Positions 1 through 64,000 of a stretch of 64,000 nt of DNA are shown one piece after another (within the stretch, counting starts at the first letter, position 1; the number at the start of each line of letters is the position of its first letter). Source of the stretch: Pectinatus frisingensis (GTDB lineage Bacteria > Bacillota > Negativicutes > Selenomonadales > Selenomonadaceae); the NCBI RefSeq assembly GCF_015732285.1, contig NZ_WIQU01000069.1, positions 1-64,000 on the forward strand. The letters are read 5' to 3'. The position numbers and the translations under genes are program-made. Under the pieces are notes generated by a model. It had not been told where the DNA came from and ran no database searches. It saw nothing but the letters and a program-made list of their open reading frames with translations.

Positions 1-1109
1 GTATTGCCGAATTTCATGCCCAGCGGTGTCAGACACAGACGTTCCTTATCTTCTGACAACAAATGCTGTGATTTCAATTTATTTATACTTTCGCAGTAGA
101 TATCATATATATTACAATTAAAAGTATCCTTAAATTTAGTCTTATTGATACCATCGACTGTTCTCAGCGCCAAAAAACAAAATTCCTCCATCCATTTCTT
201 ACGATCAAGTGTTTCTTCTTTTATTGATGGAAGAAGATTATCATTGCACGTTTTTATATATTTATATACATTATGAGTATTATAGGTACGTTGTTGATTA
301 TAATATGAATGAGCGGCACAGCCTATCCCCAAATAAGGTTTATCCTGCCAATAAGTCATATTATGGCGGCTTTCAAAAGTGGGTTTGGCAAAATTCGATA
401 TCTCGTACCGATAAAATCCATGCAGTGGTAAAGTATTGGTTATATAATCATACATTTGTTCAACAAGCTCATCATTTGGTAATGATAGTTTGTTGTTAAG
501 CTGCATGTGGGCAAATCGTGTCCCCTTTTCAATTTGAAGACCATAAATAGATATGTGCTGGATATCTTGATTCAAAAACCAATTAATACTCTCAGAAAGC
601 ATTTTAAGGCTTTGTGAGGGCAATCCATACATAAGATCCAGATTTATATTTTTTAGGCCGGCTTTTTTAGCATCATCAACAGCTGTTTGAACTTGTTTGA
701 AATTATGAATGCGTCCTAAAAATTTTAGTAGATTATTTTGTGTTGCCTGAACACCAATACTTAAACGATTTATACCATACTGGTTTAATTTTTGTAAAGA
801 ATCAAGTGATACAGTTCCTGGATTTGCTTCCAATGTAATTTCGGCATCGGAAGATACAATAAATTTTGCGGAAACAGCAGATAATAATATGCCGATTGAC
901 TCTGGTGGCAATAATGACGGTGTGCCGCCGCCAAAGTAGATGGTGGATATCTTTAGTGGGCCTAAAATTTGTCGGCGTAAATTTATCTCCTTAATAACTG
1001 CTGTGATATAATCATTATAAAGCGTTGTACTATTAGCTGCTATTGAAGGAAAATCACAGTAAAAACATTTTTGCCGGCAAAATGGTATATGAATATAAAG
1101 TGAAAACAT
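1..1109 (-). CDS. hemW: HemW-like radical SAM heme chaperone (3' end cut by window edge)
   Basis: I translated this frame by hand on the minus strand from the ATG at 1109. It stays open to the window edge, about 369 codons. Near the N-terminus is CRQKCFYC, the C-x3-C-x2-C signature that binds the radical-SAM [4Fe-4S] cluster, followed by the glycine-rich YFGGGTPS. The family (HemW, formerly called HemN-like coproporphyrinogen oxidase) delivers heme to respiratory enzymes. True HemN has extra N-terminal sequence that is absent here, so HemW is preferred. The last visible residues (LTPLGMKFGN) resemble the usual C-terminal segment, so only about ten residues should be missing. The start lies one base after the lepA stop, so the two genes are probably cotranscribed, as in many Firmicutes. 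Confidence 0.9.
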   Translation of the reverse strand, partial: MFSLYIHIPFCRQKCFYCDFPSIAANSTTLYNDYITAVIKEINLRRQILGPLKISTIYFGGGTPSLLPPESIGILLSAVSAKFIVSSDAEITLEANPGTVSLDSLQKLNQYGINRLSIGVQATQNNLLKFLGRIHNFKQVQTAVDDAKKAGLKNINLDLMYGLPSQSLKMLSESINWFLNQDIQHISIYGLQIEKGTRFAHMQLNNKLSLPNDELVEQMYDYITNTLPLHGFYRYEISNFAKPTFESRHNMTYWQDKPYLGIGCAAHSYYNQQRTYNTHNVYKYIKTCNDNLLPSIKEETLDRKKWMEEFCFLALRTVDGINKTKFKDTFNCNIYDIYCESINKLKSQHLLSEDKERLCLTPLGMKFGN

Positions 1110-1110
1110 G

Positions 1111-2904
1111 TCAATCAACTTTCAAGATTGCCATAAAGGCTTCTTGTGGTATTTCTACACTGCCGACCGATTTCATACGTTTTTTTCCTTCTTTTTGTTT
1201 TTCTAGTAATTTGCGTTTGCGGGTAATATCGCCACCGTAGCATTTTGCTAAAACATCTTTACGCATGGCGCGAACAGTTTCTCGTGCGATTATTTTATTG
1301 CCTATTGCGGCTTGTATAGGTATTTCAAACATTTGACGTGGTATGATTCCTTTGAGTTTTTCAGCTAATTGACGGCCACGCTGCTGTGCCCGGTCAATAT
1401 GAACTATGGTGGAAAGAGCATCAACCATTTCACCATTCAATAGAATATCCAGTTTAACCAATTTAGACTGCTGGTAACCGGCCAGTTCATAATCAAGAGA
1501 AGCATAACCTCGTGTGGTAGATTTTAATTTATCAAAATAATCGTAAATTATCTCATTGAGCGGAATGTGATATGTGAGCATAACTCTATTATCAATATAA
1601 TCCATGCTAATAAATTTTCCGCGTTTATCCTGAGAGATTTCCATTACGGCACCAACATAATCATTAGGAACGATAATAGTGGCTTTGACAAAAGGTTCTT
1701 CCATATGCTCGATTTCTGTCGGTGGAGGCAATTGTGTCGGGTTGGAAACTTTTAACATAGATCCGTCGGTCTTATATATATGGTAAATAACACTGGGAGC
1801 GGTAGTTATTAATTTTAATTTGTATTCACGTTCTAGTCGTTCTTGGACAACATCCATATGCAATAGCCCCAGGAAACCACACCTGAAACCAAAACCCAAA
1901 GCTATAGAGGTTTCTGGCTCAAAAACCAAGGCGGCGTCATTGAGTTGTAATTTTTCTAAAGCGTCTTTTAGATTATCGTAATCACTGCTGTCTACCGGAT
2001 ACAGGCCACAGTAAACCATCGGCGTAACGCCGCGATAACCGGGGAGGGGTTTATCGGTAGGATTTGATACACTGGTTATAGTGTCACCAACACGAATATC
2101 CTTGACGTTTTTTAAGCTGCCAGCAACAAAACCAACCTGTCCTGCGCAAAGTTCATCGACATTGATGGGCGCCGGGTGAAAGCAGCCTATATCAGTAACT
2201 TCAAACGTCTTGCCGGTTGACATCATTTTAAGTTTCATGCCGGGTTGGATTTTTCCCTGGAAAAGTCGTATATGGGCAATTGCGCCTTTATAAGAATCAA
2301 AATATGAGTCAAAAATAAGAGCTTTTAAGGGCTTATTTTCATCACCCGTTGGTGCGGGAATTTTATTGACGATTTCATCCAATATTTTATCAATACCCAG
2401 TCCTGTTTTAGCACTGCATAAAATGGCTTCACTGGCATCGAGACCGATGATGTCTTCTATCTCTTGTTTTACATGATCCGGATCAGCACTGGGCAGGTCT
2501 ATTTTGTTTATCACGGGGATAATTTCCAAATCATGTTCAAGTGCCAGGTAGACATTTGCCAGCGTCTGTGCTTCGACACCTTGGGCGGCGTCGACGACCA
2601 GTAAAGCACCTTCACAAGCTGCCAGACTGCGTGATACTTCATAGTTAAAATCAACATGGCCGGGGGTATCAATCAAATTTAATTCGTATAATTGGCCATT
2701 TTTCCCTTTATAATGCAAACGTACTGTTTGAGCTTTTATGGTGATGCCGCGTTCACGTTCTAAGTCCATATTGTCGAGTACCTGGTTTTCCATTTCACGT
2801 TCACTTAAAGTGCCGGTTAATTCTATCAATCTATCGGCAATCGTTGATTTTCCATGGTCGATATGGGCGATTATTGAAAAATTCCTTATATATCTTGCGT
2901 CCAA
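1111..2904 (-). CDS. lepA: Elongation factor 4 (LepA), ribosome back-translocation GTPase
   Basis: LepA is a ribosome-associated translational GTPase resembling EF-G. From the TTG start at 2904 the protein is 597 aa, the normal family length. The P-loop AHIDHGKST is at about residues 13-21, DTPGHVDF begins at about 79, and an NKID specificity motif follows. The C-terminal half holds the LepA-specific domain and ends in VD. I chose TTG because AGAAAGGG lies 9 bases upstream and the resulting start MDARYIRNF matches the family. The longer frame from an ATG at 2961 would begin inside the -10/-35 region of the likely promoter. It is followed by hemW after one base. Confidence 0.96.
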
Positions 2905-2943
2905 TTTAAATGACCCTTTCTTAAATAACATGTTTTGTATATA

Positions 2944-2972
2944 ATTATAACGAGTTTGCATATTTTTGTGAA
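2944..2972 (-). promoter_or_regulatory. Promoter of lepA-hemW
   Basis: On the minus strand TTCACA (2972-2967) and TATAAT (2949-2944) are separated by 17 bases, a near-consensus housekeeping promoter. Transcription would begin about 35 bases before the TTG start at 2904. This rules out the upstream ATG at 2961 as the true start. Confidence 0.75.
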
Positions 2973-3043
2973 GAAAATGATAGCGGATAATTGAGGTTTA
3001 TTTTATAGGATAATAATATTTAACATTAGTTTATTAAAAATAA

Positions 3044-3072
3044 TCGCCAAATTTAGTATATATTGGTATAAT
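3044..3072 (+). promoter_or_regulatory. Promoter of the 3131 membrane-protein gene
   Basis: TCGCCA (3044-3049), a 17-base spacer and TATAAT (3067-3072) preceded by TGG, which gives an extended -10 element. It is divergent from the lepA promoter. Confidence 0.55.
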
Positions 3073-3130
3073 TTATGGCATAGACAAATTAATATGATAA
3101 TGTATGATAATAAAAGATAGTTATATTAAA

Positions 3131-3751
3131 ATGAAATTATTTCAGAAATTAGAGAAGGAGCAAAAATTATCCATAATGTTTAGTAATCATGATGTGGCAG
3201 GGAAATTAGAGCTTATTGGTCGAATGAAACTATTGGCAGGAATACTTTTGGTTGGTGAATTATTATCAATAGGATGGGTATTGATTTTCTATTTTTTATA
3301 TTCAGGGCAGGAAGTGGGAAATTTATCGGTCAGTTGGCTGTTGTTTATCGGAATGATGGTGCCTTTTAATTGGCCTGGAGCTGTAGTGTGCGCCATTTCG
3401 AGTTTGTTTTTGCCGACTAATGCGGTAATTATTTTAACGGCAGGTGCATTGATAATTTTAGTTTTATTGGTAAATTGGGCCGTATGGGATCCCGACCCAC
3501 AACATTACAATTTTTTGGTAAAAGGCATGCGCTTAGAAATAATAAAATCAGTTCTTTTTATGCTGGCAGGTTGTTTCATAGCATTAGTAGATACAAACGG
3601 GCGTGATGATATCATTTACATGGCTGTGGCAGTTTATGAAGCGGGTTCGGCTATTAATATAATAATATTTAATAAATTCATTATGGTATTAGACCGAATG
3701 GATTATCGGGAAGTATTTCAAACCGATGGCAAGAAGCCTTACGGACAATAA
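3131..3751 (+). CDS. Membrane protein of unknown function
   Basis: I do not recognise this family. The protein is about 206 aa with roughly five hydrophobic segments. One is near residues 35-58 (LLAGILLVGELLSIGW), a long hydrophobic run at about 72-120 could be two helices, and two more precede the C-terminus, which ends in a polar tail. No signal peptide or catalytic motif is evident. The start is uncertain: ATGs at 3104 and 3131 have no ribosome binding site, while an ATG at 3176 has AAGGAG 15 bases upstream. The gene stands alone, divergent from lepA and convergent with the phosphofructokinase gene. Confidence 0.6.
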   Translation: MKLFQKLEKEQKLSIMFSNHDVAGKLELIGRMKLLAGILLVGELLSIGWVLIFYFLYSGQEVGNLSVSWLLFIGMMVPFNWPGAVVCAISSLFLPTNAVIILTAGALIILVLLVNWAVWDPDPQHYNFLVKGMRLEIIKSVLFMLAGCFIALVDTNGRDDIIYMAVAVYEAGSAINIIIFNKFIMVLDRMDYREVFQTDGKKPYGQ

Positions 3752-3785
3752 CAGCCCTATGGGCAAAGGCTTGCGCATAAGGCTG
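3752..3785. terminator. Inverted repeat between convergent genes, possible bidirectional terminator
   Basis: Imperfect arms CAGCCCTATGGGCAA and TTGCGCATAAGGCTG around a 4-base loop, immediately after the stop codon of the 3131 gene and 35 bases from the end of the convergent phosphofructokinase gene. Neither side has a clear T-tract, so termination is inferred from position. Confidence 0.5.
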
Positions 3786-3819
3786 TATTATAAATAGTCA
3801 ATGGAATTATTTATAAAAT

Positions 3820-5061
3820 TTATTCAAACATATACAGATATCTTTTTTTAAAATCTTCCGGAGTCATATTATATAATTTGGCAATTTCTGGATTGTCAAG
3901 ATCTTCTCGTTCCAAGCGCTGCATGAAACTGCGGGCAATTTTATAACTGACGGAGTCAATATTTACCTTGCGAACGAAGGTTTTTCCCGTAGTAGGATTT
4001 TTTAATTCTTCAAAATACATAGGAATGGCACGGCTCCCTTGAACCGATATCATAGCACCGCTGCCACCCTTTAGGAGAAATTGTACAGCAGCATACCCCA
4101 GCATTGTGGTATAATCTATATCATAGGCAATAGGTGCGGCACAGCGCAGTTCATAACCGATTTCTTTATCAACGATAGATAATTTAATACCAAGCTGTTT
4201 CATTTCGTTTACAATAGCTTCTTTCAAGATTTCACCGAAATCAAGTTCAGCATAGCGTATATGGCCATGTTCGTCACGGGAAATTTTACCAAGTTTGATA
4301 AAGTCTTCCGGGGCAATTTTCTCTAATACTCCTTCAGCAATTACAGCTACGCCGTAATTACGTCCGATCATGTTTCGTTTGATCATTGCGCCGACAAGAA
4401 TATCAATTAGGTGTTGTAAGGTGATCTTGTACTGAGGAAATTCTTCGGGAATAATAGTAACAGCAGCACCCGCTGAACGACCGATACCAAGCGCTAAATG
4501 GCCTGCTGTGCGTCCCATGGCAATGGCCAAGTACCAGCGATTATTAGTGGTACGGGCGTCTTCGATGAGATTTTCGATTTCTGTTGTGCCGAAAGCCCGC
4601 GCTGTTTCAAAGCCGAAAGTTGGGACGTTTTCCGGTAATGGTAAATCGTTGTCAATGGTTTTTGGAACATGAACGACATTGATGAAATGTCCGGTTTTCT
4701 TTGAATAAGCAGCCACAGCAGCTGAACTGAATGCCGTATCATCACCACCGATAGTTAAAAGATGTGTGACACCAAGCTCGGTGAGTGTGTCGACTACACG
4801 TTTTAGATCTTCCTCGTTTTTAGTGGGATTAAAGCGTGACATTTGTAAAATACAGCCACCGGTCAAATGAATATGGCTGGTGTTGTCATATACTAGTTCG
4901 ACGTATTTTTTTTCACCCTTGGCAAGATGAAAAAAACCTTCATATATGCCTAACACTCTCCACCCGTTACGTGCGGCTTCCGATGTGACTGAGCGAATAA
5001 CACTGTTGATGCCGGGGGCCGGACCGCCGCCACAGATAATTGCAATGGTTTTTTGAGACAT
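3820..5061 (-). CDS. Diphosphate-dependent 6-phosphofructokinase
   Basis: Phosphorylates fructose 6-phosphate in glycolysis. The protein is 413 aa. The N-terminal glycine loop GGGPAPGIN is at residues 11-19, GGDDT at 105-109 and PKTIDND at 133-139; a later MGR substrate-binding motif is also present. In this family an Asp in the second D position of GGDD and a Lys in place of Gly in PKTIDND mark use of pyrophosphate instead of ATP, so the enzyme is probably PPi-dependent and reversible. The start at 5061 has GGAGGG about 6 bases upstream. It follows sigH with 17 bases between, so the two are probably cotranscribed. Confidence 0.92.
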   Translation of the reverse strand: MSQKTIAIICGGGPAPGINSVIRSVTSEAARNGWRVLGIYEGFFHLAKGEKKYVELVYDNTSHIHLTGGCILQMSRFNPTKNEEDLKRVVDTLTELGVTHLLTIGGDDTAFSSAAVAAYSKKTGHFINVVHVPKTIDNDLPLPENVPTFGFETARAFGTTEIENLIEDARTTNNRWYLAIAMGRTAGHLALGIGRSAGAAVTIIPEEFPQYKITLQHLIDILVGAMIKRNMIGRNYGVAVIAEGVLEKIAPEDFIKLGKISRDEHGHIRYAELDFGEILKEAIVNEMKQLGIKLSIVDKEIGYELRCAAPIAYDIDYTTMLGYAAVQFLLKGGSGAMISVQGSRAIPMYFEELKNPTTGKTFVRKVNIDSVSYKIARSFMQRLEREDLDNPEIAKLYNMTPEDFKKRYLYMFE

Positions 5062-5078
5062 ATAATTCCCTCCTTTTG

Positions 5079-5942
5079 TTAATTGTGTCTGGGATTTAAA
5101 CTGAAATATAAGTCATTGAAATGTTTATTAGTCCGTGAAGCTTGTTTGAATGAGTGAAAATCTTCCGCTTTGGCACGGCTGTTCATGTATTTTTCAAGTT
5201 TGCGCTTTACGCGCTGGAGTGCATTATCGATTGATTTTACGTGGCGATTTAAATCGCCGGCTATTTCCTGATATGATTTACCATCAAGATAAGACATTAG
5301 AACTTTCCATTCGAGGTCACTTAAAATTTGTTCCATTTTCCCCTCAATGGCAATAAATTCTTCGCGATTTATCATAAGTTCTTCAGGATCACTGACGGCA
5401 TTACCAGATAAAATATCGAGTAAAGTACGATCAGAATCCTCGTCGTAGATGGGCTTATTAAGAGAAATATACGAATTTAAGGGAATGTGTTTTTGCCGGG
5501 TGGCGGTTTTTATAGCTGTTATAATTTGGCGTGTTACACATAATTCAGCAAAGGCGTGAAAAGATGATAATTTTTCATTGCGAAAATCACGAATAGCTTT
5601 ATAAAGACCAATCATGCCTTCTTGAATGATGTCTTCGCGATCAGCACCAATCAAAAAATAGGAACGGGCTCTGACCCGAACAAAATTACGATATTTTTTA
5701 ATTAGAAATTCCAAGGCAAATTTATCATGTTTTTCTCTTATTTCAAATAAAAGCTCTTCATCGGTAAATTTTGCCATGATTTCTTCTGGATTTTCGTTGG
5801 CAGATACAGTATCGGCAGGATTAGTTGTTGTAACTGTAGTTTTGTCAGTAGAAGATTGGCTCATTAGAGTATCGTCACCTGATTTATTTTCAGTATTAGG
5901 GTTATCGAAAGTGTTATTCTCAGAAAGTGAATTCATTAGCAT
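5079..5942 (-). CDS. sigH: Sigma-70 family factor, SigH type, with N-terminal extension
   Basis: RNA polymerase sigma factor of the SigH (Spo0H) group. Region 2 includes DREDIIQEGMIGLYKAIRDF and region 4 includes SYQEIAGDLNRHVKSIDNAL, a helix-turn-helix for the -35 element. SigH proteins are usually about 215 aa; this one is about 287 aa because of about 55 Ser/Thr/Asn-rich residues before MAKFTDEEL. The ribosome site GGAG is 2 bases before the ATG at 5945, 5 before the ATG at 5942 and 11 before the one at 5936, so 5942 or 5936 is likelier. An internal ATG (MSQSS) behind AGGTGA is another option. In Bacillus SigH drives early sporulation and competence genes; here its regulon is unknown. Confidence 0.88.
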   Translation of the reverse strand: MLMNSLSENNTFDNPNTENKSGDDTLMSQSSTDKTTVTTTNPADTVSANENPEEIMAKFTDEELLFEIREKHDKFALEFLIKKYRNFVRVRARSYFLIGADREDIIQEGMIGLYKAIRDFRNEKLSSFHAFAELCVTRQIITAIKTATRQKHIPLNSYISLNKPIYDEDSDRTLLDILSGNAVSDPEELMINREEFIAIEGKMEQILSDLEWKVLMSYLDGKSYQEIAGDLNRHVKSIDNALQRVKRKLEKYMNSRAKAEDFHSFKQASRTNKHFNDLYFSLNPRHN

Positions 5943-5956
5943 CATCGCTCCAGTTC

Positions 5957-5987
5957 GGAAATATGACGATGCTTTCGCGTCATTTCC
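5957..5987 (-). promoter_or_regulatory. Hairpin in the sigH leader next to the ribosome binding site
   Basis: On the minus strand GGAAATGACG pairs with CGTCATATTTCC apart from a 2-base bulge, around a 9-base loop. The hairpin ends about 5 bases before the GGAG of sigH, where folding could influence translation. Function is inferred from position only. Confidence 0.4.
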
Positions 5988-6043
5988 AAAATATAATAGG
6001 TTAATATTTAACTACATTATAAATTATTGATATCTTAACTGAA

Positions 6044-6072
6044 ATTATACATTAGCAATATTGCCTAGTCAA
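6044..6072 (-). promoter_or_regulatory. Promoter of sigH and the phosphofructokinase gene
   Basis: On the minus strand TTGACT (6072-6067), a 17-base spacer and TATAAT (6049-6044), a strong housekeeping-type match. It leaves a leader of about 95 bases containing the hairpin at 5957-5987. The 360-base gap between sigH and radC otherwise holds only the radC promoter. Confidence 0.75.
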
Positions 6073-6176
6073 GTAAGACAAGGTCTTTGAGGATTTTAAA
6101 GCACCTTTTATGAATGTGGCTGTAAAATGATATTAATATATTTTATGATATTTTTTTATGGTTTTGCTAAATACCA

Positions 6177-6205
6177 TTGTCTTAGAGTAATTTATTTGGT
6201 ATAGT
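6177..6205 (+). promoter_or_regulatory. Promoter of radC and possibly the mre genes
   Basis: TTGTCT (6177-6182), a 17-base spacer and TATAGT (6200-6205), about 95 bases before the radC start. Confidence 0.65.
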
Positions 6206-6305
6206 ATTTTTGTTACAATATATGCGGTTTAATCAAATAGTGCTTATTGGAACTTAGAATTTTTTCAACTTCATAGTTTAACAGTCAGGTTTAGAGGACC
6301 TCATT

Positions 6306-7001
6306 ATGGTTAAAAACACTATGGTTCGTGACTTGCCCGAGCAGGAACGGCCGCGCGAAAAACTTATATCATGCGGGGCACAGGGATTGAGTAATGCTGA
6401 ATTGCTGGCTATTTTACTGCGCTCGGGGACAAAAGAGATGTCGGTTTTACATGTGGCCGAAAATTTATTGTCGTTGTATAAAGAGCGTGGCTTGTCAACG
6501 ATAGTGAATTTGTCGGTGACACAAATCAGTAAAGTACATGGTATAGGGGCTGTTAAAGCAGCAACTATTTTGGCTGCCGTGGAATTAGGACGGCGTATAG
6601 CACAGGAACCGCTTGGCAGAAAATTTTCATTGAACACTCCAGTAGATGCAGCAAATTATCTTATACCACGTTTAAGATATGAAAATAAGGAAAAATTTGC
6701 TGTGGTTCTTTTGAATGTGAAAAATCAAGTATTATCCTTTAAAGTGATATCAATAGGTATTTTAAATGCATCATTGGTTCATCCGCGTGAGGTATTTAAT
6801 GAAGCAATAGTTAATTCGGCATCGTCAATGATATTAGCACATAATCATCCAAGTGGTGATTGTGCACCGAGCGATGATGATATGGCGGTTACTGATCGTC
6901 TGGTAAAAGCTGGTCGGATAATCGGGATAACAGTTGCAGATCATATAATCATTGGTGATAATAAATACATGAGCTTTAGGGAACGAGGTCTGATGAAGTG
7001 A
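6306..7001 (+). CDS. radC: RadC family JAMM-domain protein
   Basis: The 231-aa protein has the usual RadC layout. An N-terminal helix-hairpin-helix region contains VHGIGAVKAATILAAVEL, and a C-terminal JAMM metalloprotease-like domain carries the zinc motif HNHPSG-x3-PSxxD at about residues 179-192. The biochemical role of RadC is unsettled; the old link to DNA repair rests on a misassigned mutation. The ATG at 6306 follows AGAGGA by 7 bases. It lies just upstream of mreB, an order conserved in many Firmicutes (radC-mreBCD), and may share its transcript. Confidence 0.93.
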   Translation: MVKNTMVRDLPEQERPREKLISCGAQGLSNAELLAILLRSGTKEMSVLHVAENLLSLYKERGLSTIVNLSVTQISKVHGIGAVKAATILAAVELGRRIAQEPLGRKFSLNTPVDAANYLIPRLRYENKEKFAVVLLNVKNQVLSFKVISIGILNASLVHPREVFNEAIVNSASSMILAHNHPSGDCAPSDDDMAVTDRLVKAGRIIGITVADHIIIGDNKYMSFRERGLMK

Positions 7002-7099
7002 ACTCGATGGTGGAGAAGATCGGTACTCAATAGCAGTAATAATTTATAGCAGGGATTTTGAAAGTTTTTATATGAGGGTTGAAGGGAGTATTTATTATA

Positions 7100-8134
7100 A
7101 TGTGGAATTTGTTTGGTGGATTTTCCCATGATATGGGGATAGATTTAGGGACTGCTAATACACTGGTGCATGTGAAGGGGAAAGGTATTGTTTTGCGTGA
7201 GCCATCAGTTGTTGCAATAGACCGTGATACTAATAATGTTTTGGCAGTGGGGGAAGAAGCAAAGCGGATGATTGGCCGTACTCCTGGCAACATTGTTGCA
7301 ATACGGCCGATGAAGGATGGAGTTATTGCGGACTTTAACATTACGCAGTCGATGCTGAAATATTTTATTGGTAAGGCAATGAATCGCAGTTCGTTTATTA
7401 AACCGCGTGTTGTAGTTGGAGTCCCATCGGGCGTGACGGAAGTGGAAAAGCGCGCTGTTGTTGATGCTGTCCGTCAGGCTGGTGCCAATGAAGCTTATTT
7501 GATTGAAGAACCGATGGCGGCAGCTATTGGTGCGGGTCTTCCCGTAGAAGAAGCGACCGGCAGTATGGTTGTTGATATTGGCGGGGGGACTACGGAAATA
7601 GCTGTAATTTCTTTAGGCGGTATAGTTACAAGTTGTTCAATACGCATTGGCGGTGATGAAATGGATTCATCAATAGTGCAGTATATAAAGCGGATGTATA
7701 ATCTTATGATTGGCGAACGTACAGCTGAAGAAATAAAGATAAATATCGGTACGGCTATTGCACCGGAACAAAGTAAACATATGGAAATCCGCGGACGTGA
7801 TCTTGTAAGCGGACTGCCTAAGGTATTGGATATAAGTGATCATGAAATCGAGGAAGCATTGCGTGAACCTGTGCATAAAATAGTTGAAGCAGTGAAAAAT
7901 ACGCTAGAACGCACTCCACCGGAGCTGGCTGCTGATGTTATGGATCATGGTATAATGATGACAGGCGGTGGTGCATTGTTATCTAATTTGGATAAATTAC
8001 TCAGCAAGGAAACGGGTATGCCGGTGCTTATTGCAGAGGATTCATTGTCATGTGTTGGCGAAGGTACAGGAAAATCACTGGAAAATATTGATCTTCTGAA
8101 GCGTGTTATGATGACGACGAAGAAACTAAAATAA
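7100..8134 (+). CDS. mreB: Rod-shape protein MreB (first copy)
   Basis: Actin-like cytoskeletal ATPase that guides lateral wall synthesis with MreC, MreD and PBP2. The protein is 344 aa. The nucleotide-binding signatures are present: GIDLGTANT near the N-terminus, [10 protein letters not shown] at mid-protein and MTGGGALL near the C-terminus. I start at the ATG at 7100 (MWNLFGG), with AGGGAG 11 bases upstream; the in-frame TTG at 7079 contains that ribosome site and is unlikely. It heads an mreB-mreC-mreD-mrdA-minCDE run. A second MreB lies at 21868. Confidence 0.96.
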
Positions 8135-8139
8135 GAAGA

Positions 8140-9057
8140 ATGAGTATGCAGACAAATGAACCAATGGGGAAAAAAATATGGATACTTATAGTTGTTTTGC
8201 TGGGTATATTCTGTACCATGTTTTTTTCGGCTAAAGATAGAGTTTCCATACCTTTGACAAATCGCACTGTTATAACTTTATTAGCACCTTTTCAGAGCTT
8301 TTCGTCAGCATTGGGCAATAAAAGCGGCAGCATCATCAATGCTTTAAATGAACTGATGAGTATGTATCAGGAAAATAAGCAGTTGAAAGCTGAAGTGACA
8401 ACTCTGCGTGAAGAAAATTTGCATGATAATGAACTTGAGGCGGAAAATCAGCGTTTAAAGGGTTTGCTTAATTATAAAGAATCAACAAAACAATTTGATT
8501 TGGTAACAGCTTCCGTTATAGCACGTGATTCTGCCACGTGGATAAATAATGTAGTAATAAACCGTGGTAGTAATGATGGTATAAAGAAGGATATGCCGGT
8601 AGTAACCCCGGATGGGTTAGTCGGTGCAGTAATCGATGTTTATGGCAGTTATTCCGTGGTGGCTTTGATAACTGATCCAAGGGTAGCTGTGGGGGCTTTG
8701 GTCCAGCGCAGTGATTCGAGAGTGGCCGGCATCGTAAAGGGTGACATAGATAAACAAGTAGATATTCATATGGAAAATATATCAAGGGCAGCCGATATAC
8801 AGCCAGGTGACCAGATAATAACGTCTGGTTTGGGCGGAATATATCCAAAAGGGATATTTATAGGAACAGTAGATGAAGTAGGTAATGAAGCCGGCGGGCT
8901 GCTTAAATATGCAGCGATAAAACCAGCTGTTGACTTTCAAAAACTGGAAGATGTTGCCATTATTGTTAATTCGCGTGAATTATCACCTGAAGTATTAACT
9001 AGACAGATGCAAAAGGCAGCAGATGGAGGCAGCCGGGAAACGGGTACGGCAAAATGA
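8140..9057 (+). CDS. mreC: Rod-shape protein MreC
   Basis: Periplasmic scaffold of the elongasome. The 305-aa protein has one N-terminal membrane helix (WILIVVLLGIFCTMFF), then a predicted coiled coil (about residues 75-105, rich in ENKQLKAE and EAENQRLKG heptads), then the beta-rich MreC domain (VVTPDGLVGAVIDVYG and the following IKPAVDF segment). It begins 5 bases after mreB and overlaps mreD by 4 bases (ATGA), which implies translational coupling. Alternative ATG at 8146. Confidence 0.95.
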   Translation: MSMQTNEPMGKKIWILIVVLLGIFCTMFFSAKDRVSIPLTNRTVITLLAPFQSFSSALGNKSGSIINALNELMSMYQENKQLKAEVTTLREENLHDNELEAENQRLKGLLNYKESTKQFDLVTASVIARDSATWINNVVINRGSNDGIKKDMPVVTPDGLVGAVIDVYGSYSVVALITDPRVAVGALVQRSDSRVAGIVKGDIDKQVDIHMENISRAADIQPGDQIITSGLGGIYPKGIFIGTVDEVGNEAGGLLKYAAIKPAVDFQKLEDVAIIVNSRELSPEVLTRQMQKAADGGSRETGTAK

Positions 9058-9545
9058 AAAAAAATTTGTCATGGATAGCTGTTTTCCTTATCGCATATGT
9101 GCTGCAAACGTCATTTTTAAATTTATTTTCATTTAAAAATGTAAATGTCGATTTGATTTTGTTATTGACAGTATCATATGCTTTGACACATGGGTACCGT
9201 TTAGGTACTTTTGCCGGATTTTGTGGAGGCCTTTTACAGGATATTGCTTCCGGTACATTTTTGGGATTTAATACTTTAAGTAAAATGATAATAGGTTTTG
9301 GTTTCGGTTTGATGATAGGTCGCGTTTATGAAGGGAAAATTCTTCTGCCGCTTGTTTCATCAGTCGTGGCAACAGCCGCTAATTATGTTATACTAATAAT
9401 TGTAGTATTATTGCTTGGCTATCGGATAAACTTGATACAGAGTCTATATAATTTATTATTGATACCATTGATTTATAATCTGGTATTTTCATATTTTGTA
9501 CATAAAGTAGTATGCTGGTTGAAAAATAAGAGTTTTGACAGTTAA
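9054..9545 (+). CDS. mreD: Rod-shape protein MreD
   Basis: Small integral membrane partner of MreC. The 163-aa protein is almost entirely hydrophobic, with about five helices. It carries the family pattern FAGFCGGLLQDIASGTFLG in the middle. The start overlaps the mreC stop in an ATGA. A weak 7-bp hairpin (9549-9568) lies between it and mrdA. Confidence 0.93.
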   Translation: MKKNLSWIAVFLIAYVLQTSFLNLFSFKNVNVDLILLLTVSYALTHGYRLGTFAGFCGGLLQDIASGTFLGFNTLSKMIIGFGFGLMIGRVYEGKILLPLVSSVVATAANYVILIIVVLLLGYRINLIQSLYNLLLIPLIYNLVFSYFVHKVVCWLKNKSFDS

Positions 9546-9548
9546 TTG

Positions 9549-9568
9549 AGGCACCTTTCAGGGTGTCT
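9549..9568 (+). other. Weak hairpin between mreD and mrdA
   Basis: AGGCACC and GGTGTCT form a 7-bp stem (one G-U pair) around a 6-base loop, followed by TTAATTAA and not by a T-run. It may modulate readthrough to mrdA; termination is not convincing. Confidence 0.3.
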
Positions 9569-9596
9569 TAATTAATAAGTATGAGGAGAAATCAGC

Positions 9597-11444
9597 TTGG
9601 GATCAAGAGATACAACAAATAGATTAAAAGCCTTATCCATTATCTCTATACTGGTAATATTTGTGCTAATTATTCGTTTGGGATATTTGCAGATATATCA
9701 GGGGGATTTTTATAGAAAGCAGGCTGAGGGTAATCGCATAAGGATAATTCCTACGATGGCATCGCGGGGGACAATGTATGACTGCAATGATAATCCGGTG
9801 GTTATGAACCAGCCAGGTTTTACTGTGGCAATATTACCTTTAGATGAAAAAATAAAACCTGAACTGATAGGTAATTTAGCAGTGCTCTTGAAAATGGATA
9901 GAAAAAGTATTGAAGAGAAGATAAAAAAACACCAAGGGTTTGATCCGATACGGCTCAAGACAAATGTCGGGCCGGAAATCTGGACGATATTGGAAGAACA
10001 AAAGGAAAAATATCCAGGAGTAGTAGTGGAAGCCCAGCCAATCAGGGATTATATTTATAAAACAGTAGGAGCCCATACCTTTGGATATGTCGGTGAAATA
10101 AATGAGGAAGAATTAAAAAAACACAATGATGATAATTATAAGTTGGGTGATATTATTGGCAAATTTGGACTGGAAAAAGTATATGATGAGTATTTGCGGG
10201 GTACACCAGGCGGCGAGCAGGTTGAGGTTGATGCCACGGGGAAGCCTGTTCAAATATTAGGGAAAAAAGAACCAATACAGGGCAAGGATCTCCATTTGAC
10301 GATTGATATGGGGCTGCAGTTAGCGGTGGAAAAAGCCATTGATGATCGGCTGAGCGAAATTCATGCCCATGCGGCGGCGGCAGTGGTTATGAACCCGAAA
10401 ACGGGAGCTATTTTGGCTATATGCAGTCGGCCGTCTTTTGATCCTAATAAATTTGCCGGAGGAATTTCAGAAAAAGATTGGAATCAAATAAATAGCAATC
10501 CTTATCATCCTATGGATAATAAGGCCATAACAGGTGAGTACCCACCTGGATCCATATTTAAGATAGTGACAGGCACAGCTGCGCTTAATGAACATAAAGT
10601 TACACCGGAAGAAATAATATTCGACCCAGGTGTATATTGGCTGGTACCTAAACACAATGCTGATGGAGAAGCTTTAGGTCCGATAAACTTTAGTCAGGCA
10701 TTGGCACATTCGGATAATGTGTATTTTTATGAAATGGGAAACCGGGTAGGCATTGACACATTGGGAAAATATGCAAAATTATTTGGGCTTGGTGAAAAAA
10801 CCGGTGTTGATTTGCCTTATGAGGCAAGTGGCTTGATTGCCAGCAAGGCTTATAAGAAAAAGGTTTATAATGAAGATTGGTATCTTTCAGAAACACTGGA
10901 TGCCGCTATTGGACAGGGGTTTAATCTTGTAACACCGATTCAGGCAGCTATGATAATGAGTGAAATTGCCAATGGTGGTACCAGGTATAAACCATATCTG
11001 GTAAATGATATAACCAATCCGGATGGCTCGGTTTATAAACATTTTGACCCGGTGGTGGAAGGACACTTGGATGGAGTTGATCCTGCTTTTATAAAATTGA
11101 TTCAGCAAAGTTTGTTAGAAGTTACTAGAATTGGTACAGCAGCCTCTTTTTTTGGCGGTTCTTTTCCCGTAAACATAGCAGGCAAAACAGGGACAGCAGA
11201 AAATCCACATGGGGCTGATCATGGCTGGTTTGCTGCTTATGGGCCATATGAAGATCCCAGTATAGTAGTGGCAGTCATTGTAGAAAATGGTGGATATGGA
11301 GCACAATCAGCAGTTCCAATAGGCAAAGCAATTCTTGAGGCAGCCTTTCACCTGGTACCGGAACCACCGTTGGTTGATCCACAGACAGCAACATCGGCTG
11401 CGTTCAATAATGATATTAAATCTGGTGTAAAAGTAAGTCATTAA
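9597..11444 (+). CDS. mrdA: Penicillin-binding protein 2 (elongation transpeptidase)
   Basis: Class B monofunctional PBP that cross-links peptidoglycan in the MreBCD elongation machine. The protein is 615 aa. An N-terminal membrane helix (LSIISILVIFVLIIRLGYL) precedes the dimerisation domain, followed by the transpeptidase domain. The catalytic SxxK is S319-I-F-K, the SxN motif is SDN at about residue 374, and KTGTAE lies near 530. The start is TTG at 9597 with GAGGAG 8 bases upstream. The mreBCD-mrdA order supports PBP2 and not the division enzyme PBP3. Confidence 0.95.
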   Translation: MGSRDTTNRLKALSIISILVIFVLIIRLGYLQIYQGDFYRKQAEGNRIRIIPTMASRGTMYDCNDNPVVMNQPGFTVAILPLDEKIKPELIGNLAVLLKMDRKSIEEKIKKHQGFDPIRLKTNVGPEIWTILEEQKEKYPGVVVEAQPIRDYIYKTVGAHTFGYVGEINEEELKKHNDDNYKLGDIIGKFGLEKVYDEYLRGTPGGEQVEVDATGKPVQILGKKEPIQGKDLHLTIDMGLQLAVEKAIDDRLSEIHAHAAAAVVMNPKTGAILAICSRPSFDPNKFAGGISEKDWNQINSNPYHPMDNKAITGEYPPGSIFKIVTGTAALNEHKVTPEEIIFDPGVYWLVPKHNADGEALGPINFSQALAHSDNVYFYEMGNRVGIDTLGKYAKLFGLGEKTGVDLPYEASGLIASKAYKKKVYNEDWYLSETLDAAIGQGFNLVTPIQAAMIMSEIANGGTRYKPYLVNDITNPDGSVYKHFDPVVEGHLDGVDPAFIKLIQQSLLEVTRIGTAASFFGGSFPVNIAGKTGTAENPHGADHGWFAAYGPYEDPSIVVAVIVENGGYGAQSAVPIGKAILEAAFHLVPEPPLVDPQTATSAAFNNDIKSGVKVSH

Positions 11445-11536
11445 TTGATGACGCAGGCAGGAATATGCAATGCCTAAAGAGAATTCATCTAAGATAAGTA
11501 TCTATAGGTATATAAAATCATGGATAAGCAGGATGT

Positions 11537-12190
11537 ATGATTATGGGTGAAGAAGTTGTATTTAAGGGAAGTCGGTCTGGTCTGAAATTGGTTCTGACTA
11601 ATACGGCCGATTTCCCGACAATTGAAAACTTAATAAGGAAAAAGCTGGATTCGTCGTTTAATTTTTTTCAAAAGGGAACAATAATTCAATTAGAAGCGGA
11701 ATGGACAAATAAATCTCAGAAACAGCAATTAGAAAAACTTTTTGAAACATATGGATTGGTTTTGCAAAATACAAGTATAACAAAACAAGTTCAAAGAGAT
11801 GCGGCCGCTAATAATAAGAAAATAGAAAGTACTGCAGAAGAAAAGGCCAGAACAGCAAAAAAAACAATTATAAATCAAACGATACGGAATGGGCAGGAAG
11901 TAATATCCGATGGTTCTGTTGTTATTAATGGCAATGTAAATCCCGGAGCGACAATAATTGCCGGAGGGAATATAGATGTCAGAGGATCATGCCGTGGCAT
12001 TGTTCACGCGGGAGCATTTGGAGATATAACAGCTGTAGTAATGGCGGATCATCTTATTCCCATGCAGATACGGATTGCCGATATGGTGGCACGCGCACCG
12101 GATAAATGGATGTCTAAAGCCGACGCTCCCTATCCGGAGAAGGCTTATATCAACGGCGGACAAATTATTTTGGAAGCAATTAACCGGTAG
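11537..12190 (+). CDS. minC: Septum site-determining protein MinC
   Basis: Inhibitor of FtsZ polymerisation that, with MinD, blocks division at the poles. The protein is 215-217 aa. Its N-terminal domain starts VVFKGSRSGLKLVL. The C-terminal beta-helix shows the repeated GNVNPGATIIAGGNIDVRG pattern, followed by GIVHAGAFGD, which binds MinD. The ATG at 11543 is an equally good start, with AGGATG just upstream. It is directly followed by minD and minE. Confidence 0.95.
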   Translation: MIMGEEVVFKGSRSGLKLVLTNTADFPTIENLIRKKLDSSFNFFQKGTIIQLEAEWTNKSQKQQLEKLFETYGLVLQNTSITKQVQRDAAANNKKIESTAEEKARTAKKTIINQTIRNGQEVISDGSVVINGNVNPGATIIAGGNIDVRGSCRGIVHAGAFGDITAVVMADHLIPMQIRIADMVARAPDKWMSKADAPYPEKAYINGGQIILEAINR

Positions 12191-12201
12191 GAGGAAGGCA
12201 T

Positions 12202-12990
12202 ATGAGTGAGGTAATAGTCATAACATCGGGAAAAGGCGGAGTCGGTAAGACAACAACTACTGCTAACATCGGTGTGGGACTGGCTATACGCGGGAATAAA
12301 GTGGCACTTATTGATACGGATACAGGACTTAGAAATCTTGATTTATTGCTTGGTCTAGAAAATAGAATTATGTATGATTTGGTTGATGTAGTAACAGGCC
12401 GTATCCCTTATAAAAAAGCGTTAGTACGTCATAAAAAACACGAAAACTTATTTTTGCTGCCAACTTCACAGATCAGAGATAAAAGTTCAGTTAATGGTCA
12501 GCAGTTGGTAGATGTCTGCAATCAGATGCGCGGCGAGTTTGATTATATATTGATTGATTGTCCGGCTGGAATCGAGCAGGGATTTAAGACTGCGATAGCG
12601 GCAGCAGATTATGCTATTGTTGTTACTATGCCGGAAATTTCGGCTGTACGGGATGCAGATAAGATTATTGGTGAACTTAACCGTGCGGATAAAGATCATA
12701 TAAAACTTATTGTTAACAGAATACGAAGCCATATGGTGGAATCAGGTGATATGCTAAATATGGATGATATAAATGATATATTAGCCATAGAATGTATTGG
12801 ACAAGTGCCTGATGATGAAATGGTAGTGACTTCGACAAATCGCGGCGAACCGGTGATTTCCAATAAAAAGTCTCTGGCAGGTCAAGCCTATAACAATATA
12901 GTAGGACGAATTTGCGGAGAACAGATTCCCTTTCTTGATTTTCGTAAGAAATCATTGTTTGATAAACTTAAACAGATATTGCATGTGTGA
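12202..12990 (+). CDS. minD: Septum site-determining ATPase MinD
   Basis: Membrane-associated ParA-family ATPase that recruits MinC and is released by MinE. The protein is 262 aa, a usual length. It has the deviant Walker A motif SGKGGVGKTTT at residues 8-18 and LIDTDTGLRNLDLLLG for switch I. The basic, hydrophobic C-terminus (FDKLKQILHV) fits the amphipathic membrane-targeting helix. GGAGGAAG precedes the ATG. It lies 11 bases after minC. Confidence 0.97.
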   Translation: MSEVIVITSGKGGVGKTTTTANIGVGLAIRGNKVALIDTDTGLRNLDLLLGLENRIMYDLVDVVTGRIPYKKALVRHKKHENLFLLPTSQIRDKSSVNGQQLVDVCNQMRGEFDYILIDCPAGIEQGFKTAIAAADYAIVVTMPEISAVRDADKIIGELNRADKDHIKLIVNRIRSHMVESGDMLNMDDINDILAIECIGQVPDDEMVVTSTNRGEPVISNKKSLAGQAYNNIVGRICGEQIPFLDFRKKSLFDKLKQILHV

Positions 12991-13004
12991 AGGGGGTATA
13001 TCTC

Positions 13005-13295
13005 ATGTTAAAAGCTGTTATGAGGTTGTTTGGTCATGATGATAAACCATCAGGAAGAATAGCAAAAGATCGGCTGCGTGTTGTACTCATACATGACAGG
13101 GCTAATATTTCACCTGAAGTTATCAATCATATAAAAGATGATATAATCAAAGTGATTTCAAACTATATGGACATCAATCAGCATGAAATGGAAATAAGTT
13201 TATCTGATGATGAAAACTCGGTGGCCCTGTTGGCCAATATACCGGTGAAACGAATAAAACCACAAGTTATGTCTTCACGTAATATGCATAGATGA
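13005..13295 (+). CDS. minE: Cell-division topological factor MinE
   Basis: Stimulates the MinD ATPase and so produces Min oscillation. The protein is 96 aa. The N-terminal MinD-binding segment contains KDRLRVVLIHDRAN, and the C-terminal topological domain contains NQHEMEISLSDDENSVALLANIPV. I use the ATG at 13005, which has GAAGGGGG 8 bases upstream, rather than the GTG at 12987 inside the minD end. MinE, and not only DivIVA, is typical of diderm Firmicutes. Confidence 0.95.
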   Translation: MLKAVMRLFGHDDKPSGRIAKDRLRVVLIHDRANISPEVINHIKDDIIKVISNYMDINQHEMEISLSDDENSVALLANIPVKRIKPQVMSSRNMHR

Positions 13296-13314
13296 TAAAC
13301 AATAATACGAACAG

Positions 13315-13352
13315 AAGAAATGGCCTTTTGGTGAAACAAAAGGCCATTTCTT
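13315..13352 (+). terminator. Terminator after minE
   Basis: Perfect 16-bp inverted repeat, AAGAAATGGCCTTTTG and its complement, around the loop GTGAAA. It closes the mre-mrd-min run. Its symmetry could also stop transcription from the other side. Confidence 0.85.
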
Positions 13353-13402
13353 ACGGAATAAGATATAAAATAATATTTATCACGGGAGATAGGGAGATTT
13401 AA

Positions 13403-14392
13403 ATGTTTTACAAACGCCTTATAGTGTTGTTGCTGTTAGTCGGAGTTATCTCTTATTGTGTAATATATTTTACCGTAGATATAAATACATTAAAAACTTT
13501 AATTGATTTTCAACCATGGTCAATTGCCGCGGCATTCTTTAGTGTTGCTATTGGACTTTTTTTGGATGGATTAAGACTGACACAGCTGATTAAAATATCC
13601 GGCGAAAAAATAACTCCCCTGCAAGCTGCAAGAGTAGTTTTTGGCAATTATTTTTTAGCCTTACTGACACCTGGATTTTCTGGTGGAGCGGTAGCTCAGT
13701 TGATGTTTTTGCGTCACGCGGATATTCCTATAGGAAAAGCAACGGTCATTGTAATCGTGCGCACGCTCGTTTCTATAGCATTTTTATTTGTCTGTATGCC
13801 GTTTATTTTATTGAGTGATGATGGAGTTCTGCCATGGATATCAAATGAAACTTTGTTATTTGTTTCAATATTGGCGATCGGAGCTGTTGCACTTTTAGTA
13901 TGGGCCATGGTAAGTGGTTATTTTGATAAAGTGGCGATATTCATTGCTAAAAAAATATCCCACAAAAAAGGCCGCAAATTAATCGGCTTTTACCGTGATA
14001 ATAAAAAAGCTATATTGCTTTTGGCATCATCGCCGGCTGGATTGTTAAAAGTCTTTATTATATCAGGATTGAGTTTGATTGCTCTTTATTCAGTCGTTCC
14101 CTTTTTATTGTTGGGTCTGGGGGTAGATATTAATTGGGCGCTGGTAATGGGGCGGATGATTTTTTTGAATATATTTTTGTATTTTTCACCTACACCTGGT
14201 GGCTCAGGAATAGCAGAAGGCGGATTTGTTTTGTTATTTAATACGATAGCTCCGGTTGGCACAGTGGGGGTAGTAGCGGTGGCATGGCGCCTTTTTGCAG
14301 AATATATACCGTTCTTAGTAGGATTTTATTATACGCTCAAATCATTTGGGCGTAGTTTTTTGGGGAAATCTTCATTTAAAAAGACTAGTTGA
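13403..14392 (+). CDS. Flippase-like integral membrane protein (LPG synthase TM-domain family)
   Basis: The 329-aa protein has about eight hydrophobic segments and the family signature SPTPGGSGIAEGG near residues 256-268, seen in the membrane domain of lysylphosphatidylglycerol synthases (PF03706, also AglD/YbhN-like). The cytosolic aminoacyl-transfer domain of MprF is absent. A lipid or polyprenyl-lipid flipping role is therefore likely but unproven. GGGAG lies 6 bases before the ATG. It stands between minE and ruvB with its own leader after the minE terminator. Confidence 0.8.
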   Translation: MFYKRLIVLLLLVGVISYCVIYFTVDINTLKTLIDFQPWSIAAAFFSVAIGLFLDGLRLTQLIKISGEKITPLQAARVVFGNYFLALLTPGFSGGAVAQLMFLRHADIPIGKATVIVIVRTLVSIAFLFVCMPFILLSDDGVLPWISNETLLFVSILAIGAVALLVWAMVSGYFDKVAIFIAKKISHKKGRKLIGFYRDNKKAILLLASSPAGLLKVFIISGLSLIALYSVVPFLLLGLGVDINWALVMGRMIFLNIFLYFSPTPGGSGIAEGGFVLLFNTIAPVGTVGVVAVAWRLFAEYIPFLVGFYYTLKSFGRSFLGKSSFKKTS

Positions 14393-14432
14393 TGTATATT
14401 GAATATGATTTTTAATTTTACAGGAGAATGGC

Positions 14433-15464
14433 ATGGAAAATAATGAAAACCGTATTATTGCGGGAACCGAAAATGATATGGATACATGGCAGTACAGCCT
14501 TCGTCCTAAAAAATTAAGTGAATATATCGGTCAGGATAAGGTTAAGGAAAATCTGGAAATATTTATTAAAGCGGCGATATCACGTGGTGAAGCACTTGAC
14601 CATGTGCTTTTATATGGCCCTCCGGGGTTGGGTAAAACAACATTGGCATCGATAATAGCTAATGAACTGGGAGTTAATTTTCGTGTGACCTCAGGTCCGG
14701 CAATTGAACGCTCGGGAGATTTAGCAGCTCTTTTGACTAATCTTACGGAAAAAGATGTATTATTTATTGATGAAATACACCGTCTGTCACATAGTGTGGA
14801 AGAAGTGCTGTATTCTGCAATGGAGGATTTTGCTCTTGACATAATAATTGGCAAAGGGCCGTCGGCACGTTCCATACGGCTTGATATTGCTCCTTTTACT
14901 CTTATTGGTGCAACGACAAGAGTGGGAGCACTGGCATCACCTTTGCGTGACAGGTTTGGTGTTGTATCCCGCTTGGAATATTATGAACCTGAAGCATTGG
15001 TTTATATTATAAAAAGGTCGGCGGAAATATTGGAAATTGCTATTGAAGATCGGGGAGCTATGGAAATAGCTCGACGGTCACGCGGTACACCACGAGTGGC
15101 TAACCGCCTGCTGAAACGGGTGCGTGATTTTGCCCAGATAAAAGGTGATGGAGTCATTACTGATTCGATAGCTGATAGAGCCTTAGCTATGCTTGAGGTC
15201 GATAAGGCAGGATTGGATAATATTGACCGGCGCATGCTCATGACGATGATCGATAAATTTGGCGGCGGTCCTGTGGGTGTTGAAACACTGGCGGCAGCGA
15301 TAAGTGAAGAGCGTGATACTATTGAGGATGTATATGAACCGTATTTATTACAGCTCGGTTTTATTAATCGTACACCGCGTGGACGGGTCGTCACAGCCTT
15401 GGGGTATAAACATATGAATTTACCGATACCTAATGTCGAAAATCAAAGCCTGTTTGATGGATGA
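14433..15464 (+). CDS. ruvB: Holliday junction branch migration helicase RuvB
   Basis: AAA+ motor that drives branch migration with RuvA. The protein is 343 aa. It has Walker [10 protein letters not shown], Walker B LFIDEIHR, sensor [18 protein letters not shown] and a C-terminal winged helix ending in [21 protein letters not shown] is 6 bases before the ATG. RuvA and RuvC are not nearby. Confidence 0.97.
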
Positions 15465-15497
15465 AGTATGTGTTTATAAACTATAAGAAGGGTAGAT

Positions 15498-16106
15498 ATG
15501 AAAGTATTACTACATATGTGCTGCGGGCCATGCTCCTGTTATCCGGTTAAACAGCTGCGGGCTGAGGGACACGAATTGTCCGGTTATTTTTTTAACCCCA
15601 ACATACATCCGTATAAAGAATTTAAACGACGGTTTGATACTGCAATAGAGTTTGCAGAAAAAGTTGATTTGCCCATACAGATAGATCGAAACTATCAACT
15701 TAGAGATTTTTTGTGGCGGGCTTTATCTGCGGAAAAACGTGAAGAAACATTGACAGAAAAACCGCGTTGCCGCATGTGCTATGCCTGGCGGCTGCATCAG
15801 ACGGCAGTATATGCCAAAGAAAACGGTTTTGATGCATTTACATCAACATTATTTGTCAGTCCTTATCAGCTGCATGATGTAATGAAAGATGTTGCAGAAA
15901 AAATATCACGGGCAGAGAATATACCGTTTTTGTATGAAGATTTCCGTCTCGGTTGGAATGAAGGCGTAGAGATTTGTGAAAATCTTAATTTGTACAGACA
16001 ACCTTATTGTGGATGTATTTTCAGTGAAGAAGAACGCTATAGTAATAGGTGGAAAAAGGAACATAAAAAGAAAATGAAAAAACTGCGGGAAGAATTGCAG
16101 GGATAA
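15498..16106 (+). CDS. queH: Epoxyqueuosine reductase QueH
   Basis: Catalyses the last step of queuosine synthesis in tRNA, reducing epoxyqueuosine; it replaces the cobalamin enzyme QueG. The protein is 202 aa and matches the QueH (former DUF208) pattern: MCCGPCS at residues 7-13, PRCRMCYAWR in the middle and PYCGC near the C-terminus. These cysteines bind the iron-sulfur cluster and a second iron site. AAGGG is 5 bases before the ATG. It is followed by a T-rich terminator. Confidence 0.92.
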   Translation: MKVLLHMCCGPCSCYPVKQLRAEGHELSGYFFNPNIHPYKEFKRRFDTAIEFAEKVDLPIQIDRNYQLRDFLWRALSAEKREETLTEKPRCRMCYAWRLHQTAVYAKENGFDAFTSTLFVSPYQLHDVMKDVAEKISRAENIPFLYEDFRLGWNEGVEICENLNLYRQPYCGCIFSEEERYSNRWKKEHKKKMKKLREELQG

Positions 16107-16109
16107 AGG

Positions 16110-16147
16110 TCGGCTTTGGATAATTATATTCAAGGTCGATTTTTTTT
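16110..16147 (+). terminator. Terminator after queH
   Basis: A 13-bp stem with three G-U pairs, TCGGCTTTGGATA against TATTCAAGGTCGA, 4-base loop, followed directly by eight T residues. Confidence 0.85.
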
Positions 16148-16173
16148 GAATTAAACAGTATATAATACAAATA

Positions 16174-16204
16174 AACTTGATAGTCAGATATCAAGTTATA
16201 TAAA
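16174..16204 (+). promoter_or_regulatory. Promoter with overlapping inverted repeat before the 16248 gene
   Basis: Perfect 9-bp arms AACTTGATA and TATCAAGTT with a 6-base spacer (16174-16197). The left arm contains TTGATA (16177-16182), which makes a -35 element 16 bases from TATAAA (16199-16204). A protein bound to the repeat would cover the promoter, so this is a candidate operator. Another TATAAT lies upstream at 16161. Confidence 0.5.
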
Positions 16205-16247
16205 GGTGTTATAAACATTTGAATAAAAACGATTTTAAGGAGTATTG

Positions 16248-17006
16248 ATGCTTATGAATAAAACAGAGCAATTTCAAGTCAGTGTTGCGGCAGGGAAAAG
16301 ATTGATAGCTAAGGCTGTTATTAATATGGAACAGATAAAAATTGCATCGCAGGAACATACTGTGGTAATTATTTCCGGCAGCACCAATGGGTATGTGGCA
16401 GAGGAACTTTTAAAAAAGATACAGCAAAAAGACGATTTTTCCAAGGAGAGTTTTCTACGAGGGGTTAATGTTATACATGGTGCCAAGATTCCAAAAGGAA
16501 AGTGGTCAAATACTGATGTTGTTATAGAAAAAGGTATATGGGTAAAAGGGAAAACAATATTTGATGTAGCGGCTGATTTGGGGAAGAATGATATTATTTT
16601 GAAGGGGGCAAATGCTGTGCAGCCAGATAGAAAACTTGCCGGCATACAAATAGCAAATCCTAAACTTGGAACCAGCGGGCCAATTTTAGAAGCCGTTTTA
16701 GGCAGACGTGTACAATTGATTTTGCCGGTAGGTTTAGAAAAACGTGTTTTTGGCGATATCGTGGAAATGGCTGAATTGATTAATGATTCATCAACATCGG
16801 GTACCAGGTTATTGCCAATTACAGGGACGATAATTACTGAGTTAGAAGCCATAAATATTCTTTCTGGGGCACATGCCGAATTGATAGCTGCAGGGGGAAT
16901 ATTTGGCGCGGAAGGCAGCTGTCGATTTGCCGTGAGCGGAACTGATGAACAGCTTACTAAGATGGCAGATATAATGCATGTTGTTCAAAAGGAACCTTTT
17001 TTTTAG
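16248..17006 (+). CDS. Conserved protein of unknown function
   Basis: I do not recognise the family. The protein is 252 aa (250 from the ATG at 16254), soluble, with no signal peptide or membrane segment. It has an alpha/beta look with glycine-rich turns: VVIISGSTNGYVAEELL near residue 40, ILKGANAVQ near 120, NPKLGTSGPILEAVLGRR near 142 and AAGGIFGAEGSCRFAV near 220. Lysine, Asn and Gly in these loops suggest binding of a small phosphorylated ligand, but that is only an impression. AAGGAG lies 5 bases (16248) or 11 bases (16254) upstream. It is a single-gene unit. Confidence 0.7.
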   Translation: MLMNKTEQFQVSVAAGKRLIAKAVINMEQIKIASQEHTVVIISGSTNGYVAEELLKKIQQKDDFSKESFLRGVNVIHGAKIPKGKWSNTDVVIEKGIWVKGKTIFDVAADLGKNDIILKGANAVQPDRKLAGIQIANPKLGTSGPILEAVLGRRVQLILPVGLEKRVFGDIVEMAELINDSSTSGTRLLPITGTIITELEAINILSGAHAELIAAGGIFGAEGSCRFAVSGTDEQLTKMADIMHVVQKEPFF

Positions 17007-17082
17007 TAGATGACTTGTTTTTGCCGTAAGGATGATTGATAGATTATAATATAGCTGTGAAATATAGTAATATTATGATAAT

Positions 17083-17107
17083 AGGATAATTTTCTTAAAA
17101 TTATCCT
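17083..17107 (+). terminator. Perfect hairpin downstream of the 16248 gene
   Basis: Arms AGGATAATTTT and AAAATTATCCT, 11 bp, loop CTT. No T-run follows, so termination is plausible from position but weakly supported; it may be an RNA-stability hairpin or a binding site. Confidence 0.4.
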
Positions 17108-17147
17108 TATGTATGGTAAAATGCATATATGCTGTATATAACAGAAT

Positions 17148-17177
17148 TTGACATATAATACCAAGAAGCATTATATT
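17148..17177 (+). promoter_or_regulatory. Promoter of the 17220 gene
   Basis: Consensus TTGACA (17148-17153), an 18-base spacer and TATATT (17172-17177), 43 bases before the start codon. Confidence 0.65.
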
Positions 17178-17219
17178 ATTACGAATGAACAATTACTATA
17201 ATTAGGGAGAAATGGATAA

Positions 17220-17738
17220 ATGAGTGAGAATCTTAATACCGTTAGATGGGGAATTCTCTTGTCGGTTATTACTATATTATTTGGTTTTATTATAGGTGCA
17301 GCTATGGGAGGTGCTGAATCACAGATAAAAGACTACTGGATGACATTGGCACAACCCGGATTAGTGAATGTATATCAAAATGATCCTCAGAAAATAACAG
17401 ATATTATAAACAGTTCATGGAAAATGCTGCAACGGGCTCATATGCATGCTGCTGCAATAGGAACTGCAGCATTGGTAATGTCGGTGATAATGGCTAATTT
17501 AAATGCGGGAGAACGTTGCAGACAGATCGTGACTTTTATTTTAGGCTTGGGTGGATTAGGTTATTCTTTATCTTGGTTTTTAGTGGCACTGCGTGCACCT
17601 GTAATAGGAAACGTTCATATTGTGAAGGAGTCATTATTTTTCCTGGCGGCACCGTCAATTGGCATGCTGCTGTTGGGAACAGTAATTGTTATAGTGATGG
17701 GCATAAGGTCTATCTTTATATATCGCGCTTACTATTGA
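17220..17738 (+). CDS. Small polytopic membrane protein, unknown, with HxH motif
   Basis: The 172-aa protein has four predicted membrane helices: about residues 10-30, 68-90, 100-120 and 138-163. Helix 2 begins with RAHMHAAAIGT. The histidines at about 75 and 77, at a membrane edge, could bind heme or metal, as in some oxidoreductase subunits. I cannot assign a family. AGGGAG lies upstream of the ATG. It is monocistronic, with a promoter before it and a hairpin after it. Confidence 0.7.
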   Translation: MSENLNTVRWGILLSVITILFGFIIGAAMGGAESQIKDYWMTLAQPGLVNVYQNDPQKITDIINSSWKMLQRAHMHAAAIGTAALVMSVIMANLNAGERCRQIVTFILGLGGLGYSLSWFLVALRAPVIGNVHIVKESLFFLAAPSIGMLLLGTVIVIVMGIRSIFIYRAYY

Positions 17739-17777
17739 TATAAGTGTATTCAATATTACGATATGCAAATTGATTAT

Positions 17778-17820
17778 AAACACCGCTTAATATTATTTTG
17801 GGCGGTGTTTGTAATGTAAA
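17778..17820 (+). terminator. Terminator after the 17220 gene
   Basis: AAACACCGC and GCGGTGTTT pair perfectly over 9 bp around a 25-base loop; the right arm ends in TTT followed by GTAATG. The loop is long, so moderate confidence. Confidence 0.6.
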
Positions 17821-18017
17821 AGTATTACAGAGTTATGGTTATGGGATATTTGTTGATTAATAAGTGTAGGATAAGAATGATAATTTAATTTATAAAAATA
17901 TTAAATTATGGCGATTTTAAGTAAAAGTTAAATTTATCGGCTTTATTAGTGGTTGTTTTTAAACTATAATAGATGACATGGCATAATACCATGATAATAA
18001 ATATTTTGGGGAGACCA

Positions 18018-18965
18018 ATGAAAAAGCGCATTTTAAAAAATGGTGCAAAATTTTTAGCTACAGTGTTAATACTATTTATACTTACGGCACCATTAATAAT
18101 ATTATTTGGACCATTTGAAAACTTGAAGCGTACGGTAGTTGGGGCAGTGTTGAAAAGTAAACATCCTCAATATATTACGTGGCTCTTTAGCCAGGAGGAA
18201 CTTGCCAAAATCGTAGGAGAAGATAGTGCGGCACCAGAGCAAAAACTATTTAAACTTAACGCCCGAACCGATTCATCGCTTAATTTGCAAACGATAGAGG
18301 CAGCACGTTATAAGGGATTTTTGCTGGAAATATCTAATCCGAAACGAGTACAGGTTGCAACTGCTGAAAATTTGGGAGAAAAAGGAGAAACAACCAGTAA
18401 TATTGCAATTGCTAATGATGCTTTGGCAGCAATTAATGCCGGAGGATTTTATGATGATAATGGCACAGGGACAGGTCGTAAACCGTATGGTTTTATAATT
18501 CATCAGGGGAAATTTTTACTAGGAGAAACCTCATTGCCAACAGAGATAAATGAATTTGTAGGTTTTAATAAAGAAGGAAATCTGCTTGTTGGTAAGTACA
18601 GCAAAAAGACATTGGAGGAATTAGGAGTACAGGAGGGAATTTCTTTTGGCCCGCCACTTATTGTTAATGGTGAGAAGACAATTAACAACGGGGATGGCGG
18701 CTGGGGAGTCGGACCACGTACTGCCATCGGACAGCGCCGCGATGGTACCGTATTATTTTTAGTCATTGATGGCCGTCAGCCGGGATATTCGTTAGGAGCA
18801 ACTTTGCGCGATGTTCAGGATATTTTATATGAACAGGGTGCATATACGGCGGCAAATCTGGATGGCGGCTCGAGTTCAACGTTGTATTTGAATGGAGAGG
18901 TTGTTAATAAACCAGCGGATTTATTGGGCGAACGAATGATTCCTACAGCATTTATCATAAAATAG
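18018..18965 (+). CDS. Exported phosphodiester glycosidase family protein (DUF2233/NAGPA-like)
   Basis: From the ATG at 18018 the protein is 315 aa. The N-terminal basic residues and hydrophobic helix (FLATVLILFILTAPLIILFG) form a signal anchor. The rest is the NAGPA-like domain (PF09992): INAGGFYDDN, GPPLIVNGE, GPRTAIGQ, LFLVIDGR and the hallmark NLDGGSSSTLYLNG near the C-terminus. The family includes the enzyme that uncovers mannose 6-phosphate and proteins acting on bacterial envelope glycans; the substrate here is unknown. GGGGAG is 4-5 bases upstream; an upstream ATG at 17973 has no ribosome site. A second member lies at 27976. Confidence 0.85.
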   Translation: MKKRILKNGAKFLATVLILFILTAPLIILFGPFENLKRTVVGAVLKSKHPQYITWLFSQEELAKIVGEDSAAPEQKLFKLNARTDSSLNLQTIEAARYKGFLLEISNPKRVQVATAENLGEKGETTSNIAIANDALAAINAGGFYDDNGTGTGRKPYGFIIHQGKFLLGETSLPTEINEFVGFNKEGNLLVGKYSKKTLEELGVQEGISFGPPLIVNGEKTINNGDGGWGVGPRTAIGQRRDGTVLFLVIDGRQPGYSLGATLRDVQDILYEQGAYTAANLDGGSSSTLYLNGEVVNKPADLLGERMIPTAFIIK

Positions 18966-18974
18966 GAGAGGTAT

Positions 18975-19853
18975 ATGAATATACGTAGATTTATTTACGC
19001 ATTTGCTTTAGTGGTTATTGTGCAGTGCGGCGTTTATTATTATATAGATAGAATAGTGCTGGCGCCAACAGAAAGCTTTCATATTGGAGATGGCAAACAG
19101 CAAACACTTAACTTAGCCGAAAATAATGACGGGAAGGTTTTTTATTCTTATGATAAACGTTATGCGGCTAAAGTAGAGGATGATAAGATAACAGTTTATG
19201 ATTCAAATGACAAAAATAAAAAAGCGGAACAGGTTGACCTGGCCGGAGCAAAAGTATCTTTTTTTGAGTGGCTGCCCGATAGAAATCTCGCTATTTTAGC
19301 TACATATGGACAAGATCCTGCCACAAGAAAATATGGTGTATATATAAGGCAATATAATCCATTGATGCCTGATCATAAAACAGCTGCACAGCTTAAGGAT
19401 GTTCCGGATAACAGTAAAATAGTTGATGCGGCATATTCTACAGCGACAAATGTGATATATATGAAGTTAAAAGTGGGGGAAGATCGTTATCGTATTTACC
19501 GTACTGATGCCAATTATGATACTCGCCGTATCTATGTTCAGGCTGAAAATATCGGCAAGATTGCTGTGTTTCCCGATAAGGATATTTTTTTATATGATAA
19601 TCTTAAGTCAGGAACGGTGTATATGTTGAATGGTACGAGCGGTGGCTGGCGGGTGATATCACCGACAGGAAAATTCCGTTTGATCGGTGCTGAAAATGAA
19701 AATATTTTTATTGCTAAATATGACGGGAATGACAGTAACTTGGTGATCGCGGCTTATCGCGGCCAATTAGGCATAGGTTTTCATAAGATCATGGCTTATG
19801 AAAAACCAGCTGATTTTTCTGATGTGACAATGGACAGTGTACGTAACATGTAA
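18975..19853 (+). CDS. Membrane-anchored protein of unknown function, partner of the 18018 glycosidase
   Basis: The 292-aa protein has an N-terminal membrane helix (FIYAFALVVIVQCGVYYYI). A long periplasmic region follows, with repeated short beta strands such as KVFYSYDKRYAAKVEDDKIT and NIFIAKYDGNDSNLVIAAY, compatible with a WD40/YncE-like propeller. No catalytic motif is seen and I cannot name a family. GGAGAGG precedes the ATG. It lies 9 bases after the glycosidase and ends just before a strong terminator, so the two form a short operon. Confidence 0.75.
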   Translation: MNIRRFIYAFALVVIVQCGVYYYIDRIVLAPTESFHIGDGKQQTLNLAENNDGKVFYSYDKRYAAKVEDDKITVYDSNDKNKKAEQVDLAGAKVSFFEWLPDRNLAILATYGQDPATRKYGVYIRQYNPLMPDHKTAAQLKDVPDNSKIVDAAYSTATNVIYMKLKVGEDRYRIYRTDANYDTRRIYVQAENIGKIAVFPDKDIFLYDNLKSGTVYMLNGTSGGWRVISPTGKFRLIGAENENIFIAKYDGNDSNLVIAAYRGQLGIGFHKIMAYEKPADFSDVTMDSVRNM

Positions 19854-19855
19854 AT

Positions 19856-19910
19856 AAAAAAACAGTTTAGCTGAATTTTATTAGTTCAAATTCAGCTAAA
19901 CTGTTTTTTT
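19856..19910. terminator. Bidirectional terminator between convergent genes
   Basis: Perfect 23-bp inverted repeat with A7 at the start and T7 at the end, 9-base loop. It serves the 18975 gene on the plus strand and the phytase gene on the minus strand. Confidence 0.92.
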
Positions 19911-19920
19911 ATTTAGCGGG

Positions 19921-20922
19921 TTATACTGTTGAATGGTTCTTCAGCCAGACTGACCAGATAGTTTTAAAATTATTGGTGTGGTTTGCCTGCACATATTGAT
20001 AAAATATTTTTATCATTGCTGCTTTTTCGTTGTAATATTTTGCTTTCCATTGTTTAGAAGAATCGGTTGTATTTATCGTATAAGCTGAGTAATTACCACC
20101 AATCAGGTATTGGCGATATAAAATATCTTTTAGCGGAATATCAGGATTACGCATCATATCAAACATTGCCATAAAAATAGTCGTTCTGCCTTGTCCTGCC
20201 TGACAATGAAAATGCAGCCAGACATCGGATGGCAAAGTTTTGTAAAAGTTTATAAATCTATCGATATTTTCTGCTGCCGGCCAGCAGTGATCAGTTGCTG
20301 TAATACGAAAGTAATGAAGACCAACTGCTTGAACCATTTCTTTTTCTGTCAGAGCTTGTCGGACAAATTCATTTTTGCTGGAACGTATTTGATCATATTT
20401 ATTTATTTTTGCAACAGTTATAGTTTTATACAAAGTGTTTTTAAGAGCAGAATGTTCTTCTTTGAGTATTGTTTGTCTTGTTTTTCCAATGTTAGCCCAA
20501 TTATGCTTTCCGTACCAGCTGACTGCATCACCGTTTATTATGCCATGACTTTCCTGACGCAGATCGATTATGTAAATAGGATTTTTGGTCTGCTGCTTTA
20601 AATAGGAAGCAAGTTGCTGAAATTCGCTATAAGAAGGTTGTGCACTACCAGATGCATTAAGGGTGTCAAGCCCAACTCGGCTGGGTTGATAGGCTGCATC
20701 TAATTGTTGTTTATATTTGGGGTCAATATCAGTAATAAAAGGATATTTGACTGTGCGGAATTTACCAGGAAGTTGGTTTTTATCTGGGTGATCAATTTTT
20801 AAAATTGTTTGTGCAGGAGCAATTTGGGGCAGAGGTGTTTTTTGGGCAGAAACACTTATGGGAAATGGCAGTAATATGGCTAGAAAGATTAATAACAATG
20901 ATATTATGTTTTTTCGTGGCAT
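19921..20922 (-). CDS. Exported PTP-like cysteine phytase (inositol polyphosphate phosphatase)
   Basis: Removes phosphate from phytate (inositol hexakisphosphate) by a protein-tyrosine-phosphatase mechanism. The 333-aa protein begins with a signal peptide (NIISLLLIFLAILLPFPISVSAQ). The P-loop is HCQAGQGRTT, with the nucleophile at about C240 and the invariant Arg six residues later. The upstream TDHCWP segment provides the expected general acid Asp. This is the layout of the Selenomonas ruminantium phytase group. The start is the ATG at 20922, with AAGGAG 8 bases upstream; an ATG at 20928 would be too close to it. Activity on phytate versus other phosphoesters is inferred from the family. Confidence 0.88.
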   Translation of the reverse strand: MPRKNIISLLLIFLAILLPFPISVSAQKTPLPQIAPAQTILKIDHPDKNQLPGKFRTVKYPFITDIDPKYKQQLDAAYQPSRVGLDTLNASGSAQPSYSEFQQLASYLKQQTKNPIYIIDLRQESHGIINGDAVSWYGKHNWANIGKTRQTILKEEHSALKNTLYKTITVAKINKYDQIRSSKNEFVRQALTEKEMVQAVGLHYFRITATDHCWPAAENIDRFINFYKTLPSDVWLHFHCQAGQGRTTIFMAMFDMMRNPDIPLKDILYRQYLIGGNYSAYTINTTDSSKQWKAKYYNEKAAMIKIFYQYVQANHTNNFKTIWSVWLKNHSTV

Positions 20923-21005
20923 ATGCATAGCTCCTTAAATAGTTAATTATTTGGAACACTTTTCGGTATTAGGAAAATAAAATTAATAACTAAAAGATAG
21001 TTTAT

Positions 21006-21039
21006 ATTATATATTTTTCTTTACAGCTGTAAAGAAAAA
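21006..21039 (-). promoter_or_regulatory. Phytase promoter overlapped by a perfect palindrome with a TACANNTGTA core
   Basis: On the minus strand TTTACA (21033-21028), a 16-base spacer and TATAAT (21011-21006) form the promoter. A 26-bp perfect palindrome without a loop covers 21014-21039 and includes the whole -35. Its centre TACAGCTGTA fits TACANNTGTA, the operator core of BlaI/MecI and CopY repressors. No such repressor gene is in the window. Confidence 0.6.
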
Positions 21040-21117
21040 CTTACTGGTATTTGTCAATTGATTATCATTGCTTTGTGAAAATGACAGTTAGGTTTTAAAT
21101 AAAATATCGATTTTAAA

Positions 21118-21147
21118 TTAACTGTATATGAGACTATGTGTTATAAT
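21118..21147 (+). promoter_or_regulatory. Possible promoter of the 21185 acetyltransferase gene
   Basis: TTAACT (21118-21123), an 18-base spacer and TATAAT (21142-21147), 38 bases before the ATG. The -35 match is weak. Confidence 0.45.
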
Positions 21148-21184
21148 CAAAAATATAAATATGCTGATGTGGAGTTGAAGATAG

Positions 21185-21721
21185 ATGACAGATAATGGAA
21201 AAATAATAAAAACAGGAAAAAGGTTACAGTTTCGGCAGGCACAAAAAGCTGATATGGATTATATAATGGAAGTGGAATATAAGCCGGATAATGCCAAATA
21301 TGTAATTCCCTATACCAGAGAAGTACATATGCAGACTCTTAATACAAAAGATGCGACACATCTTATCATTGAAACTATTGATACCAAACAAAAAGTTGGT
21401 TTTTTAATGATAGCAGGGTTGGATAATACGTCTAAGGAAATTGAATTTACTCGGATTATACTTGACGAAAAAGGAAAAGGCTATGGGCATGAAACATTGC
21501 AAATGCTTAAATCATGGGCTTTTGATGATTTGAAATTCCACCGGGCTTGGTTAGATTGTAAAGATTATAATGCCAGGGCGTTGCATGTGTATGAATCAGA
21601 AGGACTTGTCAGGGAAGGCTTTATTAGAGAAACAATTCTCACTGACGGAGTATATGAAAATTTAGTGATATTGGGGATACTTGACCGGGAATATTTTGCG
21701 CAGCAGAAAAATGATTTATAA
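21185..21721 (+). CDS. GNAT family N-acetyltransferase
   Basis: Transfers an acetyl group from acetyl-CoA to an unknown amine. The 178-aa protein has the GNAT fold pattern: an N-terminal LQFRQAQKADMDYIMEVE strand-helix, the acetyl-CoA loop DEKGKGYGHETLQML at about residues 98-112, and the C-terminal NARALHVYESEGLVREGFIRE typical of RimJ/RimL-like members. GGAG lies 10 bases upstream of the ATG. It is divergent from the phytase gene; no functional link is evident. Confidence 0.82.
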   Translation: MTDNGKIIKTGKRLQFRQAQKADMDYIMEVEYKPDNAKYVIPYTREVHMQTLNTKDATHLIIETIDTKQKVGFLMIAGLDNTSKEIEFTRIILDEKGKGYGHETLQMLKSWAFDDLKFHRAWLDCKDYNARALHVYESEGLVREGFIRETILTDGVYENLVILGILDREYFAQQKNDL

Positions 21722-21799
21722 AAATTTATAAATAATGATAGATGAGAGAAAAAACTTACATTTTAATCAATGCTTTATTCGAAAGATGCTGAATATATA

Positions 21800-21828
21800 T
21801 TGATAATGTCACTATAATATTATATAGT
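21800..21828 (+). promoter_or_regulatory. Promoter of the second mreB and the flagellar genes
   Basis: TTGATA (21800-21805), a 17-base spacer and TATAGT (21823-21828), 40 bases before the start at 21868. Confidence 0.65.
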
Positions 21829-21867
21829 AATAAACATGTAGCACTTTTAGTTTTGGGAGGAATTTTG

Positions 21868-22881
21868 ATGTTTAGCATGGTTAGAGATATTGGCATTGAT
21901 TTGGGGACTGCCAATGTTTTGATATATGTAAAGGGAAAGGGAATAGTCTTACGTGAACCATCTGTAGTTGCCGTTGACAGGGACAGTGACAGAATCCTTG
22001 AGATAGGCTCGGCAGCAAGAAAAATGATTGGCCGTACTCCAGGGAACATTGTGGCGATAAGGCCGTTGCGTGACGGCGTGATTGCTGATTATGATATAAC
22101 GGAAAAGATGATCCAATATTTTATTGAAAAAGTTGTCGGACACAGTTTTTTTTCTAAACCGCGTATTATGATATGTGTACCATCTAAAGTTACCACTGTT
22201 GAAAAAAGAGCGGTAAGACAGGCTGCAAGACAAGCAGGTGCATCAACCGCTTATCTTATAGAAGAACCGATGGCGGCAGCATTGGGAGTCGGTATAGATG
22301 TTTCAGAACCGCAGGGTTCAATGGTAGTTGATATTGGCGGTGGAACAACTGATGTCGCTGTTATAAGTCTCGGCGGTGTAGTTGTCAGCGAGTCGTTGCG
22401 AGTGGCCGGAGATAAGTTTGATGAAGCAATAATTAAGTCTATTAAAGTTAATCATAATGTGATGATCGGTGAACGTACGGCGGAAAATATAAAAATAGAA
22501 GTAGGTGCAGCAGTAAAGGGAGAACGCAGTGTCGAAATGGAGTACCGCGGCAGAGATTTATTAAGCGGCCTGCCAAAGGTGATTAAATTGACCTCTGACG
22601 AAATTGCTGAAGCGTTAAAGGATTCTGTTTCATCAATAGTGCAATGTGTGAAAAAGACTTTGGAGAATACTCCGCCGGAACTTGCTTCTGATATAATAGA
22701 TCATGGTATTGTGATGACAGGCGGTGGTTCAATGCTGTACGGACTTGACAAGCTTATACAAAAAGAAACGGCAATTCCAACGTATCTGGCAGAAAATCCA
22801 CTTTCCTGTGTTGCCCTTGGTACTGGAAAAGCTTTAGAATGTATAGACAAATTAGGAAAAGAGCATGATCGTGATATTTAA
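21868..22881 (+). CDS. Second MreB-family actin (Mbl-like)
   Basis: The 337-aa protein has the same nucleotide-binding motifs as the first copy ([30 protein letters not shown]) but clearly different flanking residues. I use the ATG at 21868, which follows GGGAGG by 7 bases. Its position just before two flagellar rod genes matches mbl-flhO-flhP in Bacillus, so it is best seen as the Mbl-type paralogue. It would guide lateral wall growth alongside the copy at 7100; the division of labour is unknown. Confidence 0.9.
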
Positions 22882-22977
22882 TAAATTTGTTAAAGGATAG
22901 TACTTATTTTTAGCGAATATGATATATATTGTTATTTGTATATTGGTAATTGTAAGGTATGATTTGGGAGTGATAAA

Positions 22978-23823
22978 ATGCTGCGGGGATTGTACACGGC
23001 TGCTGCAGGAATGATGACTGAACAGATACGGACTGATACGATAGCCAATAATTTGGCTAATGTAAACACCACCGGCTATAAAAAGGATGAGGCCGTAAGT
23101 GAAGAGTTTGAGTCGGTATTATTGCGGCGGATCAATGATGATGAAACAGGACAGGGAAATATCAGTGATCTGCAAAATATTGATACAGCCAGGAATTACT
23201 TGCTGAAAGGAACGGTAGCAGCTGATAATGGCAGCGGTGCACCGGTGATCGGTTCGTTAGGTCGTGGTGCAAAAATTGCGGAAATTGCGGTGATACGTGA
23301 TCAAGGCGCTCTTGAAAATACTGGTAATAAATTAGATTTGGCATTGACTGGCGACGGTTATTTTGCTGTTAATACACCTCAGGGAGTACGCTATACACGT
23401 GATGGCAATTTTTACCGGTCTGCAGCAGGACAGCTGGTTACGGCTAATAATCAGGCGGTATTGGGAACAAATGGCAGTGCGATAAACTTGCCCCCGGATA
23501 CGGCAGATATAAATATCGGCAGTGATGGAACGGTGAATGCAGGCGGGCAGGATGTCGGACAAATTCAGGTAGTTAATTTTGCTGATCGCAGGGCACTAAT
23601 CAAAGAAGGAAATAATCTGTATTATCCGCAGAATGGTGCCAGACCACAGGCTGCAAATGCTTCAATACAACAAGGCTTCCTTGAAAGATCCAATGTCAAT
23701 GTAGCCAAGGAAATGGTTGAACTAATTAATAATTACCGTACGTATGAGGCTGATTCCAAGGCATTGACCACACAGGATTCTCTTTTGGATAAGGCAGTCA
23801 ATGATGTAGGACGGGTTTCATAG
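22978..23823 (+). CDS. flgF: Flagellar basal-body rod protein, FlgF/FlhO-like
   Basis: The 281-aa protein carries the N-terminal flagellar motif (MLRGLYTAAAGMM, then [13 protein letters not shown]) and the C-terminal coiled region (NVNVAKEMVELINNYRTYEADSK) that assemble in the rod. The central domain includes GDGYFAVNTPQGVRYTRDGNF. FlgF and FlgG are close relatives; as the first of two it is named FlgF-like (FlhO in Bacillus). GGGAG is 7 bases before the ATG. It is followed by flgG after 50 bases. Confidence 0.87.
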   Translation: MLRGLYTAAAGMMTEQIRTDTIANNLANVNTTGYKKDEAVSEEFESVLLRRINDDETGQGNISDLQNIDTARNYLLKGTVAADNGSGAPVIGSLGRGAKIAEIAVIRDQGALENTGNKLDLALTGDGYFAVNTPQGVRYTRDGNFYRSAAGQLVTANNQAVLGTNGSAINLPPDTADINIGSDGTVNAGGQDVGQIQVVNFADRRALIKEGNNLYYPQNGARPQAANASIQQGFLERSNVNVAKEMVELINNYRTYEADSKALTTQDSLLDKAVNDVGRVS

Positions 23824-23873
23824 AATATGGCTGAGAATAATGAAATGATGTAATTGAAAGGAGTCTTATAACT

Positions 23874-24668
23874 ATGATGAGGGCACTTTGGACTGCTGCT
23901 ACCGGTATGACTACACAGCAGCAAAACATGGATGTTATTTCTAATAATTTAGCCAATGTTAATACTACAGGGTATAAAAAACAACGTGCTGAATTTCAGG
24001 ATCTTATATATCAGACATTGCGTCAACCAGGTTCCACCAGCGGCCCGGGCACAACTTATCCGGCGGCAATGCAGGCTGGCCATGGAGCTCGTTTATCTGC
24101 CACTAACAGAATTTTTACACAGGGAAATTATCAATCAACAGGCAATCCTACTGATATGGTAATCGATGGTGACGGCTTTTTTCAGGTTACGATGCCGGAT
24201 GGGACCATTGGGTATACACGTGACGGTTCGTTTAAACTAGATGAAACACGGCGCATGGTTACATCGGATGGTTATCCCCTGGAGCCAGAAATAACTATTC
24301 CTGAAAATGCACCGTCTGACTCAATAACCATTGGCAGTGATGGAACAGTATCGGCCACACCGGCTGGGCAGAATACACCGGAAGAAGTTGGGCAGATTAC
24401 AATAGTGAGATTTGTTAATCCGGCAGGATTATCAGCTCAGGGGAAAAATATTTTTTATCAGACAAGTGCATCAGGTGATCCAATTGAAAATAATCCGGGT
24501 GAAGATGGAGCGGGAACTATAACGCAGGGTTATCTTGAAATGTCCAATGTACAGGTAGCTGATGAAATGGTTAACATGATTGTTGCTCAGCGAGCTTATG
24601 AATCAAATGCCAAGGCTATAACAACATGTGACTCTATGCTGGAAATAGCAAATGGATTGAAACGCTGA
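23874..24668 (+). CDS. flgG: Flagellar distal rod protein FlgG
   Basis: Forms the distal rod that passes through the peptidoglycan and outer membrane rings. The 264-aa length matches FlgG. Motifs are [11 protein letters not shown] at the start, [21 protein letters not shown], the central [20 protein letters not shown] and the C-terminal [26 protein letters not shown] lies 10 bases upstream. The ring genes follow. Confidence 0.95.
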
Positions 24669-24682
24669 TAGGATCATTTGAG

Positions 24683-25660
24683 ATGATGAAAAAAGTTGTA
24701 ATATTGGCGGCAGTTTTTTTCTCCTTGATGATTTCATTATCATATGCGGCCGCACCAGCCTGGGTAGTTATTCACGATACAGGATTGGTATGGGGGGAAG
24801 ATATCCTCCTGGGATCGATTGCTGACATTAGTTGCGCTGATGAGCAACGGCGGCAGCAGTTGATAAATATGAAATTGGGTATTATGAATAAACCGGGCAG
24901 TGTAAGAACCTTGTCGGCATATGTATTGAGATTAAGAATACAGTCATCAGGTATAGACAGTAGTGATATAACATGGTCAGTACCTGATGCTGTGACAATA
25001 ACACGGGCGTCTCAGACCGTGTCGTCGGATCAGATCATTGCAACAGCTCAGTCCAAAATAAAAGAAACGATGGAACAAAACGGGGAGCAGCGTAGTTGGA
25101 CGTTTGATGTACTGACACCTCCGTCAGATACGGTAGTGCCACCGGGACAGCTTACTTTTGATGCGCAAATTCCTTATGGAATAAAATATACAGTGCCTAC
25201 TGTTGTATATGTGGATTTAAATGTAAAAGGGCAAACGACAGCACGGGTGTTATGCCGGTTTCAGCTGCACGTAATGGATGAAGTCGCAGTCGCTGCAAGA
25301 GCTGTACGAGCTAATACCCCGCTGACTGAACAAGATGTTCGTATAGAAAAAAAAGAAGTCGGACCCGTGGTAACGGATTATGTATTTGATTTGAATAAAG
25401 CTGTTGGAAGAATGTCCCGATATCCGCTTAAGCCGGGTGATTTATTACGCGAAAGTTTTTTAACAAAACCTATTTTGATAAAACGAGGAGCACTGGTTCA
25501 TATAGTTGCTAATAAAAATGGTTTAAACGTTCAAACGGATGGGCTTGCGATGGCCGACGGCGGTAAGGATGATTTTATTCAAGTGAAAAATACGGTGACA
25601 GGAACTATTGTAAACGGAAAAGTAGTCGATGAAAATACGGTTGAAGTCCAATTGGATTAG
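24683..25660 (+). CDS. flgA: Flagellar P-ring assembly chaperone FlgA
   Basis: Periplasmic chaperone needed to assemble the P-ring from FlgI. The 325-aa protein has a signal peptide (VVILAAVFFSLMISLSYAAA) and a C-terminal SAF domain (AARAVRANTPLTEQDVRIEK through the GRMSRYPLKPGDLLRE segment, ending NTVEVQLD). AGGA precedes the ATG. Presence of FlgA confirms a Gram-negative type flagellum. Confidence 0.92.
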   Translation: MMKKVVILAAVFFSLMISLSYAAAPAWVVIHDTGLVWGEDILLGSIADISCADEQRRQQLINMKLGIMNKPGSVRTLSAYVLRLRIQSSGIDSSDITWSVPDAVTITRASQTVSSDQIIATAQSKIKETMEQNGEQRSWTFDVLTPPSDTVVPPGQLTFDAQIPYGIKYTVPTVVYVDLNVKGQTTARVLCRFQLHVMDEVAVAARAVRANTPLTEQDVRIEKKEVGPVVTDYVFDLNKAVGRMSRYPLKPGDLLRESFLTKPILIKRGALVHIVANKNGLNVQTDGLAMADGGKDDFIQVKNTVTGTIVNGKVVDENTVEVQLD

Positions 25661-25685
25661 TGATTTATGAAGCGTGGGTGATATA

Positions 25686-26285
25686 ATGAAATTTAAGCAG
25701 ATTATAATAATGAGCCTATTTGTCTGCATAATAACTGTTTATTGGCAGACTGGCGGACAGGCGCAGTCCTTGTGGGCGGAAACACAAACGGGCTCGTCGA
25801 TGAATCTTTTTGCTGATCATAAGGCGCATAATATCGGTGATACATTGACTATTATCATCAGTGAATCATCGTCTACTAATACAACGAAATCAATGAGTAA
25901 TGGCAAATCGGGCAGTAATTCATTGGGGGCCGGTGCAGGTATATTCAGTTTTTTGGCACAGGCCAGTGCCAATCAATCAGATAGTTTTAAAGCCAACGGC
26001 TCATCAAAGGATACAAATAGTGTCAATGGCAAGATAACAGTTACGGTTGTTGATGTAAAACCTAATGGAAATATGTTAGTTGAGGGAACACAGTCAATTT
26101 GGCAGAATAAAGATGAACATAAAATAACTTTAAATGGCGTAGTGCGTCCTGATGATGTTACATATGATAATACGGTACCATCTTATTTGGTGGCTGATGC
26201 CACATTGAAATTTGATGGTAAGGGCCCATTGAATGCAAAACAAAGACAGGGTATTTTGACACAAATACTTAATATACTCTTTTAA
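25686..26285 (+). CDS. flgH: Flagellar L-ring protein FlgH
   Basis: Outer-membrane ring of the flagellum. The protein is 199 aa from the ATG at 25686. It has the FlgH core SLWAETQTGSSMNLFADHKAHNIGDTLTIIISE and the C-terminal GKGPLNAKQRQGILTQ region. The signal segment ends near GGQAQS. In most FlgH proteins the mature chain starts at a lipidated Cys; the only early Cys here (LFVC at about residue 13) is inside the hydrophobic core and is not a good lipobox. GGTGA is just upstream. Confidence 0.93.
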   Translation: MKFKQIIIMSLFVCIITVYWQTGGQAQSLWAETQTGSSMNLFADHKAHNIGDTLTIIISESSSTNTTKSMSNGKSGSNSLGAGAGIFSFLAQASANQSDSFKANGSSKDTNSVNGKITVTVVDVKPNGNMLVEGTQSIWQNKDEHKITLNGVVRPDDVTYDNTVPSYLVADATLKFDGKGPLNAKQRQGILTQILNILF

Positions 26286-26308
26286 TTGTAAAGATAAGAG
26301 GAGAATAA

Positions 26309-27418
26309 ATGCGTAATATATTAAGGCCTTTGAGCTTGCTGGCAGTGTTTTGCATATTGACATTCGCAGGGAGCATTGCTTTGGCAGCAGATGTATCTGC
26401 TGCCAGAATAAAGGATATAGCTAAAGTTGAGGGAGTAAGATCAAACCAATTAGTCGGATATGGATTGGTAGTCGGACTGCAAGGCAGCGGAGATACCAAT
26501 AAGACCTTGGAAACACTCAGCTCAGTGGCCAATATGCTGAAGAGTTTCGGTGTAAGTGTTGACACGGCAACCTTAAAGACAAAAAATGTTGCAGCTGTTA
26601 TGGTGACAGCAACATTGCCACCATTTGCCCATGCCGGTGATAACATTGATTTTACAGCATCATCCATGGGTGATGCCAAAAGCTTATCCGGCGGAGTGCT
26701 TTTACAGACACCGTTAAAAGCCGGTAATGGACAGGTTTATGCTGTGGCGCAGGGGCCAATAGCCACCGGTGGTTATTCTGCATCAGGGCGGAGCAAGAAT
26801 ATTACTACGGTCGGTACTGCCAGTAATGGCGCGATTGTTGAACAGACGGTAGAAGATACGCTGGGGCAAAATGGCAATATATCATTTTCATTAGATAATG
26901 CTGATTTTTCAACGGCATCACGTATTGCCGGGGCAATAAATGCTAATTTTGGCGGAATTGCATCAGCTGCCAGCCCGGGACGTGTTGATGTTACGATACC
27001 ATCTTATTATCGTAATAATATCGTTGGATTTGTATCTGATATAGAAAACTTATCAGTTGTACCAGATTCTCCGGCAAAAGTTGTCGTTAATGAACGTACG
27101 GGAACTATTGTGATGGGAGGAAATATAAGTGTTGATAAAGTGGCGATTGCGCAGGGTGGTCTCAGCATAAGCATTGATAAAACAACAGATGTGTATCAGC
27201 CATCCCCTTATAGCATGGGGAATACAATAGTCACTAAAAATACTAATACCAAGGTCAATGAACAAAAAGCCAATACAATAGTGCTTAACGCAACGGCCAG
27301 TGTGAATGATGTAGTAGGGGCCTTGAATGCTGTCGGTGCCACACCAAGGGATATTATCGCAATTTTGCAGGCAATGAAGACATCGGGTGCATTGCACGCG
27401 GATTTACAAGTAATTTGA
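26309..27418 (+). CDS. flgI: Flagellar P-ring protein FlgI
   Basis: Forms the ring in the peptidoglycan layer around the rod. The 369-aa protein has a signal peptide (LSLLAVFCILTFAGSIALAA) and family blocks RIKDIAKVEGVRSNQLVGYG, LVVGLQGSGDTNK and the C-terminal RDIIAILQAMKTSGALHADLQVI. AGAGGAG lies upstream of the ATG. It is placed between flgH and flgJ, as in enterobacteria. Confidence 0.97.
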   Translation: MRNILRPLSLLAVFCILTFAGSIALAADVSAARIKDIAKVEGVRSNQLVGYGLVVGLQGSGDTNKTLETLSSVANMLKSFGVSVDTATLKTKNVAAVMVTATLPPFAHAGDNIDFTASSMGDAKSLSGGVLLQTPLKAGNGQVYAVAQGPIATGGYSASGRSKNITTVGTASNGAIVEQTVEDTLGQNGNISFSLDNADFSTASRIAGAINANFGGIASAASPGRVDVTIPSYYRNNIVGFVSDIENLSVVPDSPAKVVVNERTGTIVMGGNISVDKVAIAQGGLSISIDKTTDVYQPSPYSMGNTIVTKNTNTKVNEQKANTIVLNATASVNDVVGALNAVGATPRDIIAILQAMKTSGALHADLQVI

Positions 27419-27439
27419 TTTTTGTTAAAGGAGAAAAAT

Positions 27440-27850
27440 ATGGAATCAGTGAATCCACTCACAGCATCACCGGCAATGGAACAGGCCAATCAAATGCAGG
27501 AAGCGGCTCAGTTGAAAAAAACGAGTGAGGCTTTGAAAGAAAGTGCTGTGGATAAATCTTCTGATACAGCTAAAAGTGATGCTAAACTTAAGGATGCATG
27601 TAAACAGTTTGAGGCGGTATTTCTTGATTTAATGTATAAACAGATGCGCGATACTGTACCTAAGGATTCACTTTTAGGCGATTCCAATGCTGATAATATT
27701 TTGCGCTCCATGCATGATACGGAAATGACAAAAAATATTGCTGAAGCTGGCGGTGTAGGATTGGCCGACATGCTTTATCGACAGATAAAAGAACAAGATG
27801 TAAAACCACCTTTGCCAATTGCGGCAAATGCCTATAAAAAACAAGCGTAG
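27440..27850 (+). CDS. flgJ: FlgJ-type rod-binding protein without muramidase domain
   Basis: The 136-aa protein holds only the rod-binding domain (PF10135). A low-complexity N-terminus is followed by KDACKQFEAVFLDLMYKQMRD and EMTKNIAEAGGVGLADMLYRQI. The peptidoglycan hydrolase half of enterobacterial FlgJ is absent, so a separate enzyme must open the wall. The ATG at 27440 has AAAGGAG 6 bases upstream; the reading frame from 27422 contains that site. Confidence 0.88.
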   Translation: MESVNPLTASPAMEQANQMQEAAQLKKTSEALKESAVDKSSDTAKSDAKLKDACKQFEAVFLDLMYKQMRDTVPKDSLLGDSNADNILRSMHDTEMTKNIAEAGGVGLADMLYRQIKEQDVKPPLPIAANAYKKQA

Positions 27851-27857
27851 TTGCTAT

Positions 27858-27950
27858 TAAAGAGGCTGTTGCAGATATGTTTATCAGTTGAAATATTGTG
27901 CTTGGTTTCAGCTGTAGATAGATTATTTTGCAATAGTCTCTTTTAATTTT
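27858..27950 (+). terminator. Long imperfect hairpin after flgJ
   Basis: TAAAGAGGCTGTTGCA (27858-27873) pairs, with G-U wobbles, with TGCAATAGTCTCTTTTA (27929-27945). Inside, CAGTTGAAA pairs with TTTCAGCTG. A T-rich run follows (TTTTAATTTT). It probably ends the flagellar transcript; its size also recalls a repetitive palindromic element. Confidence 0.6.
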
Positions 27951-27975
27951 GTTGATGAGGGAGACTATAAGACAA

Positions 27976-29376
27976 GTGAAAAAAATTTTTTATAGAGTAT
28001 TTAGTTCAGTGATTTTTTTACTTATTGTTTGTCAGGCAGCGGCATTGGCAGCAAATCGTCCAATAAGTATGAATGCTGCCCGTTCCAGCATATCACAGGA
28101 AAAAGTGCGTGTTGTTTTTCAGTTTGACAGTTTACCGGTATATCAGACAGCGGTTGATCAGTCCGGTAAAAATATAACAATAGATTTTTCTGGTGTGGAT
28201 GCAGCAAAAGTACAAAGTGTGATGAATATTAATGATGATGTGGTCCAGACTGTTACTATTAAAAACACGCAGTCAGGCTGTCGTGCAACCATAGCTTTGA
28301 ATCAGGTGGTGCCTTATGAAGTTAATGTATTGCATAATCCAGACAGAATTTTTATCGATATACAGCGTTATTACGAACATTCTATAACACAAAATGTTGA
28401 AAGCGGACTTGATTATACGGTATATAACAGGCGTAATGAGTCAGGTGTGTTGAAGGCATATATATTAAATGTAGATCCTGCCAAATTTACTTTTGTTCCG
28501 GTGCTGGGCGGCGGGCGCACGTTAGGCAAAAATACGGTGTCGAGTATGTCTGATTATTATAATGCCGCAGCTGCCGTTAATGCATCATATTTCGGCGGTA
28601 CTAAAGATGTATATGGTTTAACTAAAATAGATGGAACAATAGCAACTACTACTTATTTACCGCGCACTGCTTTTGGAGTGGACAACAATAATAAACCAAT
28701 AATTGCAACTGTCAATTATGATGGGAGTATTCATACCAAGAATGGTGATTTTCCGATAAGTGGAGTAAACTGTGAACGTAGTGCCGATACTATTGTAGAA
28801 TATAATTCTTTCTTTGGCAGCAGTACGGGAACCAATGAATATGGAATAGAATATACTGTAGTTAATAATAAAATAGCCAAAATTAATACCAATGATACAA
28901 CGCTTCGTGATGGACAAACAGTTATTTCAGCGCATGGAAGTATGAAAGATAGTCTTAGCGGGCTCAAAGTCGGTGATGAGATGACGATCAATGAAAATTT
29001 AGGGACTGCATGGAATAATGCTTTGGAAATAGTAGGTGTGGGACCGCGGCTGGTAAAGGATGGGCAAATCAGTATAAATGCCGATGAAGAGCAAATTGGT
29101 CCGGATGTGACAGGAGGACAGGCACCACGTACTGCGGCAGCAATAAAAAGTGACGGACATGTATTATTAGTTGTTGTTGATGGTCGCTGTGCACAAAGTG
29201 ATGGATTGACTTTAAATGGGTTGGCACAGTTATTGACTCAATTTGGAGCAAAAGATGCTGTTAATTTTGATGGCGGCGGTTCTTCTGAAATAGTGTTAGG
29301 CGGAGAAATTGAAAATACTCCTTCAGATGGGATGGAACGTCCGGTTGGTGTAGCATTGGCAGTTGTCAAAAGATAA
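27976..29376 (+). CDS. Exported phosphodiester glycosidase with N-terminal AMIN-like domain
   Basis: The 466-aa protein has a signal peptide (IFYRVFSSVIFLLIVCQAAALA). An AMIN-like beta domain (about residues 35-140, KVRVVFQFDSLPVYQ to RIFIDIQRYY) is a fold that targets amidases and secretins to the wall. Then comes the NAGPA/DUF2233 domain: AAVNASYFGG, EIVGVGPRLVKDG, APRTAAAI, VLLVVVDGR and NFDGGGSSEIVLGG. Hydrolysis of an envelope phosphodiester-linked sugar is inferred. I choose GTG at 27976 (GGGAG 12 bases upstream), which gives a classic MKKIFYR start; TTG or ATG codons at 27949-27955 are alternatives. Confidence 0.83.
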   Translation: MKKIFYRVFSSVIFLLIVCQAAALAANRPISMNAARSSISQEKVRVVFQFDSLPVYQTAVDQSGKNITIDFSGVDAAKVQSVMNINDDVVQTVTIKNTQSGCRATIALNQVVPYEVNVLHNPDRIFIDIQRYYEHSITQNVESGLDYTVYNRRNESGVLKAYILNVDPAKFTFVPVLGGGRTLGKNTVSSMSDYYNAAAAVNASYFGGTKDVYGLTKIDGTIATTTYLPRTAFGVDNNNKPIIATVNYDGSIHTKNGDFPISGVNCERSADTIVEYNSFFGSSTGTNEYGIEYTVVNNKIAKINTNDTTLRDGQTVISAHGSMKDSLSGLKVGDEMTINENLGTAWNNALEIVGVGPRLVKDGQISINADEEQIGPDVTGGQAPRTAAAIKSDGHVLLVVVDGRCAQSDGLTLNGLAQLLTQFGAKDAVNFDGGGSSEIVLGGEIENTPSDGMERPVGVALAVVKR

Positions 29377-29406
29377 TAGGAATTTTTATGTTTATAAAGA
29401 TTCTTC

Positions 29407-29434
29407 TTGCTATTAAACACTTCTAATGTATAAT
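29407..29434 (+). promoter_or_regulatory. Promoter of the 29500-29861 pair
   Basis: TTGCTA (29407-29412), a 16-base spacer and TATAAT (29429-29434), 66 bases before the ATG. Confidence 0.55.
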
Positions 29435-29499
29435 GATTATTAAGATATTATAAATTTAGAAATGTTTAATCAGATATATATAGCAGAGGAGTTGGGAAA

Positions 29500-29799
29500 A
29501 TGAAGAAGAAAATATTGGGAATAGTGTTGGTAGGTATTATTGCACTGGCAGGCATTTATCATATGGCATCGGCACAAGCAGTGACTAATGAAGTATCCGC
29601 GTTATCAGGGACTGTATCATGGACGGCACAGCCGGGGGCAACGGTGCAGGAGGGAAATGATTTGGTAAGAATAGAAACAATGACGGGCAGTACAGCAGCT
29701 TGTCGGGCTTCAGCCGATGGCGTGGTAAAGGAAGTGCTGGTATCACCTGGACAAATGATAAAATCAGGTCAGATAGTAGCAAGAATAGTAGTACAATAA
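29500..29799 (+). CDS. Small exported biotin/lipoyl-like (barrel-sandwich) domain protein
   Basis: The 99-aa protein is a signal peptide (ILGIVLVGIIALAGIYHMASA) plus a single barrel-sandwich hybrid domain. It shows the carrier-protein pattern GATVQEGNDLVRIE, then ADGVVKEVLVSPGQMIKSGQIVARI. In biotin carriers the hairpin reads AMKM with the modified Lys; here it reads ETMTG (residues 59-63), so Thr62 replaces the Lys and no biotin or lipoyl group can be attached. Such domains also occur in HlyD-type adaptors, but the coiled coil and other domains are missing. GAGGAG is 8 bases upstream. It precedes the S55 gene by 61 bases. Confidence 0.8.
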   Translation: MKKKILGIVLVGIIALAGIYHMASAQAVTNEVSALSGTVSWTAQPGATVQEGNDLVRIETMTGSTAACRASADGVVKEVLVSPGQMIKSGQIVARIVVQ

Positions 29800-29860
29800 A
29801 ATATTGGTTAGATTAGGAAGTTGGTTAAAATCAGAAAATGGCTATTTTGAGGTGAATTTA

Positions 29861-31840
29861 TTGCAAAAAAAATTAAAATACTTAATTGGGATATTAACTT
29901 TCTTTTTATTGACAGGAACGGCTAATGTTATGGCGATGCCGGAAATTTTAACTACCCAGCAATTGCATCCGGGTATGATCGGTACGGCTAAGACGGTTGT
30001 ACAAGGCAATGAAATAGAAAGTTTCAATGTAAAAATAATTGGAGTAGAGGATAATGGCAAGGGCGCATCCAAACAGATAATGGCAGAAGCGTATGGACCT
30101 ATTATAAATGATACTAATGGTGTTATTCATGGTATGAGCGGTAGCCCGGTGTATGTGGACGGTAGATTGATAGGGGCAGTTGCCAGAGGAATTGGCAGTG
30201 ATACCAATCCGCGGGTATTTTATATAACACCAATTGAAGATATGCTGCAGCTTTGGCAGTTTCCCGATCCTAAGGCTGATACGGGCCAGATAAATCAGGT
30301 TAAAATCGATTTGCCCAGTAGTGCGCAGCGTGTGGTGGCTGATAATGAGGAATTAGCCAGACTTTTAAAAAAGGGTCAGCCGGCAGCAAATAATAATATG
30401 GCGGCTGTTACCGCAAGAAAAGTAACGAAAGCAGCAAAAGCCGCAATGCAGTCTGAACAACAAAATAATACAGCTGAAAAGGCAGTAAAAACAGAATTTG
30501 TTGATATGACTAATTGGAAAAATAAATATGGTGGGGAAGATGATACGGTACAGGAAGGTATACCATTGGCCGTTAATGGCTTTTCCGGTGCGGGATTGGA
30601 TTATTTAAAAAAAGAATTGGCTCCATTTAATATGTACCCATATGAAACTGGTCTAATGACGACAAAACAAAGTACCGGCAGCCTTGTTGGCAATACAGCG
30701 GTGCAGCCGGGAAGTTCTGTTGGAGTAGCACTTTCCTACGGTGATTTTTCTGTAGGGGCGATAGGAACAATTACAGCCATAGACGGTAATAAAATACTGG
30801 CTTTTGGACATCCGTTCACATATCGTGGCAATGTTAATTATTTTATGACGGATGCCGATATTGTTGGAACAGCCAGCGGATTAGTAAATGGGCAGAAAGT
30901 GTCATCTTTTGGTAAGATAATCGGACGGATAAATCAGGATCGTTATTCAGGTGTCAGTGGTATTATCGGCAAATATCCGTCGGTGGTTCCGATAAAGGTC
31001 ACAGTGGATGACAAATTGCTTGAACGGCATAATGTTTATGCTGCAAACATTGCATATGATGAAGATCTGCTGCCTAACTTAGCCGCCAGTATTGCATATG
31101 CTTCACTTGACAGGACAATTGATAGTTTAAGCTCGGGTACAGCCAATGTTGAGTTCGCCATTAGGACGAATGCGGTGGACTCCGGTAAAATTACTCGTAG
31201 CAATATGTACTATAATAATGCTGATGTGGGGCAATTTTCCGTTGGCGAATTATTGCAACTGCTCAATATCATTTGTGCTGACACCAATAAGCAATATGAT
31301 ATTTTAGGAATAGACATGAAACTTTCCTTTGACGAAAAACGCAAAACAGCTTCAATAATAAGTGTTGTTCCTGATAGAGCTGTTGCTTATCCGGGCGATA
31401 TAGTGAATTTAAAGGTTACATTACAACCGTACCGTGGACAAAAAGAACAAATACTTGTACCTTATACTATACCTAAAAATGAAGCTTCGGGCGAAATGTA
31501 TCTGGAAATACGGGGCGGCGGATTGATACCGGTGGCAGCACTGGCTATGCAAGGGGTTGATCTAAGTCCGGAAGAAGATAAAACTCAGACGGCATCTGAT
31601 AAAATAAACGATTTTTTGCAGACTGATAAAAATAATGATATTATTGTCGCGCAAATTGCGCCGCCAATAATGAGTGATAAAGAACAGAAAAAAGCGGTGG
31701 AAGATGCTTTGAAAGTACAAAAACAGCTGGAAGAAAGCGGGCAGCTGGGGAAAAAACCTGCAGCACCGCAGGAAATTAAGGCTACTACCGATTATATTAT
31801 TGATAATGTGGTTAGAATTAACCTGGTAATTAAAAAATGA
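29861..31840 (+). CDS. Exported SpoIVB-type (S55) peptidase domain protein
   Basis: The 659-aa protein starts at TTG 29861 (AGGTGA 5 bases upstream) and has a signal peptide (YLIGILTFFLLTGTANVMA). The region HPGMIGTAKTVVQGN to GMSGSPVYVDGRLIGAVARG resembles the Ser-containing part of SpoIVB, with the likely nucleophile near S95. The motif GNKILAFGHPF, matching the His-containing block, comes later near H317, the reverse of the SpoIVB order. A beta-rich C-terminal region ends in NVVRINLVIKK. The role is unknown; in a diderm without evidence of sporulation here, a periplasmic processing role is inferred. Confidence 0.82.
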   Translation: MQKKLKYLIGILTFFLLTGTANVMAMPEILTTQQLHPGMIGTAKTVVQGNEIESFNVKIIGVEDNGKGASKQIMAEAYGPIINDTNGVIHGMSGSPVYVDGRLIGAVARGIGSDTNPRVFYITPIEDMLQLWQFPDPKADTGQINQVKIDLPSSAQRVVADNEELARLLKKGQPAANNNMAAVTARKVTKAAKAAMQSEQQNNTAEKAVKTEFVDMTNWKNKYGGEDDTVQEGIPLAVNGFSGAGLDYLKKELAPFNMYPYETGLMTTKQSTGSLVGNTAVQPGSSVGVALSYGDFSVGAIGTITAIDGNKILAFGHPFTYRGNVNYFMTDADIVGTASGLVNGQKVSSFGKIIGRINQDRYSGVSGIIGKYPSVVPIKVTVDDKLLERHNVYAANIAYDEDLLPNLAASIAYASLDRTIDSLSSGTANVEFAIRTNAVDSGKITRSNMYYNNADVGQFSVGELLQLLNIICADTNKQYDILGIDMKLSFDEKRKTASIISVVPDRAVAYPGDIVNLKVTLQPYRGQKEQILVPYTIPKNEASGEMYLEIRGGGLIPVAALAMQGVDLSPEEDKTQTASDKINDFLQTDKNNDIIVAQIAPPIMSDKEQKKAVEDALKVQKQLEESGQLGKKPAAPQEIKATTDYIIDNVVRINLVIKK

Positions 31841-31851
31841 ATGAATTGACT

Positions 31852-31887
31852 AAAAAAAATAGTAAATTAGTATTTACTATTTTTTTT
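31852..31887 (+). terminator. Terminator after the S55 gene
   Basis: Perfect 16-bp inverted repeat of A8-TAGTAAAT and its complement ending in T8, loop TAGT. It separates the S55 gene from the mla operon. Confidence 0.9.
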
Positions 31888-31938
31888 ATTATTGTTAAAA
31901 TCATTAGATAGGATGTTAAATAATAATAAGGATGTGAA

Positions 31939-32706
31939 ATGATGTTTATACTGGAAAAAATCGGTGCCATTGTTTTAAAAGCGCTTGAAACATGGGGCGG
32001 ATTTGTGATATTGTTTTTACAGACATTGCGCCAGTGTAAACGAGCTCCCCGGTTTAGTCATGTATTGGAACAAATGGCCCATTTGGGTGTTGATACATTG
32101 CCGATAGTTGCACTTACATTATTATTTACCGGTATGGTTTTGACTTTGCAGACTGTTGCGGAATTTTTAAAATTTGGTGCACAGTCGACAGTTGGCGGAG
32201 TTGTGACAATTGCCGTGGGAAGAGAACTGGGACCGGTGCTGGTAGGTGTAGTAGCGGCCGGACGAGTAGGAGCTGCAATAACGGCAGAGTTAAGCACAAT
32301 GAAGGTTACGGAGCAAATAGATGCCTTGAAGGTAATGGCTGTTAACCCAGTGGGATATTTAGTGGTTCCTCGTTTAATTGCCTGCATGTTAATGCTTCCT
32401 TTGCTAGTGGTGTTTGGTGACATAATTGGCTCATTTGGCGGCTGGATTGTGGCAAATTATTATGGGATATCATCTTTTATGTATATGCAGTCAATAAATA
32501 CATTTGTGATCATTCATGACTTTACGGGCGGGCTTATTAAAGCTGTGGTATTTGGTGCTATAATTGCTACAATAGGTTGCTATTATGGCATGAATGCGGC
32601 AAACGGGGCTGAAGGTGTAGGTAAGGCTACAACAAAATCGGTTGTGGATGCAATAATTGCTATATTTTTCTTTAATTGCTTTTTGTCGATGCTTTTATAC
32701 CGGTGA
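31939..32706 (+). CDS. mlaE: MlaE-type ABC permease for phospholipid transport
   Basis: Inner-membrane permease of the Mla phospholipid system. The 255-aa protein has about five or six helices and the family blocks RELGPVLVGVVAAGRVGAAITAEL and MKVTEQIDALKVM, followed by RLIACMLMLPLLVVFGDIIG. It is followed by mlaF and mlaD. mlaB and mlaC genes are not in the window. The start ATG has AAGGATG upstream; the second ATG at 31942 is equally possible. Confidence 0.95.
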   Translation: MMFILEKIGAIVLKALETWGGFVILFLQTLRQCKRAPRFSHVLEQMAHLGVDTLPIVALTLLFTGMVLTLQTVAEFLKFGAQSTVGGVVTIAVGRELGPVLVGVVAAGRVGAAITAELSTMKVTEQIDALKVMAVNPVGYLVVPRLIACMLMLPLLVVFGDIIGSFGGWIVANYYGISSFMYMQSINTFVIIHDFTGGLIKAVVFGAIIATIGCYYGMNAANGAEGVGKATTKSVVDAIIAIFFFNCFLSMLLYR

Positions 32707-32716
32707 GGTGATGCAG

Positions 32717-33448
32717 ATGATCATAAATTTGGTAGATGTGAATAAGTCTTTTAAAAAACATAAGGTATTAGAGCATATTAATTTGTCAGTAGAAAAGGGA
32801 GAAACAATGGCCATTATAGGTGCCAGTGGATCAGGTAAAAGCACTTTACTTAAACTGATGATTGGACTGGAATATCCTACTAGTGGTCAGATATGGATAA
32901 AAAATAAGGATATCACGACATTAAAAGAAGATGAACTTGATAAAGTACGGCTTAGTATGGGGATGGTTTTCCAATATTCAGCATTGTTCGATTCAATGAC
33001 TGTAGCGGATAACGTGGCTTTTGGACTTAGGGAACATAGTAATTTATCTGAAAATGAAATACAGCGTGTAGTTGAAGAAAAACTTGATACTGTGGGTCTT
33101 AAAGGCTTTGGTAAATATCTGCCGAATGAATTGTCCGGCGGAATGAAGAAAAGGGTAAGCTTAGCCAGAGTAATAGCATTTGAACCGGAAATAATTCTTT
33201 ATGATGAACCGACATCCGGTCTTGATCCGATTATGGCCGGGAAAATTGATAAATTGATAAAATATACACAGGAAATGATGAAAGTGACGTCAGTAGTCGT
33301 TACGCATGATATTAACAGTGCATATTACATGGCGGACAGAATTGCCATGGTTTATGAAGGACAAATAATAGCAGTAGATAATCCGGATAATATAAAAAAC
33401 TCCACTGATGAACGAGTGAGGGAATTTATCCATGGTGGAAAAAGCTAA
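32717..33448 (+). CDS. mlaF: MlaF-type ABC ATPase
   Basis: ATPase that powers the MlaE permease. From the ATG at 32717 (GAGGTG 6 bases upstream) it is 243 aa. It has Walker A GASGSGKST, Q-loop MVFQYSALFDSMTV, signature LSGGMKKRVSLAR, Walker B IILYDEPTSGLDP and the switch His in VVTHD. The frame is open upstream inside mlaE, but that extension (MLYFSLIAF) is not typical. It begins 10 bases after the mlaE stop. Confidence 0.96.
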   Translation: MIINLVDVNKSFKKHKVLEHINLSVEKGETMAIIGASGSGKSTLLKLMIGLEYPTSGQIWIKNKDITTLKEDELDKVRLSMGMVFQYSALFDSMTVADNVAFGLREHSNLSENEIQRVVEEKLDTVGLKGFGKYLPNELSGGMKKRVSLARVIAFEPEIILYDEPTSGLDPIMAGKIDKLIKYTQEMMKVTSVVVTHDINSAYYMADRIAMVYEGQIIAVDNPDNIKNSTDERVREFIHGGKS

Positions 33449-33477
33449 TACATTATTTGCATGATGGGAGTGAGAAC

Positions 33478-34758
33478 ATGACAACAGAAGCTAAAGTGGG
33501 CGCATTTACTATAATGGCACTTATCTTAGCATCAGTGATCATCGTTCAATTGGGACATATCAGCTTTGGCGAACCACCGCATTACAGTGCGACTGCACTG
33601 TTCAAATACGTGAATGGACTTAAACCAGGTGCGCTGGTGCGTTATGCCGGTGTTAATGTGGGAGAAGTAAAAGCTGTAAAAACCGATGGAACCGGAGCTA
33701 AAGTTACTTTAGAAATAAGAAAAGATGTAAAAATACCAAAGTCTTCTACAGTGACGATAGCCAGTGACGGCATTATGGGAGAAAAGTTTGTTAATATCTA
33801 TTCCGATGGCACTGACAATGGTGTATATATAGCAGACGGGGATGTAGTAAATGGCACTGAAGAATATACGATTGAATCATTGGTCGCATCAGCATCTCAA
33901 ACATTAGATAAAGTCAATGATTTGGTTACATCAATGAATAAAGTACTTGGCAATCCCGAAGTACAAGATTCACTTGTGGAAACTGCTGCAAATCTGAAGA
34001 ATATAACAGCTAATATGGATGAGGCTACAGCTGTTCTAGCCAGAGTGTCGATTAGCAATGAGGGTAATATAAATGATATAATACAAAATATGACATTACT
34101 TACTTCAAGTATGCAGCGTACAGCGGGCAGTGTTGAAACTATGGTTGATCAATTGAATGGTGACGGGCAATTAACGAATGACATTCGTGCTACGGTAGCT
34201 AATATGTCCAGCACCAGTGCAAGGATTGAACATATGGCGGCAAATTTGGAACCGGTAGTTTCAGATCCACAGACAGCTGACGACTTACAGAAGATTATCC
34301 ATAATGCCAAAAATGTTTCTGATCGAGCTGATAATATGATGAAAAAAATCAGTTCAATAAAAACTAAGGCCGGTGCCGATATTTTGTATAGCGGCGGAAA
34401 ATCAGATATGATGCTGAATGCTGACTTGAAAGTATACAGTAATAGTTCTAATGATTTTCTGCTGTTTGGCGGTGATGATATCGGCGGGGATAATCCAGCG
34501 ACAAATTTGCAGTTGGGAACAGGAAATGATTCTTTTTCCGGACGTATAGGGCTTGTCGATAATAAGGCTGGAATTGGCTTGGATGCATATAGTGGGCCTT
34601 GGAAGTTTTCTCTTGATGCATATGATACTGATGATATAAGATTGAAGCTGCGTGGGCAATATCGGCTGGCTCCGGATTTTTATTTATTGGGGCAGATTAA
34701 TGATGTTAACAAACAGACGGATAGAGCTGCATATTTAGGAATACGCAAAGAATTTTAG
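33478..34758 (+). CDS. mlaD: MlaD/MCE protein with predicted C-terminal outer-membrane barrel
   Basis: Substrate-binding MCE protein of the Mla system. The 426-aa protein has an N-terminal helix (VGAFTIMALILASVIIVQLG), one MCE domain (about residues 37-115, NGLKPGALVRYAGVNVGEV and GIMGEKFVNI), then a long Ser/Thr/Asn-rich helical stretch to about 300. The last ~110 residues alternate polar and hydrophobic in about eight to ten strands and end in LGIRKEF. A C-terminal aromatic residue is the outer-membrane barrel signal. E. coli MlaD is about 183 aa and lacks this part. GGGAG is 7 bases before the ATG. Confidence 0.9.
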   Translation: MTTEAKVGAFTIMALILASVIIVQLGHISFGEPPHYSATALFKYVNGLKPGALVRYAGVNVGEVKAVKTDGTGAKVTLEIRKDVKIPKSSTVTIASDGIMGEKFVNIYSDGTDNGVYIADGDVVNGTEEYTIESLVASASQTLDKVNDLVTSMNKVLGNPEVQDSLVETAANLKNITANMDEATAVLARVSISNEGNINDIIQNMTLLTSSMQRTAGSVETMVDQLNGDGQLTNDIRATVANMSSTSARIEHMAANLEPVVSDPQTADDLQKIIHNAKNVSDRADNMMKKISSIKTKAGADILYSGGKSDMMLNADLKVYSNSSNDFLLFGGDDIGGDNPATNLQLGTGNDSFSGRIGLVDNKAGIGLDAYSGPWKFSLDAYDTDDIRLKLRGQYRLAPDFYLLGQINDVNKQTDRAAYLGIRKEF

Positions 34759-34805
34759 TAAATATAGTTTTAGGATGACGTACATTTTAGGAGGAAATCG
34801 TTTTG

Positions 34806-36266
34806 ATGAAACATAGTCGTAATTTATTTAAAAACTTGACTGCCATGGTTTTAAGCGGTATTACAGTAATAACGCTTGGTAATACGGCATTTGCTCGTGA
34901 AATGTCGTTACAGGAAAGCGTGCTGGAGGCTTTAAACAATAACCATACAATAAAGCAGGAAGAAAGTGATGTCGAAAAAGCTAAGGCCATGCTTGGTGAA
35001 GCACAGGGAAACCAGGGAGTTAAACTTACTTGGACAGGGACAGTCAACAAACTGGGAGGACATTATTATAATAGTAATAATATAGATCATTCCTATGGCA
35101 ACACTGTGACGGCAAGCCTGCCATTGTATGCGGGTGGACAGTTGGATGATAACTTAAAAAGCGCTAAACTGGGAGTTGACGTCAGCAACTATACATTGGA
35201 AAATACCAAGCAAAGTATACAACTCCAAGTGATACAAAGTTATTATCAGATATTGAACAGCCAGAATATAAAAGATGTACGTCAAAATGTAGTTAAACAA
35301 TACAGTGATCATGAACAGATGGCGGAGGCAAAATATAACGCAGGCGTGGTACCAAAATCTGATTTGCTGCGGTCACAGGTAAACTTGGCTGATGCGCAGC
35401 AAAATCTTACGAGTGCAGAAAATGATCTGCAAATAGCGATAAGTGATTTTAATAAACTTATTGGTCAGGACTTAATGACAGATGTTCAACCTAGTGATGA
35501 TTATCTAACTAATTATAAATTTACACAGACACTACAAGAATGTATGGATGAGGCTGTAACAAATCGACCTGATGGAATAGCCACCCGTAAGGCGGTTGAA
35601 CAGGCTCAGCTGGCAATATCAGCGGCAAAGGCGGGATATTTGCCACAAGTGTCCCTTGTTGCACAAAAAGATATAGCTGGTAATAACATGATGACTAATG
35701 ATCAAAGTGATAAATCGGCAGTTGGCGTGCAGGCAAGCTGGGATCTTTTTGATAGTAATGTAACGCATTCACAAGTGAAGCAGGCTGAAGCAGCACTTAT
35801 ACGTGCACAGCAGGAACAGGCTGATATGGATGATCAAATACGTTTGGATGTGCGGCAGGCTTATTTATCAATGGAAGCGGCACTGAAAAATATCCATACT
35901 ACACAGGTGGCAGTGGCTCAGGCTACGGAAGATAATAGAATAGCTCAAGTGCGTTATCAGGCTGGTGTGGGTACTAATAGTGATATTTTGGATACGATTT
36001 CAGATTATGTGACAGCCCGTATGAATTATAATCAGGCACTTTATGATTATACTGTAAGCATAGCTTCATTGAATAAAGCCATGGGACTGGATGCACAATC
36101 GATAATTAATGATTTGGGTGGTAAAGGATCTGTTGTACCGACTGTAAGTGAAACAGTATCTGCACCGGTAGCAAATGAAACGGCGGCCGCACCGGCAGTT
36201 CAAGAAGAAAATGATTCTACTGAACTTAATGTATTGGATCGTGGTAGTGCACAAGCGGATAATTGA
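34806..36266 (+). CDS. tolC: TolC family outer-membrane efflux protein
   Basis: The 486-aa protein has a signal peptide (NLTAMVLSGITVITLGNTAFA) and the duplicated TolC layout: helical repeats with RSQVNLADAQQNLTSAENDL and RYQAGVGTNSDILDTISDYV, separated by barrel strands such as NTVTASLPLYAGG and VGVQASWDLFDS. It forms a trimeric channel that joins inner-membrane exporters. The C-terminal tail is Ala/Glu-rich. AGGAGG lies 11 bases before the ATG (8 before a TTG at 34803). Its place after mlaD suggests a link with lipid or drug export. Confidence 0.92.
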   Translation: MKHSRNLFKNLTAMVLSGITVITLGNTAFAREMSLQESVLEALNNNHTIKQEESDVEKAKAMLGEAQGNQGVKLTWTGTVNKLGGHYYNSNNIDHSYGNTVTASLPLYAGGQLDDNLKSAKLGVDVSNYTLENTKQSIQLQVIQSYYQILNSQNIKDVRQNVVKQYSDHEQMAEAKYNAGVVPKSDLLRSQVNLADAQQNLTSAENDLQIAISDFNKLIGQDLMTDVQPSDDYLTNYKFTQTLQECMDEAVTNRPDGIATRKAVEQAQLAISAAKAGYLPQVSLVAQKDIAGNNMMTNDQSDKSAVGVQASWDLFDSNVTHSQVKQAEAALIRAQQEQADMDDQIRLDVRQAYLSMEAALKNIHTTQVAVAQATEDNRIAQVRYQAGVGTNSDILDTISDYVTARMNYNQALYDYTVSIASLNKAMGLDAQSIINDLGGKGSVVPTVSETVSAPVANETAAAPAVQEENDSTELNVLDRGSAQADN

Positions 36267-36304
36267 TATTAAGTTTTAATTAATGTTTGTCAGGAGGAAG
36301 ACAA

Positions 36305-39300
36305 ATGAGAAAACCGTCGAAAAAAATTGCGATAATTGTAAGCACATTTATCTGTATAATATTGACGGTTTTCTTTTTTTCTGTCCGGCAGGCAGATAAT
36401 TTTATGCAGTCGGCTGCACAATTGGCGAGCAGCAAGTTATCTCAGGTAATATCTACCAGAGTGAACGTGGGAACAGTGTCAGTAAAATCATTATCCAGTT
36501 TGGAAGCAGGGGAAGTAACAATTTACGATAAAACAGGGGCAATATTAATACAAGCAGGCCGCGTCGATGTCAGGTTCAGCCTGTGGCAGATAATTGTGGG
36601 GAATTTGGCTAAAAGTATTGACGAAGTCGATATAAAAGGCCCTTGTGTAAATATTGTGAAACGTGATGACGGCACATGGAATTATCGCGACGTTATTTCA
36701 CAAGACCAGACCAATAACGATTTTTCTGGCAATATAAGGTTTATAGATGGGAAAGCAGCTGTTGAATTCGATGGTAAAAAAATTGGTTTTTCTCATGTAA
36801 CAGGTAATATTGATTTTGCGGATAAACAGAAGAAACGGATTAATGCAAAATTACAACAAGACGGTACGTCGCTCAATGTCAATGGCGAAATTGGTGATGC
36901 GGTGCAGACGTTTGATATAAAGGCAGACAAGCTGGATGTTTTACCATATCTTGAGTTTATACCGCAAGATATGGTCCCCAAAAATTTTACAATAAAAAAA
37001 GGCTTGCTGGAAAATATTGACATAGTTTTCAATCTGGATTCATCAGGTATTATTGGCATTCAGGGGAAAACGAAAATTGCTGATGCTGCTTGTAAAGTAA
37101 TGAATACAGATATTGATGACATTAATGGATTGGTTGTTTTTAATAAGGATGATGTTACTGTTTTTGCTAATGCAGCAATAAATCAACAGATAGTGAAAGT
37201 ACACGGAAAAGTGACATTACAAGACGATCCGCAGCTCTTTCTTGCTGTGCGTTCAGATGCATTGAACTTTAAAAATGTGTTGCCGGAAATCCCTGTTGAT
37301 GGGAATGTGGCTTTTGCCGCACAGATTACTGGAACTATGAGTGATCCGGCAATACATGCTTTTTTGTCGGCAAAACAGGTTGATTGTTACGGATATCAAT
37401 TTACTGCTCTGCAGACTGAAGTGGATTTGGTGGATGATATAGTATATATAAAAAATGCGTCAGCCGGATTTGCTGGTGGAAATGTCACAGCAGAAGGAAC
37501 CTTTTCAATAAAAGATAATTCTTATAGCGGACATGCTGTATTGAAGAACATCCAGTGCGGCCAATTGCAAGAATATGTTGGTGGGTTATCAGGAAAATTG
37601 TCGGGGAATATTGATTTTACGGGCATTTTGGGAAACAACAATAGTATCAAATTATACGGATCTGTGTCAATTGATGATGCTATTTATAATGAAATAGCAA
37701 TTAATAAAATTGATGCAGCAGTTTCAATGCAGGGAAAAAACGTCCAAGTCAGTGCTTTGACTATATCTTTGGCTGACGGCGGCAATATAGCGGCAGCTGG
37801 TAAAATAACGGGCAGCAGCCTTGATTTGGAATTTTATGGTTCGAATATAGATTTGTCATTATTAAAAAATTACACGTCAATACAATTATCGGGTACGGCA
37901 GATTTTTATGGACATCTGTCAGGAAGTATCAATAATCCTTATTTGGATCTTAAACTTGTTGCCTATGACGGACAAGTAATGGGACAGCCATACCATGATA
38001 TGCGCATTTCTGCGGCAGGTAGTATGGATGGTGTAAAAATAGAGAAAATGACAATGCAAAATGGAACCAATGAAATTATTCACAGTGCTCAAGGAACTAT
38101 TGGGTTTACGGGAGAAAAACAGATAGACTTAACAATAGATACTAAAAATGCTCGCATGGAGAATATTGCTGAAGCATTTTTCCCGGATCAGCCAATAACT
38201 GGAAATATTGATAATCAAGTTCATTTGACAGGTACTGTTGATAACATAAGGGCTGACGGACATGTTCTTTTTCATGAGGGAAGCTACCGAGGAGTATTAC
38301 TTACATCGGCAGAAGGCAGCTATACCTACGCGTCTGGTAAAATAATACTACGAAATTTTGTTGTAAAATCTCCTTTTGCAGACATGAACATAGATGGCAG
38401 CATTATTGATAATAGACTGGATATTAATGTAAGCATAGATCCGATGGATTTTGCCAAAATCCCGTCTTTGCCATATCAGTTGAAAGGAATCGGTAGTTTT
38501 AAAGGCCACGTAGGAGGCACTTTTGATAATATTGCCATTGAGGGGAATATACAGGCACTACAGATAATATTTAATGGTGAAGCGGTGACTAATGTCACAG
38601 GTGAATGTAATTATCAAGATGGAATATTAAAAATAACTGAAATGAAATGTAAACAGGCTGATGGTAATATTTCATTTGATAGTCAGGTGAATTTGATTAA
38701 CGGCAGTCTTTCAGGGAAATTAAAAGCGGAGGGAATATCAGCTAAGGCGTTAACTTCAATGGTGAATTTACCTAATGAATATTTAACAGGCAGTTTTTCC
38801 GGAGAAGTGGATTTAAATGGTGAAATTTCTAATCCTGGTGCTCATTTAACAGGAAAAGTTGAGAATGGACATTTGAAAAAATATCCGCTGCAAGAAATTT
38901 CACTTGATGCCTCATATGAAAATGGAATAGTTACGATTAACCGTTTTTATGGACAACAAAATGCCGGAAAAGTTGCAGCAAGAGGAACATGGAATAGACA
39001 CGGTGCTGTTGATATGGAGATTTCCACCGAGGGAATAGATGCCAGTATGCTGGCAGACATTATGGACTATAATGTGAATGTCAGGGGAACAATGAACGCC
39101 TATACCAAAATAAGCGGCACGGCGGATAGTCCGCAGGCAGATGTGTCTTTTGAAGTGGACAATGGTGGTGTGCGTACCACGACATTTGATAAAATGACCG
39201 GTTTGCTGAATTTACAAAAAGGTATAATAAATGTAAGACAGATATTGATGAATAAAGGAGAATATAAGATTTCTGCCAATGGGAAAATTCCGCTTATTGC

Positions 39301-40612
39301 GTTGAAAGCGGCTCCGTGGGAAATGCTCGCTCAATATGATCAGATCGATTTAAACATATCGTTGGATAATGCCGACATAAGTGTTTTACCGTTATTGTCC
39401 AAGCACGTTGAGTGGGCAACAGGGGCGTTAAAAGGAGGGTTAAAGATAACCGGTACATTGGCGCATCCTTTGTTTAACGGTACACTTAAAATGACAGATG
39501 GCGCTATGAAAATAAAAGAGTCAAAAATCCCGCTGCAAAGTATGCAGATGGATATAGTTTTTGATCGTGAGCAAATGAAGGTGAATGATTTTTCCGGGAA
39601 AATTGGCAATGGTACTTATTCATTGACTGGCAGCACATTGATAACAGGCGGGGGATTGCGAGATTATAATTTTGCTTTATCAATTGATAAAATAGCACTG
39701 GATAGTGATTACTATAAGGGACCATTCAGTGCACAGCTGAAACTTACTGAAGAAACTATATTTAAGCGTGTGTTACCTAAATTAGCGGGTAGCATAATTA
39801 TTGATAATACCACTTTATCCTTCCCTGGTGTTCCTGATAACAGTGTATCAATACTGCCTGATATGTTGATTGATGTAGATATAAATGTTGGAAAGAATGT
39901 TCATCTTTATAAATCAATGCTGTATGATATGGACATAATGGGTAATGTTCATTTTGGAGGCACGACAAAACATCCTATGCCGTCAGGAGAAATTAACGTA
40001 ATAAGAGGCCGGATTGAATATTTGAGGACAATTTTTAAAATTCAGGAGGGAGCTGCTTATTTCAACCAGGTCGGCTCATTTTTGCCAAGTATAATATTTA
40101 AGGCTCAAGCTAATTTATCACAAACAAGAATTGATTTATCAATTCAAGGTCCTATTGGAAACATGGAATTCCTGCTGACATCAGAGCCAGCTATGAGTCA
40201 GGAAGAAATATTAAAACTATTGACTTTTCGTGAAGCTTATAAGCAGGGCAGCGATATTGGATCTTCTGATTTGGCGCAGCTGGCAACGGTTGGTCTGCAG
40301 ATGAGTTTCTTTAATGAAATTGAAGGATTCATTCGTGACACATTAAAACTTGACGAATTTAATATTGTGCGGGATACTATTTATAATGCTGATGGACATA
40401 ATACGCAACAAGGAAATTCTGATGAAATTTATAATATTGAAATAGGAAAATACATTTCTAATAAGATATTACTGAAGTATAGTAATGGTGTAAATTATGA
40501 TAGTCATAAGTATGGAGTAGAATATGACTTTAATAATAATCTAAGTGTACTTAATGAATGGGACAGCAGAAGCGGACATAAAATAACTTTAGAGGCAAAC
40601 ATAAAATTTTGA
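36305..40612 (+). CDS. tamB: TamB-like AsmA-family envelope transport protein
   Basis: Very long periplasmic protein (1435 aa) that bridges the two membranes and is thought to carry phospholipids. It has one N-terminal membrane helix (AIIVSTFICIILTVFFFSV), then repeated beta-strand units with GxIxGxxxxP motifs, such as AFAAQITGTMSDPAIHAF and NAYTKISGTADSPQADV. The C-terminal DUF490 domain is from about 1050 onward (INVIRGRIEYLRTIFKIQEG, then SEPAMSQEEILKLLTF). AGGAGG is 7 bases before the ATG. No TamA gene is adjacent; BamA lies 1.4 kb downstream. Confidence 0.93.
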   Translation: MRKPSKKIAIIVSTFICIILTVFFFSVRQADNFMQSAAQLASSKLSQVISTRVNVGTVSVKSLSSLEAGEVTIYDKTGAILIQAGRVDVRFSLWQIIVGNLAKSIDEVDIKGPCVNIVKRDDGTWNYRDVISQDQTNNDFSGNIRFIDGKAAVEFDGKKIGFSHVTGNIDFADKQKKRINAKLQQDGTSLNVNGEIGDAVQTFDIKADKLDVLPYLEFIPQDMVPKNFTIKKGLLENIDIVFNLDSSGIIGIQGKTKIADAACKVMNTDIDDINGLVVFNKDDVTVFANAAINQQIVKVHGKVTLQDDPQLFLAVRSDALNFKNVLPEIPVDGNVAFAAQITGTMSDPAIHAFLSAKQVDCYGYQFTALQTEVDLVDDIVYIKNASAGFAGGNVTAEGTFSIKDNSYSGHAVLKNIQCGQLQEYVGGLSGKLSGNIDFTGILGNNNSIKLYGSVSIDDAIYNEIAINKIDAAVSMQGKNVQVSALTISLADGGNIAAAGKITGSSLDLEFYGSNIDLSLLKNYTSIQLSGTADFYGHLSGSINNPYLDLKLVAYDGQVMGQPYHDMRISAAGSMDGVKIEKMTMQNGTNEIIHSAQGTIGFTGEKQIDLTIDTKNARMENIAEAFFPDQPITGNIDNQVHLTGTVDNIRADGHVLFHEGSYRGVLLTSAEGSYTYASGKIILRNFVVKSPFADMNIDGSIIDNRLDINVSIDPMDFAKIPSLPYQLKGIGSFKGHVGGTFDNIAIEGNIQALQIIFNGEAVTNVTGECNYQDGILKITEMKCKQADGNISFDSQVNLINGSLSGKLKAEGISAKALTSMVNLPNEYLTGSFSGEVDLNGEISNPGAHLTGKVENGHLKKYPLQEISLDASYENGIVTINRFYGQQNAGKVAARGTWNRHGAVDMEISTEGIDASMLADIMDYNVNVRGTMNAYTKISGTADSPQADVSFEVDNGGVRTTTFDKMTGLLNLQKGIINVRQILMNKGEYKISANGKIPLIALKAAPWEMLAQYDQIDLNISLDNADISVLPLLSKHVEWATGALKGGLKITGTLAHPLFNGTLKMTDGAMKIKESKIPLQSMQMDIVFDREQMKVNDFSGKIGNGTYSLTGSTLITGGGLRDYNFALSIDKIALDSDYYKGPFSAQLKLTEETIFKRVLPKLAGSIIIDNTTLSFPGVPDNSVSILPDMLIDVDINVGKNVHLYKSMLYDMDIMGNVHFGGTTKHPMPSGEINVIRGRIEYLRTIFKIQEGAAYFNQVGSFLPSIIFKAQANLSQTRIDLSIQGPIGNMEFLLTSEPAMSQEEILKLLTFREAYKQGSDIGSSDLAQLATVGLQMSFFNEIEGFIRDTLKLDEFNIVRDTIYNADGHNTQQGNSDEIYNIEIGKYISNKILLKYSNGVNYDSHKYGVEYDFNNNLSVLNEWDSRSGHKITLEANIKF

Positions 40613-40630
40613 GACTAGGAGGTGACTGGT

Positions 40631-41254
40631 ATGGAAATTAGTGAGTATTTATCAGAAATAGGGAAAATAGTTCTGCTAGAACCTGAAGAAGAAGAAAGAT
40701 TGTGGACAGCATACAAGGATAAGCATGACGGACAGGCGCGCAGCAGGTTAATAGAATCATATCAGCCACTGGTCTTTAAATGTGCACGCAGTTTTTCTAA
40801 GGTTGAATGTATAATGGATCTTATTCAGGAAGGAACGGTTGGTCTCATTGAGGCAGTGGAAAGATATGATCCAGACAAAAATGTTGCTTTTTCATTATAT
40901 GCGGTACATCGAATAAGAGGACGCATATTAAATTATTTGAATAAAGAATACAAGGGAAATAATTGTTGCAGTTTGTATGAGATTTTTGATGATATAGTTT
41001 CTATTGCTGATGATAAGATCAGTGTACAAGATCAGGCAGAAAAGAATTTTTTGACGGGACAGGTACAACAGATAATGCTCCGTTTACCCCCAAAAGAACA
41101 GGCAATTTTGGACGGAGTGTATCTTAAAGATAAAACACCTCAGGAATTGGCTGATACAATGGATGTTAGTCTGTCACATGTTTATCGCTTACAAAAAACA
41201 GCCGTACGACGACTGCGCGGTATGATGTCTAAATTTATGCAACATTGGAATTAA
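40631..41254 (+). CDS. Sigma-70 family factor inside the outer-membrane cluster
   Basis: The 207-aa protein has sigma region 2 (SYQPLVFKCARSFSKVECIMDLIQEGTVGLIEAVERYDP, then YAVHRIRGRILNYL) and region 4 (LPPKEQAILDGVYLKDKTPQELADTMDVSLSHVYRLQ, a helix-turn-helix). The RIRG block recalls the FliA/SigF/SigB groups. Region 1 is missing and region 3 is reduced. AGGAGG is 8 bases before the ATG. It lies 18 bases after tamB and is followed, after a promoter, by a single-pass membrane protein. It may direct transcription of envelope genes, but its target promoters are unknown. Confidence 0.88.
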   Translation: MEISEYLSEIGKIVLLEPEEEERLWTAYKDKHDGQARSRLIESYQPLVFKCARSFSKVECIMDLIQEGTVGLIEAVERYDPDKNVAFSLYAVHRIRGRILNYLNKEYKGNNCCSLYEIFDDIVSIADDKISVQDQAEKNFLTGQVQQIMLRLPPKEQAILDGVYLKDKTPQELADTMDVSLSHVYRLQKTAVRRLRGMMSKFMQHWN

Positions 41255-41299
41255 TAGATAAGAAATCAGCAGAAAATAAGTATTTATAGGCTTAAAAAA

Positions 41300-41326
41300 T
41301 TGTTTAATGGCTATTTTTGCTATAAT
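41300..41326 (+). promoter_or_regulatory. Promoter of the 41414 gene and bamA
   Basis: TATAAT (41321-41326) preceded by TGC, an extended -10 element, with TTGTTT (41300-41305) 15 bases upstream. The short spacer is offset by the extended -10. The leader to 41414 is about 80 bases. Confidence 0.55.
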
Positions 41327-41413
41327 AAAGCTATATTTGCTTAGAAATGGTATGCGGAATATATTTTTCTTATTGGATATTAATATCAGGCATAGATAAA
41401 GGAGGTCAGTCTC

Positions 41414-41989
41414 ATGGCGAAAGTTGATAAAGTAATGAAGGAACATGTTAGTGCGGCAAAAAGATGGCTGGGCAAGGCAGAAACTTCATTGGAAAATAAA
41501 AATAATATTCGCGGGGATCTTCATATCATGCTGGCGGAAGCAGAATTGAAATGTGCCAGGGAAAAGATGGAGAAGAATGGGCGGCCATTTTGGCGCAGGC
41601 ATGTTATTCCATTAGCAATGGGGGGGTTATTCCTTTTGTTGGGAGGCTATTGGCTGTTCGCCGGTACGGGCAGCACTATGACGGATCAGGTAAGTGTGCC
41701 TGCGGTTGCTACGGCAACTGTGACAAAACCTATGACTGATAAATTACCGGTATCAGCGGTGGTATCAAATGGGGAAAAAGCTTCACCGGAAGGTTCAGCA
41801 ACGAGTGATATAAAAGTGGAATCGCAGCAGTCTGCCGGTTCCACTGAGAAGGCGGTATCTCAAGAAGAAAGTATACCTAAGGCGAATTTGGAAAAACAAA
41901 CGATTAATAATGTTGAGGCCAAACCTCAGATCCCTTCTAAAGAAATGCAGCAGTTGATGCGCACCGCAAAAAAAACATTACAAGAGTAA
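41414..41989 (+). CDS. Single-pass membrane protein of unknown function between sigma factor and bamA
   Basis: The 191-aa protein has three parts. A charged helical N-terminal part (about residues 1-58, AKRWLGKAETSLENKNNIRG and MLAEAELKCAREKMEK) should be cytosolic. One membrane helix follows (VIPLAMGGLFLLLGGYWLFAG, about 64-85). The rest is a Ser/Thr/Lys-rich tail that would be periplasmic and ends in MQQLMRTAKKTLQE. This is the topology of an anti-sigma factor, although the HxxxCxxC zinc motif is absent. AGGAGG is 8 bases upstream. It lies 159 bases after the sigma gene and just before bamA. Confidence 0.75.
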   Translation: MAKVDKVMKEHVSAAKRWLGKAETSLENKNNIRGDLHIMLAEAELKCAREKMEKNGRPFWRRHVIPLAMGGLFLLLGGYWLFAGTGSTMTDQVSVPAVATATVTKPMTDKLPVSAVVSNGEKASPEGSATSDIKVESQQSAGSTEKAVSQEESIPKANLEKQTINNVEAKPQIPSKEMQQLMRTAKKTLQE

Positions 41990-42017
41990 TAAAAATGGAA
42001 TTCAGGAGGTAATTTTT

Positions 42018-44039
42018 TTGAATAAAAAGAAGGGCCGCATACTGGCATATATTTTAGCTGCTACTGTAACTAATTTTACGTTGGTAGAGCCACCAGTTAT
42101 TCATGCGCAAGAGACCGGTGAATCATATGATAATACAAGTGCAGACGCGGGTGATGCTGATAGTACAGAAAATGTGCCGGCAGAGGGTACAGTAAATACC
42201 GAAAATGACACAACCGCAAACGTCCAAACTGCTGCAGCACCACCAGCTGAAAATGAACCCGTTAAAACCGCAGAACAAAGTAAGCAGGATGGGCAGCCAG
42301 TACAAAATACCGCACCTGATAGAACAAAAATCATTGATAGCTGGAATCAACAGCGACCTTCTGAAGACGACCTGACTAAAGCTGGTTCACAGTATGATGG
42401 TATGACTGTGGTTAGTGTTGATGTTACCGGGGAAGAAACGTTACCGGCGGCAATGGTACAGAATGTCATTAAGGTAAAGCCCGGTGACATATTTAAAAGT
42501 GATAATATTGCTGCCGATCGCCAGGCTATTTATGAAACAGGTCTGTTTTATGATAACTTTCCGACATATGAAGTAATTCCGGAAGGTGTAAAAATTACAT
42601 ATCATGTAATGGAAAATCCTATATTAAAACAGGTAAACATATCAGGCAACAAGGTATTATCTACCAATAAAATAAAAAGTCTGCTTACTGTAGAAGACGG
42701 AAAGGTGCTGAACAGTAAGACCTTAAATGATAATATTGCCAATATTGAAGCTGAATATAGAAAAGAAGGGTATATTCTTGCCAAAATTGGTAATATGTCA
42801 ATAAATGAGCAAGGCGTATTGGATCTGGCTTTTAATGAAGGAATATTAGAAGGATATACAGTAAAGGGTAATGATAAAACAAAAACAAAAGTTATAACCC
42901 GTGAAATGCGTATGAAGCCGGGAGATGTATTTAATGCCAAACTGGCTAAACGCAGTATGCAGCGTATTTATAATCTGGGCTTTTTTGAAGATGTTAATAT
43001 GAAATTATTGCCCGGTAAGGATCCGGATAAAATTATTATTGAAATAACCGTAGTGGAAAAACGTACTGGTTCATTTGGCGTGGGAGCAGGTTATAGTAAT
43101 ACTGATGGGATGATTGGGACAATTAGTCTCAGTGACAGCAATTTCCGCGGGACCGGCGATGCAGTCAAATTGACATATGAATTTGGCGGCAGTGGTAATG
43201 ATGATCGCGGAGTTACTTTCAGTTATCGTCATCCATGGCTCGATTCGAAGGAAACGTCTATGACATTGCGTCTGTATGATCGTACATATGAATATTATGA
43301 CTATAATACCGATGGGCATGAGATAGAAGGTTATGATCGCAATTACAGAGGCGGAGAAGTGACATTCGGTCGTCCTGAAAGCGAATATGTAACGAATTTT
43401 ATAACGTTGAAAAATCGCCAGGATGAATATAAGGGATATGAAGAGGGTCTGGACCGAAGCGGTGATACGGATTGGCTTGACAGCAATTTCGGAACGACAC
43501 GCAGTATAATTTTTACCAGAGCGTACGATACACGGGATAATGTATATAATCCCACACAGGGGGCGACTTACACTATTAGTGCTGAGTTTGCCGGACTGAG
43601 TGGAGATTTTAATTACAATAAATATACTTTCAGCGGGCAGAAGTATTATAACTTAGGACATTCACATGTTTTGGCACTGCGATTTGATGGTGGTTATTCA
43701 GATAATGACCTTCCTGAGTCATCACAGTTTCAGATAGGTGGACAGGGAAGTCTCCGCGGTTATAAGGACAACCAGTTTAAAGGGAATAACATGATGACTG
43801 GTTCGGTTGAATATAGATTCCCAGTAGTAAATAAAGTTCAGGGAGCTTTGTTTTATGACGTCGGTGATGCATGGAGCGGGCGTCAGTGGCCTTGGCAGTC
43901 TATTGAACAAGATTTCACACTGCACCACAGCTATGGTATAGGCGCACTGATAGAGACTCCGGTAGGACCACTGCGCTTGGATTACGGCATTGGAGAAAAT
44001 GGCGGCCGGGTTAATTTTTCCGTTGGAGGAACATTTTAA
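42018..44039 (+). CDS. bamA: Outer-membrane protein assembly factor BamA
   Basis: Inserts beta-barrel proteins in the outer membrane. The 673-aa protein starts at TTG behind AGGAGG. It has a signal peptide, a low-complexity segment to about residue 115 and three POTRA domains (about 133-205, 206-280 and 281-352), against five in E. coli. The barrel is about 353-673 and includes SQFQIGGQGSLRGYKDN, the conserved RGF/RGY motif of lid loop L6. The chain ends in VNFSVGGTF with the terminal Phe. Confidence 0.95.
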   Translation: MNKKKGRILAYILAATVTNFTLVEPPVIHAQETGESYDNTSADAGDADSTENVPAEGTVNTENDTTANVQTAAAPPAENEPVKTAEQSKQDGQPVQNTAPDRTKIIDSWNQQRPSEDDLTKAGSQYDGMTVVSVDVTGEETLPAAMVQNVIKVKPGDIFKSDNIAADRQAIYETGLFYDNFPTYEVIPEGVKITYHVMENPILKQVNISGNKVLSTNKIKSLLTVEDGKVLNSKTLNDNIANIEAEYRKEGYILAKIGNMSINEQGVLDLAFNEGILEGYTVKGNDKTKTKVITREMRMKPGDVFNAKLAKRSMQRIYNLGFFEDVNMKLLPGKDPDKIIIEITVVEKRTGSFGVGAGYSNTDGMIGTISLSDSNFRGTGDAVKLTYEFGGSGNDDRGVTFSYRHPWLDSKETSMTLRLYDRTYEYYDYNTDGHEIEGYDRNYRGGEVTFGRPESEYVTNFITLKNRQDEYKGYEEGLDRSGDTDWLDSNFGTTRSIIFTRAYDTRDNVYNPTQGATYTISAEFAGLSGDFNYNKYTFSGQKYYNLGHSHVLALRFDGGYSDNDLPESSQFQIGGQGSLRGYKDNQFKGNNMMTGSVEYRFPVVNKVQGALFYDVGDAWSGRQWPWQSIEQDFTLHHSYGIGALIETPVGPLRLDYGIGENGGRVNFSVGGTF

Positions 44040-44054
44040 AAGGCATTAAAAAGT

Positions 44055-45362
44055 ATGTTTATCAATTTAAAAAAACTGGTATTGATTCTATTATTGGGAA
44101 TTATTTTGGCTGATACGGGAACTGTCGCGGCAGAGGCAGTGATTGATGACAATAATATTGGTGTAAATGTTATTTCGTCAGGGCAATTGCCACTATCTGT
44201 AAAGGATAGAATGCAAGACAGTGTTGCGGTTATTGCCAGACAACTTATAAGCGGTAAGACAATGGAAGATATTGCAGCTAATAAGTCACAATATGAGTCG
44301 GTGATAAAGGATGTATTCAATAAAATATTGGTTGGATATACAGTGAAAAGAGTCACTATTACTGGCAATAACGATATCGCGGTTAGTGTGGAGCTTTTGC
44401 CGTGGGATGATACAATAAGATCAGTTTCCGTACAGGTTAAGACAGATGGTGTTTCACCTGAGATCGGTGAACTGGCATTGACCGATATTAAAGATATCGG
44501 CAGTTTATTTCAGGCTGACCTATACGGATTACCAATTGATGCCATAGACTGGACTAATGGTATTTTAAAGCATAGTCTGAATAATTTTATGTTGATTCAT
44601 TTACCGGAGTTTAGGGCTGATTTTGAGATGAACCCGGGAATAGCAACAGATGTTACGGTTACAATATATCCGCGTATGCCGGTAATACGGGATATTGATT
44701 TAAAAATGCGTTCCGAGTCTATGCCAAATCTTTATTTGTTACAGGAACGGCTTTTTTGTCAGTCGCAGACGGATGTCCTATTGGGCGTTCCAATTGCTTT
44801 TGTTGAACGGCATAAAAAGTATTTCACAACAAAAATAGGTAATGCTCTGGATAGGGAAGCTGCTTTTAAAGCGGTTGATATGCACACATCGGTTGATATA
44901 GTAACGGGAGAAAAAACTTATATAACTACTCATTCTGATGCTGCAAAATATAATGTAAATATCGAAGGATGGGCTGACTTTGGGCGAAATGATAATGATA
45001 ATAACAATATTATGTATCGTATTCATCTCGGCAGATATTTGACGGATAAACATGAAATTTTTAGTCAAATATTTATAAAACCGCAGGAAACGCAAGTCGA
45101 TTGGGCAGCTGGGTATTATTACCATTTTAATGATAAATGGCGTACAGGTGGTCGTTACTTTTTTGCAGATAAGACATGGAGTATTGATACGCAGAGAATA
45201 TTTAATAAAAGATGGTCTACCCGCTTTGATTATTTGCCGGCAAAATCAAGCTGGCAGGGGGCAATAAGATATAATGTACATGATTTTATTGGACTGGAAT
45301 ATATTTGGGAACGTGATGATGGCAAAGATGACCGGTGGATAAGATTGATCGGTAATTTTTGA
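44055..45362 (+). CDS. Probable small outer-membrane beta-barrel protein of unknown function
   Basis: I do not recognise the family. The 435-aa protein has a signal peptide (LKKLVLILLLGIILADTGTVAA). An alpha/beta N-terminal half (about 25-310) contains strands such as TVKRVTITGNNDIAVSVELL, somewhat POTRA-like. A C-terminal region (about 310-435) follows, with about ten amphipathic strands (MYRIHLGRYL, WAAGYYYHFN, WSTRFDYLP, FIGLEYIWERD) and the ending WIRLIGNF. The terminal Phe is the outer-membrane targeting signal. It starts 15 bases after bamA, so it is likely to be coexpressed with it. Confidence 0.75.
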   Translation: MFINLKKLVLILLLGIILADTGTVAAEAVIDDNNIGVNVISSGQLPLSVKDRMQDSVAVIARQLISGKTMEDIAANKSQYESVIKDVFNKILVGYTVKRVTITGNNDIAVSVELLPWDDTIRSVSVQVKTDGVSPEIGELALTDIKDIGSLFQADLYGLPIDAIDWTNGILKHSLNNFMLIHLPEFRADFEMNPGIATDVTVTIYPRMPVIRDIDLKMRSESMPNLYLLQERLFCQSQTDVLLGVPIAFVERHKKYFTTKIGNALDREAAFKAVDMHTSVDIVTGEKTYITTHSDAAKYNVNIEGWADFGRNDNDNNNIMYRIHLGRYLTDKHEIFSQIFIKPQETQVDWAAGYYYHFNDKWRTGGRYFFADKTWSIDTQRIFNKRWSTRFDYLPAKSSWQGAIRYNVHDFIGLEYIWERDDGKDDRWIRLIGNF

Positions 45363-45377
45363 TGTTATGTTCAGAGC

Positions 45378-45406
45378 TTGAATAAAAAGTCCATGTTTGT
45401 TATAAT
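45378..45406 (+). promoter_or_regulatory. Promoter of the OmpH-like genes and lpxD
   Basis: TTGAAT (45378-45383), a 17-base spacer and TATAAT (45401-45406), about 50 bases before the start of the first chaperone gene. Confidence 0.7.
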
Positions 45407-45454
45407 TACTGTGTTTCATGGGCTGTATAGCTAAAAATAAAGGAGAATGGCTTG

Positions 45455-45925
45455 ATGATTAATTTTCAAAAAAAGCAAATAAAAATTATAAGTTTTGTGA
45501 TCGCAGCTGTGTTTGTACTTAGTATCGTGGCAATCGGAGTGTCTCAATATGATACCGGAATGGCTTCAGCAGCTTCATCATCTAATGTGGGAGTAGTTGA
45601 TTATCGGCAGCTGGTCTCCAGTTCACCGCAATTAGCGCAGGTTCGTCAGCAATTGCAAGATGAACAAAAGAAGGCTGAAGATGACTTTAATGCCAAGGCA
45701 GCAACGATGAGTGATCAGGAAAAAAGTGATTATGCCGGTAAAGTCAGAGAAGATATGCTGAAAAAGCAAAAGGAACTATTGGATCCCATTATGGAAACGG
45801 TAAAGGCTAATGTTCAATCTGTCGCTGATGCCAAAGGCTTGGCAGTAGTTTTAGACAAAAATAGTGTTATATATGGCGGACAGGATATAACGCAGGATGT
45901 AATGAATAAAATGAAAAAACAGTAA
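45455..45925 (+). CDS. OmpH/Skp-like periplasmic chaperone (first of three)
   Basis: The 156-aa protein has an N-terminal hydrophobic export segment (IISFVIAAVFVLSIVAIGV) and the OmpH pattern: SNVGVVDYRQLVSSSPQLAQV, a helical arm (QLQDEQKKAEDDFNAKA to KQKELLDPIM) and a C-terminal strand with LAVVLDKNSVIYGGQDITQDV. Skp trimers hold unfolded barrel proteins for BamA. The ATG at 45455 follows AAGGAG by 9 bases. Two related genes follow. Confidence 0.88.
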   Translation: MINFQKKQIKIISFVIAAVFVLSIVAIGVSQYDTGMASAASSSNVGVVDYRQLVSSSPQLAQVRQQLQDEQKKAEDDFNAKAATMSDQEKSDYAGKVREDMLKKQKELLDPIMETVKANVQSVADAKGLAVVLDKNSVIYGGQDITQDVMNKMKKQ

Positions 45926-46000
45926 TAGTGACGTGTGCAGCCGAGCCATTGTGCTCGGTGATTTTCTGAAGAGGTGAGGTTCACGGACAGGCAGCAGTTG

Positions 46001-47041
46001 ATGAAAAAAAAGACGTCTATTATTGGAGCTGTGACAGTTGTTATAATATTGGTCGCAATAGCTCTGGTGATAAAATATTTTTATAAACCGGCTGTGTCTC
46101 CCTCTCCTAATGAAATTAAAGCCGGAATTGTTGACATAAACCAGGTGCTTAAAATTCATCCACAATATAGGGAATTGGTTGATCTTAGAAATGAAAGAGT
46201 AAAAATAATCGAAAAAATTACTGCTTTATCGAAAGAAACCAAAACGGGTACTGATGATGCTGCGGCGGTAGAATCAATAAATGGGATTTTTAATGGCTTT
46301 GCTCAGCAAAAGGATGATATGCGGCAGCGTATAGTTAAACAAAAATTACAAGATGACATGCTGGATAGGGAAAAGCAATTACGCGCAGCTGTTGCGAATA
46401 GTCGTGCAGCTGATATAGAAAGTGTAAGCAACGAATATGAGAATGCCATTTTTAATTGTAGTTTGAAACTTGACAATGCGGAAAACCTGCGGCTCAGTGA
46501 TGATGATATTAATAATCTTAATGAGCAGATGTTTCAATTGAAAAAGGAACGGGCGGAAAAGATTCATGCCGTTATGGCAAAATATGAAAGTCAGATAAGT
46601 GCACAGTTGAGTGAGTACTTTGCCGAACGAATAGCTGCATTACAGGCTGATGCGGATAATAAAAATGAAAAAAATAATCAGGAAATAAGTGCACAGGCCA
46701 ATGAATTCCAGAAACAAAAAGATGAGTTATCACAAAAAAAACAGGATATGCTCAACAGCAGAAAAAAATTGTATTTCAATTTATTCAACCAGCTAGATGA
46801 AAAAAATAAGGAAATAGATGCGTTGCAGAAGGCCATGATACAGGATATTGCTGCAAAGGCGGCTAAGATAGCAATAGTACGCCATTTAGATATAGTTTAT
46901 GCCAATCAGCAAGGGATATCTGACGAAAAAATTGGGACAGATGAAATTTTTGATAAATATTTTGAAAATAATATAATTACAACATCATCAGTGCAGAATA
47001 TTACTGCTGATGTTATGCAAGAAATGCAGGATGGGCATTGA
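46001..47041 (+). CDS. Long OmpH/Skp-related coiled-coil protein (second of three)
   Basis: The 346-aa protein keeps the OmpH start signature (AGIVDINQVLKIHPQYREL) and the C-terminal YANQQGISDEKIGTDEIF region. A membrane helix (IIGAVTVVIILVAIALVIKY) precedes them. The central helical arm is more than twice the usual length, with long charged coiled coil (QKDDMRQRIVKQKLQDD through QKQKDELSQKKQDMLNS). The start at 46001 is chosen for its basic-hydrophobic N-terminus, with a weak AGG before it. A GTG at 45974 is an alternative. The stop overlaps the long reading frame of the next gene. Confidence 0.8.
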   Translation: MKKKTSIIGAVTVVIILVAIALVIKYFYKPAVSPSPNEIKAGIVDINQVLKIHPQYRELVDLRNERVKIIEKITALSKETKTGTDDAAAVESINGIFNGFAQQKDDMRQRIVKQKLQDDMLDREKQLRAAVANSRAADIESVSNEYENAIFNCSLKLDNAENLRLSDDDINNLNEQMFQLKKERAEKIHAVMAKYESQISAQLSEYFAERIAALQADADNKNEKNNQEISAQANEFQKQKDELSQKKQDMLNSRKKLYFNLFNQLDEKNKEIDALQKAMIQDIAAKAAKIAIVRHLDIVYANQQGISDEKIGTDEIFDKYFENNIITTSSVQNITADVMQEMQDGH

Positions 47042-47064
47042 GTCCGACAGGGAGGAAAAAAGTT

Positions 47065-47550
47065 TTGAAACATAGAATGAAAATGATATTTTTGGCTGGA
47101 GCCGTTATTATGGTAGCAGCGGTATTATTGGCTGGTTGTTCAAATAAGGCTAAAATTGGCTATGTCGATATAAGTCGTGTAGCTGCAGAAAGTCCACAAG
47201 TGCAATCTTTGAACCAGAATTTTGAAAAAGAGTATAAACCGCTTGCCGATCAAATGGAAACCTTAGCTAAACAGCAAGACAGTATGTCAAAGGAAGATTA
47301 TACTAAAGAAGTACAGCAACTTCAGCGTAAGGCTTATGGGATACAACAGAAATATAATGCACAAAGACAGGATTTAGTAAATAAAGTACTCGCGCGAATC
47401 AGCAAAGAAAAAGGGTTATCGGCAGTTACGACAAAAGCATCTTTTGCCGTTGATCCGGAAGTCCCGGTAGAAAACTCTGTAAGCGTTGATGGAGTAGTTG
47501 TAGATGGTGGTACGGATATAACAGATGAAGTAATCCAGAAGTTACAGTGA
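47065..47550 (+). CDS. OmpH/Skp-like lipoprotein (third of three)
   Basis: The 161-aa protein starts at TTG 47065 (GGGAGG 9 bases upstream). It has a signal with lipobox LLAGC, so it is probably anchored by a lipidated Cys, unlike E. coli Skp. The mature part has the OmpH signature IGYVDISRVAAESPQVQSL, a helical arm and a C-terminal DGGTDITDEVIQKLQ. It lies 12 bases before lpxD, the same skp-lpxD order as in proteobacteria. Confidence 0.87.
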   Translation: MKHRMKMIFLAGAVIMVAAVLLAGCSNKAKIGYVDISRVAAESPQVQSLNQNFEKEYKPLADQMETLAKQQDSMSKEDYTKEVQQLQRKAYGIQQKYNAQRQDLVNKVLARISKEKGLSAVTTKASFAVDPEVPVENSVSVDGVVVDGGTDITDEVIQKLQ

Positions 47551-47562
47551 TGGGAGTCAGTT

Positions 47563-48576
47563 ATGGAAAAAACTTTAGAAGAATTGGCACATATTGTTGG
47601 CGGTCGATTGGTGGGAAATCCGTCAATAATGATAACAAAGGTTGCTAATATTGCTATGGCTGATGCCGATAGCATAACTTTCGCGGTTGGCGAGCATGTT
47701 GAAGAAGCAAAAACTTGCAAAGCTGCTGCAGTAATTCTGCCAAACGACGTGGATAAATTTCCTTTGCCGGCAGTTTTTGTAGATAATCCACGTGAAGTTT
47801 TTATTGACTTAATGAATTTGTTCACACCAAAATTAAAAATAAAACGAGAAATAAGCGATAAGGCAATAATTGGCGAAAATGTGACTATTGGTAAAAATGT
47901 TGCTGTTATGCCATTGGCAGTAATTGATGATAATGCAACTATTGGTGATGATGTGGTGTTGTATCCACACGTTTATATAGGGCAGTATGCACAAATCGGT
48001 GATGGCAGTATGATTTATTCTAATGTGACAGTACGTGAATTTTGTGAAATCGGGAAAAATGCAATTATTCACAGTTCAACAGTAATCGGTTCTGATGGTT
48101 TCGGTTTTGTTACGGAAAATGGGAAACATGTTAAAGTTCCACAAGTTGGCAATGTAGTGATTGAAGATAATGTAGAGATTGGTGCACATGTAGGAATCGA
48201 CAGAGCAGCAATGGGGTCCACTTACATACGAAAAGGAACAAAGATCGATAATCTTGTCCATATTGGACATGGTTGTGATATTGGTGAAAATAATTTAATA
48301 GTAGCGCAGACTGGTATTTCTGGGTCTACTAAAGTTGGCAGTAATGTTACTTTTGGTGGTCAGGTCGGCACGGTAGGGCATATCGAAATAGGGGCAGATT
48401 CTGTTTTTGCGGCGCGATCAGGTATTATTAATAATACACCAAAGGGAGTGTTTTATGCTGGGTTTCCGGCAAGACCCCATCAGGAATGGTTAAGGATAAC
48501 AGCTGCGTCAGCACATGTGCCAGAAATAATAAAGGAAGTAAAAAAAATTCAGCGCCGTTTGGAAAATGAAAAATAA
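47563..48576 (+). CDS. lpxD: UDP-3-O-acylglucosamine N-acyltransferase LpxD
   Basis: Third step of lipid A synthesis: adds a hydroxyacyl chain to the amine of UDP-3-O-acylglucosamine. The 337-aa protein has an N-terminal uridine-binding domain and a left-handed beta-helix of hexapeptide repeats (IGENVTIGKNVAVMPLAVI and onward). The catalytic His is in the family block NLVHIGHGCDIGENNLI. GGGAG is 6 bases upstream. A terminator follows. Confidence 0.96.
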   Translation: MEKTLEELAHIVGGRLVGNPSIMITKVANIAMADADSITFAVGEHVEEAKTCKAAAVILPNDVDKFPLPAVFVDNPREVFIDLMNLFTPKLKIKREISDKAIIGENVTIGKNVAVMPLAVIDDNATIGDDVVLYPHVYIGQYAQIGDGSMIYSNVTVREFCEIGKNAIIHSSTVIGSDGFGFVTENGKHVKVPQVGNVVIEDNVEIGAHVGIDRAAMGSTYIRKGTKIDNLVHIGHGCDIGENNLIVAQTGISGSTKVGSNVTFGGQVGTVGHIEIGADSVFAARSGIINNTPKGVFYAGFPARPHQEWLRITAASAHVPEIIKEVKKIQRRLENEK

Positions 48577-48639
48577 TTATTTGTCCGGTACAACATGATG
48601 TATGATGATATCAGCACTGAATGATACTTGCAGGAAAAC

Positions 48640-48665
48640 AAAAACGGCTTCAATGGCCGTTTTTT
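48640..48665 (+). terminator. Terminator after lpxD
   Basis: AAAAACGGC and GCCGTTTTT pair perfectly around a 7-base loop, with a T-run after the stem. Confidence 0.85.
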
Positions 48666-48727
48666 ATTTTAGTAATTATTTGGAACAGCTATATTTCATT
48701 TATCAGATGTTTTTAAGGAGAGATATG

Positions 48728-49354
48728 ATGTTTCGCAAGATATGGTTTATAAGTATATTGGCTGTGATTTTAGGAGTGGATTCATTCGCTGCTGCGGCTC
48801 CGACCACTTATGGACCAACAGGATTAATAGACATGCCTACCTCTGATATCATGCGAACTGATCAATTGGAATTAGGCTATTATAATCTGGATAAAAAAAA
48901 TTATGAAGTTTTTGCTGTTCCTTTTATAAAGGATATTGAAATAAGCGGATCACTGCGTGATGAAAATCATTCACATACACTAAAAACGATTAATGCCAAA
49001 TATAATATAATACATGAAAGCGTGCTGCGGCCGGGGATAGCTGTGGGAGTGGACGACATGGCAAATAATGATGAAACATCAGTATATGCAGTGGCCAGTA
49101 AGGCTTTACCGCTTGGACTCAGGCTTAGTGCAGGAACTGGTACACGGCGCTACAAAAATGGTTTTGTGGGGTTAGAGACAAGACTGATTCCTTTGTCCAG
49201 AGGGGGGGAATTCCCTGATATGTCACTAATGATTGAACATATTGATAGAAAAACATCCTACGGACTTCGTTTAGCGACGGCGCGGGGGTTGCAGGTAACG
49301 GCTGGTTGGCGGGACGGAGATCCCTTTTGGGGTGTGACATACACTGTGCCATAA
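48728..49354 (+). CDS. YjbH-domain-like outer-membrane or periplasmic protein
   Basis: The 208-aa protein has a signal peptide (IWFISILAVILGVDSFAAA). A beta-rich mature chain starts TTYGPTGLIDMPTSDIMRTDQLELGYYN, the opening pattern of YjbH family proteins. Full YjbH proteins are about 700 aa; this one covers only the start and ends in FWGVTYTVP without a terminal Phe. The family is tied to exopolysaccharide export in proteobacteria; the role here is unknown. The ATG at 48728 has AAGGAG 7 bases upstream; the longer frame from 48602 runs through the lpxD terminator and is not credible. Confidence 0.7.
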   Translation: MFRKIWFISILAVILGVDSFAAAAPTTYGPTGLIDMPTSDIMRTDQLELGYYNLDKKNYEVFAVPFIKDIEISGSLRDENHSHTLKTINAKYNIIHESVLRPGIAVGVDDMANNDETSVYAVASKALPLGLRLSAGTGTRRYKNGFVGLETRLIPLSRGGEFPDMSLMIEHIDRKTSYGLRLATARGLQVTAGWRDGDPFWGVTYTVP

Positions 49355-49396
49355 AAACTCATCATATAATAAAAATCGGATAATCCATCAGGGGAC

Positions 49397-49425
49397 TTGC
49401 AGTAAAGGACAATGTCCTGTAAAAT
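49397..49425 (+). promoter_or_regulatory. lpxC promoter with a palindrome between -35 and -10
   Basis: TTGCAG (49397-49402), a 17-base spacer and TAAAAT (49420-49425). The spacer contains the palindrome AGGACA-A-TGTCCT (49406-49418), centred between the two elements. A bound regulator would block or twist the promoter. The protein is unknown. Confidence 0.5.
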
Positions 49426-49456
49426 ATAATAATATCAGGCAGGAGGATTTTTTTTG

Positions 49457-50284
49457 ATGCATTATCAAATAACATTGGCTAGAGAGGTATTTTGTGAGGG
49501 AGTTGGTCTTCACTCCGGTAAACCGGCAACGGTAAAAATTTTACCGGCACCGGAAAATACGGGAATAGTTTTTATTCGTACTGATTTAACGGACAGACCG
49601 CGCATTGAGGCAGTGGCAGAAAATGTCACGACTACACTTCGGGCAACGACCATCAGCAAGGGCAATATTCGAATATTTACTATTGAACATCTGCTTTCCG
49701 CATTGCATGTTTATGGTGTAGATAATTGCTATATAGAGGTCAATGGGGAAGAACCTCCTGTTCAGGATGGTTGTTCTGCCTATTTTTTTGCTGTTTTACA
49801 GAAGGCGGGTAAAAAAATTCAAAATAAATTGCGGAAAGAAGTCGTCATTGACAAAATATATCGGATTGATGATGGAGAACGATTTATTATTGCGCTGCCC
49901 TATGATAAATTCAGAATTAGTTTTACATCATTGAATGAACATCCTTTAATTGGTACGCAATATGCAGATTTTATAGTAACTGAAGATGTTTATGCGAAGG
50001 ATATTGCTCCGGCTCGTACGATTGCCTATGAGAAGGAAATTAAGCATTTGCAGGATATGGGTCTTGGGTTAGGTGGCAGCTTGGAAAATGTCATAGTTTA
50101 TAATGATGCGGGCTGGATAAATAAGCTGCGCTTTAACGATGAATTGGTACGCCATAAGATATTGGATGTTATTGGAGATTTGAGATTGACAGGCGGTATT
50201 GTCAAGGGACATTTCATCGCTGTGAAATCGGGTCATCAGCTTAATACTGAATTAGCCAAAGAAATTAGGCAGGGCGGCTGTTGA
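49457..50284 (+). CDS. lpxC: UDP-3-O-acyl-N-acetylglucosamine deacetylase LpxC
   Basis: Zinc enzyme for the committed step of lipid A synthesis. The 275-aa protein has the first zinc ligand in TIEHLLSALHVYGVDN (H78), and RHKILDVIGD supplies the second His and the Asp. The catalytic C-terminal His is in SGHQLN. The ATG at 49457 follows AGGAGG by 9 bases; the in-frame TTG just before is less likely. It begins an lpxC-fabZ-lpxA-lpxI unit. Confidence 0.97.
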   Translation: MHYQITLAREVFCEGVGLHSGKPATVKILPAPENTGIVFIRTDLTDRPRIEAVAENVTTTLRATTISKGNIRIFTIEHLLSALHVYGVDNCYIEVNGEEPPVQDGCSAYFFAVLQKAGKKIQNKLRKEVVIDKIYRIDDGERFIIALPYDKFRISFTSLNEHPLIGTQYADFIVTEDVYAKDIAPARTIAYEKEIKHLQDMGLGLGGSLENVIVYNDAGWINKLRFNDELVRHKILDVIGDLRLTGGIVKGHFIAVKSGHQLNTELAKEIRQGGC

Positions 50285-50311
50285 TAAGTTTGAGGAGTGG
50301 AGGAAAAGAGA

Positions 50312-50755
50312 ATGATTGATATAAATGAAATTCAAAAGGTGCTGCCGCATCGTCCGCCGTTTTTACTTATTGATCGTATATTGGAAGTGGTACCATTTAA
50401 AAGTGCTGTTGGTATAAAGAATATTACTATGGGGGAATCTCAATTCCGTGGTCATTTTCCCGGACATCCAATAATGCCGGGGGTATTGATATTGGAAGCA
50501 ATGGCGCAAGTTGGTGGCTTTGCAATGCTTTATCCTGAAAAGAATCGTGGTAAATTGGCTTTTTTTGGCGGGATGGAAAATGTTAAATTTAAAGTTCCGG
50601 TTGTACCGGGTGACCAATTAGTAATGAGAGCTGAACTTATGAAGGTAAGAGGAGAATTTGGCAAGCTGCATGCAGAAGCTTTTGTTGAGGATAAACTTGT
50701 CGCTCAGGGAGATTTCATATTTGCCCTGAAAACGGTGAAAGATGCCGAAAAATAG
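50312..50755 (+). CDS. fabZ: 3-hydroxyacyl-ACP dehydratase FabZ
   Basis: Dehydrates 3-hydroxyacyl-ACP in fatty acid elongation and competes with LpxA and LpxD for the same substrate. The 147-aa protein has LPHRPPFLLIDRI near the start, the catalytic His in GHFPGHPIMPGVLILEAMAQ, and the Glu in the latter half of the same block. GGAGG is 8 bases before the ATG at 50312. Its place between lpxC and lpxA is standard. Confidence 0.97.
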   Translation: MIDINEIQKVLPHRPPFLLIDRILEVVPFKSAVGIKNITMGESQFRGHFPGHPIMPGVLILEAMAQVGGFAMLYPEKNRGKLAFFGGMENVKFKVPVVPGDQLVMRAELMKVRGEFGKLHAEAFVEDKLVAQGDFIFALKTVKDAEK

Positions 50756-50907
50756 TCATATAAATAATAAAATTGCTTTAAATACGCTTAATATACGGGA
50801 AAATAGTTGCTTTTAAAGAGAAATGAAGGGTGGAATAATTTTCCTCATATGGATTATATTTCCATATAAAGACGTTAAAGTTAATGACGTCGGTGAGGAG
50901 TGGGATT
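50756..50907 (+). other. Leader between fabZ and lpxA with two inverted repeats
   Basis: This 152-base gap breaks an otherwise tight operon. ATATGGA (50847-50853) pairs with TCCATAT (50861-50867), and downstream GACGT (50871-50875) is repeated inverted as ACGTC just before the lpxA ribosome site. No good promoter was found. It may be a leader that controls lpxA or merely spacer. Confidence 0.35.
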
Positions 50908-51723
50908 ATGAATGCAGAAAACAAAATAGTTGCATATATACATCCAACGGCTGTTATACATCCCCATGCGAAAATTGGAAAAAACGTTCAAATAGGGCCA
51001 TATGCAGTAATTGATGAGAATGTTGAAATAGGTGACGGAACCAAGATAATGCCACATGCGGTAATAACAGGCTGGACTGGTATTGGTCAGGATTGTATTG
51101 TTTATCCTGGCGCGGTTATCGGTTCAGAACCGCAGGATCTGAAATTTAAGGGTGAAAAATCATATACTTTTATTGGAAATCGTACGACTATCAGAGAGTG
51201 TGCGACAATTCACCGTGGCTGCGGTGAGGAAAGCGAAACTCGTATTGGTAATGATTGTCTCCTTATGGCTTATACACATGTAGCTCATAATTGTAATGTA
51301 GGCAATAATGTGATAATGGCTAATTCAGCAATGATTGCCGGTCATGTGGTAGTGGAGGACAAAGTCGTTATCGGAGGTATCACAGGAGTTCATCAATTTG
51401 TCAGAATTGGACGTAATGCCATGATTGGCGGGGCGTCTAAATTGGTCCAGGATGTGGTTCCCTATACGATTGTTGATGGTCATCCGGCTAAGGTGAGCGG
51501 CTTGAATAATGTAGGTATTTCTCGAGCTGGTATTTCAATTGAATCGAGACGTAATATAAAAAAAGCATATAAAATATTATATCGTTCGGGACTGAGTTTA
51601 TCTCAGGCGATAGAAGTAATAGAGCAGGATGTTGACTCTTGTGAGGAAATAGAACATTTCCTGCGATTTTTGCGAAATGCTGAACGTGGCATTTGCCGCA
51701 GCCGAAAGGATAATATGGAATAA
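50908..51723 (+). CDS. lpxA: Acyl-ACP--UDP-N-acetylglucosamine O-acyltransferase LpxA
   Basis: First step of lipid A synthesis. From the ATG at 50908 (GAGGAG 7 bases upstream) the protein is 271 aa. It has an N-terminal hexapeptide beta-helix (YIHPTAVIHPHAKIGKNVQIGPYAVI), the catalytic His region LMAYTHVAHNCNVGNN, the GGITGVHQFVRIG block and a C-terminal helical domain. An upstream in-frame codon at 50884 gives an atypical extension. Confidence 0.96.
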   Translation: MNAENKIVAYIHPTAVIHPHAKIGKNVQIGPYAVIDENVEIGDGTKIMPHAVITGWTGIGQDCIVYPGAVIGSEPQDLKFKGEKSYTFIGNRTTIRECATIHRGCGEESETRIGNDCLLMAYTHVAHNCNVGNNVIMANSAMIAGHVVVEDKVVIGGITGVHQFVRIGRNAMIGGASKLVQDVVPYTIVDGHPAKVSGLNNVGISRAGISIESRRNIKKAYKILYRSGLSLSQAIEVIEQDVDSCEEIEHFLRFLRNAERGICRSRKDNME

Positions 51724-51734
51724 GGGAGATTTAT

Positions 51735-52541
51735 ATGGACTCTGTGGGCTTATTAGCTGGTGTGGGCAGACTGCCGGTAGAGTTTGCTGCGGCAGCCCGG
51801 CGTATGGGATTAAAAGTTTTTACTGTGGCATTGCTTGATGATGTTGATCAGGATTTGCAGCATATAGTTAAAGGCTATGCCAAAATAAATATTGCTAAAT
51901 TAAACGAAATTATAACATTTTTAAAAGAAAATAATATAAAAAAAGTAACAATGCTGGGAAAAGTTACCAAGGAGCTTTTATTCAACGGGCAGCATGATAA
52001 AATTGATACGCGAATGCTCAAGGTCCTGTCGTCAGTGCCTGACACGAATGATGATACATTAATGTTGGCGTTTGTTCAGGAATTGGCTGAAGAGGGAATA
52101 GAAGTACTTGATCAAACGGCATTATTAAAGTTACTCATGCCAAAAACTGGTATATTGTCAAAACGTGAACCGACAGCAGCAGAGATTGATGATATTAAGT
52201 TTGGTTTCTTTGTGGCAAAGAAATTGGGCGGGTTAGATATAGGGCAGACAGTTGTGGTTAAAAATAAAGCAGTTATGGCTTTAGAAGCAATAGAGGGAAC
52301 TGATGCCTGCATTTTACGCGGCGGTGCTTTAGCAAGGAACGGTGCCGTAGTTGTAAAAACTGCTAAACCAAATCAGGATAATAGATTTGATATTCCGGCT
52401 GTGGGGGAAAAAACTATTGAATCTATGCTTGCTGTCAAGGCAAGCGTATTGGCGATAGAGGCTGAAAAAACAATTATCGTTGATAGGAAAAAGGTCATAG
52501 CCTTAGCTGATGACAATGGCATAGCAATAACAGTAATATAA
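51735..52541 (+). CDS. lpxI: UDP-2,3-diacylglucosamine pyrophosphatase LpxI
   Basis: Hydrolyses UDP-2,3-diacylglucosamine to lipid X; LpxI is the alternative to LpxH. The 268-aa protein matches the LpxI (DUF1009) family, with VGLLAGVGRLPVEFA at the start, LGKVTKELLF, and GTDACILRGG with VVVKTAKPNQDNRFDIPAVG in the C-terminal catalytic domain. GGGAG is upstream of the ATG. It ends the lpxC-fabZ-lpxA-lpxI group. Confidence 0.95.
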   Translation: MDSVGLLAGVGRLPVEFAAAARRMGLKVFTVALLDDVDQDLQHIVKGYAKINIAKLNEIITFLKENNIKKVTMLGKVTKELLFNGQHDKIDTRMLKVLSSVPDTNDDTLMLAFVQELAEEGIEVLDQTALLKLLMPKTGILSKREPTAAEIDDIKFGFFVAKKLGGLDIGQTVVVKNKAVMALEAIEGTDACILRGGALARNGAVVVKTAKPNQDNRFDIPAVGEKTIESMLAVKASVLAIEAEKTIIVDRKKVIALADDNGIAITVI

Positions 52542-52547
52542 CATGAT

Positions 52548-52589
52548 GGCGCGGCGGATTTTCAAAATGGATTATCCTCGCGTCTTTTT
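52548..52589 (+). terminator. Probable terminator between lpxI and lpxB
   Basis: GGCGCGGCGGAT pairs with ATCCTCGCGTC apart from a small bulge and one G-T pair, followed by TTTTT. It would split the lipid A genes into two transcripts or act as an attenuator. Confidence 0.55.
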
Positions 52590-52630
52590 CTGCTTGAGGC
52601 TGATATTAATTGGACTATTTCGGAGAAAAA

Positions 52631-53788
52631 ATGTATAAAATAATGTTTTCTGCTGGAGAAGCGTCAGGAGATTTACACGGGGCTAGCTTGGCAGCAGCTT
52701 TGAGAAAAATAGAACCGAATATAGAAATGGTCGGATTTGGTGGAACAATGATGGAAAATGCCGGAGTGAAACTTATTGCTAACATGACGGAATACAGTGT
52801 TATGGGGTTTTATGAGGTAATAATCAATTTATATCGCTTAATTAAATTGCGTAATAAATTAGTGGATTATATGAAAAAGGAAAAACCAGATATACTGGTT
52901 TTGATTGATTACCCGGATTTTAATTGGCGACTGGCACCTGTTGCAAAAAAACTTGGCATACCTGTTTTTTCTTATATTCCGCCATCTGCGTGGGCTTGGC
53001 GTAAAGGCCGGGCTAAACAAGTGGCGAAAACAGCAGATCAGATAGCAGCTATTTTCCCTTTTGAAACGGCTGTTTATGAACAGGCTGGAGCTAATATAAA
53101 GTTTGTGGGTAACCCTTTGATTGATACGGTTAAACCGTCTTTAGACAAGGAGTCTGCCGCAAGGTGTTTTTCGATTGATACATTGAAAACCAATATTTTG
53201 CTTCTGCCGGGCAGCCGCAGACAGGAAATAACAGCTATTTTCCCGGTAATGCTGGCAACAGCAGTATTATTTAAAGAAAAATATTCATCGATATGTTTTC
53301 ATGTAGCAGTGGCTCAAGGTATAAAAATAGAAGAATTGCAAAAAATAGCGGCTGAATATGATGTTGTGATAAATTATCATAAAGATAAGATTTATGATTT
53401 GATGAGCTGTTGTGACATAGGATTGGCAACATCGGGGACTGTTATTTTAGAAGCGGCACTTATGGGGCTTCCTACGGTGGTTTTGTATCGTATGTCTAAA
53501 CTGACATATCATATAGCTAAGATGTTTGTTGATGTGAAGTTTTTCAGTTTACCTAATATATTACTGAAAGAAAGAGTGATGCCAGAGCTTTTACAAGAGC
53601 AGGTAAATCCAGAAAACGTTTTTAAATCAACACAAACGCTTTTGAATGATAATGAGCAATATGTAAAGAGTAAATTGAAAACAGTCAGAGCCAAACTTGG
53701 GTCTCCAGGCGTGGCTGAAAGAACAGCAAGATTAATTATTGCTACAGCAGATAAAAAAATAAATCCAATGAACAGGAATAATGCATGA
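52631..53788 (+). CDS. lpxB: Lipid-A-disaccharide synthase LpxB
   Basis: GT19 glycosyltransferase that joins lipid X and UDP-diacylglucosamine. The 385-aa protein has FSAGEASGDLHGA at the start, SYIPPSAWAWRKGRAK in the middle, LPGSRRQEI for nucleotide binding and ATSGTVILEAALMGLPTVVLYRMS in the acceptor region. The ATG at 52631 has GGAG 4-5 bases upstream; a TTG at 52610 is an alternative. Its TGA overlaps the msbA ATG. Confidence 0.96.
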   Translation: MYKIMFSAGEASGDLHGASLAAALRKIEPNIEMVGFGGTMMENAGVKLIANMTEYSVMGFYEVIINLYRLIKLRNKLVDYMKKEKPDILVLIDYPDFNWRLAPVAKKLGIPVFSYIPPSAWAWRKGRAKQVAKTADQIAAIFPFETAVYEQAGANIKFVGNPLIDTVKPSLDKESAARCFSIDTLKTNILLLPGSRRQEITAIFPVMLATAVLFKEKYSSICFHVAVAQGIKIEELQKIAAEYDVVINYHKDKIYDLMSCCDIGLATSGTVILEAALMGLPTVVLYRMSKLTYHIAKMFVDVKFFSLPNILLKERVMPELLQEQVNPENVFKSTQTLLNDNEQYVKSKLKTVRAKLGSPGVAERTARLIIATADKKINPMNRNNA

Positions 53789-55524
53789 AGAACTATAGGC
53801 GACTTTTACTATTTATAAAACCATATATCCCCCGGCTGTGCCTGGCTGTGGTTTGTATAATAATGGCAGCAGCAGCAAACCTTTATGTCCCGTGGATAAT
53901 AAAAGATTTGATTGATAAAGTATTGGCTGATAAAGACTTAGTTACACTTAATCTGCTGGGATTAGGTATTATTGTGGTGTTCTTTTTCCGCGGAATATTT
54001 TATTATGGACAGACATATCTTGTTTCATATATTGCTGAACGAGTAATAATTGATATAAGAGAAGTTCTTTATAAAAAATTTCAGGAATTTCAATTGTCAT
54101 ATTATGAAAAGCAGCAGACCGGCACTATAATGAGCTATATAACAAATGATGTAGCGGCTCTGCAGGCGGCATTAGTGGACAGTCTGATTGACTTAGTTAC
54201 AGAATCATCAATTTTTATTGGTTCGGTTTGTATGATGTTTTATATTGACTGGAAGTTAACAATGATAACGATAGTCGTTGTACCGTTAGTCGGACAGGCA
54301 ATGAAAATCTTTGGCAGAAAACTTAGAGAAAGCGGTGCTGTTGTACAGCAGCGCACAGCTGATATAACATCATTACTGCAAGAATCAATATCGGCAGTAC
54401 GGGTAATAAAATCTTTTGTCCGTGAAGATTATGAAATGGAACGTTTCAGCCAGCAAAATTATCTTAATTTCAGAGCCAATATGAAAACTATCCAATTGAT
54501 GTCACTGCTGACGCCAATTGTTGAGTTTTTAGCGGCATTGATAGTCACAATTATATTGTGGTTTGGCGGTTATCAGGTAGTTAACGGAGCACTTACAGCA
54601 GGTTCTTTAATTGCTTTTTTAACATATGCGGTAAATTTGGCTAATCCGGTAAAACGTATCAGCAGAGTATTTGGCACTGTACAGAAAGCAATGGCTGCTG
54701 CTGATCGAGTATTTGGTGTATTGGATACTGAAGAGGAAATAAAAGATAATCCTGATGCACAGGATATGCCTAATGTTATCGGACATGTGGAATTCAAAGA
54801 TGTTTGCTTCGAATATAATCCTGGGCGCAGGATTATTAATAATTTATCACTTGATGTAAAACCGGGTCAGGTAGTGGCAATAGTGGGACCAAGCGGTGCT
54901 GGAAAAACTACTATAGTAAATTTAATACCGAGGTTTTATGATGTTACTGCTGGTGCAGTATATGTTGATGATATAGATGTACGTAGTGTAAGGCTGGCTT
55001 CATTGCGTAGTCAAATAGGGATAGTACCTCAAGAAACAGTATTGTTTAGTGACAGCGTAATGCACAATATAAGATATGGCAGACTGGATGCTACGGATGA
55101 ACAGATAGTAGCGGCGGCAAAAGCGGCAAATGCGCATGACTTTATTTTGACTTTAAAAAATGGTTATGATACAAAAATTGGTGAACGTGGTGTGACATTG
55201 TCCGGTGGGCAGAGACAGCGTATTGCTATTGCCAGGGCCATATTAAAGAATCCTCGTATACTCATTCTTGATGAAGCAACATCAGCACTTGATACGGAAA
55301 GTGAAGAACTGGTACAGGATGCATTGGATAAATTGATGATAGGACGAACTTCTTTTGTTATAGCGCATCGTTTATCAACTATTTTGCAGGCTGATAATAT
55401 CATTGTAATGGAAAACGGAGAGATGGTAGAATCGGGAACACATAGTGCGTTATTAGCGAAAAATGGATTATACAGCCATTTATATAATATACAATTCAAT
55501 GACAAGAAATCTAGGCAGGTGTGA
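53785..55524 (+). CDS. msbA: Lipid A export ABC transporter MsbA
   Basis: Flips Kdo2-lipid A across the inner membrane. The 579-aa half transporter has a six-helix membrane domain followed by the ATPase: Walker A GPSGAGKTT, signature LSGGQRQRIAIARA, Walker B ILILDEATSALD and switch His in IAHRLST. It overlaps lpxB by 4 bases (ATGA) and is followed 3 bases later by the waaA-lpxK fusion. The context identifies it as MsbA rather than a drug exporter. Confidence 0.93.
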   Translation: MKNYRRLLLFIKPYIPRLCLAVVCIIMAAAANLYVPWIIKDLIDKVLADKDLVTLNLLGLGIIVVFFFRGIFYYGQTYLVSYIAERVIIDIREVLYKKFQEFQLSYYEKQQTGTIMSYITNDVAALQAALVDSLIDLVTESSIFIGSVCMMFYIDWKLTMITIVVVPLVGQAMKIFGRKLRESGAVVQQRTADITSLLQESISAVRVIKSFVREDYEMERFSQQNYLNFRANMKTIQLMSLLTPIVEFLAALIVTIILWFGGYQVVNGALTAGSLIAFLTYAVNLANPVKRISRVFGTVQKAMAAADRVFGVLDTEEEIKDNPDAQDMPNVIGHVEFKDVCFEYNPGRRIINNLSLDVKPGQVVAIVGPSGAGKTTIVNLIPRFYDVTAGAVYVDDIDVRSVRLASLRSQIGIVPQETVLFSDSVMHNIRYGRLDATDEQIVAAAKAANAHDFILTLKNGYDTKIGERGVTLSGGQRQRIAIARAILKNPRILILDEATSALDTESEELVQDALDKLMIGRTSFVIAHRLSTILQADNIIVMENGEMVESGTHSALLAKNGLYSHLYNIQFNDKKSRQV

Positions 55525-55527
55525 TTA

Positions 55528-58041
55528 ATGCAGATACTATATGATATTGTAGTTGTGCTGCTCATGATTGTGCTGCTGCCATATTTTATTGTACGGTTGA
55601 TACGAGAAAAAGGATTTGGTGAGCGTATGAAGCAAAGTTTTGGCTTTTTGCCAAAACATGCTTTGGATAAAGTAGCTGGCAAAGATTGCATCTGGGTGCA
55701 TGCGGCATCTGTGGGTGAAATAGTTGCGGCCAGTCCATTGGTTAAAGAGTTTCGACGGGAATTTCCTGAAATACCTATATTGATATCAGTGGTTACCTGT
55801 TCCGGATATACAATGGCTAACCGAATAATCAAAGATGCTGACAGTATAATTTATTTTCCTTTGGATTTACCTTTTTTAGCGGATCACACGGTAAAAAAGA
55901 TAAAGCCGCGTATTTTTTTACCCGTAGAGACAGAACTATGGCCTAATTTACTTAAAGCAGCAAGACGTTATGATGTGGCGGTGATGATGGTAAATGGACG
56001 AATAAGTGATAAAAGTGTAAACCGTTATCGCTATATGTTCAGCCTGCTCAGTGATATGGTTGGAACTGTTAATAAATTTGCGATGCAATCGGAAATTGAT
56101 GCTTCGTATATAATACGTCTTGGGGCGGATCCAAAATTAGTCGCAGTTACCGGTAATACCAAGTTTGATCAGACTTATACTAATGTATCGGCTGAGGGAA
56201 AAAAGAAAATAATTGCCGAACTTGGGTTAGATGATGCCGAGGGGATTATTATTGCCGGAAGTACACATAAGGGTGAAGAAGTTTATGTATTAGATGCTTT
56301 TATGAAGTTACGTAATGAATTTCCTAAGGTCAAACTGATTATCGCACCGCGAAAAATAATACGTAAAGATGATGTGAAAAACATATGTGAGCAACGTGGT
56401 TTTAAAACGGCTTTTCGGACTGATTTAAAAAAGAGAATTTATCATGGACACGATATTGTAATACTTGATACAATTGGTGAATTGGGTAAAATATATAGTG
56501 TTGGTGATGTTATATACATCGGTGGCAGTTTAGTACCGCATGGCGGGCATAATATACTTGAACCGGCTGCACACGGCAAGGCGATAATTGTAGGTAAAAA
56601 TATGTTTAACTTTAAGGATACTTACATGTTATTTAAAAAGCGTGACGCGTGTTTGACTGTTAATAATTCAATAGAATTGGCTCAGCAAATGATAAAATTG
56701 TTTCGTCAGCCAGAAATAAGACATCAGATGGAAGTAACCAGCTTAGCGATAATTCATGAAAATCAGGGCGCATCGCGGCGTTCAGCAGTGATTTTGCGGC
56801 AGGTATTGGAAGAACTTGACAAAAACCATAAGACATTGGCTGTTCCATCAACTGAAGCTATCGAAAATTTACAAACATATTTGTTTGAACTGGTACATGG
56901 CAGAAGGGAAAAGCATGTTGTTGGATATTTGATTATATTTGTATTGGATATATTTTCCTTTATTTACGAAAAACTTGTCAATTTAAAATTGTGGTTATAT
57001 CAAAGTGGCATCTTAAAGCGACAAAGTATTGATTGTTATGTTATCAGCATAGGCAATATTACTGTGGGGGGAACAGGTAAAACGCCGACTTCACAGAGAC
57101 TGGCAAAGGAAATAAGTAATATAGGCTATAAAGTTGCTATTTTAAATCGTGGGTATAGAGCTAAATGGCACGGTGATGTCGGAGTGGTTTCTGATGGCAG
57201 AAAATTGTTGATGACAGCATCTCAAGCGGGGGATGAAGCTTTTCTGCTGGCCAAAAATTTACCGGATGTTCCAGTATTGATAGGTCCGGATCGTTCACTT
57301 ACCGGTGAATATGCTATTGAAAATTTCGGTGTGGAAGTAGCTATCTTGGATGATGGCTATCAGCATTGGCAATTGAAAAGAAATATGGATATATTATTGG
57401 TTGATTCAATAAATATCTTTGGTAATGAACATATTTTACCGCGCGGTACGCTGCGGGAATCTTTGTCGCATTTAGATCGTGCCGATGTCTGTTTGTTGAC
57501 TAAAGTCGATCAGGCAACACCACACTCCCGTGAATATATTAGAAAAACATTGTCACAAAATAATGACCATGCATTAATTGTTGAAAGTATTCATAATCCG
57601 ATGGGATTTGTAGAAATCGGTGAATGGTCGGATAACATTGGTTGTACAGGTAAAAAAATTGTTGAAATGGTTGGATGCAGGATAATGGTCGTTTCAGCAA
57701 TCGGAAATCCGGCGTCAGTTGAACAAACATTGCAGAGCATAGGTACGATTATAGTGGAAAGCATACGATTCCCTGATCATCACGATTATTCACTTGATGA
57801 AATTGCAGCAGTGATGAAACAAGCTGAAAAACGTGGTGCCGAGGCTATAGTTATAACTGATAAGGACGCCGTTAAATTTCCGCAGGAAATTATTCAGGAA
57901 AAAAACCGTATACCTATATATATAATAAGCATAGAAATAAAGTTTAAAAATGGTGCTGAAGAGTTTTATCAATATATAAAAGAACATTTACCACCACTGA
58001 CAAAACATGATGATCAAGTATGTAATGTAAGAAAAAAATAA
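55528..58041 (+). CDS. waaA-lpxK: Fused Kdo transferase (WaaA) and lipid A 4'-kinase (LpxK)
   Basis: One 837-aa reading frame holds two enzymes. Residues 1-430 are WaaA: an N-terminal membrane helix, the catalytic Glu in AASVGEIVAASPL (about E64), and GGSLVPHGGHNILEPAAHGK near 330. Residues about 447-837 are LpxK: an N-terminal helix region, P-loop NITVGGTGKTPTSQRL (about 509-524) and LDDGYQHWQLKRNMDILLVD near 610. No stop or restart signal is seen between them. WaaA adds Kdo to lipid IVA, and LpxK phosphorylates the disaccharide just before that step. Confidence 0.92.
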   Translation: MQILYDIVVVLLMIVLLPYFIVRLIREKGFGERMKQSFGFLPKHALDKVAGKDCIWVHAASVGEIVAASPLVKEFRREFPEIPILISVVTCSGYTMANRIIKDADSIIYFPLDLPFLADHTVKKIKPRIFLPVETELWPNLLKAARRYDVAVMMVNGRISDKSVNRYRYMFSLLSDMVGTVNKFAMQSEIDASYIIRLGADPKLVAVTGNTKFDQTYTNVSAEGKKKIIAELGLDDAEGIIIAGSTHKGEEVYVLDAFMKLRNEFPKVKLIIAPRKIIRKDDVKNICEQRGFKTAFRTDLKKRIYHGHDIVILDTIGELGKIYSVGDVIYIGGSLVPHGGHNILEPAAHGKAIIVGKNMFNFKDTYMLFKKRDACLTVNNSIELAQQMIKLFRQPEIRHQMEVTSLAIIHENQGASRRSAVILRQVLEELDKNHKTLAVPSTEAIENLQTYLFELVHGRREKHVVGYLIIFVLDIFSFIYEKLVNLKLWLYQSGILKRQSIDCYVISIGNITVGGTGKTPTSQRLAKEISNIGYKVAILNRGYRAKWHGDVGVVSDGRKLLMTASQAGDEAFLLAKNLPDVPVLIGPDRSLTGEYAIENFGVEVAILDDGYQHWQLKRNMDILLVDSINIFGNEHILPRGTLRESLSHLDRADVCLLTKVDQATPHSREYIRKTLSQNNDHALIVESIHNPMGFVEIGEWSDNIGCTGKKIVEMVGCRIMVVSAIGNPASVEQTLQSIGTIIVESIRFPDHHDYSLDEIAAVMKQAEKRGAEAIVITDKDAVKFPQEIIQEKNRIPIYIISIEIKFKNGAEEFYQYIKEHLPPLTKHDDQVCNVRKK

Positions 58042-58086
58042 TTGATTGAAATACCAATATTGTCTGCAAGGGGGAAGTCAGGCCAG

Positions 58087-58833
58087 ATGAATATAATTTG
58101 TATAATACCGGCGCGTTATGCTTCAACACGTTTACCGGGCAAGCCACTTGCCGATGTTGCGGGTAAACCGCTTGTGGTGCGTGTTTATGAACAAGCAGTA
58201 AAGGCAAAGATTCCTACAGAATTTATTGTGGCAGTTGATAATAAACAGATTTATGATGCAGTGTTAAAGGCGGGCGGAAAGGCTGTAATGACACGCAGTG
58301 ACCATCTGACAGGAACAGACCGTCTGGCAGAGGCCGCATTGAACTATCCAGATGCAGATGTGATAATCAATATACAAGGTGATGAACCTTTAATTGATCC
58401 AGAGCTTATTGACAGACTGGGAAATCTTTTTATCGATGATAGTTCGCTTAATATGGCAACGGTAAAAACATTAATGCTTGATAAAGAAAAAAATGAACCA
58501 GGCAATGTGAAGGTAATAACAGATCAAAATGACTTTGCAATTTATTTTTCCCGCTCATTGATCCCTTACCCGCGTAATGATTCCGGTGTTAAAATTTATA
58601 AGCATATCGGTATATATGCTTATAAAAGAGAATTTTTACTCAAATATGCCAAGATGAAACCGACACCTTTAGAACGGACAGAGTCGTTAGAACAATTGCG
58701 GGCAATTGAAAATGGTTATAAAATAAAAGTTATCACGTCTGATAAACGTTTTATCGGTGTAGATACTCCGGAAGACTTAGCAATAGTGAATAAATATTAT
58801 AGACAAAAAGAGGGGAAACACGATCATGCATAA
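58087..58833 (+). CDS. kdsB: CMP-Kdo synthetase KdsB
   Basis: Activates Kdo with CTP. From the ATG at 58087 the protein is 248 aa, with IPARYASTRLPGKPLADVAGKP at the start, TRSDHLTGTDRLAEAA, and INIQGDEPLIDPELI for metal and nucleotide binding. The frame is open back to 58042 but that extension is not typical. Upstream GGGGGAA lies 10 bases from the ATG. It overlaps kdsA by 8 bases. Confidence 0.96.
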   Translation: MNIICIIPARYASTRLPGKPLADVAGKPLVVRVYEQAVKAKIPTEFIVAVDNKQIYDAVLKAGGKAVMTRSDHLTGTDRLAEAALNYPDADVIINIQGDEPLIDPELIDRLGNLFIDDSSLNMATVKTLMLDKEKNEPGNVKVITDQNDFAIYFSRSLIPYPRNDSGVKIYKHIGIYAYKREFLLKYAKMKPTPLERTESLEQLRAIENGYKIKVITSDKRFIGVDTPEDLAIVNKYYRQKEGKHDHA

Positions 58834-59650
58834 TGTTAAACTGAAAAATTTTGAGATAGGTTCTGGCAATCAATTAGTACTGATTGCCGGTCCATGTGTT
58901 CTGGAAGGCTATGAACGCAGTTTATATATTGGACAAAGAGCTAAAGAGATTGCTGACAGTTTGGGTATACCTTATGTTTTCAAGGCATCTTTCGATAAAG
59001 CCAACAGGTCTTCTTATAAGGGATTTAGAGGTCCAGGCTTGGATGCTGGATTAAAAATATTAGGTAAGATTAAACAGGAGCTCAAAGTTCCGATAATAAG
59101 TGATGTTCATACCGAGGAACAAATAGGACCAGCGGCTAAAGTTCTTGATATATTGCAAATACCAGCATTTTTGTGCCGGCAAACTGATTTACTTTATGCA
59201 GCGGCTAAAAGCGGCAAAATAGTTAATGTTAAAAAAGGGCAGTTTATGGCACCCAAGGACATGAAAAATGTTGTGGAAAAGATAGAAAGTGCTGACAATC
59301 AACAGATAATGCTGACGGAACGGGGAGCTTGTTTCGGATACAATAATCTTGTCGTCGATATGCGGTCATTTCCTATAATGCGGGAATTTGGTTATCCGGT
59401 AATTTTTGATGCCACACACAGTGTACAGCTGCCAGGGGGCAATGGAACCAGTTCAGCCGGTAACCGCGAATATGTGGAATATTTGACTCGGGCTGCAGTG
59501 GGAGCCGGAGTGGACGGATTATTTATGGAAGTTCATGATAATCCGGCAGAAGCACTTTCAGACGGACCTAATATGGTTTATTTGGATGATTTGAAGAATA
59601 TTTTGCAGGATGCATTGGCTATACATAAAATAGTTAAAAAACATTTTTAA
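58826..59650 (+). CDS. kdsA: Kdo-8-phosphate synthase KdsA
   Basis: Condenses arabinose 5-phosphate and phosphoenolpyruvate. The 274-aa protein has VLIAGPCVLEG near residue 18 (14-24), FKASFDKANRSS near 50 and DATHSVQLPGG near 198. The Cys in AGPC marks the metal-dependent class; the metal-free E. coli type has Asn at this place. GAGGGGAA precedes the ATG, inside kdsB. Confidence 0.97.
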   Translation: MHNVKLKNFEIGSGNQLVLIAGPCVLEGYERSLYIGQRAKEIADSLGIPYVFKASFDKANRSSYKGFRGPGLDAGLKILGKIKQELKVPIISDVHTEEQIGPAAKVLDILQIPAFLCRQTDLLYAAAKSGKIVNVKKGQFMAPKDMKNVVEKIESADNQQIMLTERGACFGYNNLVVDMRSFPIMREFGYPVIFDATHSVQLPGGNGTSSAGNREYVEYLTRAAVGAGVDGLFMEVHDNPAEALSDGPNMVYLDDLKNILQDALAIHKIVKKHF

Positions 59651-59676
59651 TCATATAATATTGGGAGGAGATTATT

Positions 59677-60654
59677 TTGGACAGTACAATAAAAGTTAAG
59701 GCAAAAGAAACACTTACTATCGAGGCAGATGCAGTAAGGAATCTTTCTTCACATATAGATGATGAATTTGAGATGGCAGTAAAGGCTATTTTGGCTTGTA
59801 AAGGACGTATTATTTTAACTGGTATGGGAAAGTCCGGCCATATTGGCAGAAAAATTGCGGCAACGTTGGCGAGTACTGGGACACCGGCATTTTTTATGCA
59901 TCCGGGAGAGGCTTTTCATGGTGATTTGGGTATGGTTACAGCAGAGGATATTGTTATGGCTTTATCACATAGCGGTGAATCCACTGAGGTAATCAATATT
60001 TTACCGATAATAAAAAGAATAGGTGCATCAATAATTGCCCTATGCGGCAAAAAGAATTCTTCCCTTGGAGAAAATGCTGATTATTATGTAGATGTGAGTA
60101 TAAAAAGAGAAGCCTGTCCGTTAGGATTGGCGCCAACGGCCAGCACAACAGCAACTTTGGCAATGGGAGACGCCATCGCAATGGCATTGTTGTCGGTACG
60201 TAATTTTACGGCTAAGGATTTTGCTGTATTCCATCCGGGCGGAGCATTAGGACGGCGTTTGCTGCTGACTGTAGAAAATGTCATGCACAGCGGGGATGAT
60301 AATCCGATTATTGGCAAAGATAAAACAGCTAAAGAGGCATTATTCCTTATGACTGACAAAGGATTGGGAGCTACATCGGTTATAAATGAAAGTGGTAAAT
60401 TCATAGGGTTGATAACAGATGGAGATATACGACGCGGATTGTCACATGGTATTGAATTCCTTAATGAATCGGTAGAACATTTGATGACAAGTCAGCCGCT
60501 TACGATTACCAGAAACAAAATGGCGGCTGAAGCATTGAGTATAATGGAAAAGCATAAACCACGGCCGATAACTGTACTGCCTGTGATTGATAAAGATAAC
60601 AATCCGGTGGGGATAGTTCATTTGACTGATTTATTGCGGCAGGGTGTGGTCTAA
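59677..60654 (+). CDS. kdsD: Arabinose-5-phosphate isomerase KdsD
   Basis: Makes arabinose 5-phosphate from ribulose 5-phosphate for KdsA. The 325-aa protein has an SIS domain (GMGKSGHIGRKIAATLASTG, HPGEAFHGDLGM, SHSGES) followed by two CBS domains (from about residue 205). It starts at TTG with GGGAGGAG upstream. It is followed within 2 bases by kdsC. Confidence 0.95.
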   Translation: MDSTIKVKAKETLTIEADAVRNLSSHIDDEFEMAVKAILACKGRIILTGMGKSGHIGRKIAATLASTGTPAFFMHPGEAFHGDLGMVTAEDIVMALSHSGESTEVINILPIIKRIGASIIALCGKKNSSLGENADYYVDVSIKREACPLGLAPTASTTATLAMGDAIAMALLSVRNFTAKDFAVFHPGGALGRRLLLTVENVMHSGDDNPIIGKDKTAKEALFLMTDKGLGATSVINESGKFIGLITDGDIRRGLSHGIEFLNESVEHLMTSQPLTITRNKMAAEALSIMEKHKPRPITVLPVIDKDNNPVGIVHLTDLLRQGVV

Positions 60655-60655
60655 A

Positions 60656-61228
60656 ATGGAATTGTATGAAGGTTCGGCAATTAGAGCGTCGAAAGTGCGT
60701 ATGATAATATTTGATATCGATGGAGTAATGAGTGACGGCAGGCTGCACTATACGGGTGACGGGGAACTGTTCAAAACTTTTTTTACCAGAGATGGGCTGG
60801 GAATAAGTCTGGCCCACCAAAGCGGCATAAAGTTAGCAGCTATAACCGGACGAAGATCAAAGATTGTTGCAACGCGTTGCAAGGAATTAAAATTTGATGC
60901 TATTTATCAAGGCCATCTATATAAAACGACAGCTTATGAAAAATTAAAACAGGATTATTGTCTGGCAGATGAACAATTTGCTTATATCGGTGATGATTTG
61001 GTTGATTTGCCTATAATGGTCAAAGTGGGGTTTGCTGCCACCGTGGCTGATGCTGTTAGTGATGTAAAGAAAATTGCCCATTTTATCAGTGATTTTAATG
61101 GCGGTGAAGGAGCGGTACGCCAGATTATAGAGTTTATTTTAAAGGCCCAGGGGAAATGGCAGTCGCTGGTGCAAGATTATTTAGATGGAGGTATTTCCGC
61201 TAAAGCACTTGATAACAATGCGCAATAA
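60656..61228 (+). CDS. kdsC: Kdo-8-phosphate phosphatase KdsC
   Basis: HAD-family hydrolase that removes phosphate from Kdo 8-phosphate. The 190-aa protein has the DxD motif in FDIDGVMSDGRL, AAITGRRSKIV for motif II and YIGDDLVDLPIM for the metal site. The ATG at 60656 follows the kdsD stop by one base; the earlier in-frame GTG lies inside kdsD. Confidence 0.95.
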   Translation: MELYEGSAIRASKVRMIIFDIDGVMSDGRLHYTGDGELFKTFFTRDGLGISLAHQSGIKLAAITGRRSKIVATRCKELKFDAIYQGHLYKTTAYEKLKQDYCLADEQFAYIGDDLVDLPIMVKVGFAATVADAVSDVKKIAHFISDFNGGEGAVRQIIEFILKAQGKWQSLVQDYLDGGISAKALDNNAQ

Positions 61229-61295
61229 GATTATTATAATGCTGTAGAACATATAGCAGTTTTATAGATAATAAAGGCAGGAGGGAAAGTGCCGT

Positions 61296-62195
61296 TTGCA
61301 ATATCATATATTGAAATTTTTAAGCTTTTGTGTATGTTTATTGCCGCATAAGGCGTTATTATATATTGGCAGGATTTTAGGAATTTTATATTTTCATTTG
61401 ATTGCCAAAGAGCGCAATCGGGCTATAACCCAGATGCAGATGTCACTGGGATGCAGTGAAAAAGAAGCTGCTGAAACGGTAAAAAATTCATTTATAAATC
61501 TTGGCCGGTCATTTTTAGAGATACTTTACACACCGCGACTCAATAAAAATAATATAAACGATTTTGTTGATCCGCATGGCCTGGAAAAAATAAAAGCAGC
61601 AGTTCAGGAAGGTCATGGTGTAGTTATATTAACGGGACATGTCGGTAATTGGGAATGGCTGGCGGCTTCGATGGCATTTAATGGTATTCCTACCACTACC
61701 ATAGTAAAACCTCAACCGAATGCCCAGCATACTCGTATATTGAATGAATATCGTAGAATGGTTGGGGTGGAAGTCTTTGCCCGCGGCACCAGTGAATTAA
61801 TGGCTGCCGCACGGGCTTTGAAAAAAGGAAAAGTATTGGGATTTTTAGTTGATCAGGATGCGGGACCGGGTGGGGCATTTATTAAATTTTTTGGTAGATT
61901 GGCATCGACACCCTTAGGACCGGCGGTATTTGCCCATAAGTTTTTATCACCGGTTGTACCAGCTTTTATTGTACGCCGTGAAGATGGCAGGCATCGTTTG
62001 ATAATAGGCGATATTATGCGTTATAAGGATACTGGTGATCCGGATAAAGATTTGTTGGATTTCACTAAAAAAATGACTGAGTTTGTTGAGAATGTGATAA
62101 AAAATCATCCCACGCAGTGGTTGTGGTTCCAGAAACGCTGGAATACAGCTCCTGAAGAACAAAAAATAAAACATCATGTATCAGGAAGACGATAA
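61296..62195 (+). CDS. lpxL: Lipid A acyltransferase, LpxL/HtrB type
   Basis: Adds a secondary acyl chain to Kdo2-lipid A or a precursor. The 299-aa protein has an N-terminal hydrophobic anchor, the HxxxxE motif in TGHVGNWEWLA (about residue 110) and the second block LGFLVDQDAGPGGAFIKFFG. TTG start with GGAGGG 10 bases upstream. Only one acyltransferase is seen, so a penta-acyl lipid A is a possible inference. lptC follows after 3 bases. Confidence 0.88.
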   Translation: MQYHILKFLSFCVCLLPHKALLYIGRILGILYFHLIAKERNRAITQMQMSLGCSEKEAAETVKNSFINLGRSFLEILYTPRLNKNNINDFVDPHGLEKIKAAVQEGHGVVILTGHVGNWEWLAASMAFNGIPTTTIVKPQPNAQHTRILNEYRRMVGVEVFARGTSELMAAARALKKGKVLGFLVDQDAGPGGAFIKFFGRLASTPLGPAVFAHKFLSPVVPAFIVRREDGRHRLIIGDIMRYKDTGDPDKDLLDFTKKMTEFVENVIKNHPTQWLWFQKRWNTAPEEQKIKHHVSGRR

Positions 62196-62198
62196 CAC

Positions 62199-62768
62199 AT
62201 GAAAAGCTTAAAGGATAAAAATAAAATAGCGTTATATGGTTTTATTGTGATAATTATTGCTGTTTGTGTATGGGCGGTGGTGACGAAGCCGGAGCCACAA
62301 AAAAAAGCAGCTGATGATACTAATAAAGAACAAACAATGGATTATATGTCCAATACCATCGTTGAAGAACGAAACGGCAGAAAAATATGGGAAATAACGG
62401 CTGACAGCATAAAGATGAATACTAAAACACAGCAGGCGGAAATGGAAAATATCCATGGCAAGTATTATGGAGAAAATGATGGTGAACAAGTATTGACGCT
62501 CACAGCACCGCATGGGACTTATTCTGACAGTACGAAAGATATTGTGCTGGATAATGGCGTGCATGTGCAGGGAAATCAAGGACTTGTTTTCGATTCACAA
62601 AAGCTTGTCTGGGATGATGAAAATCAGTTGCTGACTGGTCAAGGTAATGTTAAAATTGTAAAAGACAATATGCAGGCGCAGGCGGATCAGGTTGAAAGCA
62701 GCAATTCTTTCCTGCAGTTTAAATTATCGGGCAATGCCCATATAGTAGAAGGAAGTACGGCACAATGA
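62199..62768 (+). CDS. lptC: LPS export protein LptC
   Basis: Membrane-anchored periplasmic protein of the Lpt bridge. The 189-aa protein has an N-terminal helix (IALYGFIVIIIAVCVWAVVT) and a beta-jellyroll domain (KIWEITADSIKMNTKTQQAEMENI, then GNVKIVKDNMQAQADQV). It overlaps lptA by 4 bases. Confidence 0.92.
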   Translation: MKSLKDKNKIALYGFIVIIIAVCVWAVVTKPEPQKKAADDTNKEQTMDYMSNTIVEERNGRKIWEITADSIKMNTKTQQAEMENIHGKYYGENDGEQVLTLTAPHGTYSDSTKDIVLDNGVHVQGNQGLVFDSQKLVWDDENQLLTGQGNVKIVKDNMQAQADQVESSNSFLQFKLSGNAHIVEGSTAQ

Positions 62769-63451
62769 AGTTTAATGGTAGATTTAAAATAGCCGCTGTA
62801 GTGGCTGCAGCTATCGCAGTATATGCCGGAACAGTATTTGCTGATAGCGGAAAACCGACAGAATTAAGTGCGAATAGTATAGAGTATAATACTCAATCGG
62901 GTATTATGACCGCCAATGGGAATGTGGTTATGACTCAGGAGGGAGCCCGTATAAGTGGAGCTCATGCTGTTTATAATTCTAAAACACAGGAAGGTCATAT
63001 AACCGGTGGTGTTACGGCAGATAAGGATGATTTGCATATGACTGCCGGTGAAGTGTTTACACAGGGAGCTAACATGCTCATAGCCAGTGGCAATGTGGCA
63101 GCACATAAAGCAGACAAAACACTGACCGGAGTACGGTTGGAATATAATACCGACACTGATTATGCCTTGATGCCCAATGGCGGAACGATAACAGCAGCTG
63201 ATGGGGCAATTTCCGGAGATAAACTGGAAGCCTATATGAAGGATGATCATTTTATTGCCAGTGGAGATGTGCATATATTAAGCCAGACTCGCAATATGGA
63301 AGCTTATAGTGATAATGCCGACTATTATAGTCAGGAAGATGGCAAAATAGTTTTGACAGGTAATGCTGTAGCCATGCAGGACAATAATACTATACGCGGT
63401 AATACTTTGACACTGTACATGGGGAATAATGGGCAGGCTGCCGTTAAATAG
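62765..63451 (+). CDS. lptA: LPS export protein LptA (OstA-like)
   Basis: Periplasmic jellyroll that extends the Lpt bridge. The 228-aa protein has a signal peptide (AAVVAAAIAVYAGTVFA) and repeated strands typical of the family (LSANSIEYNTQSGIMTANGNVVMTQ, and GNAVAMQDNNTIRGNTLTLYM near the end). It is a little longer than E. coli LptA (185 aa). A terminator follows. Confidence 0.92.
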   Translation: MKFNGRFKIAAVVAAAIAVYAGTVFADSGKPTELSANSIEYNTQSGIMTANGNVVMTQEGARISGAHAVYNSKTQEGHITGGVTADKDDLHMTAGEVFTQGANMLIASGNVAAHKADKTLTGVRLEYNTDTDYALMPNGGTITAADGAISGDKLEAYMKDDHFIASGDVHILSQTRNMEAYSDNADYYSQEDGKIVLTGNAVAMQDNNTIRGNTLTLYMGNNGQAAVK

Positions 63452-63496
63452 ATGTAAAATGAAGTTTAAATATTATTTCAAATCATGGGCTGACTG

Positions 63497-63522
63497 AAGT
63501 GCATATTTTATATGCACTTTTT
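63497..63522 (+). terminator. Terminator between lptA and lptB
   Basis: AAGTGCATAT and ATATGCACTT pair perfectly around a 3-base loop; the stem runs into a T-tract. Only 47 bases remain before lptB, with no clear promoter, so it may be an attenuator. Confidence 0.75.
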
Positions 63523-63568
63523 GGCAATATTACGTCTGATGGTTAGCATTTTAGCTGGGGGTACGAAT

Positions 63569-64000
63569 TTGTATATCGAAGCAAGAAATCTTGTGAAAAG
63601 TTATAAAGAACGCAATGTTGTAGATGAAGTTTCACTTCGGGTAAAAAAAGGTGAAATTGTCGGCCTTTTGGGACCTAATGGCGCAGGAAAAACAACTACA
63701 TTCTATATGATAATAGGAATTGAACGGCCTACACATGGGGAAATTTATTTATCAGACGTAAATGTAACTAAATTACCTATGTATAAAAGATCTGAATTGG
63801 GAATAAGCTATCTGGCCCAAGAATCATCGATATTCAGAAAATTGACGGTAGAGGACAATTTGTCAGCTATTCTAGAGACTACCGAACTATCAAAACAGGA
63901 ACAAAATAAAAAAAAGGATGAATTGATAGAAGAATTTGGCTTGGGTCATGTGCGTGCCATGAAAGGAATGCAGCTATCCGGTGGAGAAAGACGGCGTGCT
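63569..64000 (+). CDS. lptB: LPS export ABC ATPase LptB (cut by window edge)
   Basis: The first 144 codons are present and open to the edge. The start is TTG at 63569, after GGGGG 7 bases upstream, giving [21 protein letters not shown]. Walker A is [14 protein letters not shown], the Q-loop region is [17 protein letters not shown] and the ABC signature LSGGERRR is just visible at the edge. LptB drives LPS extraction with LptF and LptG, which should lie beyond the window. Confidence 0.95.

Follow-up and report, generated by a model that had tools for sequence, protein, structure and literature searches.

The window analyzed here is a stretch of 64,000 nucleotides from Pectinatus frisingensis, and it carries an envelope gene cluster whose members described in this paragraph all lie on the + strand. 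The tamB gene (36287-40612; Pfam TamB, E 9e-44) forms the upstream flank and is followed by a sigma-70 family gene, here called sigX (40631-41254), which begins with an ATG at 40631 behind an AGGAGG ribosome site, stops at 41254, and encodes 207 residues with regions 2 and 4. After a gap that contains a bipartite promoter-like element (41345-41383; AAATGGTATGCGG - 16 bp - TGGATATTAA) comes tmX (41414-41989), with an ATG at 41414, a good ribosome site and a product of 191 residues that is a candidate transmembrane anti-sigma factor. The bamA gene (42018-44039; Pfam Omp85, E 3.9e-50, plus three POTRA) is next, and then a gene at 44055-45362 for a secreted protein of 435 residues, modeled with POTRA-like domains and a C-terminal barrel of about ten strands. 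This last gene, referred to below as the barrel gene, joins sigX and tmX as the third member of a module for which tamB and bamA are the context. A sequence-only reading of the window had placed a sigma-70-type gene between tamB and bamA, correctly as judged by the Pfam matches to regions 2 and 4, and had paired it with tmX; both of these genes belong to the set, but the third member was missed.

A conserved gene order

The order sigX-tmX, on the same strand, was found in all 195 unique loci, with bamA next wherever that part has been sequenced and tamB ahead of sigX wherever the locus reaches that far. No alternative order of tamB, sigX, tmX, bamA and the barrel gene occurs among these loci. 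The gap between sigX and tmX has a median length of 155 bp and that between tmX and bamA 27.5 bp, and bamA is probably co-transcribed with tmX. Within a set of 80 named loci (from Pectinatus, Selenomonas, Mitsuokella, Megamonas, Anaerovibrio, Pelosinus, Sporomusa, Propionispira and others), 79 keep tamB-sigX-tmX, together with bamA where the contig extends that far. The exception, L112:5992-6621 in a Selenomonadaceae MAG of 1.6 Mb, is a lone sigX homolog (46% identity) without tmX; it sits beside a TetR-like gene, far from envelope genes, and is the only close copy of sigX in that genome.

Several observations concern other genes near the module. In the window, a consensus scan detected an apparent sigma-70-like promoter of its own for skp at 45378-45406. 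A SpoIVB-like protein with an S55 peptidase domain is encoded within the envelope cluster at 29804-31840, the true start probably being a TTG downstream of 29804. This protein was considered as a site-1 protease for the module and was set aside as not module-specific, since 195 of the 200 class genomes have it, module-less ones among them. A candidate recoding event in the S55 gene of several oral Selenomonas (L326-L332) was also rejected, the in-frame TGA lying just 5' of the likely real TTG start. The Veillonella cluster protein Vpar_0521, which has a SpoIVB domain, is named as a study target by Poppleton and coworkers (PMC5491611). Farther downstream in the window, the gene at 48602-49354, between lpxD and an lpxC-looking gene at 49454, encodes a short protein that matches the N-terminal part of YjbH alone (Pfam PF06082, residues 4-132 of 658).

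Joint presence and loss of the three genes

The sequence-only reading had asked whether sigX and tmX stay adjacent across the Negativicutes, and they do. Each gene was found in 163 of 200 genomes of the class. The tallies by genus and after quality filtering are identical for the two genes, and every genome listed without sigX is also without tmX, and vice versa. The pairing of sigX with tmX is not due to chance. A genome-wide search found the barrel gene in 164 of the same 200 genomes, namely the sigX/tmX set plus G153, whose contig stops inside bamA, where the sigX-tmX pair would sit. The genomes without the module retain tamB, bamA and skp; where tamB was recovered, it is followed directly by bamA, and the gene that normally comes after bamA is absent as well. 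A BamA tree built from 117 loci shows at least nine changes in module presence, and in 8 of 8 independent pairs the barrel gene changes in the same direction as sigX/tmX (p 0.008 by sign test). A single contiguous deletion does not account for this, since bamA, which separates tmX from the barrel gene, is retained throughout, and the retention of the neighboring S55 gene in 195 of 200 genomes argues that cluster genes are not generally lost together. The three genes are inherited and lost jointly, and they very likely constitute one functional module.

The set also extends beyond the class. Six genomes in a phylum sample, all of them Omp85-positive, carry tamB-sigX-tmX-bamA. An Omp85 protein was found in 36 of the 149 genomes of that sample, and every convincing TmX match falls among those 36; furthermore, TmX is present in 9 of the 9 phylum-sample genomes that have the barrel gene. 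A weak TmX match in G315 proved to be an unrelated haem-type lipoprotein. The converse has a single exception: in one genome outside the class (G211; locus L164, minus strand), tamB-sigX-tmX-bamA is followed by an OmpH-like gene, and the barrel gene was not detected.

The genomic cluster concerned, the diderm cluster of Negativicutes and Halanaerobiales with TamB, BamA and Skp, has been described (Antunes 2016, PMC5007114; Poppleton 2017, PMC5491611). The main texts of both papers state that there is a single BamA/Omp85 homolog per genome, and these main texts make no mention of a sigma factor in the cluster. In V. parvula, three skp genes lie immediately downstream of bamA (Poppleton, PMC5491611), an arrangement that fits the absence of the module there. 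Among the 200 class genomes, one genus without the module (g49) is probably Veillonella, and Veillonella most likely lacks the module. In the open-access literature searched, neither an envelope-stress sigma circuit for diderm Firmicutes nor an account of how these bacteria monitor their outer membrane was found. The three-gene module is real and conserved, and apparently undescribed.

The proteins and the element before tmX

SigX matches Pfam Sigma70_r2 (E 3.8e-16) and Sigma70_r4 (E 1.3e-10) above the cut-offs, with no Pfam match to region 3 and only a sub-threshold trace of region 1.2. It scores 108 bits against the NCBIfam sigma70-ECF superfamily (cut-off 43) and lies by a wide margin below the cut-off of every named NCBIfam equivalog. 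The closest sequences are of the RpoH, SigB, WhiG and FliA types, and among solved structures a profile search places WhiG and FliA nearest, followed by RpoS and SigA. With regions 2 and 4 only, and with two domains in an AlphaFold2 model, SigX has the makeup of an ECF factor; a group 3 sigma factor such as FliA, WhiG or SigB would have region 3 as well, which SigX lacks. The Pfam content and the profile neighbors thus point to an ECF-like domain content combined with a group-3-like sigma sequence.

TmX consists of a cytosolic hairpin (residues ~1-56), a membrane helix (~57-84), a Pro-rich tail and a conserved C-terminal segment (~175-190). The same layout of a helical cytosolic part, one membrane helix and a long tail recurs over 166 homologs, in agreement with the topology ascribed to the protein in the sequence-only reading; the charge just before the membrane helix is positive (median +2), the tail has a median of 106 residues and 12% Pro, and these sequence statistics predict an N-in, single-pass protein. 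Alignments show the cytosolic hairpin to be the most conserved part, with an N-terminal block of HxxAAxxWLGxAExSLxxExDxRGxLxLMLAQAEL and with W18, A22, E23, L36, L40, A41 and A43 among the conserved residues, and the last 15 residues are conserved as EMQKLMxxAGKxLR. Cysteine is nearly absent from the 166 homologs, and an HxxxCxxC-type zinc motif (ZAS) is lacking, as had been noted for the window's protein. TmX belongs to no known family in Pfam or NCBIfam. The N- and C-terminal domain families of RseA gave no Pfam match in TmX or in 28 homologs, and neither the RsgI N-terminal domain nor the FecR domain was matched by TmX.

The relationship between the two proteins was also approached by modeling, in which SigX and residues 1-102 of TmX were folded as a single chain joined by the gap, which naturally reads through in frame. 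In this fused AlphaFold model (pTM 0.59), confidence is high for the two sigma domains and for the TmX hairpin and low for the linker between the two SigX domains; helix 2 of the hairpin continues into the membrane helix, and there is no readable interface. Mean-field DCA of 195 SigX-TmX pairs gave inter-protein couplings above shuffles; the coupling of SigX to the TmX hairpin was not above that of a SigX-bamA window control, and DCA is therefore uninformative on SigX-TmX contact. Of the sigma/anti-sigma pairing originally proposed, co-occurrence is strikingly upheld; contact was demonstrated by neither the fused model nor DCA. Classically, anti-sigma factors are encoded in this way, as single-pass N-in proteins beside a sigma gene. 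The topology of TmX, its conserved cytosolic part and the strict co-inheritance argue, at the level of sequence, that TmX is likely to be the anti-sigma factor of SigX.

The barrel protein (44055-45362 product) resists assignment by sequence: no Pfam family was found in 62 members of its family, neither PF01103 nor POTRA being matched, and no solved proteins similar to it in sequence were found. Its AlphaFold2 model (pLDDT 93, pTM 0.81) has an N-terminal helix like a signal peptide, three units of b-a-a-b-b type that resemble POTRA domains, and about ten short strands, and the C-terminus (...WIRLIGNF) has a terminal Phe like that of an outer-membrane beta-signal. The top solved structures retrieved by Foldseek with this model were BamA, TamA and FhaC (E ~1e-10, probability 1.0), with TM-scores near 0.2 and rmsd values of about 20 Å or more for the same matches, which indicates a likeness in the series of domains and not in one rigid shape. 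As modeled, the likeness to the Omp85 superfamily lies in a series of POTRA-like domains with an outer-membrane barrel at the C-terminus, whereas the 16 strands and PF01103 signature of an Omp85 barrel are replaced by about ten modeled strands with no such match. Kinship of the barrel family with BamA was tried by hhalign profile comparison and rejected, no similarity being detected. The product also has no Pfam match to a TonB-dependent receptor with a signaling domain. On the strength of the model, we call it a POTRA-like plus small-barrel protein and not an Omp85 member, and it is predicted to be a client of BAM.

A promoter-like element is conserved in the gap between sigX and tmX. Of 186 loci, 58 have the sequence GGAnTATA in this gap (a weighted count of 36, where shuffles give an expectation of 2.9), and 113 have GAnTATA. 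A two-block EM motif derived from the same 186 loci, with spacers of 12-24 bp allowed, took the form ataTggc.tgTca-N16/17-.gGAtTaTAt. Spacers of 16-17 bp carried 88% of the weight, and the motif usually lies about 37-40 bp before tmX. Scores above 10 were obtained in 71% of tmX upstream regions, versus 0.5% inside tmX, and in 0-3% of the regions that precede sigX, bamA or the barrel gene. In cross-validation between family sets, roughly half of the held-out tmX upstream regions were recognized in both directions, versus 0-2% of controls. A consensus scan found no sigma-70 consensus promoter on the + strand of the window's sigX-tmX gap, and the tmX element does not fit a sigma-A promoter. We consider the chances somewhat better than even that SigX reads it.

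The reach of this element appears to be narrow. A genome-wide search of 10 Sporomusaceae-type genomes with the strict Sporomusaceae consensus gave 21 matches versus 33 for a reversed control, hence no excess, and the lack of standout extra copies makes a circuit confined to tmX, bamA and the barrel gene the simplest picture. The envelope-related regulon that had been suggested finds a partial counterpart in the conserved element directly before tmX-bamA; no wider regulon was found in the genome-wide search. A stable RNA fold in the sigX-tmX gap was considered and rejected, its stability being no greater than that of shuffles. In Sporomusaceae (L081, L099, L117 and L243, upstream of tmX), the spacer of the element is itself conserved, as TGACCAnAATCTGGCCTCTTnnCAGGAnTATA; this conservation exceeds the needs of a sigma site alone, and a second regulator may bind there.

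A possible feedback circuit at the outer membrane

The reading that we favor, and regard as probable when taken whole, is that TmX serves as the anti-sigma factor for SigX and reports on outer-membrane assembly, with feedback on the tmX-bamA-barrel operon. The two-helix cytosolic hairpin of TmX would hold SigX at the inner membrane, and the long disordered tail would span the periplasm and display the conserved, helix-like C-terminal segment. This segment would most likely be read by the POTRA-like outer-membrane protein, or else by BamA, and the retention or release of SigX would depend on the state of outer-membrane assembly. Once free, SigX would start transcription at the conserved element 5' of tmX and raise the levels of tmX, bamA and the barrel gene in a loop that would amount to feedback on outer-membrane assembly. 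Against this reading stand a fused model and a coevolution analysis that gave no direct sign of SigX-TmX contact, the lack of extra genome-wide copies of the strict consensus in 10 genomes, the lone sigX at L112, the G211 genome with sigX-tmX but no detected barrel gene, and the absence of sequence homology between the barrel protein and BamA. The genes, their order, their joint inheritance and loss, the conserved element and the domain layout of TmX are observed, and the folds and the topology are predicted. We infer the binding of SigX by TmX, the binding of the tail to the barrel, the recognition of the promoter by SigX and the nature of the signal; for outer-membrane assembly as that signal, the odds are about even. 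A more specific version, which we offer only tentatively and consider rather doubtful, is that the small POTRA-barrel protein acts as a dedicated gauge: it would be a BAM client whose presence or absence in the outer membrane is read through the periplasm by the C-terminal segment of TmX, and SigX would adjust bamA expression to assembly capacity.

The proposed circuit resembles several known systems in part. The RpoE (sigma E)/RseA/RseB system of Proteobacteria likewise combines a sigma factor with a single-pass N-in inner-membrane protein, and it is also tied to outer-membrane assembly, including bamA expression. In contrast, SigX is closer in sequence to WhiG-, FliA- and SigB-type sigma factors than to RpoE, TmX has no RseA family match, there is no adjacent RseB-like gene, and an extra POTRA-like barrel protein is present. 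The idea of a dedicated circuit built from parts unrelated to RpoE and RseA, already put forward from the sequence, is supported and is extended by a third, outer-membrane component. WhiG of the Streptomyces WhiG/RsiG pair and FliA of the FliA/FlgM pair are the closest solved sigma structures to SigX, and RsiG is a helical anti-sigma factor. Unlike these systems, SigX lacks region 3 and TmX is membrane-anchored, whereas RsiG and FlgM are soluble.

Other explanations can be weighed against the same evidence. TmX could be a structural or assembly partner of the barrel protein, either a trans-envelope tether or a BAM accessory, and SigX an unsequestered regulator that transcribes the set; the three genes would then co-occur because SigX has no targets but the other two. 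The conserved C-terminal segment and Pro-rich tail would suit a tether that spans the periplasm, a conserved promoter-like element was found before tmX alone, and both the fused model without an interface and the coevolution signal that does not exceed the bamA control are compatible with it. We nevertheless consider this explanation unlikely, in that TmX is most conserved in its cytosolic hairpin, a part for which a tether confined to the periplasm would have no use, and the placement of a sigma gene next to one for a single-pass N-in protein follows the standard anti-sigma layout.

The favored circuit shares with FecI/FecR/FecA a three-layer design of sigma factor, inner-membrane regulator and outer-membrane barrel, and it could be argued that SigX and TmX are a genuine sigma/anti-sigma pair that responds to something other than outer-membrane assembly, with the barrel protein as a receptor for an external ligand or nutrient and the adjacency to bamA a historical matter. 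The module is dispensable, as its loss from several lineages shows, and this too would suit a surface-signaling system. However, TmX has no FecR match, the barrel protein is modeled with POTRA-like domains and a small barrel and not as a TonB-dependent receptor, and sigX-tmX lies beside bamA, within the class and beyond it, in all 195 loci except a few cut by contig ends; such a surface-signaling role seems distinctly improbable. Least credible of all, and very improbable in our estimation, is that the genes have no functional link and are neighbors by descent that disappeared jointly through single deletions. In its favor, conservation is a general property of the cluster, and genes that lie side by side can be deleted in one event, but the intervening bamA was kept in every checked loss and the pattern recurs at least nine times.

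A conserved sigma factor, membrane protein and outer-membrane barrel set locked to the tamB-bamA cluster would provide a concrete and testable control system for diderm Firmicutes, and one that would permit comparison with sigma E. It also adds a cryptic POTRA-barrel protein to genomes that have been reported to contain a single Omp85 homolog. The repeated losses of the module mean that natural contrasts of presence and absence exist. Veillonella, the genus studied most, is most likely among the lineages that lost it, and this would account for the module having been missed. If the reading of the barrel protein as a gauge is true, the module would represent an ancestral, non-proteobacterial counterpart of sigma E, assembled from unrelated parts.
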